Positions 1 to 64,000 of a DNA stretch of 64,000 nt are shown here, piece by piece. The stretch is from an uncultured Bacteroidota bacterium (GTDB lineage: Bacteria > Bacteroidota > Bacteroidia > B-17B0 > Aurantibacillaceae). The position numbers were made by a program, and so were the translations under genes. The notes beneath the pieces were generated by a model. The model was not told the DNA's origin and made no database searches. It saw nothing but the letters and a program-made list of their open reading frames with translations. Each line of letters opens with the position of its first letter. The stretch's first letter is position 1. Location of the stretch: the NCBI GenBank assembly GCA_903834765.1, contig CAILKE010000023.1, positions 1-64,000 of the forward strand, written 5' to 3'.

Positions 1-259
1 GTAATGGCAATAAAACATATAATAATTTGTTAAATTTAGATTCGAAATAAAATTGATGATTTTCTATACCATTTTCGTCATGAAATGTTTCGATAGTTTT
101 TTTGAATAAAGATTTCCCTTTTAAAATAATTACAGAAAGCACAATAACATTATTTTCATCTTTTATTGCCTGAGCATGTCTTTTTACAAAAATTCCAAAA
201 TTTTTATTACTTTTGTTAGGATACCAGTATGAGATAAGAAGTATAGAATGGTGTTGCAT
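1..259 (-). CDS. Glycosyltransferase, N-terminal part (truncated by window edge)
   Basis: Reading the minus strand from an ATG at 257-259 gives 86 codons open to the window edge. The protein begins MQHHSILLISYWYPNKSN and continues with FGIFVKRHAQAI. A short hydrophobic strand followed by a WYP-type turn and a GIFV.RHA helix is the usual opening of GT-B (GT4-type) glycosyltransferases of surface polysaccharide clusters; the donor-binding half lies outside the window. It is divergent from the FkbM methyltransferase, with start codons only two bases apart. The assignment is by N-terminal resemblance only; the frame itself looks clearly coding. Confidence 0.6.
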   Translation of the reverse strand, partial: MQHHSILLISYWYPNKSNKNFGIFVKRHAQAIKDENNVIVLSVIILKGKSLFKKTIETFHDENGIENHQFYFESKFNKLLYVLLPL

Positions 260-261
260 TT

Positions 262-1161
262 ATGTTAAAATATTTATTATATAACAAAGGTATAAATAGT
301 TTTTTAAGAAATACTTTAAAACCATTTTCTAAAAACTTACCTACCAAGTATAAATTTCCAATCCATGGCACTTATAAAGTAAGAGGAAACAATATCCCCC
401 CGTTTAAGCTTGCTACTAATCCAACTAGCTATGCTTCCAAAGTTTTATTTTGGGATAATATTGAAGGATTTGAATTTAGTTCAGTTAAAATATTCTGTGA
501 AGTTGTTAAAAATTCAAAGATATTTTTTGATATTGGTGCTAATATTGGGTATTATTCTTTATTATCTTCTTCTATTAAGAATAAGGATATTATCGTTTAT
601 GCGTTTGAACCAATGCCTTCTGCTTTCAATTACTTAGTCGAAAATATTAAAATAAATAATTTTAGTAATATTAAACCACAAAAACTAGCTTTGTCGAATC
701 AAAAAGGCAGAGCCACTTTTTATTCTATAGCTAACGAAAAATTTAAACATTGGCCTCAATTAACAGGTGATGGCGGACTAAGTCAACATCAATCTGGAGA
801 CAGAACGAAAATTAATTTTGAGGTTGATATAGATACACTGGATAATTTTGTAATAGAAAATTTAGGGGATTTAAAAATTGATTTAATAAAATTAGATACT
901 GAAGCAAATGAACATTATGTATTGATGGGATCGAAATTAGTATTAAGTACTCATCGTCCTATTATACAATGTGAAATTTTAAAGCATCAAGTTGAAAATG
1001 AAATTGAAGAAGTATTGAGAGATTATAATTATTTATACTATAGGGCAACTGATAGAGGTCTTGAATTAGTAAATACCTTTGGAAATAATCCCACAGAGTT
1101 CGTTGATTATTATTTGGTGCCTAAAGAAAAACAAAAAATAATTCAAAAATTTATATATTGA
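262..1161 (+). CDS. FkbM-family SAM-dependent methyltransferase
   Basis: This 299-residue class I methyltransferase has the FkbM pattern. Motif I FFDIGANIGYYSL lies near residues 88-100, the acidic ribose-binding strand YAFEP near 113-117, and the later block LIKLDTEANEHYVLMG belongs to the C-terminal half of the fold. FkbM-type enzymes transfer a methyl group from S-adenosylmethionine to a hydroxyl, and in polysaccharide clusters usually modify a sugar. It is first in a tightly packed plus-strand run with a second methyltransferase (9 bp away), a flippase and a glycosyltransferase, so a role in capsule, O-antigen or exopolysaccharide modification is likely. The substrate is not deducible. 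No signal peptide is visible, so it should act in the cytoplasm. Confidence 0.85.
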   Translation: MLKYLLYNKGINSFLRNTLKPFSKNLPTKYKFPIHGTYKVRGNNIPPFKLATNPTSYASKVLFWDNIEGFEFSSVKIFCEVVKNSKIFFDIGANIGYYSLLSSSIKNKDIIVYAFEPMPSAFNYLVENIKINNFSNIKPQKLALSNQKGRATFYSIANEKFKHWPQLTGDGGLSQHQSGDRTKINFEVDIDTLDNFVIENLGDLKIDLIKLDTEANEHYVLMGSKLVLSTHRPIIQCEILKHQVENEIEEVLRDYNYLYYRATDRGLELVNTFGNNPTEFVDYYLVPKEKQKIIQKFIY

Positions 1162-1170
1162 AATTAAAAA

Positions 1171-1974
1171 ATGGAAGAAAAAGTATTTAACCCTGATAAT
1201 TATTGGGAAGATAGATTACATAACATTAAAGGATTAGAAGGTGTAGGATTTAAAAAATTGGGACCATCTTTTAATAAATGGGCGTATAAGGTGCGTAAAC
1301 ATGTTTTTTCTAAACAAGTTTCAAAGTTAAATGTCAAATTTAATGATTGTAATGTTTTGGATATAGGTTCTGGTACAGGATTTTATATACAATCTTGGAG
1401 CGAATTTAATGTTAAAAAAATAACAGGCATTGATATTACGCAAACATCCGTTGAAAATCTTAAAACTATTTTTCCTAAACATCATTTCTTTTTATCAGAT
1501 ATAGGTGATGTTAATTTTAATGATAATAACCAATATGAGGTTTATGATTTAATATCTTCAATGGATGTATTATTTCATATTGTAGACGATAACCGTTTCG
1601 AGCAATCTATTAAAAATATTTCATCTATAATAAAACCAGGAGGTTATTTTGTATACTCCGATTTTTATTTGCATCAAGATACAATTCGTGGTGAGAGTCA
1701 AGTTTCGCGTTCTAAAGAATATTTGATGGATACGTTTATTAAAAATGGTTTTGAATTGGAGATTTATAAGCCTTTTATGTATTTTGTAAATAAACCCGTT
1801 GATACAAAGAATCCGTTTATTAAAGCCTACTGGTTTTTATTAGAAAATGGATTATATGTATTGCCTTTTATGGGTTATCTTATGGGGCCATTAATTTATC
1901 CATTTGAAATTATAGCCGTTGATAATTGCAAAGAGAGTCCTACAACAGAGTTTACTGTTTTTCGAAAAAAATAA
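1171..1974 (+). CDS. Class I SAM-dependent methyltransferase
   Basis: The 267-residue protein carries the glycine-rich SAM motif VLDIGSGTG at about residues 62-70, an acidic strand (TGIDIT) about 18 residues later, a motif with LISSMDVLFHIVDD, and the post-motif KPGGYFVYSDF. This order is that of Methyltransf_11/25-type enzymes. It follows the FkbM gene by 9 bp and precedes the flippase by 11 bp, so it is probably co-transcribed and modifies a polysaccharide or its lipid-linked precursor. The C-terminal region has two hydrophobic stretches (around residues 205-245) that may dock it to the membrane. Acceptor unknown. Confidence 0.8.
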   Translation: MEEKVFNPDNYWEDRLHNIKGLEGVGFKKLGPSFNKWAYKVRKHVFSKQVSKLNVKFNDCNVLDIGSGTGFYIQSWSEFNVKKITGIDITQTSVENLKTIFPKHHFFLSDIGDVNFNDNNQYEVYDLISSMDVLFHIVDDNRFEQSIKNISSIIKPGGYFVYSDFYLHQDTIRGESQVSRSKEYLMDTFIKNGFELEIYKPFMYFVNKPVDTKNPFIKAYWFLLENGLYVLPFMGYLMGPLIYPFEIIAVDNCKESPTTEFTVFRKK

Positions 1975-1985
1975 TTTATTAGTTA

Positions 1986-3452
1986 ATGGGAGAAATTAAA
2001 AAGCAAAGCGTTAATAACACTTTTCTAAGTTATATAGGTGCAGGACTCGGCTTTTTGATTATATATATTCAGCCTCATTTAATTTCATCATCTGATATTG
2101 GCTTGCTAAGATTATTATATTCCTTTTCTTGGATGGCAGCGATAATTATGCCATTAGGAATGGGAAGTGTTACGATGCGATTTTTTCCCAAAATAAAAAA
2201 CGAAAGCAATATTCATAATGGGTTCTTTTCACTTATTTTTTTAATCTCCTCCATTGGAGCCTTTATTATTGCTGGTGCTTTATACATTAATAAATCTTTT
2301 TTTGTCAACTATTATCAGAAATCACCTGAATTTCCTGAGTATTTTAATGAATCTCTTGTATTGGCTTTTATACTTTCGTTAATATCTGTTTATTCAGTTT
2401 ACTCATCTTCTTTATTAAAAACAACATTTACTGTGTTTTTAACTGATGTTTTTATTAGGATAGGGCAATTGGTTTTAGTCATTATTTACCATTATCAATT
2501 AATTAGTAAACATTTATTAGTATTAGGATATATTGGAATATTCTTATTACAATTGATTTTTTTATTGTGTTATTTGTATAAACTAAAAGCAATTTCATTT
2601 CAAATAAATTGGAAATTTTATAGAACGCTTGATCTAAAAAATATTTTTTTATTTGCTATCCTGATGATGATTACAGCATTCGCCTCATTAGGTATAAAGT
2701 TTATTGACCAATTAATGATTGGCCATTTTTTAAATGAAAATTTAGTTGGAGTGTATGCCACATCGGTGATGATGTGCGTAGTTATGGAAATTCCTTTTAA
2801 TAGTTTGGAACGGATTGCTCAACCAAAAATTGCACATGCCTGGAGTATTAACGATGTAGCTGAAGTTGAAAAAATTTACGAAATGAGTAGTCGATATATG
2901 TTTTTTGTTGGCGCATTATTATTTTGTATTCTTTGGGCAAGTTTAGATGCTATTTTTATGTTTCTGCCACTAGAGTATCATCAAGGAAAAATGGCCTTCT
3001 ACATTGTATCTTTTTCTTCATTATTTAATTTATTAACGGGAGTAAACTCATCGGTTATTATGTTATCACATAAATATTTTGCTACATCTTTTTTGTTGTT
3101 TATTCTAATAGTAATTTCAGTTATTGCTAATTATACATTAATACCAATTTATGGCATATCCGGCGCCGCTTTCGCTCTTTTAATAGCAATTGGTACATTT
3201 AATTTATTGAAATACATTTACATTTTAATAAGATTTAAAATGCAACCCTTTTCAAAGCACACTGCTTACATATTTTTTTGTATAATTATATGTATAGGAT
3301 TCATTTTCATTATTTCTTCAGCGTTTCATCCAATTGTTAGAGCAATTTTAGGAAGTGGATTTGCTATTATTTTATTTTCTTTAATGAATATTAAATTTAA
3401 ATCGATTGAAGAAATCAATAAATTATTTAAACGATTTAAAGTAATTAAATAA
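1986..3452 (+). CDS. Polysaccharide flippase (Wzx/RfbX-like, MOP superfamily)
   Basis: A 488-residue integral membrane protein with roughly 12-14 hydrophobic segments spread over the whole length. The opening pattern is typical of oligosaccharide flippases: a short polar N-terminus followed by FLSYIGAGLGFLIIYI. Family members move undecaprenyl-linked oligosaccharide units across the inner membrane. Its place between methyltransferases and a glycosyltransferase in one tight run (stop one base before the next start) fits a surface-polysaccharide operon. I see no fused domain or truncation. A MATE exporter with another substrate is the alternative, but the context argues against it. Confidence 0.85.
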   Translation: MGEIKKQSVNNTFLSYIGAGLGFLIIYIQPHLISSSDIGLLRLLYSFSWMAAIIMPLGMGSVTMRFFPKIKNESNIHNGFFSLIFLISSIGAFIIAGALYINKSFFVNYYQKSPEFPEYFNESLVLAFILSLISVYSVYSSSLLKTTFTVFLTDVFIRIGQLVLVIIYHYQLISKHLLVLGYIGIFLLQLIFLLCYLYKLKAISFQINWKFYRTLDLKNIFLFAILMMITAFASLGIKFIDQLMIGHFLNENLVGVYATSVMMCVVMEIPFNSLERIAQPKIAHAWSINDVAEVEKIYEMSSRYMFFVGALLFCILWASLDAIFMFLPLEYHQGKMAFYIVSFSSLFNLLTGVNSSVIMLSHKYFATSFLLFILIVISVIANYTLIPIYGISGAAFALLIAIGTFNLLKYIYILIRFKMQPFSKHTAYIFFCIIICIGFIFIISSAFHPIVRAILGSGFAIILFSLMNIKFKSIEEINKLFKRFKVIK

Positions 3453-3453
3453 G

Positions 3454-4764
3454 TTGAAAAAGGTTTTAATCATAACTTATTATTGGCCTCCAACAGGTGG
3501 AGCAGGTGTGCAGCGTTGGTTAAAATTTAGTAAATACTTTAGGAAATTTGGTTGGGAGCCTATTATATATACGCCGTCAAACCCTGATTTCCCTATTAAT
3601 GACGATACGTTATTAAAAGATGTTCCATCAGATTTAATAATTCTTAAAACGCAAATCACAGAGCCTTATGATATCTATCGTAAGATCATGCGTAAGAAAA
3701 AAACAGATGCTGTTAATCAAGGTTTTTTATCGGAAGAGAAAGAAAATACATTATTGCAATCTGCTATGATTTGGGTACGTGGTAATTTCTTTATACCGGA
3801 TGCACGCAAATTTTGGATTAAACCTTCTATTTCTTATTTATCCGATTATATTAAAGAACATCACATTGATGCTGTTATTAGTACGGGACCACCGCATAGC
3901 ATGCATTTAATCGCTATGGGACTTAAACAAAAATTCAATACCCCTTGGATTGCTGATTTCAGGGATCCTTGGACTCAAATTGATTTTTATAGTCAATTAA
4001 AACTAAGTTCCTTTGCTGATGCTAAACATAAGAAATTAGAAAATCAAGTTTTAACACAAGCCAACAAAGTGGTAACGATTAGCCCAAGTTGTGGGAAAGA
4101 TTTAGAAAAATTAGGTAATCGAAAAGTAGATATCATTACTAATGGTTTTGATACCGATGATTTTACCCCGATAGCTATCGGGGTTGATTCTAAAGTATCA
4201 GACGGATTTATGTTTCATCATACAGGTGCATTAAATAAAGATAGAAACCCATATACCCTTTGGAAAGTTTTGGGCGATTTGTGTAAAGAAAATCCGGAAT
4301 TAAGAAAAGAATTGATTTTGAAATTTACGGGAAAAACAGATGCCATTGTTTTAGATAGTTTGAAACAACAAGGTTTAGAAACTAATTTTCAAAAATACGA
4401 ATACATGCCTCATAGCGAGATTGTAAAGTCAATGGCACAATCACCAATTTTACTATTGCCTTTGAATAATACACCAAATAATGCAGGCGTACTATCAGGT
4501 AAATTATTTGAGTACTTAGCGGCTAAGCGACCAATTTTCGGTGTGGGCTTGCCAAATGCAGATGCAGCAAGTATTTTAAAAGAAACGCAAGCAGGTGTTA
4601 TGGTTGATTTTGATGATTATGAAGGCACTAAAAAACAAGTATTGAATTTATATGCTCAATACAAATCAAACACCTTACGGGTTCAATCTAATTCTATTGA
4701 TAAATATTCACGCGAAAATTGTGCTCGAACTTACACTAATTTATTGGATGAAATAATTGGTTAA
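3454..4764 (+). CDS. Glycosyltransferase family 4
   Basis: A 436-residue GT-B enzyme. The N-terminus has LIITYYWPPTGGAGVQRW (the GGAG loop near residues 15-18), the middle has STGPPHSMHL and WIADFRDPW, and the C-terminal donor site has GVLSGKLFEYLAAKRPI. I start it at TTG 3454, one base after the upstream stop, because the conserved first strand begins there and no ATG is available. It is the last gene of the polysaccharide run. Residues about 238-243 (PIAIGV) are encoded by a perfect 20-bp palindrome that also occurs elsewhere in the window, so this segment looks like an in-frame insertion into a loop before the donor domain (DSKVSDGFMFHHTGAL). Sugar specificity unknown. Confidence 0.87.
   Translation: MKKVLIITYYWPPTGGAGVQRWLKFSKYFRKFGWEPIIYTPSNPDFPINDDTLLKDVPSDLIILKTQITEPYDIYRKIMRKKKTDAVNQGFLSEEKENTLLQSAMIWVRGNFFIPDARKFWIKPSISYLSDYIKEHHIDAVISTGPPHSMHLIAMGLKQKFNTPWIADFRDPWTQIDFYSQLKLSSFADAKHKKLENQVLTQANKVVTISPSCGKDLEKLGNRKVDIITNGFDTDDFTPIAIGVDSKVSDGFMFHHTGALNKDRNPYTLWKVLGDLCKENPELRKELILKFTGKTDAIVLDSLKQQGLETNFQKYEYMPHSEIVKSMAQSPILLLPLNNTPNNAGVLSGKLFEYLAAKRPIFGVGLPNADAASILKETQAGVMVDFDDYEGTKKQVLNLYAQYKSNTLRVQSNSIDKYSRENCARTYTNLLDEIIG
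4165..4184. repeat. In-frame copy of the CCCGATAGCTATCGGG palindrome inside a CDS
   Basis: A perfect 20-bp palindrome, ACCCCGATAGCTATCGGGGT. Its 16-bp core recurs at 10593-10608, 54920-54935 and 58355-58370, all outside genes. Here it is translated in frame as part of a glycosyltransferase. The recurrence is directly visible; that it moved into the gene is inferred. Confidence 0.85.
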
Positions 4765-4772
4765 GTCCTTAT

Positions 4773-4807
4773 AAAAAAAAAGCGCTTTCTAATATTTTAG
4801 AAAGCAC
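4773..4807 (-). terminator. Intrinsic terminator of the transketolase gene
   Basis: Arms 4782-4792 and 4797-4807 pair over 11 bp with one G-T type mismatch and a 4-nt loop. On the minus strand the hairpin is followed by nine T (4773-4781). It sits 25 bp past the transketolase stop; on the plus strand the same hairpin closes the polysaccharide run without a good T tract. Confidence 0.8.
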
Positions 4808-4831
4808 TTAAATAATTATCGAATTAAAATT

Positions 4832-5785
4832 TTATTTTCTTTTGATAGCACTATGAGCTGCGTTTATAATATCAATGGTATCTAAGCCATATTTTGTCAT
4901 TAATTCATCTGGTGTTCCGCTCTCGCCAAAACTATCATTAACTGCTACAAACTCCTGTGGAGTAGGTGTATGACGTGATAATAATTGCGCAACGCTATCT
5001 CCTAAACCACCATTCATTTGGTGCTCTTCAGCAGTAACTAAGCATTTAGTTTTAGCAATCGATTTTAAAATAGCTTCGTTATCCAAAGGCTTAATCGTAT
5101 GAATATTAATAATTTCAGCGCTAATGCCTTGTTCGGCTAATTTCTCGCCAGCTTCAATAGCTTTCCATGTTAAGTGACCTGTTGCAATAATGGTTACATC
5201 AGTTCCTTCGTTTAACATTACTGCTTTTCCAATTTCAAATTTTTGATCAGCAGGTGTAAAGTTTGGAACAGTTGGTCTACCAAAACGCAAATATACTGGG
5301 CCTACATAATCTGCAATAGCAATTGTAGCGGCCTTTGTTTGATTATAATCGCAAGGATTGATGACACACATGTGTGGTAACATTTTCATTAAACCAATGT
5401 CTTCTAAGATTTGGTGAGTAGCCCCGTCTTCTCCTAGAGTTAAGCCTGCATGAGAAGCGCAGATTTTCACATTTTTATCTGAGTACGCCACACTTTGGCG
5501 GATTTGATCGTAAACACGGCCTGTACTAAAGTTAGCAAACGTCCCTGTAAATGGTATTTTACCACCAATGGTTAAGCCTGCCGCAATACCAATCATATTG
5601 GCTTCAGCTATACCTACTTGAAAAAAGCGTTCAGGATTTTCAGCTTTAAAAGCATCCATTTTTAAGGATCCTATTAAATCAGCACAAAGTGCTACAACAT
5701 TCGGATTTGTTTGCCCTAACTGCTGCAATCCTGCTCCAAAACCAGAGCGTGTATCTTTTTTTTCAGTGTATGTATACTTTTTCAT
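4832..5785 (-). CDS. Transketolase, C-terminal subunit (split form)
   Basis: The 317-residue protein corresponds to the pyrimidine-binding and C-terminal domains of transketolase. It has the FQVGIAEANMIGIAAGL block (residues about 55-71, with the conserved Glu that activates thiamine diphosphate), then LGEDGATHQ near 118-125, and a C-terminal transketolase_C domain from about residue 190. It lacks the N-terminal diphosphate-binding half, so a partner subunit is required for two-carbon transfer in the non-oxidative pentose phosphate pathway. Split transketolases are normally encoded by adjacent genes, but here the upstream neighbour is a radical SAM gene and no N-half is in the window. DXS-like or other transketolase-family enzymes are a less likely alternative. 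Confidence 0.88.
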   Translation of the reverse strand: MKKYTYTEKKDTRSGFGAGLQQLGQTNPNVVALCADLIGSLKMDAFKAENPERFFQVGIAEANMIGIAAGLTIGGKIPFTGTFANFSTGRVYDQIRQSVAYSDKNVKICASHAGLTLGEDGATHQILEDIGLMKMLPHMCVINPCDYNQTKAATIAIADYVGPVYLRFGRPTVPNFTPADQKFEIGKAVMLNEGTDVTIIATGHLTWKAIEAGEKLAEQGISAEIINIHTIKPLDNEAILKSIAKTKCLVTAEEHQMNGGLGDSVAQLLSRHTPTPQEFVAVNDSFGESGTPDELMTKYGLDTIDIINAAHSAIKRK

Positions 5786-5895
5786 TTAGCTTTATTTATA
5801 GTCGGCTAAACTAAATAAAATGTGTCTTATTTTAAGCCCTAATAGAATGGATGTTATAATATTTTTTACACAATTATTAAGAGAATTACTCTTAA

Positions 5896-6969
5896 TCAAA
5901 ATAAACTTAACTGCTTATCTCCGGCTTTATAATTAAAATCAGAACTATTAAACGAAAATTTTTCGGGTGTATTCATATATTTCGTTTTTGAAAGTTTAAA
6001 TAATTGCATAATCGATTCTGCAATTTTCCCTTCACCTTTCATGCGAACGCCTGGTCTGCTATCACTCACGCTTCCGCCGTGGCACTCACTTATCTGATGC
6101 CATACTTTTTCTGCTCTGTCCGGAAAATTTTTATCTAACCAATCTTTAAATAATTGAGCAACGGTTCCGTTTAATCTTACGATAGTGATACCTGCACTTG
6201 TAGCGCCGGCATGAGCTGCTTGCTCAATTAAATCTGGAATTTCATGATTATTAATACCTGGAATAATAGGCGCTACCATCACGCCACAAGGGATGCCACA
6301 ATGAGACAATGCTTCTAAAACTCCTATACGGCTTTTGTAAGTGGCAGTGCGTGGTTCTAATAATTGTCTTACTTTTTCGTCAGTTCCTGTAATGGACACC
6401 ATCACGTGTACTAAATTATGATGAGCTAACTCGGCTAATATATCTAGATCTCTGGTAATTAAGGCATTTTTGGTAATGACTGAAACAGGATGTTTAAATT
6501 TTAAACATGTCTTTAATATATTTCTGGTTAATTCCATTTGCCTTTCAATAGGCTGATAACAATCTGTATTACCAGATAACATAATCGGTTTTGGTTTCCA
6601 GTTTTTATTACTGAATTGTTTTTCGAGAAGCTCTACAGTATTTTTTTTAACAATTATTTTTCGTTCAAAATCCAAACCTGCGCTATATCCCCAGAATTCG
6701 TGAGAGTTACGAGCATAGCAGTATATGCAACCGTGTTCACAGCCCTGGTAAGGATTAAGAGAATAACCCAAGCCTATATCTGTGCTTTCTACTTTATTGA
6801 TAATGGATTTAGGATAGGTATAAATAATTTCCGTTTTTTCTTTTTGAAGAAATTCTTCGTCTAATCCTTCAACATGCTCTTGCACGTATTGCTGCTTATT
6901 GAACGAATTATTAGGATTTATTTGTGCGCCTCTCCCTTTAAAATAAGTTGTATTAGCTATAGTTTCCAT
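5896..6969 (-). CDS. PA0069-family radical SAM protein
   Basis: A 357-residue radical SAM enzyme with the iron-sulfur motif CEHGCIYC at residues 77-84 (C-x3-C-x2-C). It follows the family's N-terminal block GRGAQINPNN and YSLNPYQG, and continues with LSGNTDCYQPIE and IPGINNHEI. This architecture matches the PA0069/Rv2578c group, related in sequence to spore photoproduct lyase; their reaction is not established. It is a single minus-strand gene with about 110 bp to the downstream transketolase and 76 bp to the upstream barrel gene. No targeting signal. The family assignment is secure; the function is not. Confidence 0.88.
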   Translation of the reverse strand: METIANTTYFKGRGAQINPNNSFNKQQYVQEHVEGLDEEFLQKEKTEIIYTYPKSIINKVESTDIGLGYSLNPYQGCEHGCIYCYARNSHEFWGYSAGLDFERKIIVKKNTVELLEKQFSNKNWKPKPIMLSGNTDCYQPIERQMELTRNILKTCLKFKHPVSVITKNALITRDLDILAELAHHNLVHVMVSITGTDEKVRQLLEPRTATYKSRIGVLEALSHCGIPCGVMVAPIIPGINNHEIPDLIEQAAHAGATSAGITIVRLNGTVAQLFKDWLDKNFPDRAEKVWHQISECHGGSVSDSRPGVRMKGEGKIAESIMQLFKLSKTKYMNTPEKFSFNSSDFNYKAGDKQLSLF

Positions 6970-7045
6970 CTCTTTATAAGTTTGTATAAAGATAAATGGA
7001 TTTATAGCTGGTAAATGCTACAAATTGTAGCAATTTAAAATTAAA

Positions 7046-8194
7046 TTAAAAACACTCACCAACGGTAAAATAAAACCCTTGGTTATTTTGATTATAGTAG
7101 CCATAATCAATTCTAATATTCAATTTTTCTTTTGCTAGTAGGGCAAAACGAATACCTCCTCCAAAGCTGTGTTTAGGAGTATTATTAACTAATTCACTTA
7201 TTTCTCTATACACATTTCCTATACCGCCAAATACAACTGCACTAAAACGCTTCCAAACAGGAATTCTATATTCGGCTATCAGTGTCGTCATGTTATTGTC
7301 TCTAAATCGACCTTGATAAAAACCACGCATATTACCTGGCCCGCCAAGCATTGCTAACTCGCGAATAGGTGGTTGCCCCGCATTTGTATAATTGTATAGC
7401 TGAGTTGCCAAAACTGTATTTCGGAATAACTTTTTAAAATAACGAATATCAACTGTTGTTTTAAAATCGTTATAAGAAGACCCTAAATATGAATTAAAAT
7501 AAGTAAATGTACCCTGAACTAATAATCCCTTAGTAGGCCAATAGCTCGAATTTCGGTTGTCATAGCTTACACTTGATCCTAAGCCAGACATCACATGATC
7601 TGTTTTCCCGAAAACATGACAAGTGTCAAATAAACTTTCTTTATTTGATTGAATATTATATACTTTTTGAAACTCATATAAAGCGCCTATAAAAAAATCT
7701 TTAGCAATTTTCTTTTTTAAATGTGGAAAAAAATAAAGCTGTTCAAAGTTATAGTCTCGTTTATCAATTCCAGATTCAGGTTTTGGGGCATCTTTGGTTG
7801 ATGAGCCAATTCCCCAATATCTGTCTGGATAAAAGCTATGGGAGATTTGACATGCTAAAATATATTCTTCTTTTGGAAAAAATATTGTTGCATCAATTAC
7901 TTCTACATTTTGATTTCGCAAGGTATACATACCTAATGCTTGAATGGTAGAAGTTCGTGTTAAACTGTCATTTTTATGAGAGGTTTTAAATGAAATAGAA
8001 CCGGATAAACCAAATGCCCAATGGGTTTCAGGGCTTCTAAATACGAGGGGTAATACGATAACTTTTACTTTTTTCGCACTATCTTTTTTAGATTGCGCAA
8101 ATACTAATCCATGCATACAAAGAAGCCATAATAATAGTCCTATATGAATAATAGATAACCTCACTGGATTAGTATTAATTTTATGTTGACGCAT
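7046..8194 (-). CDS. BamA/TamA-like outer-membrane beta-barrel protein
   Basis: This 382-residue protein has an N-terminal signal sequence (hydrophobic run IIHIGLLLWLLCMHGLVFA, likely cleavage before QSKKDS). The rest consists of alternating amphipathic strands, including the block GGPGNMRGFYQGRFRD, the surface-antigen D15 signature seen in Omp85 barrels. It ends in a C-terminal aromatic (FTVGECF), as expected for a barrel inserted by the BAM machinery. It is too short to hold POTRA domains, so it resembles the bacterial-surface-antigen proteins of Bacteroidota rather than BamA itself. The cargo or role is unknown. Confidence 0.75.
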   Translation of the reverse strand: MRQHKINTNPVRLSIIHIGLLLWLLCMHGLVFAQSKKDSAKKVKVIVLPLVFRSPETHWAFGLSGSISFKTSHKNDSLTRTSTIQALGMYTLRNQNVEVIDATIFFPKEEYILACQISHSFYPDRYWGIGSSTKDAPKPESGIDKRDYNFEQLYFFPHLKKKIAKDFFIGALYEFQKVYNIQSNKESLFDTCHVFGKTDHVMSGLGSSVSYDNRNSSYWPTKGLLVQGTFTYFNSYLGSSYNDFKTTVDIRYFKKLFRNTVLATQLYNYTNAGQPPIRELAMLGGPGNMRGFYQGRFRDNNMTTLIAEYRIPVWKRFSAVVFGGIGNVYREISELVNNTPKHSFGGGIRFALLAKEKLNIRIDYGYYNQNNQGFYFTVGECF

Positions 8195-8313
8195 TAATCT
8201 TGTGTAACCTTTTTTAAATTTATATAATTAAAGGACTTCAAATGTAACATTTATTCTAATGCGACGCTAATGCTATTATTATTTTGTAGTTATGCTTTAA
8301 TAGTGGCACTGCA

Positions 8314-8340
8314 TAAAAAAAGCCTGAAAACTTCAGGCTT
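8314..8340 (-). terminator. Intrinsic terminator of the S9 peptidase gene
   Basis: Arms AAGCCTGAA (8320-8328) and TTCAGGCTT (8332-8340) form a 9-bp stem with a 3-nt loop. A seven-base A run at 8315-8321 reads as T on the minus strand. It lies 21 bp beyond the peptidase stop. Confidence 0.8.
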
Positions 8341-8361
8341 TTAAATTTTTTCAAAATAAAA

Positions 8362-10539
8362 TTACTTCTGTATACCTTCTAACCCAAAAATGAAGGCATA
8401 ATTGAGTGCCACGTCTTTTAAGTAATCAAAACGACCACTCGCGCCGCCATGCCCGAATTCCATATTTGTTTTTAGAAGTAATACATTTTTGTCTGTTTTC
8501 ATAGCTCGTAGTTTTGCAACCCACTTAGCGGGTTCAAAATATTGCACCTGACTGTCGTGTAAGCCAGTTGTGACTAGCATATTTGGGTAATTTTTATGTT
8601 CTACGTTTTCGTAGGGACTGTAACTTTTCATATAATCGTATGCATCTTTATTTTTTGGATTTCCCCATTCGTCAAATTCATTGGTTGTTAAAGGGATACT
8701 TTCGTCCAACATCGTATTTACAACATCTACAAACGGTACATGCGCTAAAACGCCGTGCCATAAATCAGGAGCCATATTTGCTATAGCGCCCATCAATAGT
8801 CCGCCAGCACTTCCACCTTGCGCATACAAATGTTCTTTAGAGGTGTATTTTTCTTTTACTAAAAATTCGCCACAATCAATAAAATCGGTAAAGGTGTTTT
8901 TCTTTTTCATCATTTTGCCATCTTCATACCATTGGCGACCTAAGTCTTCCCCGCCACGTATATGCGCAATGGCGTATACAAAACCACGATTTAATAAGCT
9001 TAAGCGAGTGCTATTAAAACTAGCATTTATACTATTTCCGTAACTACCGTAAGCATAAAGTAATAATGGCGCCTTACCATCTTTATTAAATCCTTTTTTA
9101 TATACTAAAGAGATTGGAACTTTAGTGCCATCTTTTGCTTTAGCATATAAACGTTCAGTTACGTAATTGGTAGCATCATATCCACCAAGTACTTCCTGTT
9201 GTTTCATTAGTTTTTTCTCTTTACTCACCATGTTATAATCGAAGGTAGAGTAGGGAGTAGTTAATGATGTGTAGCCATAACGAAAGCTCGTACTATTGTA
9301 TTCTGGGTTATTGCCCATAGAGGCTGAATAGGCTGCTTCTCCGAAGTTTAGATAATGCTCGGTGTTGTTAGTTAAATTTCTGAAACACATATTGATCAAA
9401 CCATCTTTACGTTCTTGAACCACTATAAAGTCTTTAAACTCAGTAACACCTTCAATTAAAACATCTGCTCGGTGCGGTATCAATTCTTTCCAATCACTCG
9501 CATTTGTTTTATTGAGAGGGCATTCCATTAATTTAAAATTGAGTGCGCCTTCTTTATTGGTAAATATTAAAAATTTATCAGCTAAAGGAGTCACGTCATA
9601 AATGACATCTTTCATACGAGGTTGAAACACCTTAAAGGCATCAGTTGGTTTGGATGCATCAATAAAATGTATTTCTGACGACATCGTTGCTTTAGATTCT
9701 ATTAAGATGTAATGATCGTTTTTACTTTTAGAAACACCTATGTAATTACTTTTGTCTTTCTCGTCATACACAGTCACATCAGTAGTTTCAGGCGTGCCTA
9801 ATTTATGACGTTTTATTTTTTCTGATAAAAGTGTTACTGGATTTTTAGATGTATAAAACAACGTTTGATTATCATTTGCCCAAACAGCATAGCCTTCGGT
9901 GTTAATGATGGCATCTTTTAGTATCTCACCCGTTTCAAGGTTTTTAATATGAATGGTATATTGTCTTCGGCTTACTTCATCAACACCAAACGCTATAAAT
10001 TTATTGTCTTCACTTACTTCAAAACCAGAAGCTGCATAATACGAATGTCCTTCAGCCATTTGATCGATGTCGAGTAGTAATTCTTCTTTAGCCTCTAAAC
10101 TTCCCTTTTTACGGCAGTATTTATAATATTGTTTACCGTCTTCGGTGCGTGTATAATAGTAATAGCCATTTTTAAAAACAGGAACACTTTCGTCTTTTTC
10201 CTTAATACGAGCTTTCATTTCGGTAAACAAATCTGCTTGCAGTTTATCGGTGCCACTCATTATTTTATCTAAATAGGTATTTTCTGCTTGGAGATAATCA
10301 ACTACTTTGGAGCTGTCTGGCCCTTTACCAAAATAATCATACATCCAGTAATAATTATCTAAAACGCTATCGCCATGGATAACGCGCCAATGTTCTTTTT
10401 TATCGGCTATTGGTGCGGGAGCCGCGTTGGGGTCTAGTTTCATAGGATGAATGTTTGAATAAATTTCAGCGGTATTGTCTTGTTTATCAATACAACTAAT
10501 TAGTAAAGTGAAAGGTAATAGTAAAAGTGTTTTTTTCAT
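8362..10539 (-). CDS. S9 family peptidase (oligopeptidase B-like), lipoprotein
   Basis: A 725-residue serine peptidase of the prolyl oligopeptidase clan. An N-terminal beta-propeller spans roughly residues 60-440 and an alpha/beta-hydrolase domain about 480-725. The nucleophile is in GGSAGG (Ser577), the acid in HDSQVQ (Asp662) and the base in FGHGGASGR (His697). HIRGGEDLGRQWYEDGK matches the oligopeptidase B branch, which cleaves short peptides after basic residues. The signal peptide ends in LLISC (Cys16), a lipobox, so it should be membrane-anchored outside the cytoplasm. The start codon overlaps the edge of a repeated leader element that is present in two tandem copies upstream. Confidence 0.9.
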   Translation of the reverse strand: MKKTLLLLPFTLLISCIDKQDNTAEIYSNIHPMKLDPNAAPAPIADKKEHWRVIHGDSVLDNYYWMYDYFGKGPDSSKVVDYLQAENTYLDKIMSGTDKLQADLFTEMKARIKEKDESVPVFKNGYYYYTRTEDGKQYYKYCRKKGSLEAKEELLLDIDQMAEGHSYYAASGFEVSEDNKFIAFGVDEVSRRQYTIHIKNLETGEILKDAIINTEGYAVWANDNQTLFYTSKNPVTLLSEKIKRHKLGTPETTDVTVYDEKDKSNYIGVSKSKNDHYILIESKATMSSEIHFIDASKPTDAFKVFQPRMKDVIYDVTPLADKFLIFTNKEGALNFKLMECPLNKTNASDWKELIPHRADVLIEGVTEFKDFIVVQERKDGLINMCFRNLTNNTEHYLNFGEAAYSASMGNNPEYNSTSFRYGYTSLTTPYSTFDYNMVSKEKKLMKQQEVLGGYDATNYVTERLYAKAKDGTKVPISLVYKKGFNKDGKAPLLLYAYGSYGNSINASFNSTRLSLLNRGFVYAIAHIRGGEDLGRQWYEDGKMMKKKNTFTDFIDCGEFLVKEKYTSKEHLYAQGGSAGGLLMGAIANMAPDLWHGVLAHVPFVDVVNTMLDESIPLTTNEFDEWGNPKNKDAYDYMKSYSPYENVEHKNYPNMLVTTGLHDSQVQYFEPAKWVAKLRAMKTDKNVLLLKTNMEFGHGGASGRFDYLKDVALNYAFIFGLEGIQK

Positions 10540-10643
10540 ATGTCTAAATTATTGTTTTTTATTTACCATATGGTATAGCCAGTTTATCTTCTCCCGATAG
10601 CTATCGGGATGTGTCTGTGTTTCGGCAAACATGGCTATTTCAT
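10534..10643 (-). repeat. Leader element copy B, flanked by ATGAAA direct repeats
   Basis: On the minus strand this copy runs from an ATGAAA (10638-10643) followed by TAGCC to a second ATGAAA (10534-10539) that is the start of the S9 peptidase gene. The period is 104 bp. It shares with copies A and C the 5' end AAATAGC, a GGCTATACC segment and the 3' end ACAATAATTTA.ACAT. It is longer than copy A because it carries the 18-bp palindrome at 10592-10609. The 5' ATAGCCA and distal TGGCTAT can pair, so an RNA stem is possible. Confidence 0.8.
10592..10609. repeat. TCCCGATAGCTATCGGGA palindrome
   Basis: A perfect 18-bp palindrome located inside leader element copy B and absent from the otherwise similar copy A, so it looks like an insertion into the element. 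Identical copies are at 54919-54936 and 58354-58371, and a variant is at 4165-4184. Confidence 0.85.
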
Positions 10644-10727
10644 ATGTTTAAATTATTGTTTTTTTGTCATATGGTATAGCCAGTTTAATAATTGGTGTTT
10701 GTGTTTCGGCAAACATGGCTATTTCAT
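10638..10727 (-). repeat. Leader element copy A, tandem with copy B
   Basis: The same element as copy B without the palindrome, 84 bp from ATGAAA (10722-10727) to ATGAAA (10638-10643) on the minus strand. Both flanking ATGAAA sequences are immediately followed by TAG or by the next copy, so an initiation at either would give only Met-Lys. A third copy lies at 45898-46013. Confidence 0.8.
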
Positions 10728-10795
10728 TTGTAGTTTTTGCAAATAATATTTAATCCAAAAGATATATGAAGGTAAATGTTTTTAGTTAGGAGAAA

Positions 10796-10825
10796 AACAA
10801 AAAAGGCTTCATTTCTGAAGCCTTT
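10796..10825 (-). terminator. Intrinsic terminator of the acyl-CoA dehydrogenase gene
   Basis: Arms AAAGGCTTCA (10802-10811) and TGAAGCCTTT (10816-10825) form a 10-bp stem with a TTTC loop. The minus strand then reads an interrupted T tract. It is nine bases past the stop codon. Confidence 0.8.
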
Positions 10826-10833
10826 CCTGATTT

Positions 10834-12009
10834 TTAATCTTTTAATAACTCTCGTGCAATGACTACTTTTTGTATTTCGCTGGTTCCTTCACCAATGGTA
10901 CATAATTTACTATCACGGAAATATTTTTCGGCAGGGAAATCTTTTGTGAATCCGTAACCACCAAAAATTTGAACAGCTTCCGTTGCATTTTTTACACATA
11001 CTTCAGATGCAAAATATTTAGCAAAAGCGCCTTCTTTAGTCATTTTTTGATGACGGTTTTTTAAATCAGCTGCTTTAAACGTTAATAATTCTGCGGCATC
11101 CAAATCAGTAGCCATATCAGCTAATTTAAAAGCAATAGCTTGAAACTGACCAATGGCTTTACCAAATTGTTCGCGTTCTTTAGCATATTTTACAGAGCAT
11201 TCAAAAGCACCACGTGCAATACCACAGCTTAAAGCTGCTATAGAAATACGTCCGCCATCTAATACTTTCATCGCTTGTATAAATCCGTCGCCTTCTTTGC
11301 CCATCATTTGGTCTTTATGTACACGGCAATTGTCAAAAATTAATTCAGCAGTTTCGCTGGCGCGCATACCTAATTTATTTTCTTTTTTACCTGATTTAAA
11401 ACCTGGTGTTCCTTTTTCAATAATAAAGGCGCTCATTCCGTGGCTATCGTTTTTAGCTCCGGTACGAACGATTACTACTGCTACATTTCCTGAAATAGCA
11501 TGTGTGATAAAGTTTTTGCTTCCGTTAATGACGAAATAGTCTCCGTCTTTAACAGCAGTGGTATGCATACCACCGGCATCAGAACCTGTACCTGTCTCTG
11601 TTAAGCCCCAAGCACCAATCCACTCAGCAGTAGCTAATTTTGGTAAATATTTTTTCTTTTGTTCTTCGTTACCAAATGCTAAAATATGACCTGTACATAA
11701 CGAATTATGAGCAGCCATTGATAAGCCAATAGAACCACAAATTTTTGATAATTCAATAATAGCAGTTACATACTCCGTGTACGATAAGCCTGAACCACCG
11801 TATTCTGAAGGAACTAAAACGCCCATTAAGCCTAATTCTCCTAATTTTTTGAATAAATCAACTGGGAAAAATTGTGCTTCATCCCATTCCATCATTTTAG
11901 GATAAATATGTTCTTTACCGAATTTACGAATCATATCAGCAATTGCTAATTGGTTTTCGTTTGTTTGGAAATTCATTCCAACTGTGTTTTCTAATACTGC
12001 GCTAGACAT
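10834..12009 (-). CDS. Acyl-CoA dehydrogenase (short-chain type)
   Basis: A 391-residue flavoenzyme with the two ACAD signatures: GLTETGTGSDAGGMHT in the FAD/substrate region and FGGYGFTKDFPAEKYFRD near the C-terminus. The likely catalytic Glu374 lies in IGEGTSEIQ, the position used by short-chain and butyryl-CoA dehydrogenases. It oxidises acyl-CoA to trans-2-enoyl-CoA and passes electrons to an electron-transfer flavoprotein. Its 5' end overlaps the 3' end of apt by 19 bp, so the two are co-transcribed, although they are not functionally linked in an obvious way. Chain-length or branched-chain preference cannot be read from the sequence. Confidence 0.9.
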   Translation of the reverse strand: MSSAVLENTVGMNFQTNENQLAIADMIRKFGKEHIYPKMMEWDEAQFFPVDLFKKLGELGLMGVLVPSEYGGSGLSYTEYVTAIIELSKICGSIGLSMAAHNSLCTGHILAFGNEEQKKKYLPKLATAEWIGAWGLTETGTGSDAGGMHTTAVKDGDYFVINGSKNFITHAISGNVAVVIVRTGAKNDSHGMSAFIIEKGTPGFKSGKKENKLGMRASETAELIFDNCRVHKDQMMGKEGDGFIQAMKVLDGGRISIAALSCGIARGAFECSVKYAKEREQFGKAIGQFQAIAFKLADMATDLDAAELLTFKAADLKNRHQKMTKEGAFAKYFASEVCVKNATEAVQIFGGYGFTKDFPAEKYFRDSKLCTIGEGTSEIQKVVIARELLKD

Positions 12010-12518
12010 GTGATATTGTTTGAGTGTTTAATTAATTTATCTTTTCCGTTTAAAAATTCTAAGCCTACAACAAAGGTAAAGCCACATACTTTGGAACCTT
12101 GTTGTTTTATTAAATTTGCAGCAGCTTCTGCTGTTCCACCTGTAGCTAGTAAATCGTCGTGTATTAATACATTCCAATTTGGTTTAAGGCTGTCAACGTG
12201 CATTTCTATTTTAGCTGTTCCGTATTCTAATTCGTATTCGTGACTAATTGTTTTATAAGGCAATTTGCCGGCTTTACGAACTAAAACAAATGGAACGTTC
12301 AATTTGTTCGCCAATAATAACCCAAATAAAAACCCACGACTTTCAATACCTACAATAGCATCAGGTTTAGGACCAATTATGTTTATAAAGCCATCGACGA
12401 TTTCATTACACAAGGTTTGATTCTCAAAAATAGGGGTGATATCCTTAAACATAATGCCTGGTTTTGGAAAATCAGGAACATCTCGAATAGCAGCTTTTAT
12501 GTTAGATTCTAAACTCAT
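11991..12518 (-). CDS. apt: Adenine phosphoribosyltransferase
   Basis: A 175-residue protein of the usual Apt length with DVPDFPKPGIMFKDITP at the N-terminus, IVGIESRGFLFG (residues about 55-66) and the PRPP-binding loop VLIHDDLLATGGT (117-129). It converts adenine and PRPP to AMP in purine salvage. The 3' end overlaps the acyl-CoA dehydrogenase gene by 19 bp. A TAnnTTTG-type element lies 15 bp upstream of the start. Confidence 0.95.
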   Translation of the reverse strand: MSLESNIKAAIRDVPDFPKPGIMFKDITPIFENQTLCNEIVDGFINIIGPKPDAIVGIESRGFLFGLLLANKLNVPFVLVRKAGKLPYKTISHEYELEYGTAKIEMHVDSLKPNWNVLIHDDLLATGGTAEAAANLIKQQGSKVCGFTFVVGLEFLNGKDKLIKHSNNITCLAQY

Positions 12519-13118
12519 TTTTTGTAGGCTTACAAACTTAGTAAAATTTTGATAAAAACCACATAATTAACAAATTTTCGTCACCTGTTTTTCGCTGATA
12601 AATGAGGTTATATTGAAAATTTAGGGCCAATATTTTCTTCTTTTCTTTTTCCATAGATGAAAAAGAAACAAAAAATCAAGTCAAAAATATGCTCCACGCT
12701 CCTCTCGGAATTCTACAAATTTTACGCTCCGCTAAATTCTTGAATTCTCGATTCACCTCTTCTCTGCTCGCATTTTTGACATTCCAACGCTCTTGTACTA
12801 TTCAACAGTTTCTTAATTTTAATAGTGCATACCTTGGTAATTGTGCGGTAGGTTTTGGCGAATTGCGAAGCACTCATTTATACCGAAAGGTAAAATAATG
12901 AAAACATGAATAAAAGGAGCGATATACAGATTTTTCTGGTGGAACTGCGAAGGCTCTTTGTGTGAAGAAAAATTGGATATGGCTTTTCGCCTTGACGCCA
13001 CACACTTGCTGGCTAAAATAAGCATTGCTTATTTTCCCTGTTACTTTTTTTCGTTAAGGAAAAAATGTAAAAGAAACTGAAATAGTCGTATTACTATAAA
13101 CGATAAGGAAAGTACGAT
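12519..13118. other. 600-bp intergenic region, probably a decayed dispersed repeat
   Basis: No convincing gene: two short frames (12689-12898 plus, 12819-13025 minus) overlap each other and have no recognisable content. The left part has CTTTTTCCATAGATGAAAAAG, and the right end (13045-13075) repeats the same kind of T-rich/A-rich wording (CTTTTTTTCGTTAAGGAAAAA). Its base composition is less AT-rich than nearby spacers (stretches such as ACGCTCCGCTAAATTC). I have seen similar wording in other Bacteroidota intergenic repeats, but that is recollection only. Confidence 0.3.
12533..12540 (-). promoter_or_regulatory. Candidate -7 element upstream of apt
   Basis: The minus strand reads TAAGTTTG, matching TAnnTTTG, 15 bp before the apt ATG. 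No convincing TTTG is present 19-21 bp further upstream, so this is only half a promoter match. Confidence 0.35.
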
Positions 13119-13628
13119 TTAGCTCAAATACATTTCAATTAAGCCTTCTGGTGCTGAAAAGGAAATAGTTTTGGCATCGTCATCTATTTCGTTAATTAAA
13201 TCGTTGTTAAATGGCAAAATAATTTCTTTACCACTAGGGTGAATGATACGAGCAATTACATTGTCGGTTTTATCGTCCATATCGCTTATTGTACCAATAT
13301 TTCCTAGCTTATGGTCGATAATTTGGTAACCGATAAATTCACTCAAGGAATCTTCATCTTCAACCACAAAATCCGGTAAGGAAAAGGCTTTTTTACCAAT
13401 CAATTTTTTAGACGTATCAATCGTATCAATGGTTTCTAATTTTAAAATATAACCAGTGTTATTTGGTCTGCATTCTTCAATGAAATAAGGTACTTGAGAT
13501 CCATTGAGTTCTAAGAACACTGATTTAATGATTTCTGCATCAATATTTAAACCATCATTGGTTCTTAATATCACATGTCCTTTTAGTCCGTGCGTTTTAC
13601 TAATGTATCCTATTTCTAATGTGTTCAT
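13119..13628 (-). CDS. rimM: Ribosome maturation factor RimM
   Basis: A 169-residue protein with the RimM opening EIGYISKTHGLKGHVILRTND (N-terminal beta-barrel) and a PRC-barrel C-terminal domain containing EFIGYQIID, IGTISDMDD and IILPFNNDLI. RimM binds ribosomal protein S19 and assists 30S head maturation. In many bacteria it is next to rpsP and trmD; here it stands between a long spacer and a dicarboxylate symporter gene (59 bp upstream), so the usual operon is broken up. Length and ends are normal. Confidence 0.92.
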   Translation of the reverse strand: MNTLEIGYISKTHGLKGHVILRTNDGLNIDAEIIKSVFLELNGSQVPYFIEECRPNNTGYILKLETIDTIDTSKKLIGKKAFSLPDFVVEDEDSLSEFIGYQIIDHKLGNIGTISDMDDKTDNVIARIIHPSGKEIILPFNNDLINEIDDDAKTISFSAPEGLIEMYLS

Positions 13629-13687
13629 TTATCTGTTTGGAATATTAAAAAATATGAAAGTTGGAAAGTTTAGTGCGTTTAGAATTA

Positions 13688-15046
13688 TTAAATAATAGTT
13701 TTTGGTTCTAACTTTTCCCCTTCCCATTTAGCAACAACAGCGCTTGCAACAGCATTACCAACTACGTTTGTGGCAGAACGACCCATATCTAAAATTTGAT
13801 CCACGGCTAGTAATAATAATAATCCTTCGCCTGGAATATGAAACATGCTTAACATCCCTGCAATTACAACTAATGAGGCGCGTGGCACACCTGCTACACC
13901 TTTACTAGTGATTAATAAAATCAACATCATTTTAATTTGATCCGCCATGCTCATATCAATGCCATACGATTGTGCAATAAATACCGTTGCAAAAGTCATA
14001 TACATAATAGACCCATCTAAATTAAAGGAGTAACCAAGCGGTAATACAAAGGAAACAATACGATTACTGATGCCAAATTTTTCAAGCTGTTCGATTGTTT
14101 TTGGCATGGCACTTTCGGAGCTTGCGGTGCTAAAAGCCAATAAAACAGGCTCTTTGACGTGAGAAAGTAATGATAGAAAGTTAATACGTAATACAAGGCA
14201 AATACTAAATAATACACCAAAAACGAAAAACAGTAAGCCGCCAAAAAAGCAAGCCATTAAATACATATAACTACTAAGTACCCCTAAGCCTTGTTGTATT
14301 ACAACGGCTGTGATAGCGCCAAATACGCCTATGGGTGCGAAATTCATGACGTAGTTTGTCACTTTAAACATAATGTGTGAGAGGCTATCCATAGCTCTGA
14401 TCATTGGTTTTCCTTGCTCACCAATGGATGCGGCTGCAACTCCAAAAAATAAGGCGAAAATAACAATCGGTAAAATTTCATTTTCGGCCATCACTCTGAT
14501 AATGCTATCAGGTACAACATGAGATATAAAACTAGAGGCAGTTTGGGTATTTGCTTTTACACCTGAATCAGCATTTTCTGCTGGCATATCGTATACAACT
14601 CTTTTACCAGGTTCAAAAATATTAACAATAACCAAACCCAGACTTAAAGAGAGTAGGGTTGCAAACGTAAAATAAATAATTGTTTTTCCACCTATGCGAC
14701 CTACTGATTTAAAATCACCTACTTTGGCTACGCCCATTACCAATACTGCTAAAACGAGCGGAGCAATGATCATTTTGATGAGGCGTAAAAAAATATCACT
14801 TAATATAGAATAATTAGATGCAACTTTTTTCTTAGCTTGTTTTAATTGTTCCTTTTCAACTTTCGCATAATGTTCAGTCAATTTTTTTTCAATTGTTACA
14901 TTACCTTTTGCTGATTGCTTAATATAGGATTGCTCAATTTTTACAGCATTATTAGTGATTGATTTATTGATTGCATAACCTAAGGATATACCAAAGATCA
15001 TAGCAATAATAATAATGGTAATGAGTCTGTTTTTTTTCTTGAACAT
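13688..15046 (-). CDS. Dicarboxylate/amino acid:cation symporter (SDF family)
   Basis: A 452-residue membrane transporter of the GltP/DctA family. The C-terminal transport core shows the serine-rich re-entrant loop STASSESAMPKTIEQL, the NLDG-containing segment SFNLDGSIMYMTFATVFIAQ and a second hairpin GVAGVPRASLVV. These are the substrate- and sodium-binding elements of the family. A long polar insertion between TM1 and TM2 (residues about 30-80, rich in Lys and Glu) is larger than in the Escherichia coli proteins. The substrate is glutamate/aspartate or a C4-dicarboxylate; the sequence does not decide. aroC ends 16 bp upstream, so the two may be one transcript. Confidence 0.9.
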   Translation of the reverse strand: MFKKKNRLITIIIIAMIFGISLGYAINKSITNNAVKIEQSYIKQSAKGNVTIEKKLTEHYAKVEKEQLKQAKKKVASNYSILSDIFLRLIKMIIAPLVLAVLVMGVAKVGDFKSVGRIGGKTIIYFTFATLLSLSLGLVIVNIFEPGKRVVYDMPAENADSGVKANTQTASSFISHVVPDSIIRVMAENEILPIVIFALFFGVAAASIGEQGKPMIRAMDSLSHIMFKVTNYVMNFAPIGVFGAITAVVIQQGLGVLSSYMYLMACFFGGLLFFVFGVLFSICLVLRINFLSLLSHVKEPVLLAFSTASSESAMPKTIEQLEKFGISNRIVSFVLPLGYSFNLDGSIMYMTFATVFIAQSYGIDMSMADQIKMMLILLITSKGVAGVPRASLVVIAGMLSMFHIPGEGLLLLLAVDQILDMGRSATNVVGNAVASAVVAKWEGEKLEPKTII

Positions 15047-15062
15047 AATATGGTTGTTATAA

Positions 15063-16157
15063 TTAAATTTTAGAAACTTTATTTCTTAATAGAAAATCTG
15101 CTAACACCAAGGCGGCCATGCTTTCTACTATGGGCACTGCTCTTGGTAATACACAGGGGTCGTGGCGACCTTTTCCTTTGATGATTGTTTCATTACCTTC
15201 TGTATCAATCGTTTGTTGATCCTGCATAATCGTTGCTACAGGCTTAAAAGCAACATTGAAATAAATAGCTTCGCCGTTACTAACTCCTCCTTGTATTCCC
15301 CCGCTATGATTAGTTGATGTTGAAACTTTTTTGTCACCCTTAGCGGAGTCGAAGGGAACAAATGCATCGTTTAATTCAGAACCTTTAAAGTTTACTGAAT
15401 TAAATCCTTCGCCGTATTCAAAGCCTTTTACAGCATTAATATTAAGCATTGCTTTTCCTAAGTCAGCATGTAATTTATCAAAGACTGGTTCTCCTAATCC
15501 AACAGGAGTTCCTTTAATTACACAACTTACAATGCCTCCGATGGTATCGCCTGCTTTACGAATTGTTTCTATATAAGAAATCATTTGTTCTGCTATTTCC
15601 CCATCTGGGCAACGAACAATGGATGCTTCTGTTTTTGATAGATCTAATTCTTGATAGGATTTATTCAATTTTAATTGTCCAACTTGGCTTACATAAGCCT
15701 GAATCGAAACTTTGTGATGTTTTAATAATAATTTAGCAATGGCACCTCCAACGATGCGACAAGCAGTTTCTCGCGCAGAACTTCTTCCACCGCCTCTGTA
15801 ATCTCTAATACCATACTTTTCTTGGTATGTGAAGTCGGCATGAGATGGACGATAGGCATTTTTAATATGTTCGTAATCGTTGCTTTTTTGATTAGTATTT
15901 TCAATTGTAAATCCAATGGGATGCCCCGTGGTTTTACCTTCAAAAATTCCTGATAAAAATTTAACTTCGTCTTCTTCTTTACGCTGGGTGGTAATATGGG
16001 ATTGGCCTGGCTTGCGGCGCTGTAATTCTGAATTTATAAACTCTAAATCAATTTCTAATCCGGCGGGGCAACCATCAATAATGCCGCCCAAGGCAGCACC
16101 ATGACTCTCGCCAAATGTTGTTAAACGAAATAATATTCCAAAAGTATTTCCTGCCAT
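15063..16157 (-). CDS. aroC: Chorismate synthase
   Basis: A 364-residue enzyme with the three AroC signatures: [35 protein letters not shown] and the C-terminal [16 protein letters not shown]. It makes chorismate from 5-enolpyruvylshikimate-3-phosphate with reduced FMN, the last step of the shikimate pathway. Residues about 267-274 (VPFDSAKG) are encoded by an imperfect 20-bp palindrome and interrupt the otherwise conserved stretch between GSELNDAF and [10 protein letters not shown]. This looks like an in-frame insertion in a surface loop; flanking catalytic blocks are intact, so the enzyme is probably active. No other aro gene is nearby. Confidence 0.95.
15337..15356. repeat. In-frame palindromic insertion in aroC
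   Basis: The minus strand reads CCCTTCGACTCCGCTAAGGG, an imperfect palindrome with CCCTT/AAGGG ends, translated VPFDSAKG. I recall near-identical sequences as dispersed repeats in other bacterial genomes; only this copy is in the window. Confidence 0.6.
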
Positions 16158-16183
16158 GTTGTAAAAATAACAATTATGCGTAA

Positions 16184-16217
16184 AATAACCTGTTTAAATT
16201 TATTTAAACAGGTTATT
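16184..16217. terminator. Perfect 16-bp inverted repeat between aroC and the next gene
   Basis: Arms AATAACCTGTTTAAAT (16184-16199) and its exact complement (16202-16217) with a 2-nt loop. It lies about 100 bp downstream of the GloVer-repeat gene, and on the minus strand only a short TTTTA follows. It is either a weak terminator for that gene or a regulatory dyad 27 bp before aroC. Confidence 0.45.
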
Positions 16218-16314
16218 GAATGAAATACCATTGCTTGTTTAAATCGTATTATTTTGTATTGATTCCTATTATATTGTTTTTGAAAACTATTTTTTGAATC
16301 TATAATGAATAAAC

Positions 16315-17709
16315 TTATTCTTTAATAAACTTCTGTATAATGTTACTGCCTTCTAATGTTATTAGATTCAAAAAATAAATTCCTTCTGAAAGATTAGAAA
16401 TATCAATGTAATTATTTTCAAAATTCGCATCAACCGTTTGCCCTATATAATTTGAGCATTTGATGGTTTTTATTTTTTCGGATGATTGGATAAATAAATG
16501 ATCAGTTGAAGGGTTTGGGTAAACAGAAATATTTTCATTGGAAATGCCAAATTCGTTTATGCCCACGCTAACACCATACTTAAATAATACGCCATTGCCA
16601 TTTGAGCCACCATAAGAAGTTGTTCCATAGATATATCCGTTTTCGTATAAGGGAGTTCCATTAGGGATAATGCCAACTGATGCTGATGAAGCAGGAAAAT
16701 TGTACAGTTGAGTATAAGCAGTTCCATCACTTTGAATCTTGAAAATATTTCCGTTTTGAGCTGGCCCTCCTGAACTTGTAAAACCATAAAGTGAACTGCC
16801 TACTAAAATAAGAGAACCAAAAGCCGTGGCTCCATCTGCATTACCAGAAAATGATTTCAATAATTGATACGACGAGCCATCAGGTTTGATTTTAAAGATT
16901 ACACCATTGCCATGTATTAAAGTTCCACCTTGTAGCGTCATTCCATAAAGATAAGTACCATCAGAAATAAGAGACCCAAATGGCATTTCACCATTTGGTA
17001 CATCATCAAAATCATATAATTTTACGTATCCAGTAGCATCGGTTTTAATTTTAAATAGTGTTCCCGAAGCGTTTGCACCTCCTAGTTGAGTAGTTCCATA
17101 TAAGTATGTGCCATCATAATATAGTGAGCCTTGAGGATTCGCGCCGGTGTTTCCGCTAAATTCAATCATCACAGAAAATAGTGAGCCATCTGGTTTAATT
17201 TTAAACAGTGTACCTGTACTTGCAGCTCCTCCTTGCAATGTCAATCCATACAGCCAGGTTCCATCGGAAATAAGATTTCCTTTTGGAAAGAATCCATTTC
17301 CTGCACCATTATACGTTCCAAAATCGTGAAGTTTAGTAAATGCTGTGCCATCTTTTTTAATTTTAAAAATAACGCCTCCATTATTTGCACCGCCAGAGCT
17401 TGTCATTCCGTAAAGAAAGCTTCCTTCCTTATAAAGTGAGCCGTGAGGATAACTACCATTTCCTCCTCCAAAATCAAAGAGTTTTAAATATCCTGTACCA
17501 TCTGGCTGTATTTTAAATACAGTTCCACTGTCGTGTATTCCGCCCTGATACGTCATTCCGTAATGGTAGATAGTGTCGGATATTACATCTCCATAAATTC
17601 GTTTACCATTAGATACCCCTGTAAAATCAAGAAGTTTGGCGTACTGGGCATTTACTTTTGGTAATAATAAGTTTAATGCAGCCAAAAAAATTATAATCTT
17701 TGTTTTCAT
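16315..17709 (-). CDS. Secreted GloVer-repeat protein with T9SS type A sorting domain
   Basis: A 464-residue protein with a signal peptide (KIIIFLAALNLLLPKVNAQ) followed by about nine tandem repeats of some 40 residues. Each has the pattern LYGMTxxGGxxxxGTxFKIxxDGT, the Gloeobacter/Verrucomicrobia (GloVer) tandem repeat, which probably folds as a propeller. The last 75 residues form a T9SS type A sorting domain (VYPNPSTDHLFIQSS ... ISNLSEGIYFLNL ... IQKFIKE), so it should be exported by the type IX system to the cell surface or medium. Function is not known for this repeat family. The next gene upstream on the same strand is also secreted, 69 bp away. Confidence 0.88.
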   Translation of the reverse strand: MKTKIIIFLAALNLLLPKVNAQYAKLLDFTGVSNGKRIYGDVISDTIYHYGMTYQGGIHDSGTVFKIQPDGTGYLKLFDFGGGNGSYPHGSLYKEGSFLYGMTSSGGANNGGVIFKIKKDGTAFTKLHDFGTYNGAGNGFFPKGNLISDGTWLYGLTLQGGAASTGTLFKIKPDGSLFSVMIEFSGNTGANPQGSLYYDGTYLYGTTQLGGANASGTLFKIKTDATGYVKLYDFDDVPNGEMPFGSLISDGTYLYGMTLQGGTLIHGNGVIFKIKPDGSSYQLLKSFSGNADGATAFGSLILVGSSLYGFTSSGGPAQNGNIFKIQSDGTAYTQLYNFPASSASVGIIPNGTPLYENGYIYGTTSYGGSNGNGVLFKYGVSVGINEFGISNENISVYPNPSTDHLFIQSSEKIKTIKCSNYIGQTVDANFENNYIDISNLSEGIYFLNLITLEGSNIIQKFIKE

Positions 17710-17778
17710 TTTAAGTTATAGTTTTAGTATTTTAATAAACATTAGATTTTTGAGCTTGTATTTTTTATTTTGATGAAT

Positions 17779-19461
17779 TTAATTCATCGTGTATTTTGCA
17801 AGCCACAGTTTTTTCTCTTTATCACTTCCAATGTAAATAATAGATTTATCCGCTTTGTTATAGATGTATGGAACTGTTTTGTTAAGTAAGAATTTTCGAT
17901 CTCCAATTATTTTATAATCTTCGATTGTATTTGTTGAAGCGTTTATTTTTATGATGCTAGGATAATAATTTGGATAAAAAGTAGGGCTACCATTATAAGC
18001 ATCAAAAAATGAGGCATATCCTTTTATTGCCTTTACTTCCATTAAATTCCAATAAAGTGTGGAGCCATTATTAGTACTTATAAAATCTTGAGGGATGGTG
18101 AACATCGTATTCATTTTGTCGGAAATAGATTCAGGCTGAATACCGTATTGCGCCTTTACATCGCCCATGTTACTTATTTGAAGGCAAACAACTTCTTTAT
18201 AAGCTTTTACTGAACTTTCGCCAAGTTTTACACGACCTAGTAATTGTCCTGAAATAAATACATCACCATTGCTATTCACATTAAAGTATTCTATTAAAAA
18301 CCTTTTTCCTTTATAAGATGGTGTTTTCTTTTTATTATCAGGTGTTTTTAAATTTTTAGCCAAATCTTCAATAGCAGTGTTTTTAATCCACTCAGTTTTA
18401 CCATTTTTAATTTTTATCATCGTGAAAAAATCCATTTCCATGTTTTCGGTTTTTGTTTCATATGTATCCATACGATAGTTTGATCCCCCAGTATAGCAGG
18501 GATTTTCAAGGGGAGAATATTCTTTGTATAATTGATCAAAAGTTTTTTCTTCTTTCGAATAGCTTCCGCAAAGATAAATGCTTCCATCATTTGCTTGTCC
18601 AAGACCAGTAATAATAAGGTTGGCAGATGGAGCATCAATTTTAAAATTTTCTTTTATAATTCCATTTTTATCTATTCTTAAGAAGGTGTATTTTTTATAA
18701 TCAATGGAACTGGTTTTATTAAAAGTTGGAGCAAAAACAAAAATCATATCACCATTATCTAGGGTTACATTATCCTCACCATCATTTGTTACTATATTTT
18801 CTTTTTTTGTAATATCACTGTAAACCAGTTGTGATGCTTCAAGAGGAAGAGCTATTTCTTTAGTTGTTAAATCTGGTTTTATTTCAAGTAAAATGAATTC
18901 TTTTTTAATTTTTTTATCTTCTCCCTTTGTTTCGCTAGATGTAAGCACCATCATTTTACCTGTTTCTTTTTCACGAAACGCATCATACCCACTGTATGCA
19001 CGCTTATCATCATTTGCCGGTTTTATTTCAATGCTCTCAATTCTTTTTCCGACGAAACGTTTTTTATCACTGTTCCATTCGTAATTATATGTTTGTTTAG
19101 TTAAGTAAAGTTTTGTACTTAAAATACTGAAAGAAGAACACCCTCCAACGGATGCATAAACGGATGTTTTGGTATAAGGAGATTTATCTACAATATTGAC
19201 TTTAGTTTCCTCATTTTTTATGAAGTTTAAATTTTTATCAAAAAAATATGTTTCATAAGAAGCATCAGCATCTTTTGAGCTTTTTTTGAATTTGTAAGTA
19301 ACTTCAATACCACCGGTTTCGGTATTTTGAATAGCATCATAAAAATATCCTTTTGAGGAATTTTTTGATAAATCCTGAGTCTTTTCTATAACAGTTTGAG
19401 AAAAGCATGTTACGTTAAACAATAAGGATATTGCGACTAATAATTTTTGTGTGTTGCTCAT
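17779..19461 (-). CDS. Secreted protein of unknown function (560 aa)
   Basis: I do not recognise a named family. The N-terminus (TQKLLVAISLLFNVTCFS, likely cleavage before QTVIEKTQ) is a clear signal peptide. The mature part is rich in predicted beta strands and Lys/Asp/Tyr, with recurring strand-turn units such as GDMIFVFAPTFNKT and GSIYLCGSYSKEEKT that suggest a beta-propeller-like fold. There is no T9SS sorting domain or lipobox, so a periplasmic location is likely. A good promoter lies 24-55 bp upstream. It precedes the GloVer-repeat gene by 69 bp. Confidence 0.7.
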   Translation of the reverse strand: MSNTQKLLVAISLLFNVTCFSQTVIEKTQDLSKNSSKGYFYDAIQNTETGGIEVTYKFKKSSKDADASYETYFFDKNLNFIKNEETKVNIVDKSPYTKTSVYASVGGCSSFSILSTKLYLTKQTYNYEWNSDKKRFVGKRIESIEIKPANDDKRAYSGYDAFREKETGKMMVLTSSETKGEDKKIKKEFILLEIKPDLTTKEIALPLEASQLVYSDITKKENIVTNDGEDNVTLDNGDMIFVFAPTFNKTSSIDYKKYTFLRIDKNGIIKENFKIDAPSANLIITGLGQANDGSIYLCGSYSKEEKTFDQLYKEYSPLENPCYTGGSNYRMDTYETKTENMEMDFFTMIKIKNGKTEWIKNTAIEDLAKNLKTPDNKKKTPSYKGKRFLIEYFNVNSNGDVFISGQLLGRVKLGESSVKAYKEVVCLQISNMGDVKAQYGIQPESISDKMNTMFTIPQDFISTNNGSTLYWNLMEVKAIKGYASFFDAYNGSPTFYPNYYPSIIKINASTNTIEDYKIIGDRKFLLNKTVPYIYNKADKSIIYIGSDKEKKLWLAKYTMN

Positions 19462-19484
19462 TTGATTAATTTTAATTGTTTGAG

Positions 19485-19516
19485 CAAAAATAAAGGGTTG
19501 TGATTTTTAATACAAT
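19485..19516 (-). promoter_or_regulatory. Bacteroidota-type promoter of the 560-aa secreted protein
   Basis: The minus strand reads ATTG (19513-19516), 20 bp, then TATTTTTG (19485-19492), which fits the TTTG / 19-21 bp / TAnnTTTG pattern with one mismatch. The -7 element ends 24 bp before the ATG at 19461. Confidence 0.6.
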
Positions 19517-19569
19517 CACCAAAAAGTAGTAATAACGATTCGAATTGTAAGTCCTGAAATTTTTAAAAT

Positions 19570-20193
19570 CTATTTTCGGAAAGTTTTATTTAAGGCTTCA
19601 GTTCTAGAATTAACTTGAAGTTTTTCGTATATATTACGGATATGGGTTCTTACAGTTTCTATACTAAGATAAAGTTTGGCTGAAATTTCTTTGTAACGAA
19701 GCCCTTTAGAAAGCAGTAAGATTATTTCTTGCTCTCTTTGAGAGAGTTTCTCTAATTCTAAATTTTTATCAACTTCTTGAAATGAGGTGATTATTTTCCT
19801 TGCTATATGACTAGTCATAGGAGAGCCTCCTCTATATACATCAATAATCGCTTCTAATATTTTAGATGGTTGCGTAGATTTTATAATATAGCCAGTTGCA
19901 CCAGATTTTAACGATTTAAAAACAGAGTCTGTATCTTCAAAAGATGTACACATTACAAATTGTGTATTCGCACAATTCGGCTTTAATTCATTAATACATT
20001 CGATTCCACTTTTTCCTGGCAGATGTATATCCATTAAAACAACATCTAAATTAAGTAAGGGAATCCTTTTTATTGCTTCTTCGGCTTTATTAAAAGTATC
20101 TTTACAACTAAACCCCTCACTATCATTTATTAATTTAGCGAGACTTTCATTTATTAGTTTATCGTCTTCAACAATTCCAACCTTTATTTCCAT
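19570..20193 (-). CDS. LuxR/NarL-type response regulator
   Basis: A 207-residue regulator with an N-terminal receiver domain and a C-terminal LuxR-type helix-turn-helix (LSQREQEIILLLSKGLRYKE ... LSIETVRTHIRNIYEKL). In the receiver the acidic pair is at residues 9-11, the phospho-acceptor is Asp55 in VVLMDIHLPG, and the conserved Lys is in GYIIKS. It lies 51 bp downstream of a histidine kinase on the same strand, and the pair almost certainly forms one two-component system. The genes next to it (secreted proteins) are possible targets, but no binding site can be shown. Confidence 0.92.
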   Translation of the reverse strand: MEIKVGIVEDDKLINESLAKLINDSEGFSCKDTFNKAEEAIKRIPLLNLDVVLMDIHLPGKSGIECINELKPNCANTQFVMCTSFEDTDSVFKSLKSGATGYIIKSTQPSKILEAIIDVYRGGSPMTSHIARKIITSFQEVDKNLELEKLSQREQEIILLLSKGLRYKEISAKLYLSIETVRTHIRNIYEKLQVNSRTEALNKTFRK

Positions 20194-20244
20194 TTCATAA
20201 AATTATATTAGAAATTGATTTTGTATATAACATTAAAGTAGTAA

Positions 20245-22143
20245 TTATAGTTTTATTATTTTGCTAAGTGGAATTAAAATACAGATTTTCGTACCCCGGT
20301 TTTGTTCGCTTTTTATTGTGAATTGTCCACCTATTTTTACCATACGATGCCTAATGTTTTTTAATCCATTTCCTTCCTTGTAGTTACTTATAGCAAACCC
20401 TTTTCCATTATCTTGAATTGAAATAATTAAATCGTTATTCCCGATGCTAACTTGCATAGTTACATTTAATGCTTTTGAATGTTTGGCAATATTATTTAAA
20501 CTTTCTTTAACAGCCATAAAAATTTCCCGATAACTTTCCTTTTCTATGATTACAGGTGATACTTCATCAGGATAAGATGACTTTAATTCTATAGATAAAT
20601 CATCTAGATAATCACTTGAATACTCTCGAACTCTTGCAATTAAATTCTCCAGAGTTGTATTTTCAGGATCAAGTACCCAAATTAAATCACGCATATTTTC
20701 CAATAATTTTTTAGCAGTTTCTGAAATTGCCTTTGTATTTCCTGACATTGTTGATTCTAGCACATTATCATTTGCTATTTTCTCACTTAAAAAATTTATT
20801 TTCGACAACCCTGATCCAAAATCATCGTGTATGTCCCTTGCAATTCGTAAGCGTTCATATTGTTGCGCCTCTAATTTTTCAACAATTCTCATTTGTTCTT
20901 GCAGAAGCCTTTCAGATATTAATAGTTCTTTTTGTTTATTGTTTTCTTCTTTTAATAAATTAATTTTATTTGCAAGTGCTAAAGAAAAAAAGATCATATC
21001 TATGGTATTTCCAAGTTCCATAGGATATGTTTTAAAATCAAATGGAAAAACATTAAATTTATCTTGAATAAGAAAAATAATTGTACCTATTGATGAAAAA
21101 ATAATTCCAGTAAGAAAATATTTTGCAGTTTTAAATCCTTTCATAAAAGCTATTAATCCTGAAAATAAAGCTGTGCTTAAGAAAATAATCCCCAAAATGC
21201 TTGTTAAAAACCAACCGGTATTTGATTCAATAATATGAAGTAAAGTTGATAAAAGAACTAGTATCGAAATTAAATTTAGTACATTTATAAAGAGATGAAG
21301 CTTAGGAAAGTTAATTCTAGTATTTAAAAATGATTGTGTAAAAACCAAAATCCAAAATCCACAAAACACATCATTAAAAGGTATTTTACTAAAAAGAATC
21401 TGTAATTTTGGATGCTCAGGCCAAAGATATTCAAAATCAAATCTATAATTTGCCATAAAAATTAAACCCATAGAGATCAGTAACATCACATAATAAAAAT
21501 AACTTTTATCTCTTAATGAAAAAAATAAAAACAAATTATACAATGCCATTACGAGCACAATACCAAAAAACATTCCTTGAACTATTTTTATTTCAGCTAA
21601 ATCAACTAAATACTCGGATTTGAATATTATATCCTGAGTGAAATATTTAGGTTTTGCCCAGCTTCCAGTATATTCAAATCTCACATAAAAGATTTGTTCA
21701 GTACCCTCCTTAAGTAATATATTAACAGCTGAATATGGACTTTGAAAATCTTTCTGTGAGACAGGGATTAGTGAGCCAGTTTGTTTATGAAAAACTTTTT
21801 TAGTACTTACCTCATAAAAATCAATTTTTTCCCATCTAGAATTAAAAAAAAGCAGTAATTCTTTATCCTGAACAAAACCATTTTTTAAAGCAAAACGTAT
21901 CCAAAATACATTTTTTTTCTTGTGAAAATTTAGTGGATTCTCATCTTCATTATATGCGAAAAATTGTGTAGAATCAATCAGAATCTTTTCTAATGATATT
22001 ATTTGGTCAATGTCTTTATATTTTTCAATATTATTTGATATATCAAAATGAGTTGATTTTTCAGAAATCAGTAAAGGCTCAGATGCAAACAACTTAAAAG
22101 AAAATAGATTCAGAAAAATAATATAAATGAAAATGTTTTTCAT
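20245..22143 (-). CDS. 7TM-DISM sensor histidine kinase (HisKA_3 type)
   Basis: A 632-residue membrane kinase. A signal sequence is followed by a periplasmic 7TMR-DISM extracellular domain (residues about 25-170, with the VFWIRFALKNG block). Seven transmembrane helices lie at about 185-390, then a coiled coil with a HisKA_3 phospho-acceptor site in ERLRIARDIHDDFGSGLSKI, and a HATPase_c domain with the N-box (MAVKESLNNIAKHS) and G-boxes (IQDNGKGF, GNGLKNIRHR). Such kinases sense extracellular, often carbohydrate-related, ligands. It is paired with the LuxR-type regulator downstream. About 380 bp upstream on the same strand is a decayed fragment of another kinase. Confidence 0.92.
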   Translation of the reverse strand: MKNIFIYIIFLNLFSFKLFASEPLLISEKSTHFDISNNIEKYKDIDQIISLEKILIDSTQFFAYNEDENPLNFHKKKNVFWIRFALKNGFVQDKELLLFFNSRWEKIDFYEVSTKKVFHKQTGSLIPVSQKDFQSPYSAVNILLKEGTEQIFYVRFEYTGSWAKPKYFTQDIIFKSEYLVDLAEIKIVQGMFFGIVLVMALYNLFLFFSLRDKSYFYYVMLLISMGLIFMANYRFDFEYLWPEHPKLQILFSKIPFNDVFCGFWILVFTQSFLNTRINFPKLHLFINVLNLISILVLLSTLLHIIESNTGWFLTSILGIIFLSTALFSGLIAFMKGFKTAKYFLTGIIFSSIGTIIFLIQDKFNVFPFDFKTYPMELGNTIDMIFFSLALANKINLLKEENNKQKELLISERLLQEQMRIVEKLEAQQYERLRIARDIHDDFGSGLSKINFLSEKIANDNVLESTMSGNTKAISETAKKLLENMRDLIWVLDPENTTLENLIARVREYSSDYLDDLSIELKSSYPDEVSPVIIEKESYREIFMAVKESLNNIAKHSKALNVTMQVSIGNNDLIISIQDNGKGFAISNYKEGNGLKNIRHRMVKIGGQFTIKSEQNRGTKICILIPLSKIIKL

Positions 22144-23188
22144 GAAGAAGCTTTTGAAATTTATGTTGAACTAAAAATAATAGACTAATAAAAATCGATT
22201 GAAAACTCTAATCTATTTGTCGTGAATCATATCTTGAAATAAATATATTTAACTCTAATTAAACAATAACTCGAGGCAATTTACTAAAAATTCTATAATT
22301 GAGGCAGTTAGAAAGTAGAAATATTGCTTTTGAAAATGAAATATCATTGCTGTCAGATAAAACACGAATTAAACCATTAACCTTTATAGAGGTTAATTTT
22401 CCTCAACCGAGGCTACCATGTATCAAATAAGTTTAATTGAGTTTGATTGGTGTTGTTTTAAATATTTCAATTTACTTTTGGATTTTTGGAAATTTGAATA
22501 AGTTGATGTAAGTCAGTAATTATTTTATTTCTATATTTTGAAATGGAATTGTTATTATAAGAGAGGTTTCTTTATCAATTTGTGATGAAATATTAGTTAT
22601 AGCTCCTTATTAATTCTCTTTGTTTTAAATTTCCTAAGCCATTACCTTTCTCATGATTAATATAATATTATATACTTTTTACAAGGTGTTCGTTCTTTTA
22701 TTTGAATAGTAGATTTGGTTACTATATCGTGTAATGCGTAAAGCGATTTTTCATAATTGCTTGTATTATAATCGTAAATACCAATTTCAAATTCCAGCTT
22801 TAAATTTTATGGATGATTTTTAAATTCAAAATTAAGGCTGTTAATATTATATAATTGAGCAAAAGAAAACAATTAGATGATTAAAAAATTGAAAATAAGT
22901 GTATGTTTTTTCGCATAGTATTAGATGTTAAATAAAAAGAAATGTAATAAATTCATAATACAGTCCATTATTAATTAAAGCATACTTTCAGTTTTCTGTT
23001 TTTATAATCAACATTGGTTTAATCGAACTCACATTAATAAATTATGTTATTATTTATGAAATTTCAAGAATGATTCCATTACTGAGTTAGCATTCAAGAC
23101 GTCTTTTAGATATTAAAAGAGTACTTTTAAGTCATATATTTCAAGTTAAGCACAAAATAAATAACTTTACCACTTTAATACTTTTAAA
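22144..23188. other. 1045-bp AT-rich gap between histidine kinase and hutI
   Basis: No intact gene is visible on either strand. The middle (22520-22860) keeps the broken C-terminus of a histidine kinase on the minus strand. A small hairpin, ATTAACCT/AGGTTAAT, lies near 22377-22398. The remaining stretches (22144-22376 and 22861-23188) show no recognisable coding remnant or repeat. Confidence 0.5.
22520..22860 (-). pseudogene. Remnant of a histidine kinase ATPase domain
   Basis: Three minus-strand pieces in different frames still read as a HATPase_c domain. The first is a strand segment LKLEFEIGIYDYN. The second is the G2-box NHEKGNGLGNLKQRELI. The third is the C-terminal strand pair SSQIDKETSLIITIPF, ending at a stop at 22520-22522. 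Frameshifts and stops separate them, and the start and phospho-acceptor region are unrecognisable. The match to GNGLxNxxxR and to the terminal TxxxIxIP pattern is good, so the origin is fairly clear although the boundaries are not. It may be an old duplicate of a HisKA_3-type kinase. Confidence 0.55.
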
Positions 23189-24439
23189 ATGAATACAAAA
23201 CTTCTCATTAAAAACATAAAAAGCTTAGTCCAAGTGCGCGAACCAAATTTCTTAAAAGTAAGTGGTGCAGGTATGAAAGTATTACCATGTATTGAAAATG
23301 CTTGGATGGCTATTGATAATGGGATTATTGCGGATTATGGTTCTATGGAAGATTTTCCAGGAATAGAAGATTGGAAAGGTATAGAAATAATCGATTGCGA
23401 AGGAAAATTGATTTTGCCTTGTTACGCTGATAGCCACACACATATAGTATATGCTGGTAATAGAGAAGGAGAGTTTGTGGATAGAATCAACGGATTGAGC
23501 TACGAAGAAATTTTTGAACGAGGCGGAGGCATTTTAAATTCAGCTAAAAAATTAAGTGAAGCTAGCGAAGACGAATTATTTGAGCAAGCTATGGTTCGTT
23601 TAAAAGAAGTAATTAGTCAAGGTACCGGTAGTATCGAAATAAAAAGCGGTTATGGTTTAAGTGTGGAGAGCGAATTAAAAATGTTACGTGTAATCAAACG
23701 GATTAAAGATTTGAATATACTCCCTGTGAAGGCCACATTTTTAGGAGCTCACGCATTACCTTTAGAATTTAAAAATGATAAAGAAGGTTACATTAATTTA
23801 ATTGTGAATGAGATGTTACCTATAATTGCTGCCGAGAAACTAGCTGATTTTATTGATGTGTTTTGTGAGCAAAATTATTTCACTTACGAAGAAACCAAAC
23901 AGATTTTAGAAGCAGGTAAAAAGCATGGCTTGATGGCTAAAGTACATGCTGAGCAATTAAGTCATTTTGGTGGCATCAAAGCAGGCGTGGAGTGTGGCGC
24001 TATTAGTGTCGATCATTTAGAATTTTGTGATGATACAGATATTGCATTATTAAAACAATCAAACACCATGGCAACAGTGCTTCCAGGAGCAGCTTTCTTT
24101 TTAAGTTTACCGTTACCACCAGCTCGTAAAATGATTGATGCAGGCTTGCCAATAGCCTTTGCGAGTGATTTTAACCCGGGATCATGCCCAAGTGGTAATA
24201 TGAATTTTATGATGAGTTTAGGTTGTGTACAATATAAATTAACACCCGAAGAGGTTATTAATGCCTGTACGATAAACTCTGCCTATGCTATGAATGCCTC
24301 TCACGAAGTTGGTAGTATTACCATTGGCAAAAAAGCTAATTTCTTTATTACGAAGCCAATTAGTTCTTATGGTTTTATACCGTATTCGTATGGAAGCAAT
24401 TTAATAGAAAGCGTTTATTTAAGTGGAGTAAAGCAGTAG
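23189..24439 (+). CDS. hutI: Imidazolonepropionase
   Basis: A 416-residue amidohydrolase with the metal-binding HxH at His83/His85 in DSHTHIVYAGNRE, the following GLSYEEIFERGGGILNSAK block typical of HutI, GTGSIEIKSGYGL, and AFASDFNPGSCPSGNM near the C-terminal metal site. It hydrolyses 4-imidazolone-5-propanoate to N-formimino-L-glutamate in histidine breakdown. The other hut genes are not in this window. A long inverted repeat follows the gene. Confidence 0.95.
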   Translation: MNTKLLIKNIKSLVQVREPNFLKVSGAGMKVLPCIENAWMAIDNGIIADYGSMEDFPGIEDWKGIEIIDCEGKLILPCYADSHTHIVYAGNREGEFVDRINGLSYEEIFERGGGILNSAKKLSEASEDELFEQAMVRLKEVISQGTGSIEIKSGYGLSVESELKMLRVIKRIKDLNILPVKATFLGAHALPLEFKNDKEGYINLIVNEMLPIIAAEKLADFIDVFCEQNYFTYEETKQILEAGKKHGLMAKVHAEQLSHFGGIKAGVECGAISVDHLEFCDDTDIALLKQSNTMATVLPGAAFFLSLPLPPARKMIDAGLPIAFASDFNPGSCPSGNMNFMMSLGCVQYKLTPEEVINACTINSAYAMNASHEVGSITIGKKANFFITKPISSYGFIPYSYGSNLIESVYLSGVKQ

Positions 24440-24451
24440 AATTAGATTTGT

Positions 24452-24550
24452 TTAACCGCAGAGAAAGCTAAGGATCTGGCAGAGGTTCGGTGAGTTGTAT
24501 GTTTATTAACTAATTTTATTTCTCTTTTTTCTCTGCGCCTCTGCGGTTAA
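24452..24550. repeat. Inverted repeat TTAACCGCAGAG ... CTCTGCGGTTAA
   Basis: Perfect 12-bp arms at 24452-24463 and 24539-24550 enclose 75 bp between hutI and the convergent NlpC/P60 gene. An imperfect internal pairing (GCAGAG with CTCTGC at 24531-24536) is also possible. I recall ACCGCAGAG-type sequences as dispersed repeats in other genomes. Here it could also slow transcription from both sides. Confidence 0.6.
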
Positions 24551-24554
24551 TAAA

Positions 24555-25091
24555 TTATTTCACCCTTCCCGCGCTCATAAAATATTTTTTGAAATAGGGT
24601 TCATTCAAATCGCTTATCATGACGCCCTTTTTGCTGGATGCATGTACAAATTTATTATTCTGCAAATAAACACCTACATGCGATACATTTTTAGAATCGA
24701 TATTAAAAAAAACCAAATCACCTTCTTTTAAATTTGAAACGGAAATTTTTTTTACTTCATCTATTAAAATTTTTGTTGTTGGTGATATTTTTTTTTGATA
24801 CACACTATTGTAAAGTGTAGATGCAAGTCCTGAACAATCAATACCCCCTTTATCTTTACCTGCATATTTATAAGGCACACCATACCACTCATTAATGAAT
24901 TGATATAGTTTTTGATTGGTAATAGCTGATTCAGAAACACCGAGTTTCTCAGCATATTTTTTTTTCAAAGACGATGAAGCTGTTTCTTTTTTTGGTTCTG
25001 TATTTCCTGTACTTAATGTTTGATGCTGTTTACAGGCTGTAATATAAATAAGCGCTAAGCCTACTAAATTATATTTTAAGAACCTCTTCAT
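24555..25091 (-). CDS. NlpC/P60 family lipoprotein (peptidoglycan hydrolase)
   Basis: A 178-residue protein with a signal peptide ending in YITAC (Cys20, lipobox). After a short linker comes an NlpC/P60 domain: WYGVPYKYAGKDKGGIDCSGL (catalytic Cys86) and VSHVGVYLQNNKFVHASSKKGV with the catalytic His. These enzymes cut the gamma-D-Glu-diaminopimelate or related bonds of cell-wall peptides. The position of the lipobox implies a membrane-anchored enzyme facing the periplasm. It is followed 72 bp upstream by a PAP2-like membrane protein gene on the same strand. Confidence 0.92.
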   Translation of the reverse strand: MKRFLKYNLVGLALIYITACKQHQTLSTGNTEPKKETASSSLKKKYAEKLGVSESAITNQKLYQFINEWYGVPYKYAGKDKGGIDCSGLASTLYNSVYQKKISPTTKILIDEVKKISVSNLKEGDLVFFNIDSKNVSHVGVYLQNNKFVHASSKKGVMISDLNEPYFKKYFMSAGRVK

Positions 25092-25162
25092 GCCTTATAA
25101 AGATATAGCAGTGCCTCATTAATAAAAGGTTATGAAAGAGAATGTTTTAGACAATACTCTGT

Positions 25163-25816
25163 TTAAAGTATTTCAGAAGTCGCAGCCTCTTCCTCTTTAT
25201 AATAGTGTTTAGAAAACTTGGTAATTAATCGATAAGCAAAATACGCGAAAATAGGTGCCGCAATTACATCATAGCTATAATGCACATGTTGCACCAAAAC
25301 TCCTATTGATACGGTGATAGCCGCTACTAAAAAAGTGTATTTTAAAAATTTATGTTCTGTGAAAAAATAAAATAAAAATAGAGTCGCCGCGTGCCCGCTA
25401 AAAAACAGATCTTTTAAATTCTCACTACCTGCATAAATTGAGTTGTTTAAAAATTCATCATGTAAGGGAATATGCTCTAATGGTGGTTCTAATGGCACAA
25501 AAAACAGGGTGGCAATTCTTAGTAGAGTTAATGAACCATACATTTGAATAAAATGTAAAAATTTGTAGGGCGAATGAAAGGCATAAACTATACCTGCAAC
25601 TGCAGCCGAGTAGGTAATAAAAAAGATAAAATATGAAACATCTCTTGGCTTTAAGAAATTAAGAATAGGATCGTAAAAAGTATGCCCTTGTCTATTTTCT
25701 ATATAGGCTAAAAACGATGCAAATCCTGTCAATATGAGCAATAACACAATCAATGAAGCGATAAATCTTCCTCTAAAGTGCTTATTTGCTAAAGCTATTT
25801 TCCAGTTATAAAACAT
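25163..25816 (-). CDS. PAP2/sphingomyelin synthase-like membrane phosphatase
   Basis: A 217-residue protein with five or six hydrophobic segments. It has the catalytic pair of histidine motifs seen in the PAP2_C group: FFSGHAATLF (residues about 137-147) and VQHVHYSYDVIAAP (about 177-190). Members transfer or remove phospho-head groups from lipids, and several resemble sphingomyelin or inositol-phosphorylceramide synthases. The charged C-terminal tail (HYYKEEEAATSEIL) is cytoplasmic by the positive-inside rule. Substrate unknown; a lipid phosphatase is the safer reading. Confidence 0.75.
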   Translation of the reverse strand: MFYNWKIALANKHFRGRFIASLIVLLLILTGFASFLAYIENRQGHTFYDPILNFLKPRDVSYFIFFITYSAAVAGIVYAFHSPYKFLHFIQMYGSLTLLRIATLFFVPLEPPLEHIPLHDEFLNNSIYAGSENLKDLFFSGHAATLFLFYFFTEHKFLKYTFLVAAITVSIGVLVQHVHYSYDVIAAPIFAYFAYRLITKFSKHYYKEEEAATSEIL

Positions 25817-25888
25817 CTTAATACAAGTATAAGCTATTTAATAGTTTTTTTAGTTTTTTGGACTATTCAACAGTAATTCCTTATTAAC

Positions 25889-25922
25889 AAAAAAACCTTT
25901 TAATATAGACTAAAAGGTTTTT
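25889..25922 (-). terminator. Intrinsic terminator of the ferredoxin gene
   Basis: Perfect 12-bp arms 25891-25902 and 25911-25922 (AAAAACCTTTTA and its complement) with an 8-nt loop. An A run at the left end gives T residues on the minus strand. It lies 22 bp past the ferredoxin stop. Confidence 0.85.
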
Positions 25923-25944
25923 TTATTATGTTGAAAAAGCACAT

Positions 25945-26295
25945 TTATAAGTGCATACTATCCTTTTTTGCTAAAAGAACCTCTTCGTTTTCTTTATGGT
26001 CTTCGTCAGGTACACAGCAATCTACGGGACATACGGCAGCACATTGCGGCTCGTCATGAAATCCAGCGCATTCAGTACATTTATCAGTAGCAATGTAATA
26101 TACATCCATGCTGTAAGGTTTTTGAGGATCGTTAGCGTCAACATTTAAACCTGTGTTTTTACCAGTAAACATTCCTTTTACTTTAGTTCCATCAGCAAAG
26201 CGCCATTCAGCACCACCCTCATAAATAGCATTATTTGGACACTCAGGTTCACAAGCCCCACAATTAATACACTCATCTGTTATTTTAATAGCCAT
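25945..26295 (-). CDS. 2[4Fe-4S] ferredoxin
   Basis: A 116-residue ferredoxin with two cluster motifs: [12 protein letters not shown] near the N-terminus (residues about 10-21) and [22 protein letters not shown] (about 74-95). The second has the long insertion between the second and third Cys seen in Allochromatium-type ferredoxins. A segment between the motifs ([18 protein letters not shown]) is longer than in clostridial ferredoxins. It transfers single electrons in the cytoplasm. It is divergent from an acyl-CoA reductase, an arrangement I have seen in other Bacteroidota, which suggests shared control. Confidence 0.92.
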
Positions 26296-26335
26296 TTTTA
26301 CGTAGTTTTGTTTTCTTAAATTTAAAATAAGGACG

Positions 26336-26343
26336 CAAATATA
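26336..26343 (-). promoter_or_regulatory. Candidate -7 element of the ferredoxin gene
   Basis: The minus strand reads TATATTTG, a full TAnnTTTG match, 40 bp before the ATG. No TTTG is found at the expected upstream distance. Confidence 0.4.
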
Positions 26344-26372
26344 GGAAAACTCTATTTAATTAGATTTTTTTA

Positions 26373-26437
26373 GGAGAACAAAATTTTATAACCGCAGTTT
26401 ACTGTTGTAAATAAGTATTTTTAAGTGGCTGTTCTCC
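26373..26437. promoter_or_regulatory. Inverted repeat between the divergent ferredoxin and acyl-CoA reductase genes
   Basis: GGAGAACA (26373-26380) and TGTTCTCC (26430-26437) are exact 8-bp complements 49 bp apart in the 184-bp divergent spacer. They could be paired half-sites for a regulator of both genes, or chance. Confidence 0.3.
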
Positions 26438-26479
26438 AACAAAAAGCAATTTATAGAGAGGACCATAAGATTAAATTTT

Positions 26480-27526
26480 ATGACCATATCAAACAGACAG
26501 CAGGCATTTGCAAAATTAGGCTTGTTCATTAATAGACATTTTTCTAATAACTGGAAACCAAAGGAGGAGCGCTTTCATAAAGATTTAGCCGCCTTAATTG
26601 AGGTAGCATATACGTTTAATGGTTGGTTTACTCCAGATAATATTACGCGTGCGCTAACAGGAATAAGCGAAATGCTCGAAGAAGAGCAATTACTTTCTTT
26701 TTCAGCTCCTATCAAAGAACCGAAACAGGCTAAAAATGTTGCTATTATTATGGCAGGAAATATTCCCGCCGTTGGGTTTCATGATATGTTATGCGTATTG
26801 TTGAGTGGACATTCCGTATTAATTAAAGTATCAAGTGATGATCCTGCAATAATTCCTTTTTTAGCTGGAATGATTATTTATTATGAACCAAATTTTGCTT
26901 CAAGTATTAATTTTTCGGAAGCACGTTTAGCTAACTTTGAAGCCGTGATTGCTACTGGAAGCAATACTTCGGCTAAGCATTTCGAATATTATTTCGGGAA
27001 ATATCCTCATATTATTCGAAAAAACAGAAGCTCAATCGCAGTATTAAATGGTAAAGAAACCAAGGAACAGTTAGCGGAATTGGGTAAAGATATTTTTTAT
27101 TATTACGGTCTGGGTTGTCGCAATGTATCTAAACTTTATGTTCCGGAAGGATACAAGTTTGATAGCTTGTTTGAAGCAGTATATGATTTTAAATATGTGA
27201 TCGATAACAAGAAGTATAATAATAATTATGAATACAATCGCGCTATTTATTTGTTGGATTTAGTGCCTTTTTTAGATAATAATTTTTTAATGATTTGCGA
27301 AAGTAATGAGCTACATGCGCCTACTTCGGTTCTGTTTTATGAAAACTATAGTAATCAAACGCAACTTGTTGAAAACATCGGTTCTTTAAAAAATAATTTG
27401 CAATGTATAATGAGTACTTTTGAATTAGAAGGTATTAAAACATTTGAATTTGGTCAATCTCAAAAGCCAACTATTTTTGATTTTGCAGACAATGTTAATA
27501 CTTTAGATTTTTTAAACACATTGTAA
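26480..27526 (+). CDS. Acyl-CoA reductase (LuxC-like)
   Basis: A 348-residue protein of the LuxC/aldehyde-dehydrogenase superfamily as found in Bacteroidota. It has NVAIIMAGNIPAVGFHDMLCVLLSGH (residues about 90-115), VIATGSNTSAKHFEYYF and the candidate nucleophile region YYYGLGCRNVSKLYVP (Cys near 216). LuxC enzymes reduce fatty acyl-CoA or acyl-enzyme to the aldehyde with NADPH. It is divergent from the ferredoxin gene and touches the next plus-strand gene with no gap. The physiological product (aldehyde, wax precursor or other) is not deducible. Confidence 0.85.
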   Translation: MTISNRQQAFAKLGLFINRHFSNNWKPKEERFHKDLAALIEVAYTFNGWFTPDNITRALTGISEMLEEEQLLSFSAPIKEPKQAKNVAIIMAGNIPAVGFHDMLCVLLSGHSVLIKVSSDDPAIIPFLAGMIIYYEPNFASSINFSEARLANFEAVIATGSNTSAKHFEYYFGKYPHIIRKNRSSIAVLNGKETKEQLAELGKDIFYYYGLGCRNVSKLYVPEGYKFDSLFEAVYDFKYVIDNKKYNNNYEYNRAIYLLDLVPFLDNNFLMICESNELHAPTSVLFYENYSNQTQLVENIGSLKNNLQCIMSTFELEGIKTFEFGQSQKPTIFDFADNVNTLDFLNTL

Positions 27527-27913
27527 TTGGAAAAAATTAGATATATAGTATTCGTAGTAGGCTTTATCTTGTTCTTGCAAAAAGTCAATGCTCAAACTGT
27601 TCAATTATTTGATAATACAGATTCTATTTCTCATATCAGTTTGCCTAATGTTTTCACACCTAATTATGACAGTATAAACGATGTTTTTAAGCCTTATTTA
27701 GACGAAATAACAACGATGAGCTTTAGCATTTTTAACCGTTATGGCAATTTAATTTTTGAAACCAATCGTGTAAATGGCTTTTGGGATGGGCATACAACAA
27801 GCGGAGAACCATGCAATGATGGAGTTTATTTTTGCACACTCATAGCCACGGGTATTGATGGAAAACAATTTAAAGAGAAGACTTTCGTCCAATTGTTTAC
27901 TGGTAAAAAATAA
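27527..27913 (+). CDS. Minimal T9SS type B sorting-domain protein
   Basis: A 128-residue protein beginning at TTG 27527, directly after the acyl-CoA reductase stop. A signal peptide (RYIVFVVGFILFLQKVNAQ) is followed almost at once by the gliding-motility-associated C-terminal domain (T9SS type B): LPNVFTPNYDSINDVFKP, SFSIFNRYGNLIFETN, WDGHTTSGEPCNDGVYFC. In most proteins this domain is the sorting tag of a very large surface protein. Here only about 15 residues precede it, so there is no cargo. No ATG gives the signal peptide, which supports the TTG start. A remnant of a larger gene is possible, but the signal peptide argues for a real small protein. Confidence 0.8.
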   Translation: MEKIRYIVFVVGFILFLQKVNAQTVQLFDNTDSISHISLPNVFTPNYDSINDVFKPYLDEITTMSFSIFNRYGNLIFETNRVNGFWDGHTTSGEPCNDGVYFCTLIATGIDGKQFKEKTFVQLFTGKK

Positions 27914-27966
27914 TTTATTCAACTCTATTTAATATACTGACAAGCAAAACTGAAAACCAATCAATT

Positions 27967-28947
27967 ATGTTATCAGTAAAAAAAATAGCCTTCAATTATC
28001 CTCGAAATACCCAATTTAAAGGGATTTCAAACGTATCATTAATTGCCAATGCTGGAAAAATTTTAGCCATTATTGGTAAAAGTGGTAGTGGAAAAACAAC
28101 CTTGTTGAAATGCATTTATGGTTTAGAAGATTTGCAAGATGGCTCTATTACCATTGATGATAAACGAGTGCTAGGTCCGGCCTATAATTTAATTCCAGGC
28201 CATGAAGATATGCGTTTTGTGAGCCAGGATTTTTATGTGCTAGATAACCATACTGTAGAAGAAAACATTAAAGATAAATTAGTTGGTTATACCGATGAGT
28301 ATAAACAAAAACGCAGTAATCAACTTTTGCGCTTATTGGATTTAACAGCCTTTAAACAGTTAAAAGCTATTACTTTATCCTCAGGGCAAAAGCAGCGAGT
28401 GGCCATTGCGCGTTCCTTGGCGGAGTTTCCGAAATTATTATTATTAGATGAGCCGTTTAGTAATTTGGATTTGCCTCTGCGTGATAAAATATTTACGTAC
28501 ATCCGTCAACAATTAAAAAAGCAAAAATCGGCAGCTATTTTAGTAACACACCAACCTGAAGAAGCCTTACGCTATGCGGATGAAACAGCAGTAATGGAAA
28601 ATGGAAAACTTATTCAGCATGATCAAACATTTACGGTATACTATCAACCTAAAACTAAAAACATTGCGGCTTTAATGGGTCGTTATTTTATTTTAGAGCA
28701 AGGTGACTTATTATCGTCTAAAATAAAATTATCTAAGAGTCAAACATACATTCGTCCAAACCAATTGCAAATAGTGGATAAGAAAGCGAATGCTCATTTA
28801 GAAGTAACAGTTACCAATGTTTTTTTTAATGGGTATGGCTTTGAGTATTTTGCTGAAACCAAACAGGGAAATGACATTTATTTTTACTCAAAGGACAACT
28901 CTATTCAAATAGACGATACTGTTTTATTGAGCGTAAAATGGTATTAA
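27967..28947 (+). CDS. ABC transporter ATP-binding protein
   Basis: A 326-residue ATPase with Walker A GKSGSGKTT (residues 37-45), signature LSSGQKQRVAIARSLA, Walker B LLLLDEPFSNLD and the switch His in LVTHQPEEALRYAD. The C-terminal 90 residues form a TOBE-like domain (IRPNQLQIVDKKANAHLEVTVTNVFF), as in importers for sulfate, molybdate, spermidine or iron. No permease or binding-protein gene is adjacent, so the substrate is open. The 3' end overlaps the convergent monooxygenase gene by 4 bp. Confidence 0.9.
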   Translation: MLSVKKIAFNYPRNTQFKGISNVSLIANAGKILAIIGKSGSGKTTLLKCIYGLEDLQDGSITIDDKRVLGPAYNLIPGHEDMRFVSQDFYVLDNHTVEENIKDKLVGYTDEYKQKRSNQLLRLLDLTAFKQLKAITLSSGQKQRVAIARSLAEFPKLLLLDEPFSNLDLPLRDKIFTYIRQQLKKQKSAAILVTHQPEEALRYADETAVMENGKLIQHDQTFTVYYQPKTKNIAALMGRYFILEQGDLLSSKIKLSKSQTYIRPNQLQIVDKKANAHLEVTVTNVFFNGYGFEYFAETKQGNDIYFYSKDNSIQIDDTVLLSVKWY

Positions 28948-29888
28948 AGTTTTGATTTCGACATCAAATCAATAGTTGTATTATATTCAGTGATCATTTG
29001 ATCAATCACTTCTTTTGCAGTAACTATAGCATTTATATCACTTGATATTTGACCAATTTCCAATTCACCTTCAGTCATATCTCCTTCAAACATACCTTTT
29101 TTGGCTCGACCTTTTCCTAATAACTGAGTTAATTCCTCTATAGATGCAGCTTTATGTTCAAGAGCAAGTACTTGATTAAAAAACTCATTTTTTATTAACC
29201 TAACTGGAGTTAATTGTTTTAATGATAATTGCGTATCGCCTTCCTTAGCTGAAACAACGGCATTTTTAAAATTCAGATGTGCAGAAGATTCTTGTGTAGC
29301 TACAAACCTACTTCCAACTTGAACGCCAACTGCTCCTAAGGCCATAGCTGCAGCCATCGCTTGACCAGATGCTATGCCTCCAGCTGCAATTAATGGAATG
29401 GCAATGGCTTTTTTTACTTGAGGAATAAGAACCAGCGTTGTTGTTTCCTCTCGTCCATTATGACCACCAGCTTCAAAACCTTCTGCCACAATCGCATCTA
29501 CGCCTGCTTCCTGGCATTTTAAAGCAAATTTCACATTAGAAACAACATGTACTACAGTTATTCCTTGGTCTTTTAAATAGTTAGTCCAAGTTTTTGGATT
29601 CCCTGCTGAAGTAAACACAATTTTAACACCTTCTTCAACGATTATTTTAATATGCTCTTCAATATTAGGATACAATAGTGGAACATTGACACCAAAGGGT
29701 TTGTTGGTAGCCTGTTGACATTTCTTTATATGCATTCTTAACACTTCAGGATACATTGATCCAGAACCAATTAAACCAAGGCCACCTGCATTTGAAACTG
29801 CCGAGGCAAGTTCCCATCCACTGCACCAAATCATTCCTCCCTGTATTATAGGATATTTTATGTTAAATAATTGATTAATAACGTTCAT
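28944..29888 (-). CDS. Nitronate monooxygenase family (NPD) flavoprotein
   Basis: A 314-residue TIM-barrel flavoenzyme. It has YPIIQGGMIWCSGWELASAVSNAGGLGLIG at the N-terminus (FMN phosphate side), FGVNVPLL, AEGFEAGGHNGREETTT with the His thought to act as base, and PLIAAGGIASGQAMAAAMALGAVGVQVGSRF. Members oxidise alkyl nitronates with FMN and oxygen; the enoyl-ACP reductase FabK has the same fold and is the main alternative. It is convergent with the ABC gene (4-bp overlap) and divergent from the DUF6089 gene. Confidence 0.88.
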   Translation of the reverse strand: MNVINQLFNIKYPIIQGGMIWCSGWELASAVSNAGGLGLIGSGSMYPEVLRMHIKKCQQATNKPFGVNVPLLYPNIEEHIKIIVEEGVKIVFTSAGNPKTWTNYLKDQGITVVHVVSNVKFALKCQEAGVDAIVAEGFEAGGHNGREETTTLVLIPQVKKAIAIPLIAAGGIASGQAMAAAMALGAVGVQVGSRFVATQESSAHLNFKNAVVSAKEGDTQLSLKQLTPVRLIKNEFFNQVLALEHKAASIEELTQLLGKGRAKKGMFEGDMTEGELEIGQISSDINAIVTAKEVIDQMITEYNTTIDLMSKSKL

Positions 29889-29900
29889 TGTGCTATTATT

Positions 29901-29933
29901 TTTGGCGTAAAGTTAAAGATTTTATTATTTTTG
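29901..29933 (+). promoter_or_regulatory. Bacteroidota-type promoter of the DUF6089 gene
   Basis: TTTG (29901-29904), 21 bp, TATTTTTG (29926-29933): a complete match to TTTG / 19-21 bp / TAnnTTTG. The -7 element ends 20 bp before the ATG at 29954. Confidence 0.75.
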
Positions 29934-29953
29934 TAAATCTAAGACATTATTAA

Positions 29954-30889
29954 ATGAAAAATATTTTTTTACTTACTTTCCTTTTAACACTTTCTCTGAT
30001 TTCTAAGGCTCAGCGACAATGGTCTTTGGATTATGGATTGTCGGTTGGGGTATCAAACTACCTTGGCGATATTGGTGGTAAGGAAAAAACGCGCAGAGAC
30101 TTTGTTTCGGATCTAAAGTTTGCTAAAACACGTTGGAATGTTGGTGGCTTTGTGCGATATAAAATAAGACCAAAAATTTCTTTAAAATTAGCATTAGACT
30201 ATTTACGAATAGAAGGTGATGATAAGTTATCAACCAATCCTGCTCGCGTAGCACGTAATTTGAATTTTAGAAATGACATGTTTGATTTAGGACTGACTGC
30301 AGAATACTTCTTTTACGAAAATAATGACCTAGGTAATACTTACCGTTATAAGAATGGTTTTAGAGCTTATATTTTTGCAGGAGTAGGAGGTTATTATTCA
30401 AATCCTAAAGCCTATTATAATGGCGAATGGATTGCGTTAAGGTCATTGCAGACAGAGGGAGTTGCTTATTCATCTATAGGATTAAATATTCCAGCAGGTT
30501 TAGGATTTTATTTTACCATTAGTAAAAGACATCGTTTAGGATTTGAATATAACTACCGTACAACTTTTTCTGATTATTTAGATGATATAAGTACGACTTA
30601 TAAAAATCCATCAACTTTAGGTTCAGCTGAATCAGTTGCATTATCAAATAGAACCCCTGAATTAGGCAGTAGTATTGACCCTGCATTTGCTAAAAATTTC
30701 GGATATGATTCTGAAAAAGGTGTAGAGCAAAAACGTGGCGATAAAACACACAAGGATAGTTATATGACGATGAGTTTAAGCTATAGTTATGTTATAAAAG
30801 GGAAGTCTAGTTTTTACAGAGGTCGTTATGGACACTTTTTTGGTGGACGTAAAAGAGGAAAGGTTCGTAAGATTAGAGCTAAATTCTAA
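29954..30889 (+). CDS. DUF6089-type outer-membrane barrel protein
   Basis: A 311-residue protein with a signal peptide (NIFLLTFLLTLSLISKAQ) and a barrel-like series of aromatic-ended strands. It contains the family hallmark YGLSVGVSNYLGDIGG right after the signal, then WNVGGFVRYKIRPKISLKL, RAYIFAGVGGYYSNPKA and RLGFEYNYRTTFSDYLDDIS. These match the DUF6089 family of Bacteroidota, whose role is unknown; several members are linked to gliding or T9SS loci. The C-terminus is strongly basic (GGRKRGKVRKIRAKF), which is unusual for a barrel protein. It has its own promoter and terminator. Confidence 0.8.
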   Translation: MKNIFLLTFLLTLSLISKAQRQWSLDYGLSVGVSNYLGDIGGKEKTRRDFVSDLKFAKTRWNVGGFVRYKIRPKISLKLALDYLRIEGDDKLSTNPARVARNLNFRNDMFDLGLTAEYFFYENNDLGNTYRYKNGFRAYIFAGVGGYYSNPKAYYNGEWIALRSLQTEGVAYSSIGLNIPAGLGFYFTISKRHRLGFEYNYRTTFSDYLDDISTTYKNPSTLGSAESVALSNRTPELGSSIDPAFAKNFGYDSEKGVEQKRGDKTHKDSYMTMSLSYSYVIKGKSSFYRGRYGHFFGGRKRGKVRKIRAKF

Positions 30890-30907
30890 TTGATTTGAAA
30901 TAGCATT

Positions 30908-30943
30908 AAAGCCCTGAATATTTATAGTATTCAGGGCTTTTTT
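30908..30943 (+). terminator. Intrinsic terminator of the DUF6089 gene
   Basis: Perfect 13-bp arms 30908-30920 and 30928-30940 (AAAGCCCTGAATA and its complement), 7-nt loop, ending in a T run. It starts 18 bp past the stop. Confidence 0.88.
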
Positions 30944-31055
30944 AGTTTAATAATACTATTAGCTCCGAAAAGATAAATAGGTTTACTATTAATTTCTATA
31001 GTTGGTTTATATAATAGTAAAATACAGAATAAATAATTTATAGTACAAACACAAT

Positions 31056-31094
31056 AATAAAAAAGGCTTATGAAAATTAGTTCATAAGCCTTTT
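31056..31094 (-). terminator. Intrinsic terminator of the TonB receptor gene
   Basis: Perfect 14-bp arms 31061-31074 and 31081-31094 (AAAAGGCTTATGAA and its complement), 6-nt loop, with T-rich sequence after it on the minus strand. It is 19 bp past the receptor stop. Confidence 0.88.
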
Positions 31095-31113
31095 CTATAG
31101 TTGTTAATTAGTA

Positions 31114-33516
31114 TTATATTTTAAAACGTAAGCTAACAATAAAATTTCGTCCAGGAGCATTGATTCCACTGGCAAAAGCACGGTAACGATTATCTGTAAT
31201 GTTTTCACAAGCAACATTTAAACGCAAATTCTTAGAAAGATTAGCTCCTAAGCGAATATTTAAAGTAAACCATCCGGGCATGCCATTGGTAGTTGCGTAG
31301 GGTAAATTATCTTCACCACTTGGACTATAATTAGTTAAAGATTTTTTTCCATTGTAACGAACGAAAAATTCAGCGTCAATATTTTTAGCCTTATAGAGTA
31401 AACTAGTTTGTCCAAATATTGGAGCAATATGATCTAACGGAACAACAGTATCATTTTGCGTATCCATATAACGACCATAGGTGTAATTTAAAACACTTTT
31501 AAAAGAGATATGATTATTAAAATCAAATTGTACTCCACCAGTTATTCCATATATATAAGCATAGTCAACGTTTTGTGTTGCTTGAACTTTACTTTTGGTG
31601 CCATTATACATAGCAGAATCACTTCCATTTAATTTAAAGTCTTTTACCACTAAAGCATTTGTTAAACTCGTGTAAAAACCAGTAAGGTCAAATTTGTAAC
31701 GGCCTTGAATTACCTTACTTAAATTCATTTCAAAGTTATATGTATACTCTGGTTTTAAAGTAGGATTTGCTACTATCACTGTACTTCCAGCACTTTCAAA
31801 CACTTTACTCATATCATCTACGTTAGGAGCGCGGAAACCTGTATTAGCTAATATGCTTAATTTGTAGTCGTTATCTGCTTTCCATGTAAAACCTAAGCTT
31901 CCCGTAAGCGCTTGGTTTGATTGTTTCGCTGTTGTGAATGGGAATTTAAAAAAGGTAGTATCTATAAAATTACACGTTAAACTAGTTGATGTAAAACGTA
32001 AACCGTCTGTGATTACAAAGTTTTTATTTACTTCCCATGCGTGAGATGCATATACTGCAAACGATGTCATTTTACTTCCCCCATCAGCGTAACGTGTATC
32101 TGCCGGTGTTTCAACATCAGTTATGATATTATGAAAATTGGCAGTTGATTTTACATCGTTATTAGTGAATTCGACACCATAACGTAATTCATGTTTTTCT
32201 TTAATTGTTTTATAAATATCAACGTTTGCAGATAATACAGTAACATCTTCCATTTGTGTTTTACGATTTACATTTTGGAATTTTCGAGTAATACGATCTT
32301 GGTCAATTTTTTGATAAGCTAAAATCACTTTGATATTATCTGATATAGCTGTTTTGCCATCATAATTCATCGTATAAGCTGTTAGTAAACGATTTTGCGG
32401 ACCATACCCATTTTCAGCAAACTTTAAATTACTTCCAGCATAATCGCCATTTAGCCTATCATAACGTGGCACAAACGATGAGGTGCTGTATTGTAAATTT
32501 AAATTATGTGTTAAATGCTCTCCAGTTTTGATATTAAAACGTTGCATGATATCCATTTGCTTGTAACCGCTTCCTACTTGTAAATTATTGTCAGAATTTT
32601 TCACCATACTATCGCGGGTATCAAAACGTTTAACAGAATAATTTCTGTCCCATGTATTTGTATAACCTTCTAATTTGGTAGCCCCTGCTCTTAAATCACC
32701 AAAATCAGAAACAGTAACGTTGGTTAAGGATGCAAATTTTTTCCATCCCAAGTTAAAATCTAAATGACCAGTTTTTTCACTTGCTGCTGATGCGTAACGA
32801 ACCATCGCGTTGGCTTTCACTAATAGTTTATCATCGGTGCTAAACTGTGCATTTTTAGTATAAAAGTGCATCACGCCTCCTAACGCATCACTACCATAAA
32901 TGGTTGATGAGGGACCAAATAAAACTTCTGTTCTATCTAACATATTAGGATCAATTGTCATGATGTCTTGTAAATGCCCACCTCGATAAATAGCGTTATT
33001 CATTCGGACACCATCTACCACCATTAACACCTTGTTAGCTTCAAAGCCACGCATACTAGGACTTCCTCCTCCTGCTTGACTTTTTTGTACAAATACTTGC
33101 CCTGTATTTTGCATCATATCACCACTCGTTGCTGGATTTGAAAATTCAATATCTTTTTGTTTAATCACATCTAAATTATAGGGTACATCTATTTTGTGTT
33201 CTGATTTACGATTAGCCGATAAAATAATTTCATCTAAGTTTACCGTTTTGGCCGATAATTCAATTGTTGCATCAGTTCCTAATAATAATTTTCTAGTTGT
33301 ATATCCAAATTGATATATGAAGACAGAGTCTGTCTTTGATAGGCTTGATACATCAGCTTTTCCTCTCGGATCAGTTTTTACTTGAATATTATTTTTGTCC
33401 ATAATAACCACATTGGTTAAAGGCTCTCTCGTAGAATTATCTCTTACGGTAATTGTTTGCGCTAATGAGGCTAAAGAAAGCCCACTGAACAAAATGAGTA
33501 ATTGATTTTTTTTCAT
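31114..33516 (-). CDS. TonB-dependent receptor, hemoglobin/heme type
   Basis: An 800-residue outer-membrane receptor. After the signal peptide come a carboxypeptidase-regulatory-like domain (residues about 20-95), a TonB plug (about 105-230) and a 22-strand barrel ending in FIVSLRFKI. The plug carries SPSMRGFEANKVLMVVDGVRMNNAIYRGGHLQ, the wording of the hemoglobin/transferrin/lactoferrin receptor subfamily, so heme or heme-protein uptake is the best guess. Energy comes from TonB-ExbBD, not in this window. It is followed upstream on the same strand by a small membrane-anchored protein gene (about 240 bp). No ferric uptake operator could be recognised. Confidence 0.9.
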   Translation of the reverse strand: MKKNQLLILFSGLSLASLAQTITVRDNSTREPLTNVVIMDKNNIQVKTDPRGKADVSSLSKTDSVFIYQFGYTTRKLLLGTDATIELSAKTVNLDEIILSANRKSEHKIDVPYNLDVIKQKDIEFSNPATSGDMMQNTGQVFVQKSQAGGGSPSMRGFEANKVLMVVDGVRMNNAIYRGGHLQDIMTIDPNMLDRTEVLFGPSSTIYGSDALGGVMHFYTKNAQFSTDDKLLVKANAMVRYASAASEKTGHLDFNLGWKKFASLTNVTVSDFGDLRAGATKLEGYTNTWDRNYSVKRFDTRDSMVKNSDNNLQVGSGYKQMDIMQRFNIKTGEHLTHNLNLQYSTSSFVPRYDRLNGDYAGSNLKFAENGYGPQNRLLTAYTMNYDGKTAISDNIKVILAYQKIDQDRITRKFQNVNRKTQMEDVTVLSANVDIYKTIKEKHELRYGVEFTNNDVKSTANFHNIITDVETPADTRYADGGSKMTSFAVYASHAWEVNKNFVITDGLRFTSTSLTCNFIDTTFFKFPFTTAKQSNQALTGSLGFTWKADNDYKLSILANTGFRAPNVDDMSKVFESAGSTVIVANPTLKPEYTYNFEMNLSKVIQGRYKFDLTGFYTSLTNALVVKDFKLNGSDSAMYNGTKSKVQATQNVDYAYIYGITGGVQFDFNNHISFKSVLNYTYGRYMDTQNDTVVPLDHIAPIFGQTSLLYKAKNIDAEFFVRYNGKKSLTNYSPSGEDNLPYATTNGMPGWFTLNIRLGANLSKNLRLNVACENITDNRYRAFASGINAPGRNFIVSLRFKI

Positions 33517-33753
33517 ATTTTTTAATTTAGTTAATTTTTATATAGTTATAAAAACAAAAAGGCGCTAATAAATAAAATAGCAAAGCTCTCTTAGTTAGTA
33601 TCGTTAAGGTTTATCAATAATTATTTTACACGATATATAGTCACGAAAAGATATATAATACTTATCGCAAATGTTATTTTGTGAAATAAATCCAGCATTC
33701 AGTATTAACTACACATCTACCTTATAAGGTTGTGCGTTATAATATGTAATTGC

Positions 33754-34287
33754 TTATATAAAAAGGTTGGGCGGAGGTGTTTCTTGAGATAAGAATCCTG
33801 GTGAAATATTAAAAAAATAATATGTTTGATTATTTAACGAAGTAGAAAAATGAGTTGTATTTAATAATTCGGTGGTTGGTGAAATGTATTGAAGTGCCAG
33901 AAATTGTTTTAATAATTTTAAAGAAATATCCGAGCTTTCATCATAATTTTTAGCGAATTGATTTTTAATTTCTTTCTCTTGTATATCCTCAAAAACAGTT
34001 AATTCAGCTTTTTCATTGTTAATTTTTATGGAAATAATATCATACAAAACCCCTTTGTATACAATCTCTTCATTATTATCTTCCCAGGCAATGAATTCTG
34101 TATTAATATACAATTCGTTAGAGTTAATAATTATTTCTGAGGATTGTAAGTTTTTTTTATTACTTAAAACAAAGGATTTAAAATCAGCTTTATAAGATTT
34201 TAAAAAACAGGCATGAATAAAATAGGTCCCTGTACTTAATACAGTAATGATGATCAGGGAAAATATAATCGTGATTTTTTTCAACAC
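33754..34287 (-). CDS. Membrane-anchored protein with C-terminal PPP, paralogue 1
   Basis: A 177-residue protein with one N-terminal hydrophobic segment (ITIIFSLIIITVLSTGTYFI) and a soluble part. The part FIAWEDNNEEIVYKGVLYDIISI is followed by a helical stretch (SLKLLKQFLALQYI) and the C-terminus SQETPPPNLFI. A second gene at 37429-37959 encodes a clear paralogue of nearly equal length (ISWEDGNKEIIYKGTLYDIVSI; C-terminus ETPPPNC). I recall similar proteins next to TonB-receptor genes in other Bacteroidota, with no known function. It is placed between the TonB receptor and a T9SS metalloprotease on the same strand, which suggests a link to one of them. Confidence 0.75.
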   Translation of the reverse strand: MLKKITIIFSLIIITVLSTGTYFIHACFLKSYKADFKSFVLSNKKNLQSSEIIINSNELYINTEFIAWEDNNEEIVYKGVLYDIISIKINNEKAELTVFEDIQEKEIKNQFAKNYDESSDISLKLLKQFLALQYISPTTELLNTTHFSTSLNNQTYYFFNISPGFLSQETPPPNLFI

Positions 34288-34310
34288 ATCAAATGTAATA
34301 ATAATTGCAC

Positions 34311-34346
34311 AAAAAAAACACTCATCTATATAAAAGATGAGTGTTT
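34311..34346 (-). terminator. Intrinsic terminator of the metalloprotease gene
   Basis: Perfect 12-bp arms 34316-34327 and 34335-34346 (AAACACTCATCT and its complement), 7-nt loop. Eight A at 34311-34318 read as T on the minus strand. Confidence 0.88.
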
Positions 34347-34367
34347 AATAGAGTAAGAAATTTATTA

Positions 34368-37112
34368 TTATTCTATAATTAATTTTTTAGTTACTTTTTG
34401 ATTTCCTAGGTTTAGTGTTACAAAATATATACCTGAACTTAATTGTTTAGAAGCGTTTATGTTATGTTTAATTAAGAGTCCCGCATTTACATTTAAGGCT
34501 GAAGTTTCAACCTGTCTGCCTAAAACGTCATTTACTGTAACAGTTGCTTTTGAATCTACAGGTGAGGTAAATTCAAGTGTAGTTGATTCAGAAGTAGGGT
34601 TTGGGTATAACGATAATCCTATGTTATTAGCAAAATCTTCTATACCAACAGTACCAGAAATATTAAACTGATCAAGGTAAAGGTGTTGAGAAACATCATA
34701 CGAATTTTGATACCAAAATCTAAATTTAACATCTCTTTTATTTGCAATTGGTGCAGCTAAAACAGCAGGTAAGTTTGTTAATGTTTTCCATTTACTCGCA
34801 TCCCAAGGAATATAGGGTGCAGTAGAGGTAACGCCGCTGTATGTTGCCATTAATGAATCAGAAGGGAAGTTGGTTGGCATATTTGTCCATGTTCCACCAC
34901 AGTCTGTTGAATATTGAAAGAATAATGATTTTAATGAACCAACGGCTCCTACTTTTCTAGGCGCACAATAATCTATACTGATTGAAATATTTGATACATT
35001 ATGAAAATTAAATAATGGCGACTCTAAAATGTCAATATTTTTTTCATGATAACCTCCGTCAAAGTTTGGAAGTACCATACTTTTGCTGGTGTTTTGAGAA
35101 CCTACATTACAACTTTGCCACTCAACACTTAAGTAATCTAAGCTTTTGCTTGACCAACCATTATTTAAACCGCCTTCAAAATCTTGAATGTATGGATAAC
35201 TTGGGTCGTTTGAGTTCCATGAATTATTTATAAAAGAAATAACTGATTTAGTATTTGTTCCGTAAGCATTTGTTACAGTTAATGAAACAGAAAAAGTACC
35301 GGGTGTGTTATATGTTACAGTTGGATTGGCGCTTGTTGATGTTGCTGGTGTTCCACCTTCAAATACCCAAGCATAACTTGTAGGAGCACTGTTATAAGAT
35401 GTACTATTAAACGTTACTGATTGCCCATTACAGCTCATTGTTTTATTTGAATAAAAATCAGCAATTGGCGCGCAAGGAGAAACTGTGGTTGTGCTATATG
35501 CAAACGTAGTATCATTTGGAGATACGGTTGTATTAATAGAAACAATTGTTTTGTTCCAAAAACCAACAGCCACTAAGTTAGCAGTATCAGATAAGTTATG
35601 TCTATCAGAAATAGTGGAGTTTGCAGTGTATCTTACTTTTGCAGTTTGACCTTGAGTAAACATTTTTGGACAAGATGAGTAATCCATAATGTTTTCAATA
35701 TTAGGTCTCACACTATCGCAACTTAATAATCTAACAGCAAATAAATAATCTTCAACTTCCCCACTTGTTATTGACATTAAAGGATCTGTTACAACTCCTT
35801 TGTTAGTAATTATTCTCATTCGATAATAACCCTTTAATCCACTAGGGATAATGATGGTTGAGGTAAATGTATTTGTACCAAGAACTGCTCTTATTGGAAC
35901 AAATACATCTTCTCCAGGATCAGAAAATAATCCATTATTATTTTTATCAAAATAAACACCTACCGAATTACTATCTGAATATGCAGCTAATGATTTGATG
36001 CTAATAGGTAAGTTTATTGAATTTGTATTATTATAGGCAAGTTCTAATGGATATGATTTTGTGAAATCAGAATAACCTCCTGCAAAGCCTTTTGCTGTTA
36101 TTGTTTTAGTTACAGCTACTCCTGTTCCAGATGGAACCGCTAATGTAGCATGTAGGGAGTTTTTTGATGTATTAGAAACAACCGAACCTAATGTTACATT
36201 TACAATTTCAGAGCTATCATTTAAGTTTAAAACGGAAGGGGTGAATGTTAAATTATTTACTTTCGGACAAGTACTGAAAAAGCCTGTTGTTCTTGGAGTA
36301 TCATAAATGTCGTCATTATCACAGTTTACGCCAGCATTGTTAGATCCACCAAATGTATGAGATAACCCAAACCAATGTCCAATTTCATGACTTAAGGAAC
36401 GAGCATTTAATCCGCTTAAAAAAGAGTAAGTATATACGATGGCATCAGAGCCTGTACTTGGAGACGTTCCAGGTAAATGCGTATAACCAACGACAGTTGT
36501 TCCTGGAGCAATGCCTGAGCCAATAATACCTTTAACGATATATATGTTTAAGTATTTAGATGGTATCCAAGAACCTGGAATTTCTGGGATTGAGTATTTG
36601 TAATGGTAAAGCGAATTATCTTGATCCCAAATTGTATTTGGATCATAATGATGTATGATACCACTGGTGCAATTTCCATTCGGATCTTTTTGAGCTAACT
36701 GAAATTGTATCTTAGAATTTAAATAAAGGGGTTTGAATAAAGGATCGATAGTATTTGTATCAGAACCAAGTCGAGCATAATCACTATTAACTTGTGCTAA
36801 TGCAGCCACACAAGCCGCATCCGATATGTTTTCAGGCCCATTTGTATGTAAAATATGAAATACGACTGGGATAGTAAATGTGTAAGATGCTGATAAGGAG
36901 CCTGTTTTTTGAGTGGAAAGACCATTCAAATGATTAAGAAAATCAGCCTCTGTCTGTTGGGTGATATCTTGTAATTTTTTAGAATAACCAGGAATTGTTT
37001 TCGAGTAATATTCCTGCATTTGATAAGTATTACACGGCTGAATGTTTTGTGCATGGATTGCCTCATGCCCTATAAATAGAAGGGTAATGGCTGTGGTAAT
37101 GATTTTTTTCAT
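34368..37112 (-). CDS. Secreted M43-type metalloprotease with GEVEDY, PKD and T9SS type A domains
   Basis: I start at the internal ATG 37110-37112, where the signal peptide KKIITTAITLLFIGHEAIHAQ begins; an earlier ATG adds ten polar residues. The 914-residue product has a propeptide-like region and then a pappalysin/M43 domain with the zinc site HEIGHWFGLSHTF and the Met-turn region (NIMDYSSC). A GEVEDY domain, a PKD domain (PTSYAWVFEGGTPATS), a sandwich domain and a C-terminal T9SS type A sorting domain (YPNPTSESTTLEF ... SGIYFVTLNLGNQKVTKKLIIE) follow. It should be exported through the type IX system and act on extracellular proteins. It is flanked by two paralogous small proteins and has its own terminator. 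Confidence 0.9.
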   Translation of the reverse strand: MKKIITTAITLLFIGHEAIHAQNIQPCNTYQMQEYYSKTIPGYSKKLQDITQQTEADFLNHLNGLSTQKTGSLSASYTFTIPVVFHILHTNGPENISDAACVAALAQVNSDYARLGSDTNTIDPLFKPLYLNSKIQFQLAQKDPNGNCTSGIIHHYDPNTIWDQDNSLYHYKYSIPEIPGSWIPSKYLNIYIVKGIIGSGIAPGTTVVGYTHLPGTSPSTGSDAIVYTYSFLSGLNARSLSHEIGHWFGLSHTFGGSNNAGVNCDNDDIYDTPRTTGFFSTCPKVNNLTFTPSVLNLNDSSEIVNVTLGSVVSNTSKNSLHATLAVPSGTGVAVTKTITAKGFAGGYSDFTKSYPLELAYNNTNSINLPISIKSLAAYSDSNSVGVYFDKNNNGLFSDPGEDVFVPIRAVLGTNTFTSTIIIPSGLKGYYRMRIITNKGVVTDPLMSITSGEVEDYLFAVRLLSCDSVRPNIENIMDYSSCPKMFTQGQTAKVRYTANSTISDRHNLSDTANLVAVGFWNKTIVSINTTVSPNDTTFAYSTTTVSPCAPIADFYSNKTMSCNGQSVTFNSTSYNSAPTSYAWVFEGGTPATSTSANPTVTYNTPGTFSVSLTVTNAYGTNTKSVISFINNSWNSNDPSYPYIQDFEGGLNNGWSSKSLDYLSVEWQSCNVGSQNTSKSMVLPNFDGGYHEKNIDILESPLFNFHNVSNISISIDYCAPRKVGAVGSLKSLFFQYSTDCGGTWTNMPTNFPSDSLMATYSGVTSTAPYIPWDASKWKTLTNLPAVLAAPIANKRDVKFRFWYQNSYDVSQHLYLDQFNISGTVGIEDFANNIGLSLYPNPTSESTTLEFTSPVDSKATVTVNDVLGRQVETSALNVNAGLLIKHNINASKQLSSGIYFVTLNLGNQKVTKKLIIE

Positions 37113-37428
37113 GTTGTGTGTTGTTATTTTTTTATCTTTCATATAAACTATTCATATTTTATATTGAGTATTAATGAGTAGTCTATATTTTTATTTGTAA
37201 ATAGTGTAACCCTAATAAAAAGGCTAGTTAATTAAACATACTGTTTAAAACATTCCAACTTTTTGAAACAATAAAATAAATAGGACATATTTATTTCTTC
37301 TAAATTTAACTACTAGCCTTTTGTATCAGAATATGTATGTAAATACAATGGATTTACAAATATTAGTTAGGGTAATAGACTATTATTAGATTAACTACTA
37401 ATAATAGAAATTTGAATAAGATGCTTGA

Positions 37429-37959
37429 TTAACAATTGGGTGGAGGAGTTTCCAGTGTTTGATATCCTTGTTGAATGATGTAATTATATGAATGATATGT
37501 TGAATTTAGTGAACTGCTATTTATTAGAACAGGAGTTACCGATTTAGTTTCTATAAAATTTAAACTTAAAAATTGTTTTAATAAATTTAAAGGAGAGTTA
37601 GATGAAGTATTGTTTTTTTCTTGTGTATTAGCGTAAACCATCTTGTAATCTTGTTCTTTGCTGTCAGAAATAGCTTTAATTGAAACCTTACCCCTTGTGC
37701 ATTCTATCGATACAATATCATATAAGGTTCCTTTATAAATAATTTCTTTATTGCCATCTTCCCAGCTGATATTTTTATTGTTTGCATATAATTCACTGGG
37801 ATTGATGTGAATGATATCAATAACACTACTGGTATTATTTTGTATTTGAGACTGAAGATTTGTTTTGTACTGATTTAAAAAGAGACTAAATAAACCGAAA
37901 TTTCCAACAGAAATTAGCACAACTAAGGCTGTTATTAATATGATGGAATTTTTTTTCAT
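37429..37959 (-). CDS. Membrane-anchored protein with C-terminal PPP, paralogue 2
   Basis: I start at the ATG 37957-37959, directly before the hydrophobic segment SIILITALVVLISVGNFGLF. This gives 176 residues, matching paralogue 1 (177). Shared blocks are ISWEDGNKEIIYKGTLYDIVSI, the helix LLKQFLSLNFI and the C-terminus LETPPPNC. The last residue is Cys here, in place of LFI. A function is not known. It lies 316 bp upstream of the metalloprotease, all on the minus strand, so the order is paralogue, protease, paralogue, TonB receptor. Confidence 0.75.
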   Translation of the reverse strand: MKKNSIILITALVVLISVGNFGLFSLFLNQYKTNLQSQIQNNTSSVIDIIHINPSELYANNKNISWEDGNKEIIYKGTLYDIVSIECTRGKVSIKAISDSKEQDYKMVYANTQEKNNTSSNSPLNLLKQFLSLNFIETKSVTPVLINSSSLNSTYHSYNYIIQQGYQTLETPPPNC

Positions 37960-38161
37960 TGTAACAAATGTAATACAAGCTTTTAAAAAAACAAAATGAT
38001 AATACATCTTTCAAACAAATATAGTGATTTTAAAATCGGAAAATCACTCTAGTTTATTAACTGGTAAGTTTTTTGTAATAAGTGGTGAGTTTTAGCGCAT
38101 AAGTGGTCAGATTAATCACACTGTTTATGCAATCGTGAATTTTAGTTTTAATAAAACTAGA

Positions 38162-38572
38162 TTAGTAATGATCTTTTTGGATTAGGCTTTTTTCTAATAA
38201 ACCTTTTTTCTTACTGAAAAATAATAAGCCCATTGCGCAACCAAAGGAGTTTGCAATAAAATCAAGCCAATCGCCACTACGCTGACTAAATATTGTTGCT
38301 TGCATAATTTCTAAAGAACCACCATATGCAATGCAAAGAAGAATCGTAATTGAGATTGATAGATTTGTTAGTTGATAATGATAATATAAAAAAATCAACC
38401 ATAAGCAAGATAATACAAAAAAAATGGAAGCATGTACAAATTTGTCAAAACTCAGTAATTCGAGCCAAGAGGTTGTTGGGATAAATCTACCAGGTGTGCA
38501 ACATAAAATAAATATAATAATGGTCCAACAGAGGGCGGCAATTAAGTTATATGTTGATAATATTTTTAGCAT
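38162..38572 (-). CDS. VanZ-like membrane protein
   Basis: A 136-residue protein with four hydrophobic segments and the VanZ-like pattern: TPGRFIPTTSWLELLSFDKFVHASIFFVLSCLW, then SLEIMQATIFSQRSGDWLDFIANSFGCAMG. I choose the ATG at 38570-38572. The frame is open further upstream to 38614, but that extension runs through the terminator hairpin of gcvH. VanZ-like proteins are inner-membrane proteins without a settled function; VanZ itself gives low-level teicoplanin resistance. It is downstream of gcvH on the same strand but separated by the terminator. Confidence 0.82.
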   Translation of the reverse strand: MLKILSTYNLIAALCWTIIIFILCCTPGRFIPTTSWLELLSFDKFVHASIFFVLSCLWLIFLYYHYQLTNLSISITILLCIAYGGSLEIMQATIFSQRSGDWLDFIANSFGCAMGLLFFSKKKGLLEKSLIQKDHY

Positions 38573-38602
38573 AAAAAAAACCTTCCGCCTAGGAAGAAGG
38601 TT
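38573..38602 (-). terminator. Intrinsic terminator of gcvH, abutting the VanZ-like start
   Basis: Arms AACCTTC (38579-38585) and GAAGGTT (38596-38602), followed on the minus strand by eight T (38573-38580). The T run ends at the base before the VanZ-like ATG, so that gene's leader is the terminator itself; read-through would be needed unless it has another promoter. Confidence 0.75.
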
Positions 38603-38620
38603 ATATCTTATCAATATAAA

Positions 38621-39001
38621 TTAAGCTCCAATTAATGTTTTATAAGCATCACATGATAATAATTCAGCTACTTCAGCAACATTATCAATCGATATTTTTA
38701 TCATCCAACCTTTTCCATAAGGGTCAGTATTAACTGATTCAGGAGCAGAGTCAATGTCCTTATTCATTTCCAATACTTTTCCTGTTAAAGGCATAAATAA
38801 ATCAGATACAGTTTTAACAGCTTCTACAGTTCCAAAGATCTCTTCTTTCGCTACCGTTTCGCCAACAGTAGTAATATCAACGTAAACGATATCGCCTAAC
38901 TCTTTTTGAGCAAAATCAGTAATACCAATTGTTGCGTTGTTTCCTTCTACACGAATCCATTCGTGATCTTTTGTGTATTTTAAATCTGCAGGGAAGTTCA
39001 T
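38621..39001 (-). CDS. gcvH: Glycine cleavage system H protein
   Basis: I start at the ATG 38999-39001 ([15 protein letters not shown]), giving 126 residues, the normal GcvH length. A longer frame to 39034 would include the likely -7 promoter element. The lipoyl-lysine is Lys63 in [16 protein letters not shown], and [11 protein letters not shown] is near the C-terminus. GcvH carries the aminomethyl intermediate between the P, T and L proteins of the glycine cleavage complex; none of these is in the window. It ends with its own terminator. Confidence 0.95.
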
Positions 39002-39031
39002 AGCTATTAGTTGTTTTTTATTTTTAAGGTA

Positions 39032-39039
39032 CAAATATA
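39032..39039 (-). promoter_or_regulatory. Candidate -7 element of gcvH
   Basis: The minus strand reads TATATTTG (TAnnTTTG), 30 bp before the ATG at 39001. It supports the shorter GcvH start. No TTTG at the expected distance upstream. Confidence 0.45.
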
Positions 39040-39170
39040 TAGGATTAAATTAATTTTTAAGAAAAAAATAAGGTAATCAAATAAATAGGGTAAAATCTTT
39101 TAAAACTCTATTTGTATATATGCTTTTAGGGTTTTAGATTTACCGACTTATTAATCTTAAATTAACCTCT

Positions 39171-40082
39171 ATGAAAAATATAACCGTAATAGGAAGTGGT
39201 ACTATGGGAAATGGTATTGCTCATACATTTGCGCAATTTGGCTTTGCAGTTAGCTTAGTTGATATTAGCGAAACTGCTTTGCAAAAAGCATTAGCAACAA
39301 TTGCTAAAAATATTGATAGGCAAATTGCTAAGGGAACTGTTACTGAAGCTGATAAAGCATCAACTTTGGCTAATATTAAAACGTTTACAAAAATTGAGGA
39401 AGGAGCTGCTCAAGCTGATTTAGTGGTTGAAGCCGCAAGTGAAAATGTGAATGTGAAATTATCTATTTTTAAGCAACTAGATGAGATTTGCCCGCCAAAT
39501 ACCATATTAGCAAGTAATACCTCTTCTATATCCATTACTCAAATTGCAGCCGTTACAAAACGTGCAGATAAAGTAATTGGTATGCATTTTATGAATCCGG
39601 TGCCTGTAATGAAGTTAATTGAAGTTATTCGTGGATATTCTACAAGTAACGAGGTATGTGCTTTGATTATGGAATTGTCGAAAAAATTAAATAAAATACC
39701 AACAGAAGTTAATGATTATCCTGGCTTTGTTGCAAACAAAATTTTAATGCCAATGATAAATGAAGCTATTATTACTTTATATGAAGGTGTAGCTGGCGTT
39801 GAAGAAATAGATACAGTAATGAAATTAGGAATGGCTCATCCTATGGGACCTTTACAATTAGCTGATTTTATTGGCTTAGATGTTTGTTTAAATATTTTAC
39901 GTGTGTTACAAGATGGATTTGGTAATCCTAAATATGCACCATGCCCATTATTAGTAAATATGGTAATGGCTGGACATTTAGGTGCGAAAACAGGAAAAGG
40001 ATTTTATGACTATTCGGCTGGTACTAAAGAGTTAATCGTTGCTGATCGTTTTAAGAAGCAAGGTGTTGCAGTAATATCTTAA
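39171..40082 (+). CDS. 3-hydroxybutyryl-CoA dehydrogenase
   Basis: A 303-residue enzyme with the NAD-binding Rossmann motif VIGSGTMGNGIAHTFAQFG at the N-terminus, the catalytic His in MHFMNPVPVMKLIEVI, and a C-terminal 3HCDH domain (DYPGFVANKILMPMINEAI ... HPMGPLQLADFIGLDV ... GKGFYDY). It interconverts 3-hydroxyacyl-CoA and 3-oxoacyl-CoA, in beta-oxidation or butyrate metabolism. Its size is that of single-domain Hbd/PaaH enzymes. Two unrelated small genes follow on the same strand. Confidence 0.93.
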   Translation: MKNITVIGSGTMGNGIAHTFAQFGFAVSLVDISETALQKALATIAKNIDRQIAKGTVTEADKASTLANIKTFTKIEEGAAQADLVVEAASENVNVKLSIFKQLDEICPPNTILASNTSSISITQIAAVTKRADKVIGMHFMNPVPVMKLIEVIRGYSTSNEVCALIMELSKKLNKIPTEVNDYPGFVANKILMPMINEAIITLYEGVAGVEEIDTVMKLGMAHPMGPLQLADFIGLDVCLNILRVLQDGFGNPKYAPCPLLVNMVMAGHLGAKTGKGFYDYSAGTKELIVADRFKKQGVAVIS

Positions 40083-40098
40083 TCTAATAAACCCATAA

Positions 40099-40554
40099 AT
40101 GCCTGAATCTGCCAAATTTCCTATCGAATTCCCTCCAATAAAAAGCGCAGGAGTGTATTATTTTAATACATCTTCGGGCTTACGTTATGAGGTACGTTTT
40201 GGCAGAAGACAAGATAATATTCTTCATTCTACGATTGTATTTGGTGTAATTAACGATGAGTTTGAAGGAGAAGAATACGTTACAACAAATAGAGGAGAAG
40301 TTTATCGCGTTATGAACACAATTGTGATGATTGTGAAAGATTTTATGGAGCAGCATCAAAAAGTAAATATTTATGAATTTAATGCAATTGATAGGGATGA
40401 CGAAGAAGAGCATTCGTCGAAACAAGTGCAAAAAAATAAAATAAAAGGCAATTCAAGATTAAAATTATATAAGCGATATTTGCCTAAGATTTTTGAAAAC
40501 GAATGGAACTTTAATTTTGATGGTAATAACGCCATTGTATCAAAGAAGAATTAG
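40099..40554 (+). CDS. Conserved hypothetical protein (151 aa)
   Basis: I do not recognise the family. The N-terminal half is beta-rich (AGVYYFNTSSGLRYEVRFGR ... STIVFGVIND) and is followed by a helix (EVYRVMNTIVMIVKDFMEQH), an acidic linker and a basic C-terminal block (LKLYKRYLPKIFENEW). No signal peptide or membrane segment. The conserved-looking RYEVRFGRRQDN and YKRYLPKIFE suggest a small nucleic-acid or protein-binding domain, but this is a guess. It starts 16 bp after the dehydrogenase gene. Confidence 0.65.
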   Translation: MPESAKFPIEFPPIKSAGVYYFNTSSGLRYEVRFGRRQDNILHSTIVFGVINDEFEGEEYVTTNRGEVYRVMNTIVMIVKDFMEQHQKVNIYEFNAIDRDDEEEHSSKQVQKNKIKGNSRLKLYKRYLPKIFENEWNFNFDGNNAIVSKKN

Positions 40555-40624
40555 TTAGTGTGTTATTTTGAAATTGTATTAATCTAAAAAACTATAAATC
40601 TCATCATATTATCAAATTAATAAA

Positions 40625-41320
40625 ATGGCAGTATATAAATTTAAAATAGTTGTTGAAGACAACGAAGATATTTACAGAGAAATAGAAATTTTATCTGGAC
40701 AAACATTCGACGATTTTCATGCTTGTATACAAGAAGCTTTTGCTTTTGATAGCAAGCATGCAGCAGCCTTTTTTGTGAGCGATGATTATTGGCGCAAAGA
40801 CCAAGAAATTACCTTACGCAAAGAAGATTTAGAGTTAGATGCAGATGAAATTAGATTAGGGGTTTCTCCTAAAAAATTAATGTCGGCAACCAAAATTGCT
40901 AAATACATTGATAGCCCTCGTCAACGTTTTGTATATGTGTTTGATCCTGCTGTAAAATGGACCTTTTGCATAGAGCTTATGAAAATTTTGCCCGACAATC
41001 CCAAAGGCAAATACCCAAGTTGTGTGCGTTCCATAGGAAAATCACCAAGACAATATAAGCAAACCATTATGGCTGAAGGAGAAATGAGTTCTGATGTGGC
41101 AATGGCTACCATGCTTAATGATCCTGAACTAGATGAAAGCGAAATATATAAGGCAATAAAGAATGATACAAATGGAATAGATGAAGGAGATTTAAATCAT
41201 TTAGAAGGTGAAGAGGGTGAAGAAGTTGAAGAGATTGAGGAAGAAGACGAATTGCTTGATGAAGATGAGATGGATGAGGGCAAAGGTGATTACGGAATAG
41301 AACAAAGTGATGAGGATTAA
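40625..41320 (+). CDS. pRiA4b ORF-3-like protein with acidic tail
   Basis: A 231-residue protein. The first 150 residues resemble the pRiA4b ORF-3-like (IS1096 passenger-like) domain: YKFKIVVEDNEDIYREIEI, DDFHACIQEAFAFDSKHAAAFFVSDDYW and a tyrosine-rich strand RFVYVFDP. The last 60 residues are very acidic (EGEEGEEVEEIEEEDE), probably disordered. The fold is ubiquitin-like in related proteins and no activity is established. The position between a hydroxyacyl-CoA dehydrogenase and GAPDH gives no clue. It is not associated with any transposase here. Confidence 0.75.
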   Translation: MAVYKFKIVVEDNEDIYREIEILSGQTFDDFHACIQEAFAFDSKHAAAFFVSDDYWRKDQEITLRKEDLELDADEIRLGVSPKKLMSATKIAKYIDSPRQRFVYVFDPAVKWTFCIELMKILPDNPKGKYPSCVRSIGKSPRQYKQTIMAEGEMSSDVAMATMLNDPELDESEIYKAIKNDTNGIDEGDLNHLEGEEGEEVEEIEEEDELLDEDEMDEGKGDYGIEQSDED

Positions 41321-41408
41321 CGTATTATTTATTTTTTAATACCGAAGGATTGTAGAATTGCTTCGAATAACTAAAAACTAATTTCAAAAAACAAAAAACA
41401 GAAAACAA

Positions 41409-42866
41409 ATGGAAAAAGTAAAAAACACAGATTATCAAACTCAATTAAATGATTGGATCGAGCAAGAGAAAGCAGCTATTGACTTAATAGGAACGATTGG
41501 TAAATTATGGTTTGAAAAATCAATTGAATTGATTTTATTTAGAAATCAGTTAGTAGATAGAAGTGTGAGTGAAATTATGAACTTACATTTATATGCTAAA
41601 AACATTGTTAAGAAAACAATCTCTGTTCAAGATACTTTAGCCATAGCTCAAGAAATTAATCTATTGGATGTTTGTCCATCTCGCGTGGATATTGGAAAAT
41701 TAGCGTTTGAATTTCTTCAAGAAAAAGATAAACATGCATCAGTAACGGATTTTTTAAAACATAAGTTAGTTGATTTAATTGGAACAAAATCTACGATTAC
41801 CCCAAAAGATGTTGTATTGTATGGTTTCGGACGCATTGGTCGTTTAGCTGCTCGCGAGTTAATTTCTCAAGCAGGTAAAGGCGAGCAATTACGTTTACGT
41901 GCTATTGTTACTCGTGGAAATAGCGCCGATGATATTACCAAGCGTGCTGATTTATTAAGAACAGATTCAGTGCATGGAAATTTTCCAGGAACTGTTATCG
42001 AAGATTTAGAAAATAAGGCCTTAATCATTAATGGTCATACTGTTCACATGATTGATGCTAAAAATCCAGAAGATGTTGATTATACAGCTTATGGAATCAA
42101 TAACGCGTTGTTGATTGACAACACGGGTGTTTTTAGAGATGACGTAGAATTAAGCCGTCACTTAAAAGCAAAAGGAATTGATAAGGTATTATTAACAGCT
42201 CCAGCAAAAGGTAATGTGCCTAATGTGGTTCATGGTGTAAATCACGAAACGGTTGATGTAAAAACTCAACAAATATTTTCGGCAGCGTCTTGTACAACAA
42301 ATGCAATCATGCCAATACTATATGTAATTGATAAAGAATTAGGTATCGAAAAAGGACATATAGAAACGGTTCACTCTTATACCAATGATCAAAACTTATT
42401 AGATAACTATCATAAAAAATACCGTCGTGGACGCTCTGCAGCTTTAAACATGGTAATTACGGAGACAGGTGCTGAAAGTGCTTTGAAAAAAGTATTGCCA
42501 CACTTAGCAGGTAAATTTACAGCGAACTCGGTACGAGTACCAACACCTAATGTATCGTTAGCTATTCTTAATTTAAATATTAAGAAAGAAGTAACGCGTG
42601 ATGAGGTAAATGAAATCATTCGTAACTACGCTTTAAACGGTGCTTTGGTTGAGCAAATACAATACGCATTTAGTAACGAATTGGTTTCAACGGATATTGT
42701 TGGTAATCCTTGTCCATCTGTATTTGATAGTAATGCAACAATTATTTCTCCCGATAAAAAAAGTATAGTATTATATGTATGGTATGATAATGAATATGGA
42801 TATACTCGTCAGGTGATTCGTTTCTCGAAACACATTTCGGAAGTACGACGCGCTATTTATTACTAA
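41409..42866 (+). CDS. Glyceraldehyde-3-phosphate dehydrogenase, long form
   Basis: A 485-residue GAPDH with an extra N-terminal region of about 130 residues (helical, ending near KDVVLYGFGRIGRLAAREL, the Rossmann motif). The active-site Cys295 is in SAASCTTNAIMP, and the C-terminal part has NDQNLLDNYHKKYRRGRSAALNM and WYDNEYGYTRQVIRF. It interconverts glyceraldehyde-3-phosphate and 1,3-bisphosphoglycerate. Long forms of this kind occur in Bacteroidota beside the standard enzyme and may serve gluconeogenesis; that is inference. It is a single gene with its own terminator. Confidence 0.93.
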   Translation: MEKVKNTDYQTQLNDWIEQEKAAIDLIGTIGKLWFEKSIELILFRNQLVDRSVSEIMNLHLYAKNIVKKTISVQDTLAIAQEINLLDVCPSRVDIGKLAFEFLQEKDKHASVTDFLKHKLVDLIGTKSTITPKDVVLYGFGRIGRLAARELISQAGKGEQLRLRAIVTRGNSADDITKRADLLRTDSVHGNFPGTVIEDLENKALIINGHTVHMIDAKNPEDVDYTAYGINNALLIDNTGVFRDDVELSRHLKAKGIDKVLLTAPAKGNVPNVVHGVNHETVDVKTQQIFSAASCTTNAIMPILYVIDKELGIEKGHIETVHSYTNDQNLLDNYHKKYRRGRSAALNMVITETGAESALKKVLPHLAGKFTANSVRVPTPNVSLAILNLNIKKEVTRDEVNEIIRNYALNGALVEQIQYAFSNELVSTDIVGNPCPSVFDSNATIISPDKKSIVLYVWYDNEYGYTRQVIRFSKHISEVRRAIYY

Positions 42867-42881
42867 GCCTTCATCCCATAA

Positions 42882-42919
42882 AAAAAATCCCTCTCCAAGA
42901 AATTGCAGAGGGATTTTTT
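42882..42919 (+). terminator. Intrinsic terminator of the GAPDH gene
   Basis: Perfect 13-bp arms 42882-42894 and 42907-42919 (AAAAAATCCCTCT and its complement) with a 12-nt loop and a T run at the end. It begins 16 bp past the stop. Confidence 0.88.
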
Positions 42920-42986
42920 ATTTTCACTTTTTAAAATTTACCCTCCTTAGCTATAAAGGTTTGTGTACGATCAATTAGTGAAAAAA

Positions 42987-43021
42987 AACACATGTCATTA
43001 ATAAAAGTTGAACCATGTGTT
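42987..43021. other. 8-bp inverted repeat AACACATG ... CATGTGTT
   Basis: Exact arms at 42987-42994 and 43014-43021, 19 bp apart, in the 277-bp spacer before the collagen-like lipoprotein gene. Possibly an operator; no further support. Confidence 0.25.
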
Positions 43022-43108
43022 ATCTTAATATAATTATAACTTTTCCAGTAAGTAATTCAATCACTCTTGGATGTGATTATGGGCATTAGTAGTATAGGTT
43101 CACTGATT

Positions 43109-43116
43109 TACTTTTG
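43109..43116 (+). promoter_or_regulatory. Candidate -7 element of the lipoprotein gene
   Basis: TACTTTTG matches TAnnTTTG and lies 27 bp before the ATG at 43144. The matching TTTG 19-21 bp upstream is missing. Confidence 0.45.
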
Positions 43117-43143
43117 TACCCGTAACTAATAAAATATAAAAAA

Positions 43144-43656
43144 ATGAAAACAAAAATTTTGATTGCTGTCGTTGCTGTATTTGCCATGGCAGTTTCTTGT
43201 AAAAAAGGTGATACAGGTCCTGCCGGATCTGCTGGAACAAATGGATCTAACGGATCTAACGGTAATGCAAATGTTAAGGCATTTTATTTCGGAAAAGATT
43301 CTATTTTGTCTACTCGAACTGCATTGGTATTTAGTCTTCCTTCATCCGTGACTTCTAATATGATTGATTCAAGTATAGTTTTGGTATACCATAGCACATC
43401 TGGGTTATGGTTTGCGTCTCCAGGATTTGGAATCAATGCCTTGTATCAAATAAGGGTATATGTAGATAATACCAGTGATGTATATTTAAAAGCATTAAAT
43501 CCAGATGGTACTACGTACTCAGGAGTTAAAACTATTTTTGATAAAGTTAAAGTGATAGTTGTCCCTTCTTCCGATTTTTCTGGATTCAGAAAAAAACAAG
43601 TTGATTTTAATGATTATAAAGCAACGATGAAGTACTTTGGTTTATCTGAAAATTAA
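43144..43656 (+). CDS. Lipoprotein with short collagen-like segment
   Basis: A 170-residue protein with a lipoprotein signal peptide (ILIAVVAVFAMAVSC, lipobox Cys19). A glycine-repeat linker (GDTGPAGSAGTNGSNG, collagen-like Gly-x-y triplets at about residues 22-40) and a beta-rich domain of about 125 residues follow. The domain includes LYQIRVYVDNTSDVYLKA. Similar short lipoproteins with a Gly-x-y hinge occur in Bacteroidota, with no known role. A weak promoter element precedes it and a GC-rich hairpin lies about 140 bp after the stop. Confidence 0.75.
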   Translation: MKTKILIAVVAVFAMAVSCKKGDTGPAGSAGTNGSNGSNGNANVKAFYFGKDSILSTRTALVFSLPSSVTSNMIDSSIVLVYHSTSGLWFASPGFGINALYQIRVYVDNTSDVYLKALNPDGTTYSGVKTIFDKVKVIVVPSSDFSGFRKKQVDFNDYKATMKYFGLSEN

Positions 43657-43795
43657 AATGTAATTCTTATTTTATAAGTTAAGTGAATAAGACAAGCTCG
43701 ATATAGCAGATTGCAAAAAATATTCTGTTGATTGTCGTAAATGTCAATAGACTTGTAAAGAGAATTATTATAGTTAATCAACATATTAACCGATT

Positions 43796-43836
43796 ACAAA
43801 GGGGAAACTAGTATTTAGTGGCCCCTTTGTATTTTT
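43796..43836 (+). terminator. Intrinsic terminator after the lipoprotein gene
   Basis: Arms ACAAAGGGG (43796-43804) and CCCCTTTGT (43822-43830) with a 17-nt loop, followed by ATTTTTT. It lies 140 bp past the lipoprotein stop and could also stop transcription from the convergent gene. Confidence 0.7.
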
Positions 43837-43897
43837 TATAACAAACGGTAGAAGTAGATTTTTTATATTAAAGTATTAAAGCAATATTCTTATGGAA

Positions 43898-44785
43898 TTA
43901 GCGAAATGGCTCTTTAGGTGTTACGCTAGTATTTAAGAACCTAATAAAATCTTTGCATTGAATAGTTAACTCCGTTAGTTTAAAATTTCCGAATTCAATA
44001 TCAAACTCTACACCACTTGTGTAATAAGAAACGGTAAAGTATTCGTTTTCAAAATTAGGATTCTTTGTAACGAGAGTATGATTGAAATGAAAGCTATTGA
44101 TGTAAAGGATTGATTTATCATACAAACTATCTTTCACTGATTTTGAAAGGATCACTAACTCTGTTTTACTTTTCTCAGGTCCTTTAGGTGTTGAGGAAAT
44201 AATTTGTAGGGTATCGCCTCTTGTTCCATCATCATATACATTTTTATAAAGTATCGTTCCGGTATCATGTATTTTGTAATTACGTTTGATAGATAACAAA
44301 GGCAACTGTTCTGTTTTTTGAAAAGAATTTGTTTGAGTGAATTCAAATTTAGATAAGGGAATTTGATAAGGCTTGGTCACTTGCTCATTCAGCAACGTAA
44401 AAAAACTAAGCAGTTGATTAACGTAATATTTATCTTTCGCGCATAGTGTTTTTGATTGATAGTTATAACGAATGGTGCATCGAATCTTATAATTACAATA
44501 AAGCCCTGTCTCTTGTTTAGGCTCAATTATGTTATTTTCAAAAGCTTTGATGGCATTTTCAAACAAAGCAGAACTTGTTTTTTTACTTAGCTTTAATTTT
44601 CCTGAAAAATTATGTTCACTCTGTGTGATATCAAGGTTTAATTCATCGGAGTTAGAATCTAAATGGTACTCATACATGTTGCCTCCATTTGGTTCTTGTA
44701 ACTCTAGTGTAATTGCAAAATCAGGTTTTGCCTTTTGGGAAAAGCTATTAAGATGAAATAAAATCACTAAAACGAAAACGCGCAT
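43898..44785 (-). CDS. Secreted or membrane-anchored protein of unknown function
   Basis: I start at the ATG 44783-44785 because the following residues, RVFVLVILFHLNSFSQ, form a good signal peptide; an earlier ATG would add a Cys-rich, implausible extension. The mature protein (295 residues with the signal) is beta-rich and polar, with segments such as DFAITLELQEPNGGNMYEYH and YNYQSKTLCAKDKYYVNQLL, and shows no recognised domain or T9SS tag. It is first in a run of three minus-strand genes as one moves downstream from 45903, separated by 110 bp from the next. Confidence 0.65.
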   Translation of the reverse strand: MRVFVLVILFHLNSFSQKAKPDFAITLELQEPNGGNMYEYHLDSNSDELNLDITQSEHNFSGKLKLSKKTSSALFENAIKAFENNIIEPKQETGLYCNYKIRCTIRYNYQSKTLCAKDKYYVNQLLSFFTLLNEQVTKPYQIPLSKFEFTQTNSFQKTEQLPLLSIKRNYKIHDTGTILYKNVYDDGTRGDTLQIISSTPKGPEKSKTELVILSKSVKDSLYDKSILYINSFHFNHTLVTKNPNFENEYFTVSYYTSGVEFDIEFGNFKLTELTIQCKDFIRFLNTSVTPKEPFR

Positions 44786-44895
44786 GAGAGCAGTATTACA
44801 ATCAAATTTATTTTTTTTACAACAACAACTCATGTTTACATTAACTGATAACTCGTTACGGCATCTCCTTTTATCTTTACAATTATAACCTAAAA

Positions 44896-45318
44896 TTAAT
44901 TAGCTTGTTCTATGTATTGTTTGCTTTTGTTTACAGCTGCTTTTAATATATCCATATTGTTGGCAGCTACGTTTGTTTCTTTGTTTAACCAACACATAGT
45001 ATAAGTTAAGCGGGTTGTATGCGCATCAATAGGCACGGCTAGGTTGTCTACATAACCTGTCAATGCTGGATGCTCTCTAATTTCAAACTTAACTAAATAG
45101 GGTGTGGCTGTTATTTTTTCTACAATTGTTACTGATTCTGTTGGCATGGTCAATGTCATCTTTCGCATGGTAGCAGCTTCGTTCTTTTCAAGAATTTCAA
45201 CTCCAGATACATTTGGAACAAAATGTTGAGGTTGATCAATTTTATACAGTAAATGTTGCCATACATCTTGTATAGACGCCTCAACGATTTCAGTGTGTGA
45301 TATAGTAGTTTCCATCAA
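44896..45318 (-). CDS. SRPBCC (AtaL/DUF1857-like) protein
   Basis: A 140-residue single-domain protein with the START/Bet v1-like order: an N-terminal strand (SHTEIVEASIQDVWQHLLYKI), a HFVPNVSGVEILE stretch, a set of strands (MRKMTLTMPTESVTIVEKI) and a long C-terminal helix (DILKAAVNKSKQYIEQAN). This best resembles the AtaL/DUF1857 group, which bind small hydrophobic ligands. No signal peptide, so cytoplasmic. It lies 51 bp downstream of a lipoprotein gene on the same strand. Confidence 0.7.
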   Translation of the reverse strand: MMETTISHTEIVEASIQDVWQHLLYKIDQPQHFVPNVSGVEILEKNEAATMRKMTLTMPTESVTIVEKITATPYLVKFEIREHPALTGYVDNLAVPIDAHTTRLTYTMCWLNKETNVAANNMDILKAAVNKSKQYIEQAN

Positions 45319-45369
45319 TTAAAGGTATTAATTTTAGTTGGTTTAATTAACGATTGTTGTGATTAGAAA

Positions 45370-45903
45370 TTAATACCCGCTTGGTTTATTTAAAGCACCA
45401 ACTGTATTATCTTTCGGGCTTTTTTCTATTTCCTGTTTTATTTCTTCGTCGGTTAAAAACTGAAGGTCACTCATCATGGCGCTGGCATTGCCACCACTTA
45501 CATAACGCAATCCTGCCCACACATAATCAGAAAATTGCACTAATTGAATAACGATGACAATTTCTTTTTGCTTGGTGCGTGGATTGGTGAAGTAGGCCAA
45601 TTTTGGTAAAGTCATTTTATAGGGTTCTACATTTTTTAAATCTGGTTTCAATTCTTTATCAATAAATAATAAGGAGGTACCGTTAGTTGTTTCTTCGTAG
45701 GTAGGCATTCTGCCATTTACAACTGGCACCTTGTCCCAATCTTTTAAATCTACTCTGGGCAATTTTAAATTATCGGGGCAATCCCAACCAATAAAATAAT
45801 TAGCATAATTAATAGGTGAGCTATACGTTGTTTTTGGAGCTTCACTGCAAGCTGATAACCAAAGTGCACAGGCGCATATATAAATAGAACTAGATAATTT
45901 CAT
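45370..45903 (-). CDS. Lipoprotein of unknown function
   Basis: A 177-residue protein with a lipoprotein signal (IYICACALWLSAC, Cys19). The mature part has no recognised domain: NYFIGWDCPDNLKLPRVDL, LLFIDKELKPDL and IVIVIQLVQFSDYVWAGLRYVSGG suggest a small beta sandwich. Its start codon coincides with the 3' edge of leader element copy C; the same element, twice, precedes the S9 peptidase lipoprotein gene. The two downstream genes on the strand may be part of the same transcript. Confidence 0.7.
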   Translation of the reverse strand: MKLSSSIYICACALWLSACSEAPKTTYSSPINYANYFIGWDCPDNLKLPRVDLKDWDKVPVVNGRMPTYEETTNGTSLLFIDKELKPDLKNVEPYKMTLPKLAYFTNPRTKQKEIVIVIQLVQFSDYVWAGLRYVSGGNASAMMSDLQFLTDEEIKQEIEKSPKDNTVGALNKPSGY

Positions 45904-46013
45904 ATGTTTAAATTATTGTTTTTTTTTGTCATAACTTGTCCCGAACTTGATTCGGGATGGTATAGCCCATTTAATAATTGGTGTTAGTATTTCTAAAAAC
46001 AGTGCTATTTCAT
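45898..46013 (-). repeat. Leader element copy C, flanked by ATGAAA direct repeats
   Basis: On the minus strand it runs from ATGAAATAGC (ATGAAA at 46008-46013) to the ATGAAA that starts the lipoprotein gene (45898-45903), period 110 bp. It shares AAATAGC, CACCAATTATTAAA, GGGCTATACC and ACAATAATTTAAACAT with copies A and B at 10534-10727. Differences include a 19-nt palindrome at 45939-45957, in a different place from the palindrome of copy B. Confidence 0.8.
45939..45957. repeat. Palindrome TCCCGAActtgaTTCGGGA inside leader copy C
   Basis: Seven-bp arms with a 5-nt centre. It sits between GGCTATACC and GTTATGAC, where copy A has none. It resembles the TCCCGATAGCTATCGGGA palindrome only in the TCCCGA/TCGGGA ends. 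Confidence 0.6.
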
Positions 46014-46202
46014 CCTATTATTTTATGATGAAGATATAAAATACTATGATGCTGATACAAGAGTACGTTTTTATTTAGAGTATTTTAACGAATGACGGCA
46101 ATCCATCTTGATATTTATTTAGAGCTATGCAATTAGTTTTTGATTTAATCAAAGTAGGCATAACTAAATTAAGGTTGTTTATAAAGTTTACACAATCCAT
46201 AT

Positions 46203-46623
46203 TCAGTTATAGTAAACCAATTGACCACCAATGTAAATAGTGTTGTCCTTCAATGGAAAATGCCCGCACCAATTGTGGTAATATCATTTGCCACTTGTAA
46301 TGAACACCTAAACTATTGATGGATTAGCCTTACCCTATTTGTTGTTAAGCCTATAGCCACTGATGGTTTAGCAATAAACCACTGATAAACAAGTGTTAGG
46401 CTGCTAATGGGTAAACTCATTTCTATTGATGGATGAAGCTGTTTCCATGTATAGATAAACACCATGCCACGAGTAGGTAAGCCCTTACCCATTGATGGCA
46501 ATAGGTTTAGCCATTTGTGGATGCTGCGTATTATTTGTTAAAATAGATAGATATGCAGCATGTTATCATCACCACTTATCAAATTATAATAGCCACTTAT
46601 CGGTTAGTTACTGCCAACTGCAA
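46203..46623. repeat. Array of about 19 degenerate repeats with a 22-bp period
   Basis: A ten-base box of the form CYAYTGATGG starts at 46247, 46269, 46291, 46313, 46335, 46357, 46379, 46401, 46423, 46445, 46467, 46489 and 46511, i.e. exactly every 22 bp. Weaker boxes are in phase at 46203 and 46225. After a shifted stretch, boxes continue at 46572, 46593 and 46614. The box is nearly self-complementary (CCAY..RTGG), and the 12-bp spacers often contain TAAGCC or TAAAC. The period is not a multiple of three and no frame stays open, so it is not coding. The array ends about 85 bp before the ATG of the next gene. Confidence 0.85.
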
Positions 46624-46709
46624 ACTCTTTTAGCCTTTAACTTTTTTTGGGATGTGTTAACTAACTATTTTGGCACAAGGCTTGGAAAGTGTATTGTAAA
46701 ACAGAAATC

Positions 46710-47405
46710 ATGGCACACGCAAAGTATATCCCAACCTCCGACGCTAACAAAGTAATGTGGTTAAATAACTTCACTGTTAAGCTTAATTTGTATGCGAGTA
46801 CATTAGGTATTACTAATACAGAATTAAACAGTTTACAAAACGATACGGCACTCTTTAGTTACATTATTAACTTAATGGAACTGTATTATAACACCTATTT
46901 AAATTTGGCCGGTTACAAAAACATGATGAAGTTTGCCGAAGGAAAGCAACACTTGAGCTTTATACCCAAATTACCTCCTTTGCCATCCGAACCGACTTTG
47001 GTACCCGAAGGTATTTTTGACAGGGTGAGTAAAATGGTAAAACGTATTAAAGCAAGTACTATGTACAATGACAATATAGGTGCTGACCTTGGTATTATTG
47101 CACCTACCGAAAGTGTAGATGTAACAACGATGCAACCCAACATTAAAATTACCTTAAAGGTTGGTAAACCATTTTTGAAATGGACCAAAGGCAAGGCCGA
47201 AGCTTTAGATCTTTATGTAGATAGAAATGATGGACAAAGTTTTACTTACATCGGTCGATTTTTACATGCAGAGTATTTGGATGTAACAGATTTAGCTCCC
47301 GACAAAATATACGTCGAGTGGCATTATAAAGGCATATATGTGAGGGCTGATAAACAAGTTGGGTTGTATAGTAAAGTTAGCAGCGTTGATTTAAAAAAAA
47401 TATAA
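46710..47405 (+). CDS. Hypothetical protein downstream of the 22-bp array
   Basis: I start at ATG 46710 (MAHAKYIPTSDANKVMWLNN); seven further in-frame codons upstream look non-coding. The 231-residue product has a helical N-terminal half (about residues 10-100, WLNNFTVKLNLYASTLGI, FSYIINLMELYYNTYLNL), a proline-rich linker (IPKLPPLPSEPTLVPEG), another helical stretch and a C-terminal beta domain. The last, from about residue 145, has a fibronectin-III-like rhythm (FLKWTKGKAEALDLYVDRND ... VEWHYKGIYVRADKQVGLYS). No signal peptide. I have an impression of similar uncharacterised proteins in other Bacteroidota, but cannot name a family. The 22-bp array lies directly upstream. Confidence 0.75.
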   Translation: MAHAKYIPTSDANKVMWLNNFTVKLNLYASTLGITNTELNSLQNDTALFSYIINLMELYYNTYLNLAGYKNMMKFAEGKQHLSFIPKLPPLPSEPTLVPEGIFDRVSKMVKRIKASTMYNDNIGADLGIIAPTESVDVTTMQPNIKITLKVGKPFLKWTKGKAEALDLYVDRNDGQSFTYIGRFLHAEYLDVTDLAPDKIYVEWHYKGIYVRADKQVGLYSKVSSVDLKKI

Positions 47406-47709
47406 GGCGTGTTATTTTATTAGTAATGCGAATGCTCTTCACAAAATAAGTTCAATTGCCGTATAGTATTTTTTAATAGAGTATGCCACAGCATTGCAAA
47501 TGCAGCGGAGCGGGGGAAACTAAGATTACAGCTACTTTTTGCTGGATGATTGTAAATAGGTTATATTTGTTAAAAACAACTATACGCCATTGCGTAGCGC
47601 ATATATTGCAAAATATGACAGATATGCGCTATAAAGTAGCTGTTATATAGAAGTTACCTGCAACCAGCCGACTGAAAAAATAGAAATTAAACGTTAGTAC
47701 CAAAATTAT
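47406..47709. other. Cassette-type spacer 1 with nested inverted repeats
   Basis: A 304-bp non-coding stretch. Outer arms ACAGCTACTTT (47528-47538) and AAAGTAGCTGT (47633-47643) enclose inner arms AGCGCATAT (47596-47604) and ATATGCGCT (47622-47630), all perfect. It ends with AACGTTAGTACC just before the next gene, wording repeated near 50322. The layout recalls attC recombination sites, but the canonical boxes are not exact. Confidence 0.5.
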
Positions 47710-48303
47710 ATGAATAAAGCTGAATTAAACTACGACATAAAACTGACCTATAAGGCAGAATGGTGGAGATATTATGGTGAATATAAATTTGGAGTCGACT
47801 TCATATTTAAATCATTAACTGGTGGTGAAATTACAGGACTATCATTACCGCTAGCATTTATGGTTAGACATACTCTAGAACTAGGTTACAAAATGAACTT
47901 AATTGAACTAGAAAAAGTTTCTGGCCTTAAAGCAAAGATTATATATACCGGAAAGTCAGCACATAAAATTGATGACCTACATCTTGAATTTGAATCTCAA
48001 ATGAATGCGATATTTGAAAAATATAATGCAGACAAAGAGATTATAAAACAATTTAAAGAGCTAAATTCTAAATTGGAAAAATTAAAGAAGTTAGTTCACA
48101 AGTTAGATGAATTGTCATACGCATTCAGATATCCTGTAAAAAATGATGGAGTGACTCCTAATTTCGATAATAAATCTATTGAAGATAAGACTGATGTAAT
48201 AAATTTTAAAGTAATTAAAGAATTATATGACGACAGTCTTTTCCTTATTTCTTACTCAACTGAAGTTGTAAATGATATAATTGCAATAAATAAAAATAAT
48301 TAA
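47710..48303 (+). CDS. All-helical hypothetical protein (197 aa)
   Basis: The protein is almost entirely helical and lysine/glutamate-rich, with no signal or membrane segment. The block SLPLAFMVRHTLELGYKMNLIEL, then HKIDDLHLEFESQ and SYAFRYPVKNDG, resembles uncharacterised HEPN-like proteins found near defence genes. The HEPN RNase signature R-x4-6-H is not present, however, so nuclease activity should not be assumed. It begins about 15 bp after the conserved ACGTTAGTACC end of spacer 1. Next to it lies a lipoprotein gene. Confidence 0.6.
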   Translation: MNKAELNYDIKLTYKAEWWRYYGEYKFGVDFIFKSLTGGEITGLSLPLAFMVRHTLELGYKMNLIELEKVSGLKAKIIYTGKSAHKIDDLHLEFESQMNAIFEKYNADKEIIKQFKELNSKLEKLKKLVHKLDELSYAFRYPVKNDGVTPNFDNKSIEDKTDVINFKVIKELYDDSLFLISYSTEVVNDIIAINKNN

Positions 48304-48355
48304 TCGTATTATCATGCTAAAAATAAACATCATTAAATTAAACAGTATGTCAGTA

Positions 48356-49273
48356 ATGAAAAAAATAAAATGTTTGCTTCTAATATTTACTTTAATATTA
48401 TTAGGCTGTAAAACTGAGAACGAAAAAAAAACAGATGCGCCAAAATTAGAGTCAAGTGTTATTGAGAAAATAGACTCATCAAAATACTTATTTTTAGATT
48501 ACTATTTTGGAATGAATATGGAACAATATGAAATAATAAGTAAAAACCTTGTAAAGAGTGGTAAAATAAAAAAAACAAATGACTCTAGTAATATTCACAT
48601 ATATCATATTTTATTTGGTAGTCAATTATTAGAAGCGAGTATTATCCCAGATTTTTCGCCGAATCTTGTTGGAATTGGATTACTTTGTAATAGCACCATT
48701 GACAAAAAACCGCTGACTTCAAAACAAATAGACAAGGAATTATATAATATGTTTAGTGATAAATATGGTAAACCGAATGAATTATTTGAAAGTGATTTGA
48801 TAACTTTTTTCATAAATAAAAAGATACTTAATATTTCCAATAAACCGTTTTTCGAGGATTTTTGGAGGCTGCAAACTAGAAATATTAAAATCGAAAATGA
48901 CTTTTTAGAAAAATTAAATAATACCTACTATAAGGGAGAAAAATATTTTAGATGGGATAATTCAAATAGAATAGTTAATATAAGTTTGCACTATACTTTA
49001 GTGCATACTAAAGGTAATTATGAAATTGAAAAAAATTATTGGAAAAGAGCAACCAACACAGAATTTAAAATGACAAAAGACGAATTTGATTATAATGAAA
49101 GGAAATTCATAGAAAAAGCAGAAGCTAACAATGTGGAAATTAAAATTTATTATGCAAATGCAAAAGATTTAAAAATGAAAGAATCCAAACAAAGAATCCA
49201 AGATTCAATCAACACTATAAAAACAAGAAAGAACCTTAATTCTATAATTACGAATAACAAAGCGGACATTTAA
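48356..49273 (+). CDS. Lipoprotein of unknown function (305 aa)
   Basis: I start at ATG 48356, where the lipoprotein signal KCLLLIFTLILLGC begins; a longer frame from 48314 would bury it. The mature protein is very rich in Lys, Asn and Glu. It has a central mixed region (YLFLDYYFGMNMEQYEIISK, NLVGIGLLCNSTIDKK) and a charged helical C-terminus (KESKQRIQDSINTIKTRK). I do not recognise a family. Codon use is markedly AT-rich even for this genome. It follows the helical hypothetical by 52 bp. Confidence 0.7.
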   Translation: MKKIKCLLLIFTLILLGCKTENEKKTDAPKLESSVIEKIDSSKYLFLDYYFGMNMEQYEIISKNLVKSGKIKKTNDSSNIHIYHILFGSQLLEASIIPDFSPNLVGIGLLCNSTIDKKPLTSKQIDKELYNMFSDKYGKPNELFESDLITFFINKKILNISNKPFFEDFWRLQTRNIKIENDFLEKLNNTYYKGEKYFRWDNSNRIVNISLHYTLVHTKGNYEIEKNYWKRATNTEFKMTKDEFDYNERKFIEKAEANNVEIKIYYANAKDLKMKESKQRIQDSINTIKTRKNLNSIITNNKADI

Positions 49274-49388
49274 TTAAATATAAATTAAAACGATGAATTA
49301 AAAACAAGTATTTCTCAATGAGTCTACGCAATAAAAATTGAGTAATGTTTAATAAGAAAATAAGTAATTAATTTTTAATAATGATACA

Positions 49389-49892
49389 ATGAGAATAATA
49401 ATTTTAATATTAATTTGTTTTCAAATTAGTAAAGTTTATTGTCAAAACTTCAAAAGCTCCAAATACGGCTATCAAATTGAAATACCCAAAAACTATAATT
49501 TAAAAGAAAGTATCGGGAAAAATATTGACTTCAAGGCCATAAATGCATTTGGTAGTTCAGTAATAATTGTTGTTAAAAAATTGCCTGCTGAATTAAATAG
49601 TTATTCCGCAAAAGATATGAATGAAACACCAAAAGAAGAAATGGAGAATTCACTATCTGAATATATGCCAAACCCTAAGTTCATAAAATCTGGATTAAGT
49701 AAACTAGATACAGAAGATGCGTTTTGGTATCACTACACTTCTAATCAGGGAAATGAGCCAAAAATGTATCATATAAACTATAGTACTTGTGTTAAAGGAT
49801 TTATTTATGTTCTAACCTGTTCATGTTTACAAAAAGATTTAGATAGTAATATGCCAACATTTATTAGAGTTGTACAATCATTTAAGTTTTAA
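49389..49892 (+). CDS. Small secreted protein (PsbP/DUF1795-like fold)
   Basis: A 167-residue protein with a signal peptide (IIILILICFQISKVYC, likely cleavage before QNFKSS). The domain begins YGYQIEIPKNYNLKE, continues with SSVIIVVKKLP, and ends TFIRVVQSFKF. This beginning and end are typical of PsbP/DcrB-like small domains, in which the polypeptide starts as a short lipid-side strand and finishes with a V.SFK strand. Two Cys near residues 147-149 (LTCSC) may be paired. Function unknown. Confidence 0.65.
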   Translation: MRIIILILICFQISKVYCQNFKSSKYGYQIEIPKNYNLKESIGKNIDFKAINAFGSSVIIVVKKLPAELNSYSAKDMNETPKEEMENSLSEYMPNPKFIKSGLSKLDTEDAFWYHYTSNQGNEPKMYHINYSTCVKGFIYVLTCSCLQKDLDSNMPTFIRVVQSFKF

Positions 49893-50708
49893 TAATTAAG
49901 CTTAAGTATATTCACTCCAACTTTTCATTTAGAAAATCTCATCGGGTTTCCAAGCATATTTGCAAAACCCACAAATCAGCCCTGCAATCCTAATTTTGCA
50001 AAAAAGCTTGTAAACTTTGCTTACGCTCTGGCAATTTTCCAAATTGCTAATAGGTGGCATTCGGTTTCTGTCAGACATATCATTTCGTAATTAGAAACAT
50101 GGTGTTGTATAGGTGCTTTTCTCACTAAATGCGGCTGGCATCAGGTAACAGCACCTTTGCGTCAGCGGGCGGACGTATAAGTTTTTTGCTTACAATTTTG
50201 CCTGCTACGCAGAAAGTAGTATTTTCATGTAAGCAAAAAAGAGTACAGTATTTCGGCAACTAATAAACATTTTGCGTTTAGAAAGCAGAGTGTTTCAAAA
50301 CCCGCCGAACGCAAAGCTCCAAAACGTTAGTACCAATTGCCGCAGCGACAATTCCAATGACAATTTTACGTAAGACAATAATGTTTCCATTTCATAAATT
50401 CTTACGTCGACACAAAGACAATTACTATGCAATTTTAAATTCTCATATATTCTTTTGCCCCGTGACGCGGGGCATTTTCCCTATCGCTAATCAAGCATAT
50501 TTGCACCGTAAACGGATGCAAAAAAGCTTTATTCCCACCGCACAACAATAAGGTGTGCTTACAGCACTTTGTTTGCGCCTGTGCTTGACGCAACAAAAGG
50601 CGCGCCACTGGCGTGCGGCATTTTTGTTAGAAAGTAATTTAAAATGCTACGATTTATAGCCGTTTAATTCCATTACTTTTTTAATTTTATATCTTATTCA
50701 GTTTTCTT
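49893..50708. other. 816-bp cassette-type spacer with hairpins
   Basis: No convincing gene. Perfect 13-bp arms TTTTTTGCTTACA (50182-50194) and its complement (50228-50240) form a strong hairpin. ACGTTAGTACCAATTGCCG follows about 80 bp later. A GC-rich palindrome, TGCCCCG/CGGGGCA, sits at 50456-50474. An open frame at 50357-50551 (64 codons) begins soon after ACGTTAGTACC, as real genes do here, but it runs through that palindrome and has no recognisable content. Composition is GC-richer than the genes. Confidence 0.5.
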
Positions 50709-53615
50709 ATGGCACTTAGTTGGAACGAAATAAAAGATAGAGCATTACATTTCTCTAAAGAATGGGCTGACACTTCAAATGAAGAAGCTGACGCAAAACC
50801 TTTTTTAGTTGAGTTCTTTAATGTATTTGGCATAAGCAGTAAACGCGTTTCAACGTTTGAACATCGCGTAAAAAAACTTGATGAAAAAGATGGCTATATT
50901 GATTTGCTTTGGAAAGGAACCATTTTAATTGAAATGAAAAGTCGAGGTAAGAACCTTGACAAAGCCTACCAACAAGCAAAAGATTATTTACACGGACTTA
51001 AACAACACGAACTACCTAAGTATATTTTAGTTTCAGATTTTGAAACTTTTAAACTATATGATTTAGAGGAAGAAAAAACCATTGAATTTAAACTCAACGA
51101 CCTTGTAAATAATGTTCAACACTTTAGTTATATTTTAGGTTATCAAAAAAAGGTTTACAAAGAACAAGACCCTGCAAATATTAAAGCGGCGGAGTTGATG
51201 GGTAAACTTCACGATAGACTTGAAGATATTGGTTACACTGGGCATCCGTTAGAAGTTTACTTAGTGCGTATTTTATTTTGTTTGTTTGCCGAAGACACAA
51301 CCATTTTTAATAAACAACAGTTTCAAGATTTTATTGAACAACGCACCAACGAAGATGGCAGCGATTTAGCTTCTAAAATTCAAGAGCTTTTTCAAGTATT
51401 AAATACAGCTAAAGAAAATCGGTTTAAAAATTTGGACGAGCAATTAGCTGAGTTCCCTTATGTAAACGGTAAACTATTTGAAGAAATATTGCCTATGGCA
51501 AGTTTCGATAGCAAAATGCGAACGGCTTTGTTAGAGTGTTGTTATATTGATTGGAGTAAAATTTCTCCTGCCATATTTGGCTCCATGTTTCAAAGCGTCA
51601 TGAATCCAAAGGAACGCAGAAACCTTGGCGCACATTACACAAGCGAAACAAATATTTTAAAATTAATTAAACCTCTTTTTTTAGATGAACTTTGGAAAGA
51701 GTTTGAAAGCATTAAAGACAACAAAAACAAACTTCCTGAATTTCATAAAAAACTAAGTACATTAAAATTTTTGGATCCTGCCTGTGGTTGCGGTAATTTC
51801 TTAGTAATTACATATCGTGAATTACGTTTATTAGAATTAGAAGTTTTGCGTTCTTCACATAAATCAGGGCAAGGTGTTTTAGACGTTCGAGATATTATGT
51901 TGTTAGATGTTGATATGATGTGCGGTATTGAATACGAAGAGTTTCCTGCTCGTATTGCCGAAGTAGCTATGTGGTTAATTGACCACCAGATGAATATGCA
52001 AATAAGTAATGAGTTTGGTCAATACTTTGTGCGTTTGCCTTTGAAAAAAGCAGCTAAAATTGTTAATGGAAATGCCTTACAAATAGATTGGGGAACGTTA
52101 AAACATAAAAATACAGCCTTTGTTTATGCAGACGAATTAAATTATAAAGAAGTTAACGAACCTACAGAAACTTATGGAACACTTAATGTTATTACAAAAT
52201 CAGTATCTAAAGTTGATGAAAATAATGAGTTTCCTACAAGTAAAAAAACAGATAAAATTAAATATGATTATATAATTGGCAATCCTCCTTTCATAGGGAA
52301 GAAAGAACAGAAACCAGAACAGAAGGCAGATATGGAAAAAGTATTTGCAAATGCAAAAGGGACAGGCGTTTTAGATTATGTAACAGCGTGGTATATCAAA
52401 GCGGCTCAATATATTCAAAATACAAAAATAAAAGTGGCTTTTGTTTCTACAAACTCAATTTGTCAAGGTGAACAAGTTGGTCTTTTATGGAGTATAATGT
52501 TTAATAAATACAATATTAAAATTCATTTTGCTCACAGAACATTTAGTTGGAGAAATGAAGCAAAAGGAAATGCAGCTGTTCATTGTGTGATAGTTGGCTT
52601 CGCTAACTACGATACTGATAACAAGAGTATTTATGAATATGAAGATATTAAAGGTGAGCCTCATGAAATAAAAGTAAAAAACATAAATCCTTTCTTAGTT
52701 GAAGGTAAAGACATTACAGTTGAGAACAGAAAATCGCCACTATGTAAAGTTCCCGAAATGAATTATGGAAGTATGCCAATTGACGAAGGAAATTTGATTT
52801 TGACGGATGAAGAAAAAGAAGAAGCAGTAAAAAACGAACCTCAAATTAGTCTTGCAATTAAGAAATATACAGGTGGTGATGAGTTTATTAATAATAAAAA
52901 ACGTTGGTGTTTATGGTTGCAAAACATTGAACCTGCTATTTTAAAGAACTCAAAATTTATTATTGACCGAATAGAAAAAACAAAAAAATTTAGATTAAGT
53001 AGTAATAGAGAAGCCACAAAAAAGCTTGCTGAAAAACCAATGTTATTTGGCGAGATACGTCAACCAAATTCAAAATACATAATCATTCCAAAAGTTTCTT
53101 CCGAAAACAGAAAATATATACCAATTGGTATTTTGGAGCCGACAACAATAACAAGTGGTAGTGCGCTGATTATACCAAATGCGAGTTTATATATATTCGG
53201 GATAATGGCTTCATCGATGCAAATGGTTTGGATGAAAGCAACTTGTGGTAGAATGAAAAGTGATTTTCAATATTCAGCAAGTATAGTTTACAATAATTTC
53301 CCTTTTCCAGTAAACCCGAATGAAAAACAAATAAAAACAATTGAAGCTGCAGCGCAAAATATTTTTGATGCAAGGGCAGGATTTCCAAACAGCTCATTAG
53401 CTGATTTATACAATCCTTTAACGATGCCTCCAGCGTTGACAAAAGCACATAATGAATTAGATAAAGCCGTTGATTTAGCTTATCGTCCACAAGCATTTAC
53501 GAGTGAAGCTAAACGTATGGAATTTTTATTTGAGCTATACGAAAAATATACAGCGGATTTATTTACTAAAGAGAAAGTGAAGAAGAAATCTAAAAAAAAT
53601 AATAGTAATGAGTAA
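50709..53615 (+). CDS. MmeI-like type IIL restriction-modification enzyme
   Basis: A 968-residue single-chain restriction and modification protein. The N-terminal nuclease shows a PD-(D/E)xK core (Asp65 in GYIDLLWKG, Glu75 and Lys77 in ILIEMKSRG). A helical spacer follows, then a gamma-class adenine methyltransferase with motif I FLDPACGCGNF near residue 355 and motif IV NPPF near 525, and a target-recognition domain and helical C-terminus. Family members methylate one strand of their site and cut about 20 bp away. Both active sites look intact, so it may protect against phage. It overlaps the rhuM gene by 8 bp. Confidence 0.92.
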   Translation: MALSWNEIKDRALHFSKEWADTSNEEADAKPFLVEFFNVFGISSKRVSTFEHRVKKLDEKDGYIDLLWKGTILIEMKSRGKNLDKAYQQAKDYLHGLKQHELPKYILVSDFETFKLYDLEEEKTIEFKLNDLVNNVQHFSYILGYQKKVYKEQDPANIKAAELMGKLHDRLEDIGYTGHPLEVYLVRILFCLFAEDTTIFNKQQFQDFIEQRTNEDGSDLASKIQELFQVLNTAKENRFKNLDEQLAEFPYVNGKLFEEILPMASFDSKMRTALLECCYIDWSKISPAIFGSMFQSVMNPKERRNLGAHYTSETNILKLIKPLFLDELWKEFESIKDNKNKLPEFHKKLSTLKFLDPACGCGNFLVITYRELRLLELEVLRSSHKSGQGVLDVRDIMLLDVDMMCGIEYEEFPARIAEVAMWLIDHQMNMQISNEFGQYFVRLPLKKAAKIVNGNALQIDWGTLKHKNTAFVYADELNYKEVNEPTETYGTLNVITKSVSKVDENNEFPTSKKTDKIKYDYIIGNPPFIGKKEQKPEQKADMEKVFANAKGTGVLDYVTAWYIKAAQYIQNTKIKVAFVSTNSICQGEQVGLLWSIMFNKYNIKIHFAHRTFSWRNEAKGNAAVHCVIVGFANYDTDNKSIYEYEDIKGEPHEIKVKNINPFLVEGKDITVENRKSPLCKVPEMNYGSMPIDEGNLILTDEEKEEAVKNEPQISLAIKKYTGGDEFINNKKRWCLWLQNIEPAILKNSKFIIDRIEKTKKFRLSSNREATKKLAEKPMLFGEIRQPNSKYIIIPKVSSENRKYIPIGILEPTTITSGSALIIPNASLYIFGIMASSMQMVWMKATCGRMKSDFQYSASIVYNNFPFPVNPNEKQIKTIEAAAQNIFDARAGFPNSSLADLYNPLTMPPALTKAHNELDKAVDLAYRPQAFTSEAKRMEFLFELYEKYTADLFTKEKVKKKSKKNNSNE

Positions 53616-54699
53616 AGATAACATGCCGCAATCTAATGATATTATATTCTATTCATCACCTGCCGGTGATGTGAGAATAGAAGTGTTTTTTCAAGAAGAA
53701 ACATTTTGGTTAAATCAAAAGAAAATGGCAGAATTGTTTGGTGTTGATGTACGAACTGTTAATGAGCATTTACAAAACATATACAAAACCAATGAGTTAG
53801 ATAAAAATTCAACTATCCGGAATATCCGGATAGTTCAAAAAGAAGGTAATCGTGACGTTTCTCGTGACATTGATTTTTATAATTTGGACGCTATTATTGC
53901 AGTTGGTTATCGTGTAAATAGCATTCAAGCAACTCAATTTCGTATTTGGGCAACTAAAACTCTCAAAGAATTTATTATTAAAGGATTTGTTCTTGATGAT
54001 GAACGTTTAAAACAAGGGAAGCGATTTGGTAAAGATTATTTTGATGAGTTATTGGAGCGTATCCGAGAGATCCGTGCAAGTGAAAGACGTTTTTATTTAA
54101 AAATAACTGACATATATGAGTAATGTAGCATTGACTATAAAAAAGATGCTGAAATAACTCAAACATTTTTTAAAACGGTTCAAAATAAATTACATTGGGC
54201 AACAACAGGTAAAACTGCTGCGCAAATAATTAAAGAAAGAGCAAGTTCAGCTAAACCAAATATGGGTTTGCAGACATGGAAAAATTCGCCAACTGGTAAA
54301 ATTTTAAAATCTGACGTTTCGGTAGCTAAAAATTACTTGATTGAAAAAGAAATAAAAGAATTGGAACGTGTTGTTACAATGTACTTGGACTACGCGGAAA
54401 ATCAAGCTGCTAGACAAATACCAATGAAAATGACTGAATGGATTTCCAAACTAGACGCTTTTTTACAATTCAATGAATATCAAATTTTAAAAGACGCTGG
54501 AAAAATAAGTCACGAAGTAGCTAAGCAATTGGCAGAAAAAGAATACGAAAAATTCAGAGTGATTCAGGACAAAAACTTTGAAAGTGATTTTGAAATCGCA
54601 TTATCCAAAATGGCAGATAATAGAAAAGCGATTCGTGAAGGCAATAAAAAATCAACAATAAAAGCTGAACAAAAAGAAACAAAGAAAATAAAAAAATAA
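53608..54699 (+). pseudogene. RhuM-family gene interrupted by one in-frame stop
   Basis: One reading frame encodes a whole RhuM protein: the N-terminal domain with the HTH-like FWLNQKKMAELFGVDVRTVNEHL, then YNLDAIIAVGYRVNSIQATQFRIW, ERRFYLKITDIYE, and after the stop CSIDYKKDAEITQTFFKTVQNKLHWATTGKTAAQ to the usual C-terminus. The only defect is TAA at 54121-54123; the second half can restart at ATG 54262 in the same frame. RhuM is common beside restriction systems and on mobile elements, role not settled. The start overlaps the type IIL gene by 8 bp. A sequencing error would also explain the stop. Confidence 0.85.
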
Positions 54700-55084
54700 A
54701 AGCCCTACGCACATTTTGCAAGCACATTTGGTCGCTTTTTTTAAAGGCAAATATTTTTTGTGGCGCCAAATAAGCTAGCAAAATTTTCTGTCCACCTGTG
54801 TATGCGGACACGTAATCAGGACTCAAACTGTGTGGCGGCAACTAGGTACTAACACACGATTTGGCAACAGTTTGGCGAACGTATAAGCATTTGCAAATAT
54901 TGTCGCTGCGCGAAAGACTCCCGATAGCTATCGGGATATTTTTTCTTTGCAAAAGTCCATTAAACATTTATCTTTGTTAGTAACATTTCGATAGTCACGC
55001 CATAGCGTGGTTCAAAACCGCAATTGTGGTAGCTGCCAAAAGTTATAGCTAAGCCGCTGGACGAAACCCGAAAAAGACATTGTT
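54700..55084. other. 385-bp cassette-type spacer 3
   Basis: Non-coding. It holds TAACACACGATTTGGC, GCAACAGTTTGGC (from about 54863) and the self-complementary ATTTGCAAAT. These are followed by a TCCCGATAGCTATCGGGA palindrome and CTTTGCAAAAGTCCATTAA. GCAACAGTTTGGC recurs at 55472-55484 and CTTTGCAAAAGTCCATTA near 58221. It closes with GACATTGTTATGG, where ATG starts the DUF3024 gene. Confidence 0.55.
54919..54936. repeat. TCCCGATAGCTATCGGGA palindrome
   Basis: A perfect 18-bp copy inside spacer 3, between GCGAAAGAC and TATTTTTTCTTTG. At 58199-58240 the corresponding wording (CAATCCCGCAGGATATTTTCG) lacks it, which suggests that the palindrome is a later insertion. Confidence 0.85.
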
Positions 55085-55432
55085 ATGGCATTTGACATAA
55101 AAAAATCGGTAGACATTATTGAGGCAATGGAAAATTACATTGCCAAAGTTAGACCTAGACCTGAAATTAGAAATCAATTGGACATAGGTTATGAAATTCA
55201 AGACCAAAGTGTAATATTGCACGAAATTAGACCTGTGTGGAAAAATCCCAATGAATTAAGGACAAGCGGTTACGCAAAAGCAACATTCGTCCACGACAAA
55301 AACATTTGGAAAATATTTTGGCAACGAGCTGACTTAAAATGGCACTCGTACACTCCACAACCAACCGTTGGACAACTGAGTGACTTTCTAAAAATAGTTG
55401 ACGAGGATAAACATCATTGTTTTAAAGGCTAA
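55085..55432 (+). CDS. DUF3024 domain protein
   Basis: A 115-residue protein matching DUF3024 over its whole length: FVDIIEAMENYI-type helix at the N-terminus, VWKNPNELRTSGYAKATFVHDKN, then WKIFWQRADLKWHSYTP and the acidic ending DEDKHHCFKG. No catalytic residues are known for the family. I recall DUF3024 among genes carried in integron cassettes. The ATG lies directly in the conserved spacer end TTGTTATGG, and the gene is followed by another spacer of the same type. Confidence 0.85.
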   Translation: MAFDIKKSVDIIEAMENYIAKVRPRPEIRNQLDIGYEIQDQSVILHEIRPVWKNPNELRTSGYAKATFVHDKNIWKIFWQRADLKWHSYTPQPTVGQLSDFLKIVDEDKHHCFKG

Positions 55433-55886
55433 TAAAGCTGTTTACAGCGGCCAATCTATAACATACGCTAAGCAACAGTTTGGCAGACATCAAAGCTTTT
55501 GCAAAAGCGGTAGACAATTTTTCTATTTTTTCTTCGCAAATGCTTAGCAACATAGTCACTTTAAACTAATATTTCTGTGGACTACTCCATCGGACAAGTT
55601 CACATTCGAAACTAACATTATAAGGCTCTAAAGACATGGGAATAGGATACAAAATATTTTTATTATATTTACTCTTGAAAAACATTACAATGGAAAAACT
55701 TGCAAAGAACACTAAAAAAGAATTATTTCCGCGATTTTAAAAGTTTCTAAATAACTTGAGAAATCTCGAAAACAAAATGATAGTATAATGAATCATTTGA
55801 AGAAAATACAAAAAGACAGGAAAACAAATAAAAAATGAATGTGCCCCCTTTGATAGTAAAACTTTAAGTTAAGTTTAAAGAGACAA
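55433..55886. other. 454-bp cassette-type spacer 4
   Basis: TATAACATAC leads into GCTAAGCAACAGTTTGGC. The arms GCTAAGCA (55467-55474) and TGCTTAGC (55541-55548) are exact complements enclosing the palindrome GCTTTTGCAAAAGC. A second junction-like sequence, TAACATTATAAGGCTC, lies near 55613-55628 and is followed by a 34-codon frame. The remaining 150 bp before the TPR gene show nothing recognisable. Confidence 0.5.
55636..55740 (+). CDS. Possible small membrane peptide (34 aa)
   Basis: An ATG eight bases after the junction-like TAACATTATAAGGCTC opens a 34-codon frame: a hydrophobic half (IGYKIFLLYLLLKNI) and a basic half (KLAKNTKKELFPRF). It could be a small cassette peptide, or the start of a larger decayed gene. 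Only the position and composition support it. Confidence 0.25.
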   Translation: MGIGYKIFLLYLLLKNITMEKLAKNTKKELFPRF

Positions 55887-57395
55887 ATGAATAATAAAAT
55901 ATTTGCGATATTTTTGTTTGCATTTTCAATTAATTTGAATGCACAATCACATACAAAAATCGATAGCTTAAAAAATACGCTAAAATCAGCAAAAGAAGAT
56001 ACAAATAAGGTAAATATACTGGACCAAATTGTTGAAGAGTACGTAAGCATCATGTTACGAGATACAGCCTTTAACTATGCGAAAACGGGACTGAGTATTT
56101 CGCGTAAGCTAAAATACAAAAAGGGGATTGTAGTTCACCTAAAGAATTTATCGGATTATTATGTCCGAAAACAAAATCAATCCAAGGCACTTGAACTAAT
56201 CTTTGAAGCCTATAAAATTACAGAAGAAGAAAACCTAGAAATTGAGAGCATACAAGTTTTAAGTGGTATTTCTTTTGCATATACATCTTTTAATGATTAC
56301 AAAGAGGCTATCAAATATAAATTCAAGGAATGGAAAAAAAGAGAGGCTCTAATTCTTGACCAAAAATACAGAGAAAATAATTTGGAAAAGTTAAATAATG
56401 ATAGTCTTAAGATTTCGTTGTCAATAGCGACATTATCATTTTATCATTTAAAAATAAATGAATTAGATTCCGCATTTTTTTATGGGAAAAGAGCAATTTC
56501 AGTAGCTAATAATATTCATAAAAAAGACGCGAGTTATTTAGCATATCCGCTTAATTGCCTCGGCTTTGCCTATCGTTTGGCGGGTAATGCTGACTCGGCA
56601 ATGTTATTATTTAGAAGTAGCATTAAACAATCCCAATTATCAAAAAAGAAAAACAATAAAATCACAAACTTATATAAGTCTTATTGGGAAATCGCCATTC
56701 TATTTCATGAAGCAAACCAAATAGATTCTTCTATTTATTACGCTGAATTAGCGCTTTCTTATTGTCAACAATTAAAATGGGACAAAGATGCATTGGACAT
56801 TGAAATACTTTTAGCAAAAAATTATACTGGTCGTGATAATACTAAGGCTGTATTTTACTATCAGAAATCTTCTGTGTTACGAGACAGTTTATATAATAAA
56901 GAAAAAACTGAGCAGTTACAGAATCTTACATTTAATGAAAAGGAAAGGCAAAAGGAACTTGAAAATCAGCGAAAACTTGCTGAAGAAAAAAGGCAAAAAC
57001 AAATTAACTTTACTATAATCGGTCTTAGTATTTTCCTTTTTATAATTTGCTTCATTGCACTCAGCCGCTCTATCATAACAAGTGAAAAAGTAAACACATT
57101 TCTTGCAGGGTTAGCAGTTATGATGCTTTTTAAATTCTGGAATATGCTAACTGACCCATATATAGAATTTAAAGTTTCGGACAATCCTGCAATCTTATTC
57201 TTTACGGCAATAATCTCCGCCAGTTTATTATCTCCAATTCAAAAGCCAATTAAAAAATGGTTGAAGACACGAATGCTTGCAAAAGCTAAAGCCAATGCAG
57301 AAGCAGAACCAAAGACCAAAAAGAAAAAAAAGATAGTTAAAAAAGTTGAGCCAAAAACAGAAGGCGACACTCAGCAAGACCAAGAAGCTATTTAG
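55887..57395 (+). CDS. TPR protein with C-terminal membrane segments and basic tail
   Basis: A 502-residue protein with a signal peptide (KIFAIFLFAFSINLNAQ). About seven tetratricopeptide-type helical hairpins span residues 35-340 (for example KALELIFEAYKITEEENLE, SAMLLFRSSIKQSQ). A charged coiled coil (EKERQKELENQRKLAEEKRQ) and two or three membrane segments (about 370-450) follow, with a Lys/Ala-rich cytoplasmic tail. The layout is that of TPR histidine kinases of Bacteroidota up to the membrane, but the kinase is missing and the tail is unrelated. It probably senses or scaffolds at the envelope; role unknown. Confidence 0.78.
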   Translation: MNNKIFAIFLFAFSINLNAQSHTKIDSLKNTLKSAKEDTNKVNILDQIVEEYVSIMLRDTAFNYAKTGLSISRKLKYKKGIVVHLKNLSDYYVRKQNQSKALELIFEAYKITEEENLEIESIQVLSGISFAYTSFNDYKEAIKYKFKEWKKREALILDQKYRENNLEKLNNDSLKISLSIATLSFYHLKINELDSAFFYGKRAISVANNIHKKDASYLAYPLNCLGFAYRLAGNADSAMLLFRSSIKQSQLSKKKNNKITNLYKSYWEIAILFHEANQIDSSIYYAELALSYCQQLKWDKDALDIEILLAKNYTGRDNTKAVFYYQKSSVLRDSLYNKEKTEQLQNLTFNEKERQKELENQRKLAEEKRQKQINFTIIGLSIFLFIICFIALSRSIITSEKVNTFLAGLAVMMLFKFWNMLTDPYIEFKVSDNPAILFFTAIISASLLSPIQKPIKKWLKTRMLAKAKANAEAEPKTKKKKKIVKKVEPKTEGDTQQDQEAI

Positions 57396-57539
57396 ACATT
57401 ACCAGTTTATGGCAAGCGACCATCTTAAAATGACACCTAAGACCCATTAACAGTAGACCGTTGCAACGTAGACAATCGGTCGAAATATTTACAGCAGAAC
57501 ATGGTGTTAGTAATCCGAAACCACTATAATAGAAATAAT
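57396..57539. other. Short cassette-type spacer before mazEF
   Basis: A 144-bp non-coding stretch with GACCG/CGGTC arms near 57456-57480 and the junction-like GGTGTTAGTAATCC near 57504-57517, which shares GTTAGTA with the ends of spacer 1 and of the 49893-50708 spacer. Confidence 0.4.
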
Positions 57540-57584
57540 TTTGGAAGAATTAATTTAATGTAATAACTTTGTAATTACATTAAA
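57540..57584 (+). promoter_or_regulatory. mazEF promoter with overlapping operator dyad
   Basis: TTTG (57540-57543), 20 bp, TAACTTTG (57564-57571) is an exact TTTG / 20 / TAnnTTTG promoter. An 11-bp perfect inverted repeat, TTTAATGTAAT (57554-57564) and ATTACATTAAA (57574-57584), brackets the -7 element. This is the expected place for autorepression by an AbrB-type antitoxin. The ATG is 9 bp after the dyad. Confidence 0.8.
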
Positions 57585-57593
57585 ATTTAGGCA

Positions 57594-57839
57594 ATGGACA
57601 TTTCATTAATTTCAATTGGAAACTCAAAAGGTATTCGACTTTCCAAAACAATACTTGAAAAATATAATATTCAAGACACAATCGAATTAATACTTGAAAA
57701 AGGTTTTATTATTTTAAAACCGAAGACTTCAGCTAGAAGTGGTTGGGAAAAGTCATTTAAGAAAATGCATGAAAATGGAGATGACAACCATTTAATAGCA
57801 GACGTATTTAATGACGAAAGTTTTGAAGAATGGAAATAA
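57594..57839 (+). CDS. mazE: MazE-like antitoxin (AbrB/SpoVT fold)
   Basis: An 81-residue protein. The first 45 residues are a SpoVT/AbrB swapped-hairpin DNA-binding domain (ISLISIGNSKGIRLSKTILEKY ... IELILEKGFIILKP), and the acidic C-terminal tail (DDNHLIADVFNDESFEEWK) would wrap around the toxin. It overlaps mazF by 10 bp, the usual translational coupling. The promoter dyad upstream is the likely operator for MazE or the MazEF complex. Confidence 0.9.
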   Translation: MDISLISIGNSKGIRLSKTILEKYNIQDTIELILEKGFIILKPKTSARSGWEKSFKKMHENGDDNHLIADVFNDESFEEWK

Positions 57840-58153
57840 AACAATATCAAATTGTTTTGGTTAATCTTGACCCAACAATTGGCAGTGAAATGAAAAAGAC
57901 TCGCCCATGCGTTGTAATTTCTCCCAACGAAATGAATAAATATTTGCAGACGATCGTTATTGCTCCTATGACGAGCAACTCTAAAAGTTATCCAACTCGA
58001 GTTGCAGTTAAACATAATAAAACAAAAGGCTGGGTTGTTCTTGATCAAATAAGGACTATTGACAGAAATCGCATTATAAAAATTTTTGACAACCTATCAG
58101 AAAAGGAAATTCATAAAATAAAAACAGTTATGCATGAAACCTATGTAGCCTAA
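57830..58153 (+). CDS. mazF: MazF/PemK-type mRNA interferase toxin
   Basis: A 107-residue protein with the MazF core: YQIVLVNLDPTIGSEMKKTRPCVVISPNEMN at the N-terminus (with the conserved Arg-Pro-x-Val-Val-Ile), TIVIAPMTSNSK, and WVVLDQIRTIDRNRIIK, where Asp-Gln-Ile-Arg supplies conserved active-site residues. MazF cuts mRNA at short sequence motifs and arrests growth when MazE is lost. Length and all core strands are intact. It is the last gene of the accessory region. Confidence 0.92.
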   Translation: MEIKQYQIVLVNLDPTIGSEMKKTRPCVVISPNEMNKYLQTIVIAPMTSNSKSYPTRVAVKHNKTKGWVVLDQIRTIDRNRIIKIFDNLSEKEIHKIKTVMHETYVA

Positions 58154-58276
58154 ATAAACTTGATGAAACAAATACTAGTTAAAGAGTTTGGCATATAACA
58201 ATCCCGCAGGATATTTTCGCTTTGCAAAAGTCCATTACAAATTTATGTTTGTTATTAATATTTAGCTGACTTAGAA
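58154..58276. other. Terminal cassette-type spacer
   Basis: After mazF, GGCATATAACAATCCCGCAGG and CTTTGCAAAAGTCCATTACAAATTTATGTTTGTTA-type wording (58199-58255) repeats spacer 3 without its palindrome. This marks the plus-strand end of the accessory region; the convergent aconitase terminator begins at once. Confidence 0.45.
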
Positions 58277-58277
58277 C

Positions 58278-58312
58278 AAAAAAAATCCCCCTGTTAAACA
58301 ACAGAGGGATTT
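58278..58312 (-). terminator. Intrinsic terminator of the aconitase gene
   Basis: Arms 58283-58295 and 58300-58312 (AAATCCCCCTGTT with AACAGAGGGATTT, one pair being a wobble on the minus strand), with eight A at 58278-58285 reading as T on the minus strand. It lies about 90 bp past the aconitase stop. Confidence 0.75.
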
Positions 58313-58353
58313 AAAATTATATAATTGCTTCTCGCTTTTCGCTTCTCGACTTC

Positions 58354-58371
58354 TCCCGATAGCTATCGGGA
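58354..58371. repeat. TCCCGATAGCTATCGGGA palindrome
   Basis: A perfect 18-bp copy extended by flanking ACTTC and GAAGT (one base of asymmetry), between the aconitase gene and its terminator, so it should be transcribed as a long hairpin in the 3' untranslated region. Confidence 0.85.
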
Positions 58372-58400
58372 CGAAGTGACAAGGGTGTGATGCAATGACG

Positions 58401-60668
58401 TTATGCTTTTACAGAAGCGCGTATGATGTTTAAAGCGCCACCTGCTTTGAACCACTCAATTTGTTGAGCATTGTAGCTATGGTTTACTTTAAATTCTTCT
58501 TTACTGCCATCTGCATGTGTTAAGGCAATAGTTAACTGCACACCTGGTGCAAAGGTTGTTAAACCTAATACATCAATAGTATCGTCTTCTTTAATTTTAT
58601 CGTAATCAGCAGGGTTAGCAAAAGTGATTCCTAACATCCCTTGTTTTTTTAAATTAGTTTCGTGTATACGAGCAAATGATTTTACTAATACCACCTTCAC
58701 TCCTAAATGACGAGGCTCCATCGCTGCATGCTCACGAGACGAACCTTCACCATAGTTTTCATCACCAACTACAATAGACCCAATGTTTTGAGCTTTGTAA
58801 GCACGTTGCACTACTGGCACACCTGCATACTCACCTGTCATTTGGTTTTTTACGGAGTCTGTTTTATCGTTAAATGCATTAACAGCACCAATTAACATGT
58901 TGTTAGAAATGTTATCTAAATGTCCGCGGAACTTTAACCATGGACCAGCCATAGAAATATGATCCGTTGTACATTTACCTTTTGCTTTAATTAATAATTT
59001 TAAGCCTTTAAAGTCAACGCCTGCCCATGCTGCAAATGGATCTAACAATTGCAAACGTTTAGAAGTTGGCTCCACTAATACTTGAACGTTACTTCCGTCA
59101 GCTGCCGGTGCTTGGTATCCTGCATCTTCTACAGCAAAGCCTTTTGGAGGTAATTCGTAACCAGTTGGTTGATCTAATTTTACTTGTTCTCCTTTTTCGT
59201 TTGTTAAGGTATCTGTTAAAGGATTGAAACTTAAATCACCTGCAATAGCCATAGCAGCTACAATTTCAGGAGACGCAACGAATGCATAAGTATTTGGATT
59301 ACCATCGGCACGTTTTGCGAAGTTACGGTTGAACGAATGAATGATGGTGTTTTTTTCTTGTTTTTCAGCACCAACACGATCCCACATACCAATACATGGT
59401 CCGCAAGCGTTAGTAAATACCGTAGCACCTACTTCATTAAATACATCTAAGAAACCATCACGCTCAATGGTGTAGCGAATTTGCTCGGAACCTGGATTGA
59501 TTAAAAATTCTGCTTTTGATTTTAAACCTTTAGCAGATACTTGTTTTGCTAAAGAAACGGCGCGAGAAATATCTTCGTAAGAAGAGTTTGTACAAGAACC
59601 AATTAAACCTGCTTCAATTTTCATTGGCCAACCGTTTTTCTCAGCTGCTGCTTTTAATTGAGAAATTGGCGTTGCTAAATCCGGCGTGAAAGGTCCGTTA
59701 ACGTATGGTTCTAATTCTGATAAATTGATTTCAATAACTTCGTCAAAATAGTTAGAAGGATTTGCATATACTTCTGCATCACCTGTTAAATGTTCTTTAA
59801 TGCCATCTGCTAAAGCAGCCACATCAGCACGACCTGTTGCTTTTAAATATCGACTCATGCTTTCATCATAACCAAAGGTCGATGTAGTTGCGCCGATTTC
59901 AGCACCCATATTACAAATAGTTCCTTTACCAGTACAAGATAAACTAATTGCACCTTCACCAAAATATTCAACCACTTTATCAGTTCCACCTTTTACAGTT
60001 AATATACCAGCTACTTTTAAGATAACGTCTTTAGCACTTGCCCATCCGTTTAATTTACCTGTTAATTTAATACCAATTAATTTTGGCATTTTAAGTTCCC
60101 AAGGTAAACCAGCCATCACGTCGCAAGCATCAGCTCCACCAACACCAATAGCGATCATACCTAAACCACCAGCATTAACAGTGTGAGAATCGGTACCAAT
60201 CATCATTCCACCAGGGAATGCATAATTTTCTAATACAATTTGGTGAATGATACCAGCACCTGGTTTCCAAAAACCGATACCATATTTATTTGAAACAGAA
60301 GCTAAGAAATTAAATACCTCTTCGCTTTCGTGTTTTGCTCTATCTAAATCTGTATTCGCTCCAACTTTTGCTTGAATTAAGTGATCGCAGTGAACCGAAG
60401 AAGGAACAGCAACAGTAGGACGACCAGCTTGCATAAATTGCAATAACGCCATTTGGGCAGTTGCATCTTGCATCGCAACTCTATCAGGATTAAAATCAAC
60501 ATAAGAAGAACCACGAGGGTAATCTGTTAATGTGGTTTCAGCATCTAAATGCGAATACAAAATCTTTTCTGCTAATGTTAAAGGGCGACCTAAGGTTTTA
60601 CGCGCTGCTTCAATACGAGCAGGCATGTTTGCGTATACCTTCTTAATCATTTCAATGTCAAATGCCAT
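58401..60668 (-). CDS. Aconitate hydratase
   Basis: A 755-residue aconitase of the mitochondrial-like type. The iron-sulfur ligands are in [13 protein letters not shown] and in [13 protein letters not shown]; other signatures are [24 protein letters not shown] and the C-terminal swivel domain with [26 protein letters not shown]. It interconverts citrate and isocitrate in the TCA cycle. It is a single gene, divergent from meaB (163-bp spacer without a clear promoter match). Confidence 0.95.
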
Positions 60669-60831
60669 AATAAATGTAATTTTAAGTGTTGAGTTATTAG
60701 TTTTTAATGTTTTTAGCTGAAAGCTTTTTTTGCGTCACGAATTTATGAAATTATTGTGATTTTAAAAGAAATTGCAAGGCTTATTTTTGAATAAATTATG
60801 CTACTTTTAAACTTCACTAAGTATACTGTAT

Positions 60832-61809
60832 ATGTCGAAAGCCTTTAACATACAAGAAATAACGGATGGTATTTTAGCCTCCAATATTACATATGTCAGT
60901 AAGGCTATCACCCTTGTAGAATCTACCAAACAAGAACATCAGGACGTTGCGCAGGAAATTATCAATGCCATTATCAATAAAAGTGGTCATTCGTTTAGGC
61001 TTGGTATTACAGGCGTTCCTGGTGTTGGTAAAAGTACGTTTATTGAAAGTTTTGGTTTAGAAGTCATTAACCGTGGACATAAATTAGCGGTTTTAGCTAT
61101 TGATCCCAGCAGTCAACTCAGCAAAGGCAGTATTTTGGGTGATAAAACACGGATGGAACAATTATCTGTTCATCCAAAGGCCTTTATTCGTCCATCGCCC
61201 AGCTCAGGCAGTTTAGGTGGAGTTGCCAGAAAAACGAAAGAAAGTATTATTATTTGTGAAGCTGCAGGTTATGATTATATCATTGTAGAAACAGTTGGAG
61301 TAGGGCAGAGCGAAACTGCTGTTCATCAGTTAACGGATTTCTTTTTATTATTGATGTTGGCAGGTGCAGGTGATGAATTACAGGGCATTAAGCGAGGCAT
61401 TATGGAAATGGCCGATGGCATGGTAATTACAAAAGCAGATGGTTCTAATTTAGACAAAGCAAAGATGGCACGAGTTGAATATGCTCGAGCCTTGCATTTA
61501 TTTCCTCCAACCGAAAGCGAATGGATTCCAAAAGTATTGACCTGCTCTAGTACCCAACAAATGGGAATTAAAGATGTATATGATATGATTGATCAATATA
61601 AACGACATACAACAATCAATCATTTTTTTGAAACCAAGCGCATGCAGCAAACCAAACAATGGTTGCATCAAACTATAAATGATGCGCTTATAGAGCGGTT
61701 TTATGCGAAGGCTAATGTTAATGATGAGATTAAAAAGATAGAAAAGCAATTACAACACGAGAACATTAATCCTTACAGAGCTGCGATGGATTTACTTAAA
61801 AAGTTTTAA
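60832..61809 (+). CDS. meaB: Methylmalonyl-CoA mutase-associated GTPase MeaB
   Basis: A 325-residue G3E-family GTPase with the P-loop GVPGVGKST (residues 61-69), ALAIDPSSQLSKGSILGDKTRM (switch I region), the DxxG-equivalent IIVETVGVGQSE and the guanine-specificity loop TKADGSN. MeaB protects and reactivates adenosylcobalamin-dependent methylmalonyl-CoA mutase. The mutase subunit genes are not in the window. It is divergent from aconitase and convergent with the phosphatase gene. Confidence 0.93.
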   Translation: MSKAFNIQEITDGILASNITYVSKAITLVESTKQEHQDVAQEIINAIINKSGHSFRLGITGVPGVGKSTFIESFGLEVINRGHKLAVLAIDPSSQLSKGSILGDKTRMEQLSVHPKAFIRPSPSSGSLGGVARKTKESIIICEAAGYDYIIVETVGVGQSETAVHQLTDFFLLLMLAGAGDELQGIKRGIMEMADGMVITKADGSNLDKAKMARVEYARALHLFPPTESEWIPKVLTCSSTQQMGIKDVYDMIDQYKRHTTINHFFETKRMQQTKQWLHQTINDALIERFYAKANVNDEIKKIEKQLQHENINPYRAAMDLLKKF

Positions 61810-61828
61810 TCGTAATTATATGTTTAGG

Positions 61829-63133
61829 CTAAATAGTTAAACCAAATACACTAACATCGTCGGTTTGCTCGTTATCTTCTTTCCAATCTAAAAATTCTTT
61901 GACTAAAAGTTTTTTATGATTTTTATGATGATGGCTTGCGATTAAGCATATTAACATTTTAAAACGCTTACTTCCGAATTTCTTATTATTTCTTCCTCCA
62001 AACTGATCGGTAAATCCGTCAGAAGTAACAAAGATACTATCCCCTTTCATTAATTGAAAGTTTTGAATATTAGTTTCATTTAATACCTCTAAATTTTCTT
62101 CACCAAAAATTAATTTACTACCTTTTAATTCAATAAGTTCTGATTTACGGACAATAAATAGTGTAGTCTTAAACCCACAATATTTTAGTTCAAGAGTTTT
62201 CCAATCAAGGAAGAAATAACCCAACTCAGCAGAATCTTTGTTGGAATTAGAATTCAACGTTTTTCTAAATTGATTATTTGCAGTACAAATAATAGAACTC
62301 ACATCGTTTTTCAGTTTTGTTTGCTCAAAAGATTCGCGCAGAGCACCAAAAGCTAATAATGATACAAATGCTCCAGGTACTCCATGTCCGGTTGAATCAG
62401 CAATACAATAACTTAAATGATTTTCATCGTTGTGATACCAAAAGAAATCTCCACTAACAATATCTTTAGGTAAAATTAATGTAAAGGCATTTGGTATTTC
62501 AAGAGCAAAATCATTTTCGGAAGATAAAACGGATTTCTGTATTAATCCAGCATAATGAATACTGTCTGTTAATTGCTGATTTTTATAGGATAATTCAAAT
62601 ATTTTTTCCTCAACTAAATTAGATAGATTCGAATTAATATGTTGTAGTTTTAAATTTACTTCTTTAACTCTTAAGTCTAATTCTAATGATTCGATAGCTT
62701 GATGAATTGTTAACTGAAAATCTAATTCTTGAATAGGTTTGGTTAACATTCTGTAAATGTTTGCTGAATTAATAGAATGCACAACAGCATCTAAATTAGG
62801 ATTACCTGATATTAAAATTTTCTTTGACTGAGGGAAGATTTCCATAGATGCTTCTAATAACTCATCTCCCTGCATCCCAGGCATTGAAAGGTCGCTAATA
62901 ATTAGTGAAACATTAACTCCCTCATGTTGTAATATTTTTAGCAATTTTAATCCAGTAAAAGGATCATTAGCTGTTTCAACAATGAAATTATATTCGGGTA
63001 GATTATACAGTTTTTCTTTGATAGAAAGCGTCAAATTGGCATCATCATCAATGATTACAATAGTATGCTCAATCGGTTTACTTTCGATTTCGATAATATT
63101 ATTTAATGGCAAACTATTTTTCGCTTGAAACAT
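61829..63133 (-). CDS. Response regulator with SpoIIE-type PP2C phosphatase
   Basis: I start at ATG 63131-63133; a longer frame to 63196 would overlap the upstream gene by more than 80 bp. The 434-residue protein has a receiver domain (HTIVIIDDDANLTLSIKEK, phospho-acceptor in LIISDLSMPGMQGDE), a coiled coil (about residues 150-200) and a SpoIIE/PP2C phosphatase with the metal sites GDFFWYHND, CIADSTGHGVPGAFVS and FVTSDGFTDQFGG. Such proteins dephosphorylate anti-anti-sigma-like or other signalling proteins in response to a kinase. The 5' end overlaps the upstream kinase-like gene by 20 bp, which indicates one operon and one pathway. Confidence 0.88.
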   Translation of the reverse strand: MFQAKNSLPLNNIIEIESKPIEHTIVIIDDDANLTLSIKEKLYNLPEYNFIVETANDPFTGLKLLKILQHEGVNVSLIISDLSMPGMQGDELLEASMEIFPQSKKILISGNPNLDAVVHSINSANIYRMLTKPIQELDFQLTIHQAIESLELDLRVKEVNLKLQHINSNLSNLVEEKIFELSYKNQQLTDSIHYAGLIQKSVLSSENDFALEIPNAFTLILPKDIVSGDFFWYHNDENHLSYCIADSTGHGVPGAFVSLLAFGALRESFEQTKLKNDVSSIICTANNQFRKTLNSNSNKDSAELGYFFLDWKTLELKYCGFKTTLFIVRKSELIELKGSKLIFGEENLEVLNETNIQNFQLMKGDSIFVTSDGFTDQFGGRNNKKFGSKRFKMLICLIASHHHKNHKKLLVKEFLDWKEDNEQTDDVSVFGLTI

Positions 63134-63974
63134 AATTAGTAAATCTGACAGTAAATAAAGTTGACTCCGAATTTGAAGCAACTTCAAATTTTGCATGAAT
63201 TATATCCAAATATTTCTTACAAGTTATTAAATTGCTAATGCTTTCTGGTGGATTTGAATTAAAGTGTGAGGTTAATAACACATGTATACTTTCTTCAGTA
63301 ATTACTTTCCCATTAGTTTTTAATGTTACTACCACTTCATTTTGATTCGTAAAAACATTTAATGAGATAATTCCTGAAGAGTCGGTAGATCCAACAGCAT
63401 ACGATAACAAGTTTATCCATACATGACATAGTTGTTGAATATCGGCAGAAATAAAACACGATGTATCATATTTAAAATCAAATATTCTTGAACGTAGGCT
63501 ATGCCCCATCATCAATAGCGCCGTATCAATGGAAGTTTTTAAATCAAAAACTTCAGAACCGGTTTTGTTTTTTTTGTTTGTGTAACATTTTAAGGTATTT
63601 ATTAAATTCCTTGCTCTAGCTTTAGCTGATTCTAAAATAGAAAAAGATTGACCGATAGAAATTAAAGATACCATGAGCTCAAAAAGTTGTTCTCCATCTT
63701 TATGGTTAAAAATAGCATGAAGGTCATCATCAATTTTAGTAATGCCCGCAATCACAAAATAATCTGCTCCTCTTTGTTTATTATTAAATTTATAAGGAGC
63801 TAGGGCGTCTAGAATTATTTTTTTCTTTTCTCTGGTTTCAAGACTATTACTTGCTTTAAAATTATGTGCATTGAGAGTTTGAGTAAAATTTAAAGTTGCT
63901 AAGGCTGCCACTCTTGTTTGCTCAGAAAAAGCAAAAGTGGTTAATGCTTTTATTACTTTTTGATAATCTAACAT
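63114..63974 (-). CDS. Histidine-kinase-like ATPase protein (possibly truncated by window edge)
   Basis: The C-terminal half resembles a HATPase_c domain: FDLKTSIDTALLMMGHSLRSR (pre-N-box strand), QLCHVWINLLSYAVG at the N-box place, and SNLITCKKYLDIIHAKFEVAS near the end. Typical N-box Asn and G-box glycines are only partly present. A helical region with SILESAKARARNLINTLKCY precedes it in the place of a dimerisation domain, but without a clear phospho-acceptor His. I give the ATG at 63972-63974; the frame has no stop up to the window edge, so the real start may lie outside. It overlaps the SpoIIE-type gene by 20 bp. Confidence 0.65.
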   Translation of the reverse strand: MLDYQKVIKALTTFAFSEQTRVAALATLNFTQTLNAHNFKASNSLETREKKKIILDALAPYKFNNKQRGADYFVIAGITKIDDDLHAIFNHKDGEQLFELMVSLISIGQSFSILESAKARARNLINTLKCYTNKKNKTGSEVFDLKTSIDTALLMMGHSLRSRIFDFKYDTSCFISADIQQLCHVWINLLSYAVGSTDSSGIISLNVFTNQNEVVVTLKTNGKVITEESIHVLLTSHFNSNPPESISNLITCKKYLDIIHAKFEVASNSESTLFTVRFTNYVSSEK

Positions 63975-64000
63975 CAAATTTTCTAAGGAATACTCTAACA

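Follow-up and report, generated by a model that had tools for sequence, protein, structure and literature searches.

Several kinds of bacterial element join short repeats to one gene or promoter. Iteron arrays consist of directly repeated protein sites that share a face of the DNA, at intervals of about 21-22 bp; their sequence is replicon-specific, and the gene of the binding protein stands beside them. The type III toxin-antitoxin systems (ToxIN, CptIN, TenpIN) carry tandem repeats of locus-variable sequence directly upstream of one small protein gene; these repeats are RNA, with units of about 35 nt co-transcribed with the toxin. CRISPR arrays retain a regular period while the sequence changes between loci, and in REP/REPIN-RAYT systems short extragenic palindromes, dispersed and with one sequence genome-wide, are tied to one gene family. 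In sigma54 enhancer (UAS) clusters, a TGGCAC-N5-TTG promoter is preceded by 2-3 sites that are dyads or repeats. The array described below has one trait of each of these systems and lacks others that help to define them.

The window, which is the whole stretch of 64,000 nucleotides analysed here, comes from an uncultured Bacteroidota bacterium and contains an array at 46225..46532 with 14 units, each exactly 22 bp long, defined by autocorrelation and column conservation and assigned to neither strand. Over this span of about 310 bases a small two-fold-symmetric box recurs every 22. The fourteen 10-bp dyad boxes (46225..46520, likewise without strand) have the form C-Y-A-Y-T-N-R-T-R-G and start at 46225 + 22k, with k = 0 to 13. 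The original prediction had described thirteen boxes at 22-bp steps from 46247 to 46511, all of which we found, and weaker boxes in phase before them; one such box is present at 46225 (CCACCAATGT), in phase with the thirteen later ones, and the units at 46181 and 46203 have none. When the autocorrelation of 46203-46660 was compared with 1000 dinucleotide shuffles, the z-scores at lags 22, 44, 66 and 88 were 6.6, 5.7, 7.0 and 5.8, so that the proposed lag-22 check came out far above the shuffles; the off-period lag scoring next was 21, with z = 2.7. In a scan of the 64 kb in 300-bp windows, 46201-46500 at lag 22 gave the top score of all lags from 10 to 60.

Within the box, C1, Y2, R7 and T8 were found in 14/14 copies, Y4 and R9 in 13/14, A3 in 12/14 and G10 in 11/14. 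Pairwise column identity was 61% (0.607) for the boxes and 35% (0.346) for the 12-bp spacers, with a random expectation of 28%. The boxes are thus conserved and the spacers near random. The earlier view that selection acts on position is supported. The box had also been called a near dyad, and its dyad score was indeed high (z 4.1 against permuted columns, and 2.3 on the trimmed core). A period of 22 bp is not divisible by three and so breaks frame, and the array is crossed by no long open frame; coding repeats were therefore rejected and the array is non-coding, as predicted. No other non-coding array with a 12-49 bp period was found in 233 kb of window and flanks. A 384-kb sample of the same genome likewise gave no further non-coding array of 21/22 bp; its periodic hits were all in open frames. 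The window's only other 21-bp signal, at 41156-41499, is coding: a PRiA4_ORF3-like protein ends there in an acidic repeat with periods of 9, 18 and 21 bp.

On the upstream side, the orthologous flank in two genomes (G003 and G012) is alignable up to about 46095, indicating that the cassette side begins there. A segment of about 100 bp at 45904-46006, which includes the inverted repeat TCCCGAACTTGATTCGGGA, is missing from the orthologous flank of two relatives (L172, L173).

The region between array and gene had been read as a shifted continuation of the array to 46623. It is instead a separate promoter-proximal block, conserved in near relatives with quite different arrays. Where the array ends on the side of the gene there is a TTGTTAAAA element (46535..46543, + strand), which the alignment shows to be kept in most near relatives. 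An inverted repeat, ATGCTGCGTAT / ATATGCAGCAT with one mismatch (46521-46531 / 46551-46561), flanks this element and is not kept in relatives. Further downstream on the same strand (46572..46619), CCACTTAT at 46572 and 46593 and CCAACT at 46614 follow each other at 21-bp steps; these boxes are conserved in near relatives and are candidate activator sites. The putative sigma54-like promoter TTTTGGCACAAGGCTTGGAAA lies at 46668..46688 (+ strand) and is conserved in 12/19 near-relative loci aligned. In near relatives the order from the array end onwards is TTGTTAAAA, CCACTTAT boxes, a TTTAACTTTTTT stretch, TGTTAAA and TTTTGGCACA-N3-CTTGGAAA.

The published sigma54 consensus is TGGCACN5-7TTGCT (PMC12316311). 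In the element of the window (TTGGCAC) the -24 part is canonical and the N5 spacing right, and the -12 part is atypical, with TTGG for TTGC; among the aligned loci TGGCAC-N5-TTG is conserved and the -12 C is replaced by G or A. The window's genome encodes sigma54 (rpoN). It contains TTTGGCACANNNNTTG at only 2 sites, and the other one (L176 / L187, G000:C67:19668), upstream of an Asn/Gln-rich 309-aa ORF, is a possible second sigma54-type promoter. Distant members of the family have arrays and lack the promoter block, indicating that the block is a feature of this lineage.

The cassette gene (46710..47405, + strand) encodes a 231-aa protein of no known family, with a helical N-terminal domain (about 1-130) and an FnIII-like C-terminal domain (about 143-231). 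It had no match in Pfam, NCBIfam, PHROGs, PADLOC or PDB sequences. The AlphaFold model (mean pLDDT 82) has N-terminal helices at 11-32, 36-74, 102-115 and 121-127 and a C-terminal beta sandwich. Foldseek with the whole model matched single FnIII domains (TMt about 0.6-0.65, E down to about 5e-4), a viral structure library also gave FnIII matches, and in a profile search the family matched FnIII parts of large proteins; the predicted C-terminal half therefore appears to have the FnIII fold. The N-terminal domain alone (pLDDT 85) matched no solved fold, and neither domain resembles a known DNA-binding fold.

The gene is single-copy in the window's genome. Its family is present in 14/87 genomes of the host's family, in up to 4-5 copies, and distant members reach more than 10 copies in each of two genomes from other families, G255 and G349. 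We found no homologues in phages, plasmids or IMG/VR and rejected a phage or plasmid origin; a conserved neighbour gene was also rejected, as no other gene is common to the cassettes. About 3.3 kb downstream of the cassette in the window, 50709-53615 encodes a complete MmeI-type (type IIG) restriction enzyme-methyltransferase.

The earlier reading had suggested this gene as the partner of the array and the upstream regions of its homologues as the place to look. The homologues were found with an alignment of close members as query; a contig scan with the single sequence gave nothing. Periods of 15 to 29 were compared upstream of the gene in the 53 homologous loci for which 350 bp or more of upstream sequence was available; these loci are not all independent. 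The top period was 21 or 22 bp in 44 of them, against about 7 expected if periods were equally likely, which supports the partnership. Exceptions were L033, L039, L043 and L159 (contig edge), and L028, which gave a weak 42-bp signal only; a 21-bp signal downstream of the gene in L028 is a TPR-like coding repeat and was left out of the count. The signal of L024 was weak (0.45). In L025 the period is 43 bp (21+22), and this array, between 628 and 158 bp ahead of the gene, is based on a clear dyad, AAGTCAAA-N6-TTTGACTTA. At three loci (L068, L049 and L047/L153) the array lies downstream of the gene.

The unit consensus varies by locus. Units resembled each other more than in a column-permuted null only where the proteins were more than 85% identical, and in one further pair, L001/L004, whose units are both CCAYnnRTGG; even between proteins 60-85% identical the unit sequences were unrelated. 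Two paralogues in one genome, L007 and L019, with proteins 95.6% identical, have the distal part of the array in common and have expanded different units. Neighbouring units within an array are the most alike, and unit identity within arrays ranges from decayed to nearly perfect. One universal box was considered and rejected, because a half-site logo from 38 arrays gave weak tendencies only. As the unit sequence is locus-specific and the period universal, a genome search with a single box profile, which had also been proposed, could not retrieve the relatives.

The period is distributed differently. The 22-bp loci fall into a single clade of the protein tree (support 99/95; 100% of bootstrap trees). 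Two genomes, G007 and G016, each hold members inside and outside this clade, the outside member in G016 being L028, which has no clear 21-bp array. The 22-bp clade is single even within these two genomes, and the period therefore follows the cassette, not the host. A common period in the clade could be maintained by descent alone, without selection.

Eight further 21-bp arrays were found in random stretches of G255 and G349. Two of them lie directly upstream of genes of a second family (L208:13396-13867, gene 13761-14708; L212:10353-10868, gene 9529-10455), whose products have helical repeats (YSMxDAxL...MTRDxxEFxxRGV) plus an FnIII end. This family occurs in ten of the 395 Bacteroidota genomes searched, and a 21-bp array lies upstream in 19 of the 22 loci having upstream sequence (loci including L228-L250). 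The two families are remotely linked over both domains (hhalign probability 79, E 1.6e-5). Six 21-bp arrays of G255 and G349 have neither family adjacent (L208:4092-4685, L210:10599-11254, L211:17863-18450, L218:1-543, L219:624-1280 and L220:11629-12067); one adjoins an atpG-like gene, one is upstream of a 124-aa ORF, and those of L218 and L219, which contain long open frames, may be coding sequence.

Comparison with the described systems separates the array from each of them. An iteron origin or a centromere had been suggested and is not supported: many arrays can stand beside gene copies in one genome, and neither a Rep nor a Par gene is present. Unlike iterons, the arrays are chromosomal and have dyad-prone units and a helical + FnIII neighbour without a Pfam or NCBIfam family in place of a Rep initiator; they also number at least nine loci in G255, not one origin per replicon, and were not found in plasmids or phages. 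The units differ from type III antitoxin repeats in their 21/22-bp length, near relatives have a promoter-like block between the array and the gene, the array is downstream at some loci, and there is no strand-specific RNA signal; nor does the protein have a Pfam, NCBIfam or PADLOC match that would make it a ToxN, CptN or TenpN toxin. The degenerate 22-bp units contrast with the near-identical repeats and unique 30-bp spacers of CRISPR, and the neighbourhoods have no cas or other common gene. REPs belong to a dispersed palindrome family with a Y1 transposase, whereas these arrays are tandem, period-locked and locus-specific and have no transposase. Sigma54 UAS clusters have few sites, whereas here 10-20 locus-specific sites are found, and the arrays of distant relatives lack a sigma54-like element.

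We tentatively propose, with somewhat less than even confidence, that the array is a helically phased operator array, the cis half of an array + helical/FnIII gene cassette, bound by a cassette-specific factor. From the sequence we infer the binding, the identity of the binder and the regulation as follows. A dimeric cassette-specific protein, most likely the encoded 231-aa protein or an oligomer containing it, would occupy successive dyad boxes. With two helical turns from one dyad to the next, the bound dimers would line up on one face, as the original prediction had allowed, and could form a cooperative nucleoprotein rod or loop beside the promoter. In the lineage of the window, the array upstream of CCACTTAT and the sigma54-like block would set expression of the gene, probably by autoregulation. 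The box sequence would drift together with its reader, and unit duplication would spread changes within the array. The geometry of the oligomer would fix the spacing, so that each protein clade would pass its spacing on. If one host factor bound all the arrays, they would need to have a box in common; a cassette-specific binder, most simply the encoded protein, is therefore favoured.

Taken over all arrays, dyad symmetry is above chance: array consensuses surpassed their column-permuted copies in palindromic character, with a combined Z of 12.1 over 30 arrays and 11.4 over 45. Some arrays (L023, L144, L018) have little dyad symmetry. The dyads could instead be the stems of a transcribed repetitive RNA (tandem hairpins or a long fold-back duplex) which, like type III antitoxin RNAs, binds the encoded protein, the period being an RNA helix length. 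Evolution free in sequence and constant in structure is typical of RNA. The 46203-46560 sense RNA has a better predicted fold than its dinucleotide shuffles (z -3.5), and the same holds for several arrays against column-permuted copies (mean z about -2). The latter gain is, however, equal on both strands; at the dyad axes there is a mild excess of G-T and of A-C mismatches alike, neither dominating; and T-A never occurs at box positions 2 and 9. Pairing within units did not exceed pairing between units in the window (z 0.3 and 1.0), and its excess over all arrays was weak (Stouffer 3.3), strongest in L022, L026, L029, L032 and L034. Tests of cis/trans pairing, GT/AC asymmetry and column-permuted folding thus gave an RNA hairpin array no support here and indicated no strand. 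Rfam had no match in the window at gathering score. We consider the RNA reading unlikely, and the structured RNA leader of the original prediction fares no better, given wobble mismatches without strand preference, no clear compensation here and a promoter-like block in between. The dyads, mismatches and strand-equal folding seem rather to fit duplex-DNA sites of a symmetric binder; within-unit compensation in L022, L026 and L032 could reflect RNA or template-switch repair of palindromes.

An operator array could also serve host regulators that differ by locus, such as a response regulator or a sigma54 activator, as an enhancer, with the protein only a regulated product. Such activators usually have direct repeats with a two-turn spacing as their sites, and the sigma54-like promoter, the CCACTTAT boxes and rpoN are in place. 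The conserved CCACTTAT boxes already look like activator sites, though, while the array differs per locus; paired CCACTTAT boxes with 21-bp spacing and at most one mismatch occur in only a few other places in the window's genome; and the period tracks the protein clade rather than the host, with some arrays downstream of the gene. This explanation is a shade less probable than the RNA one. Ranking slightly lower again is a functionless minisatellite turned over by slippage, tolerated beside genes, with a period set by a two-turn mutational or repair footprint. The fast turnover of units, the likeness of adjacent ones, the range from decayed to nearly perfect arrays and the orphan arrays would all follow, but the conserved boxes between decayed spacers in the window, the dyad symmetry, the tie to one protein superfamily across Bacteroidota and the lack of such an array elsewhere in the 384 kb sampled would not. 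Phased curved DNA, in which bends every 21-22 bp add up, would explain a constant two-turn period with free sequence; it is very improbable, since the units have no 10.5-bp A/T periodicity (z 0.0), which leaves phased curvature unsupported, and a bend needs no conserved dyad boxes.

The main weakness of the operator reading is a protein without a recognisable DNA-binding fold, together with the arrays that are downstream or orphaned. Units already unrelated at 60-85% protein identity, and different even between L007 and L019, change fast for the specificity of a protein to follow. The downstream arrays (L068, L049, L047/L153) are not predicted by a pure promoter-operator role, and orphan arrays without a family gene in G255 and G349 also count against it. 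A structural or RNA role of the array is possible.

No description of such arrays was found in the open-access literature by exact-term search, and an earlier report is possible. Alignment, Rfam and motif searches cannot see an element in which the period is conserved and the sequence is not, and a widespread module can thus stay undescribed. The findings point to such a gene-plus-array module across Bacteroidota, in which spacing matters more than sequence. It may represent, as we suggest with reserve, a class of two-part modules in which a helical+FnIII superfamily is combined with locus-private arrays that have a locked 21/22-bp period, passed down within the clade; the protein or its oligomer would read spacing and dyad geometry, and self-specific pairs could coexist in one genome. 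The arrays offer a first handle on a helical+FnIII superfamily without annotation. If each protein pairs with its own array, the cassettes would be a natural set of orthogonal DNA-protein pairs, and recognition by spacing would be a new principle in the gene control or genome organisation of Bacteroidota.
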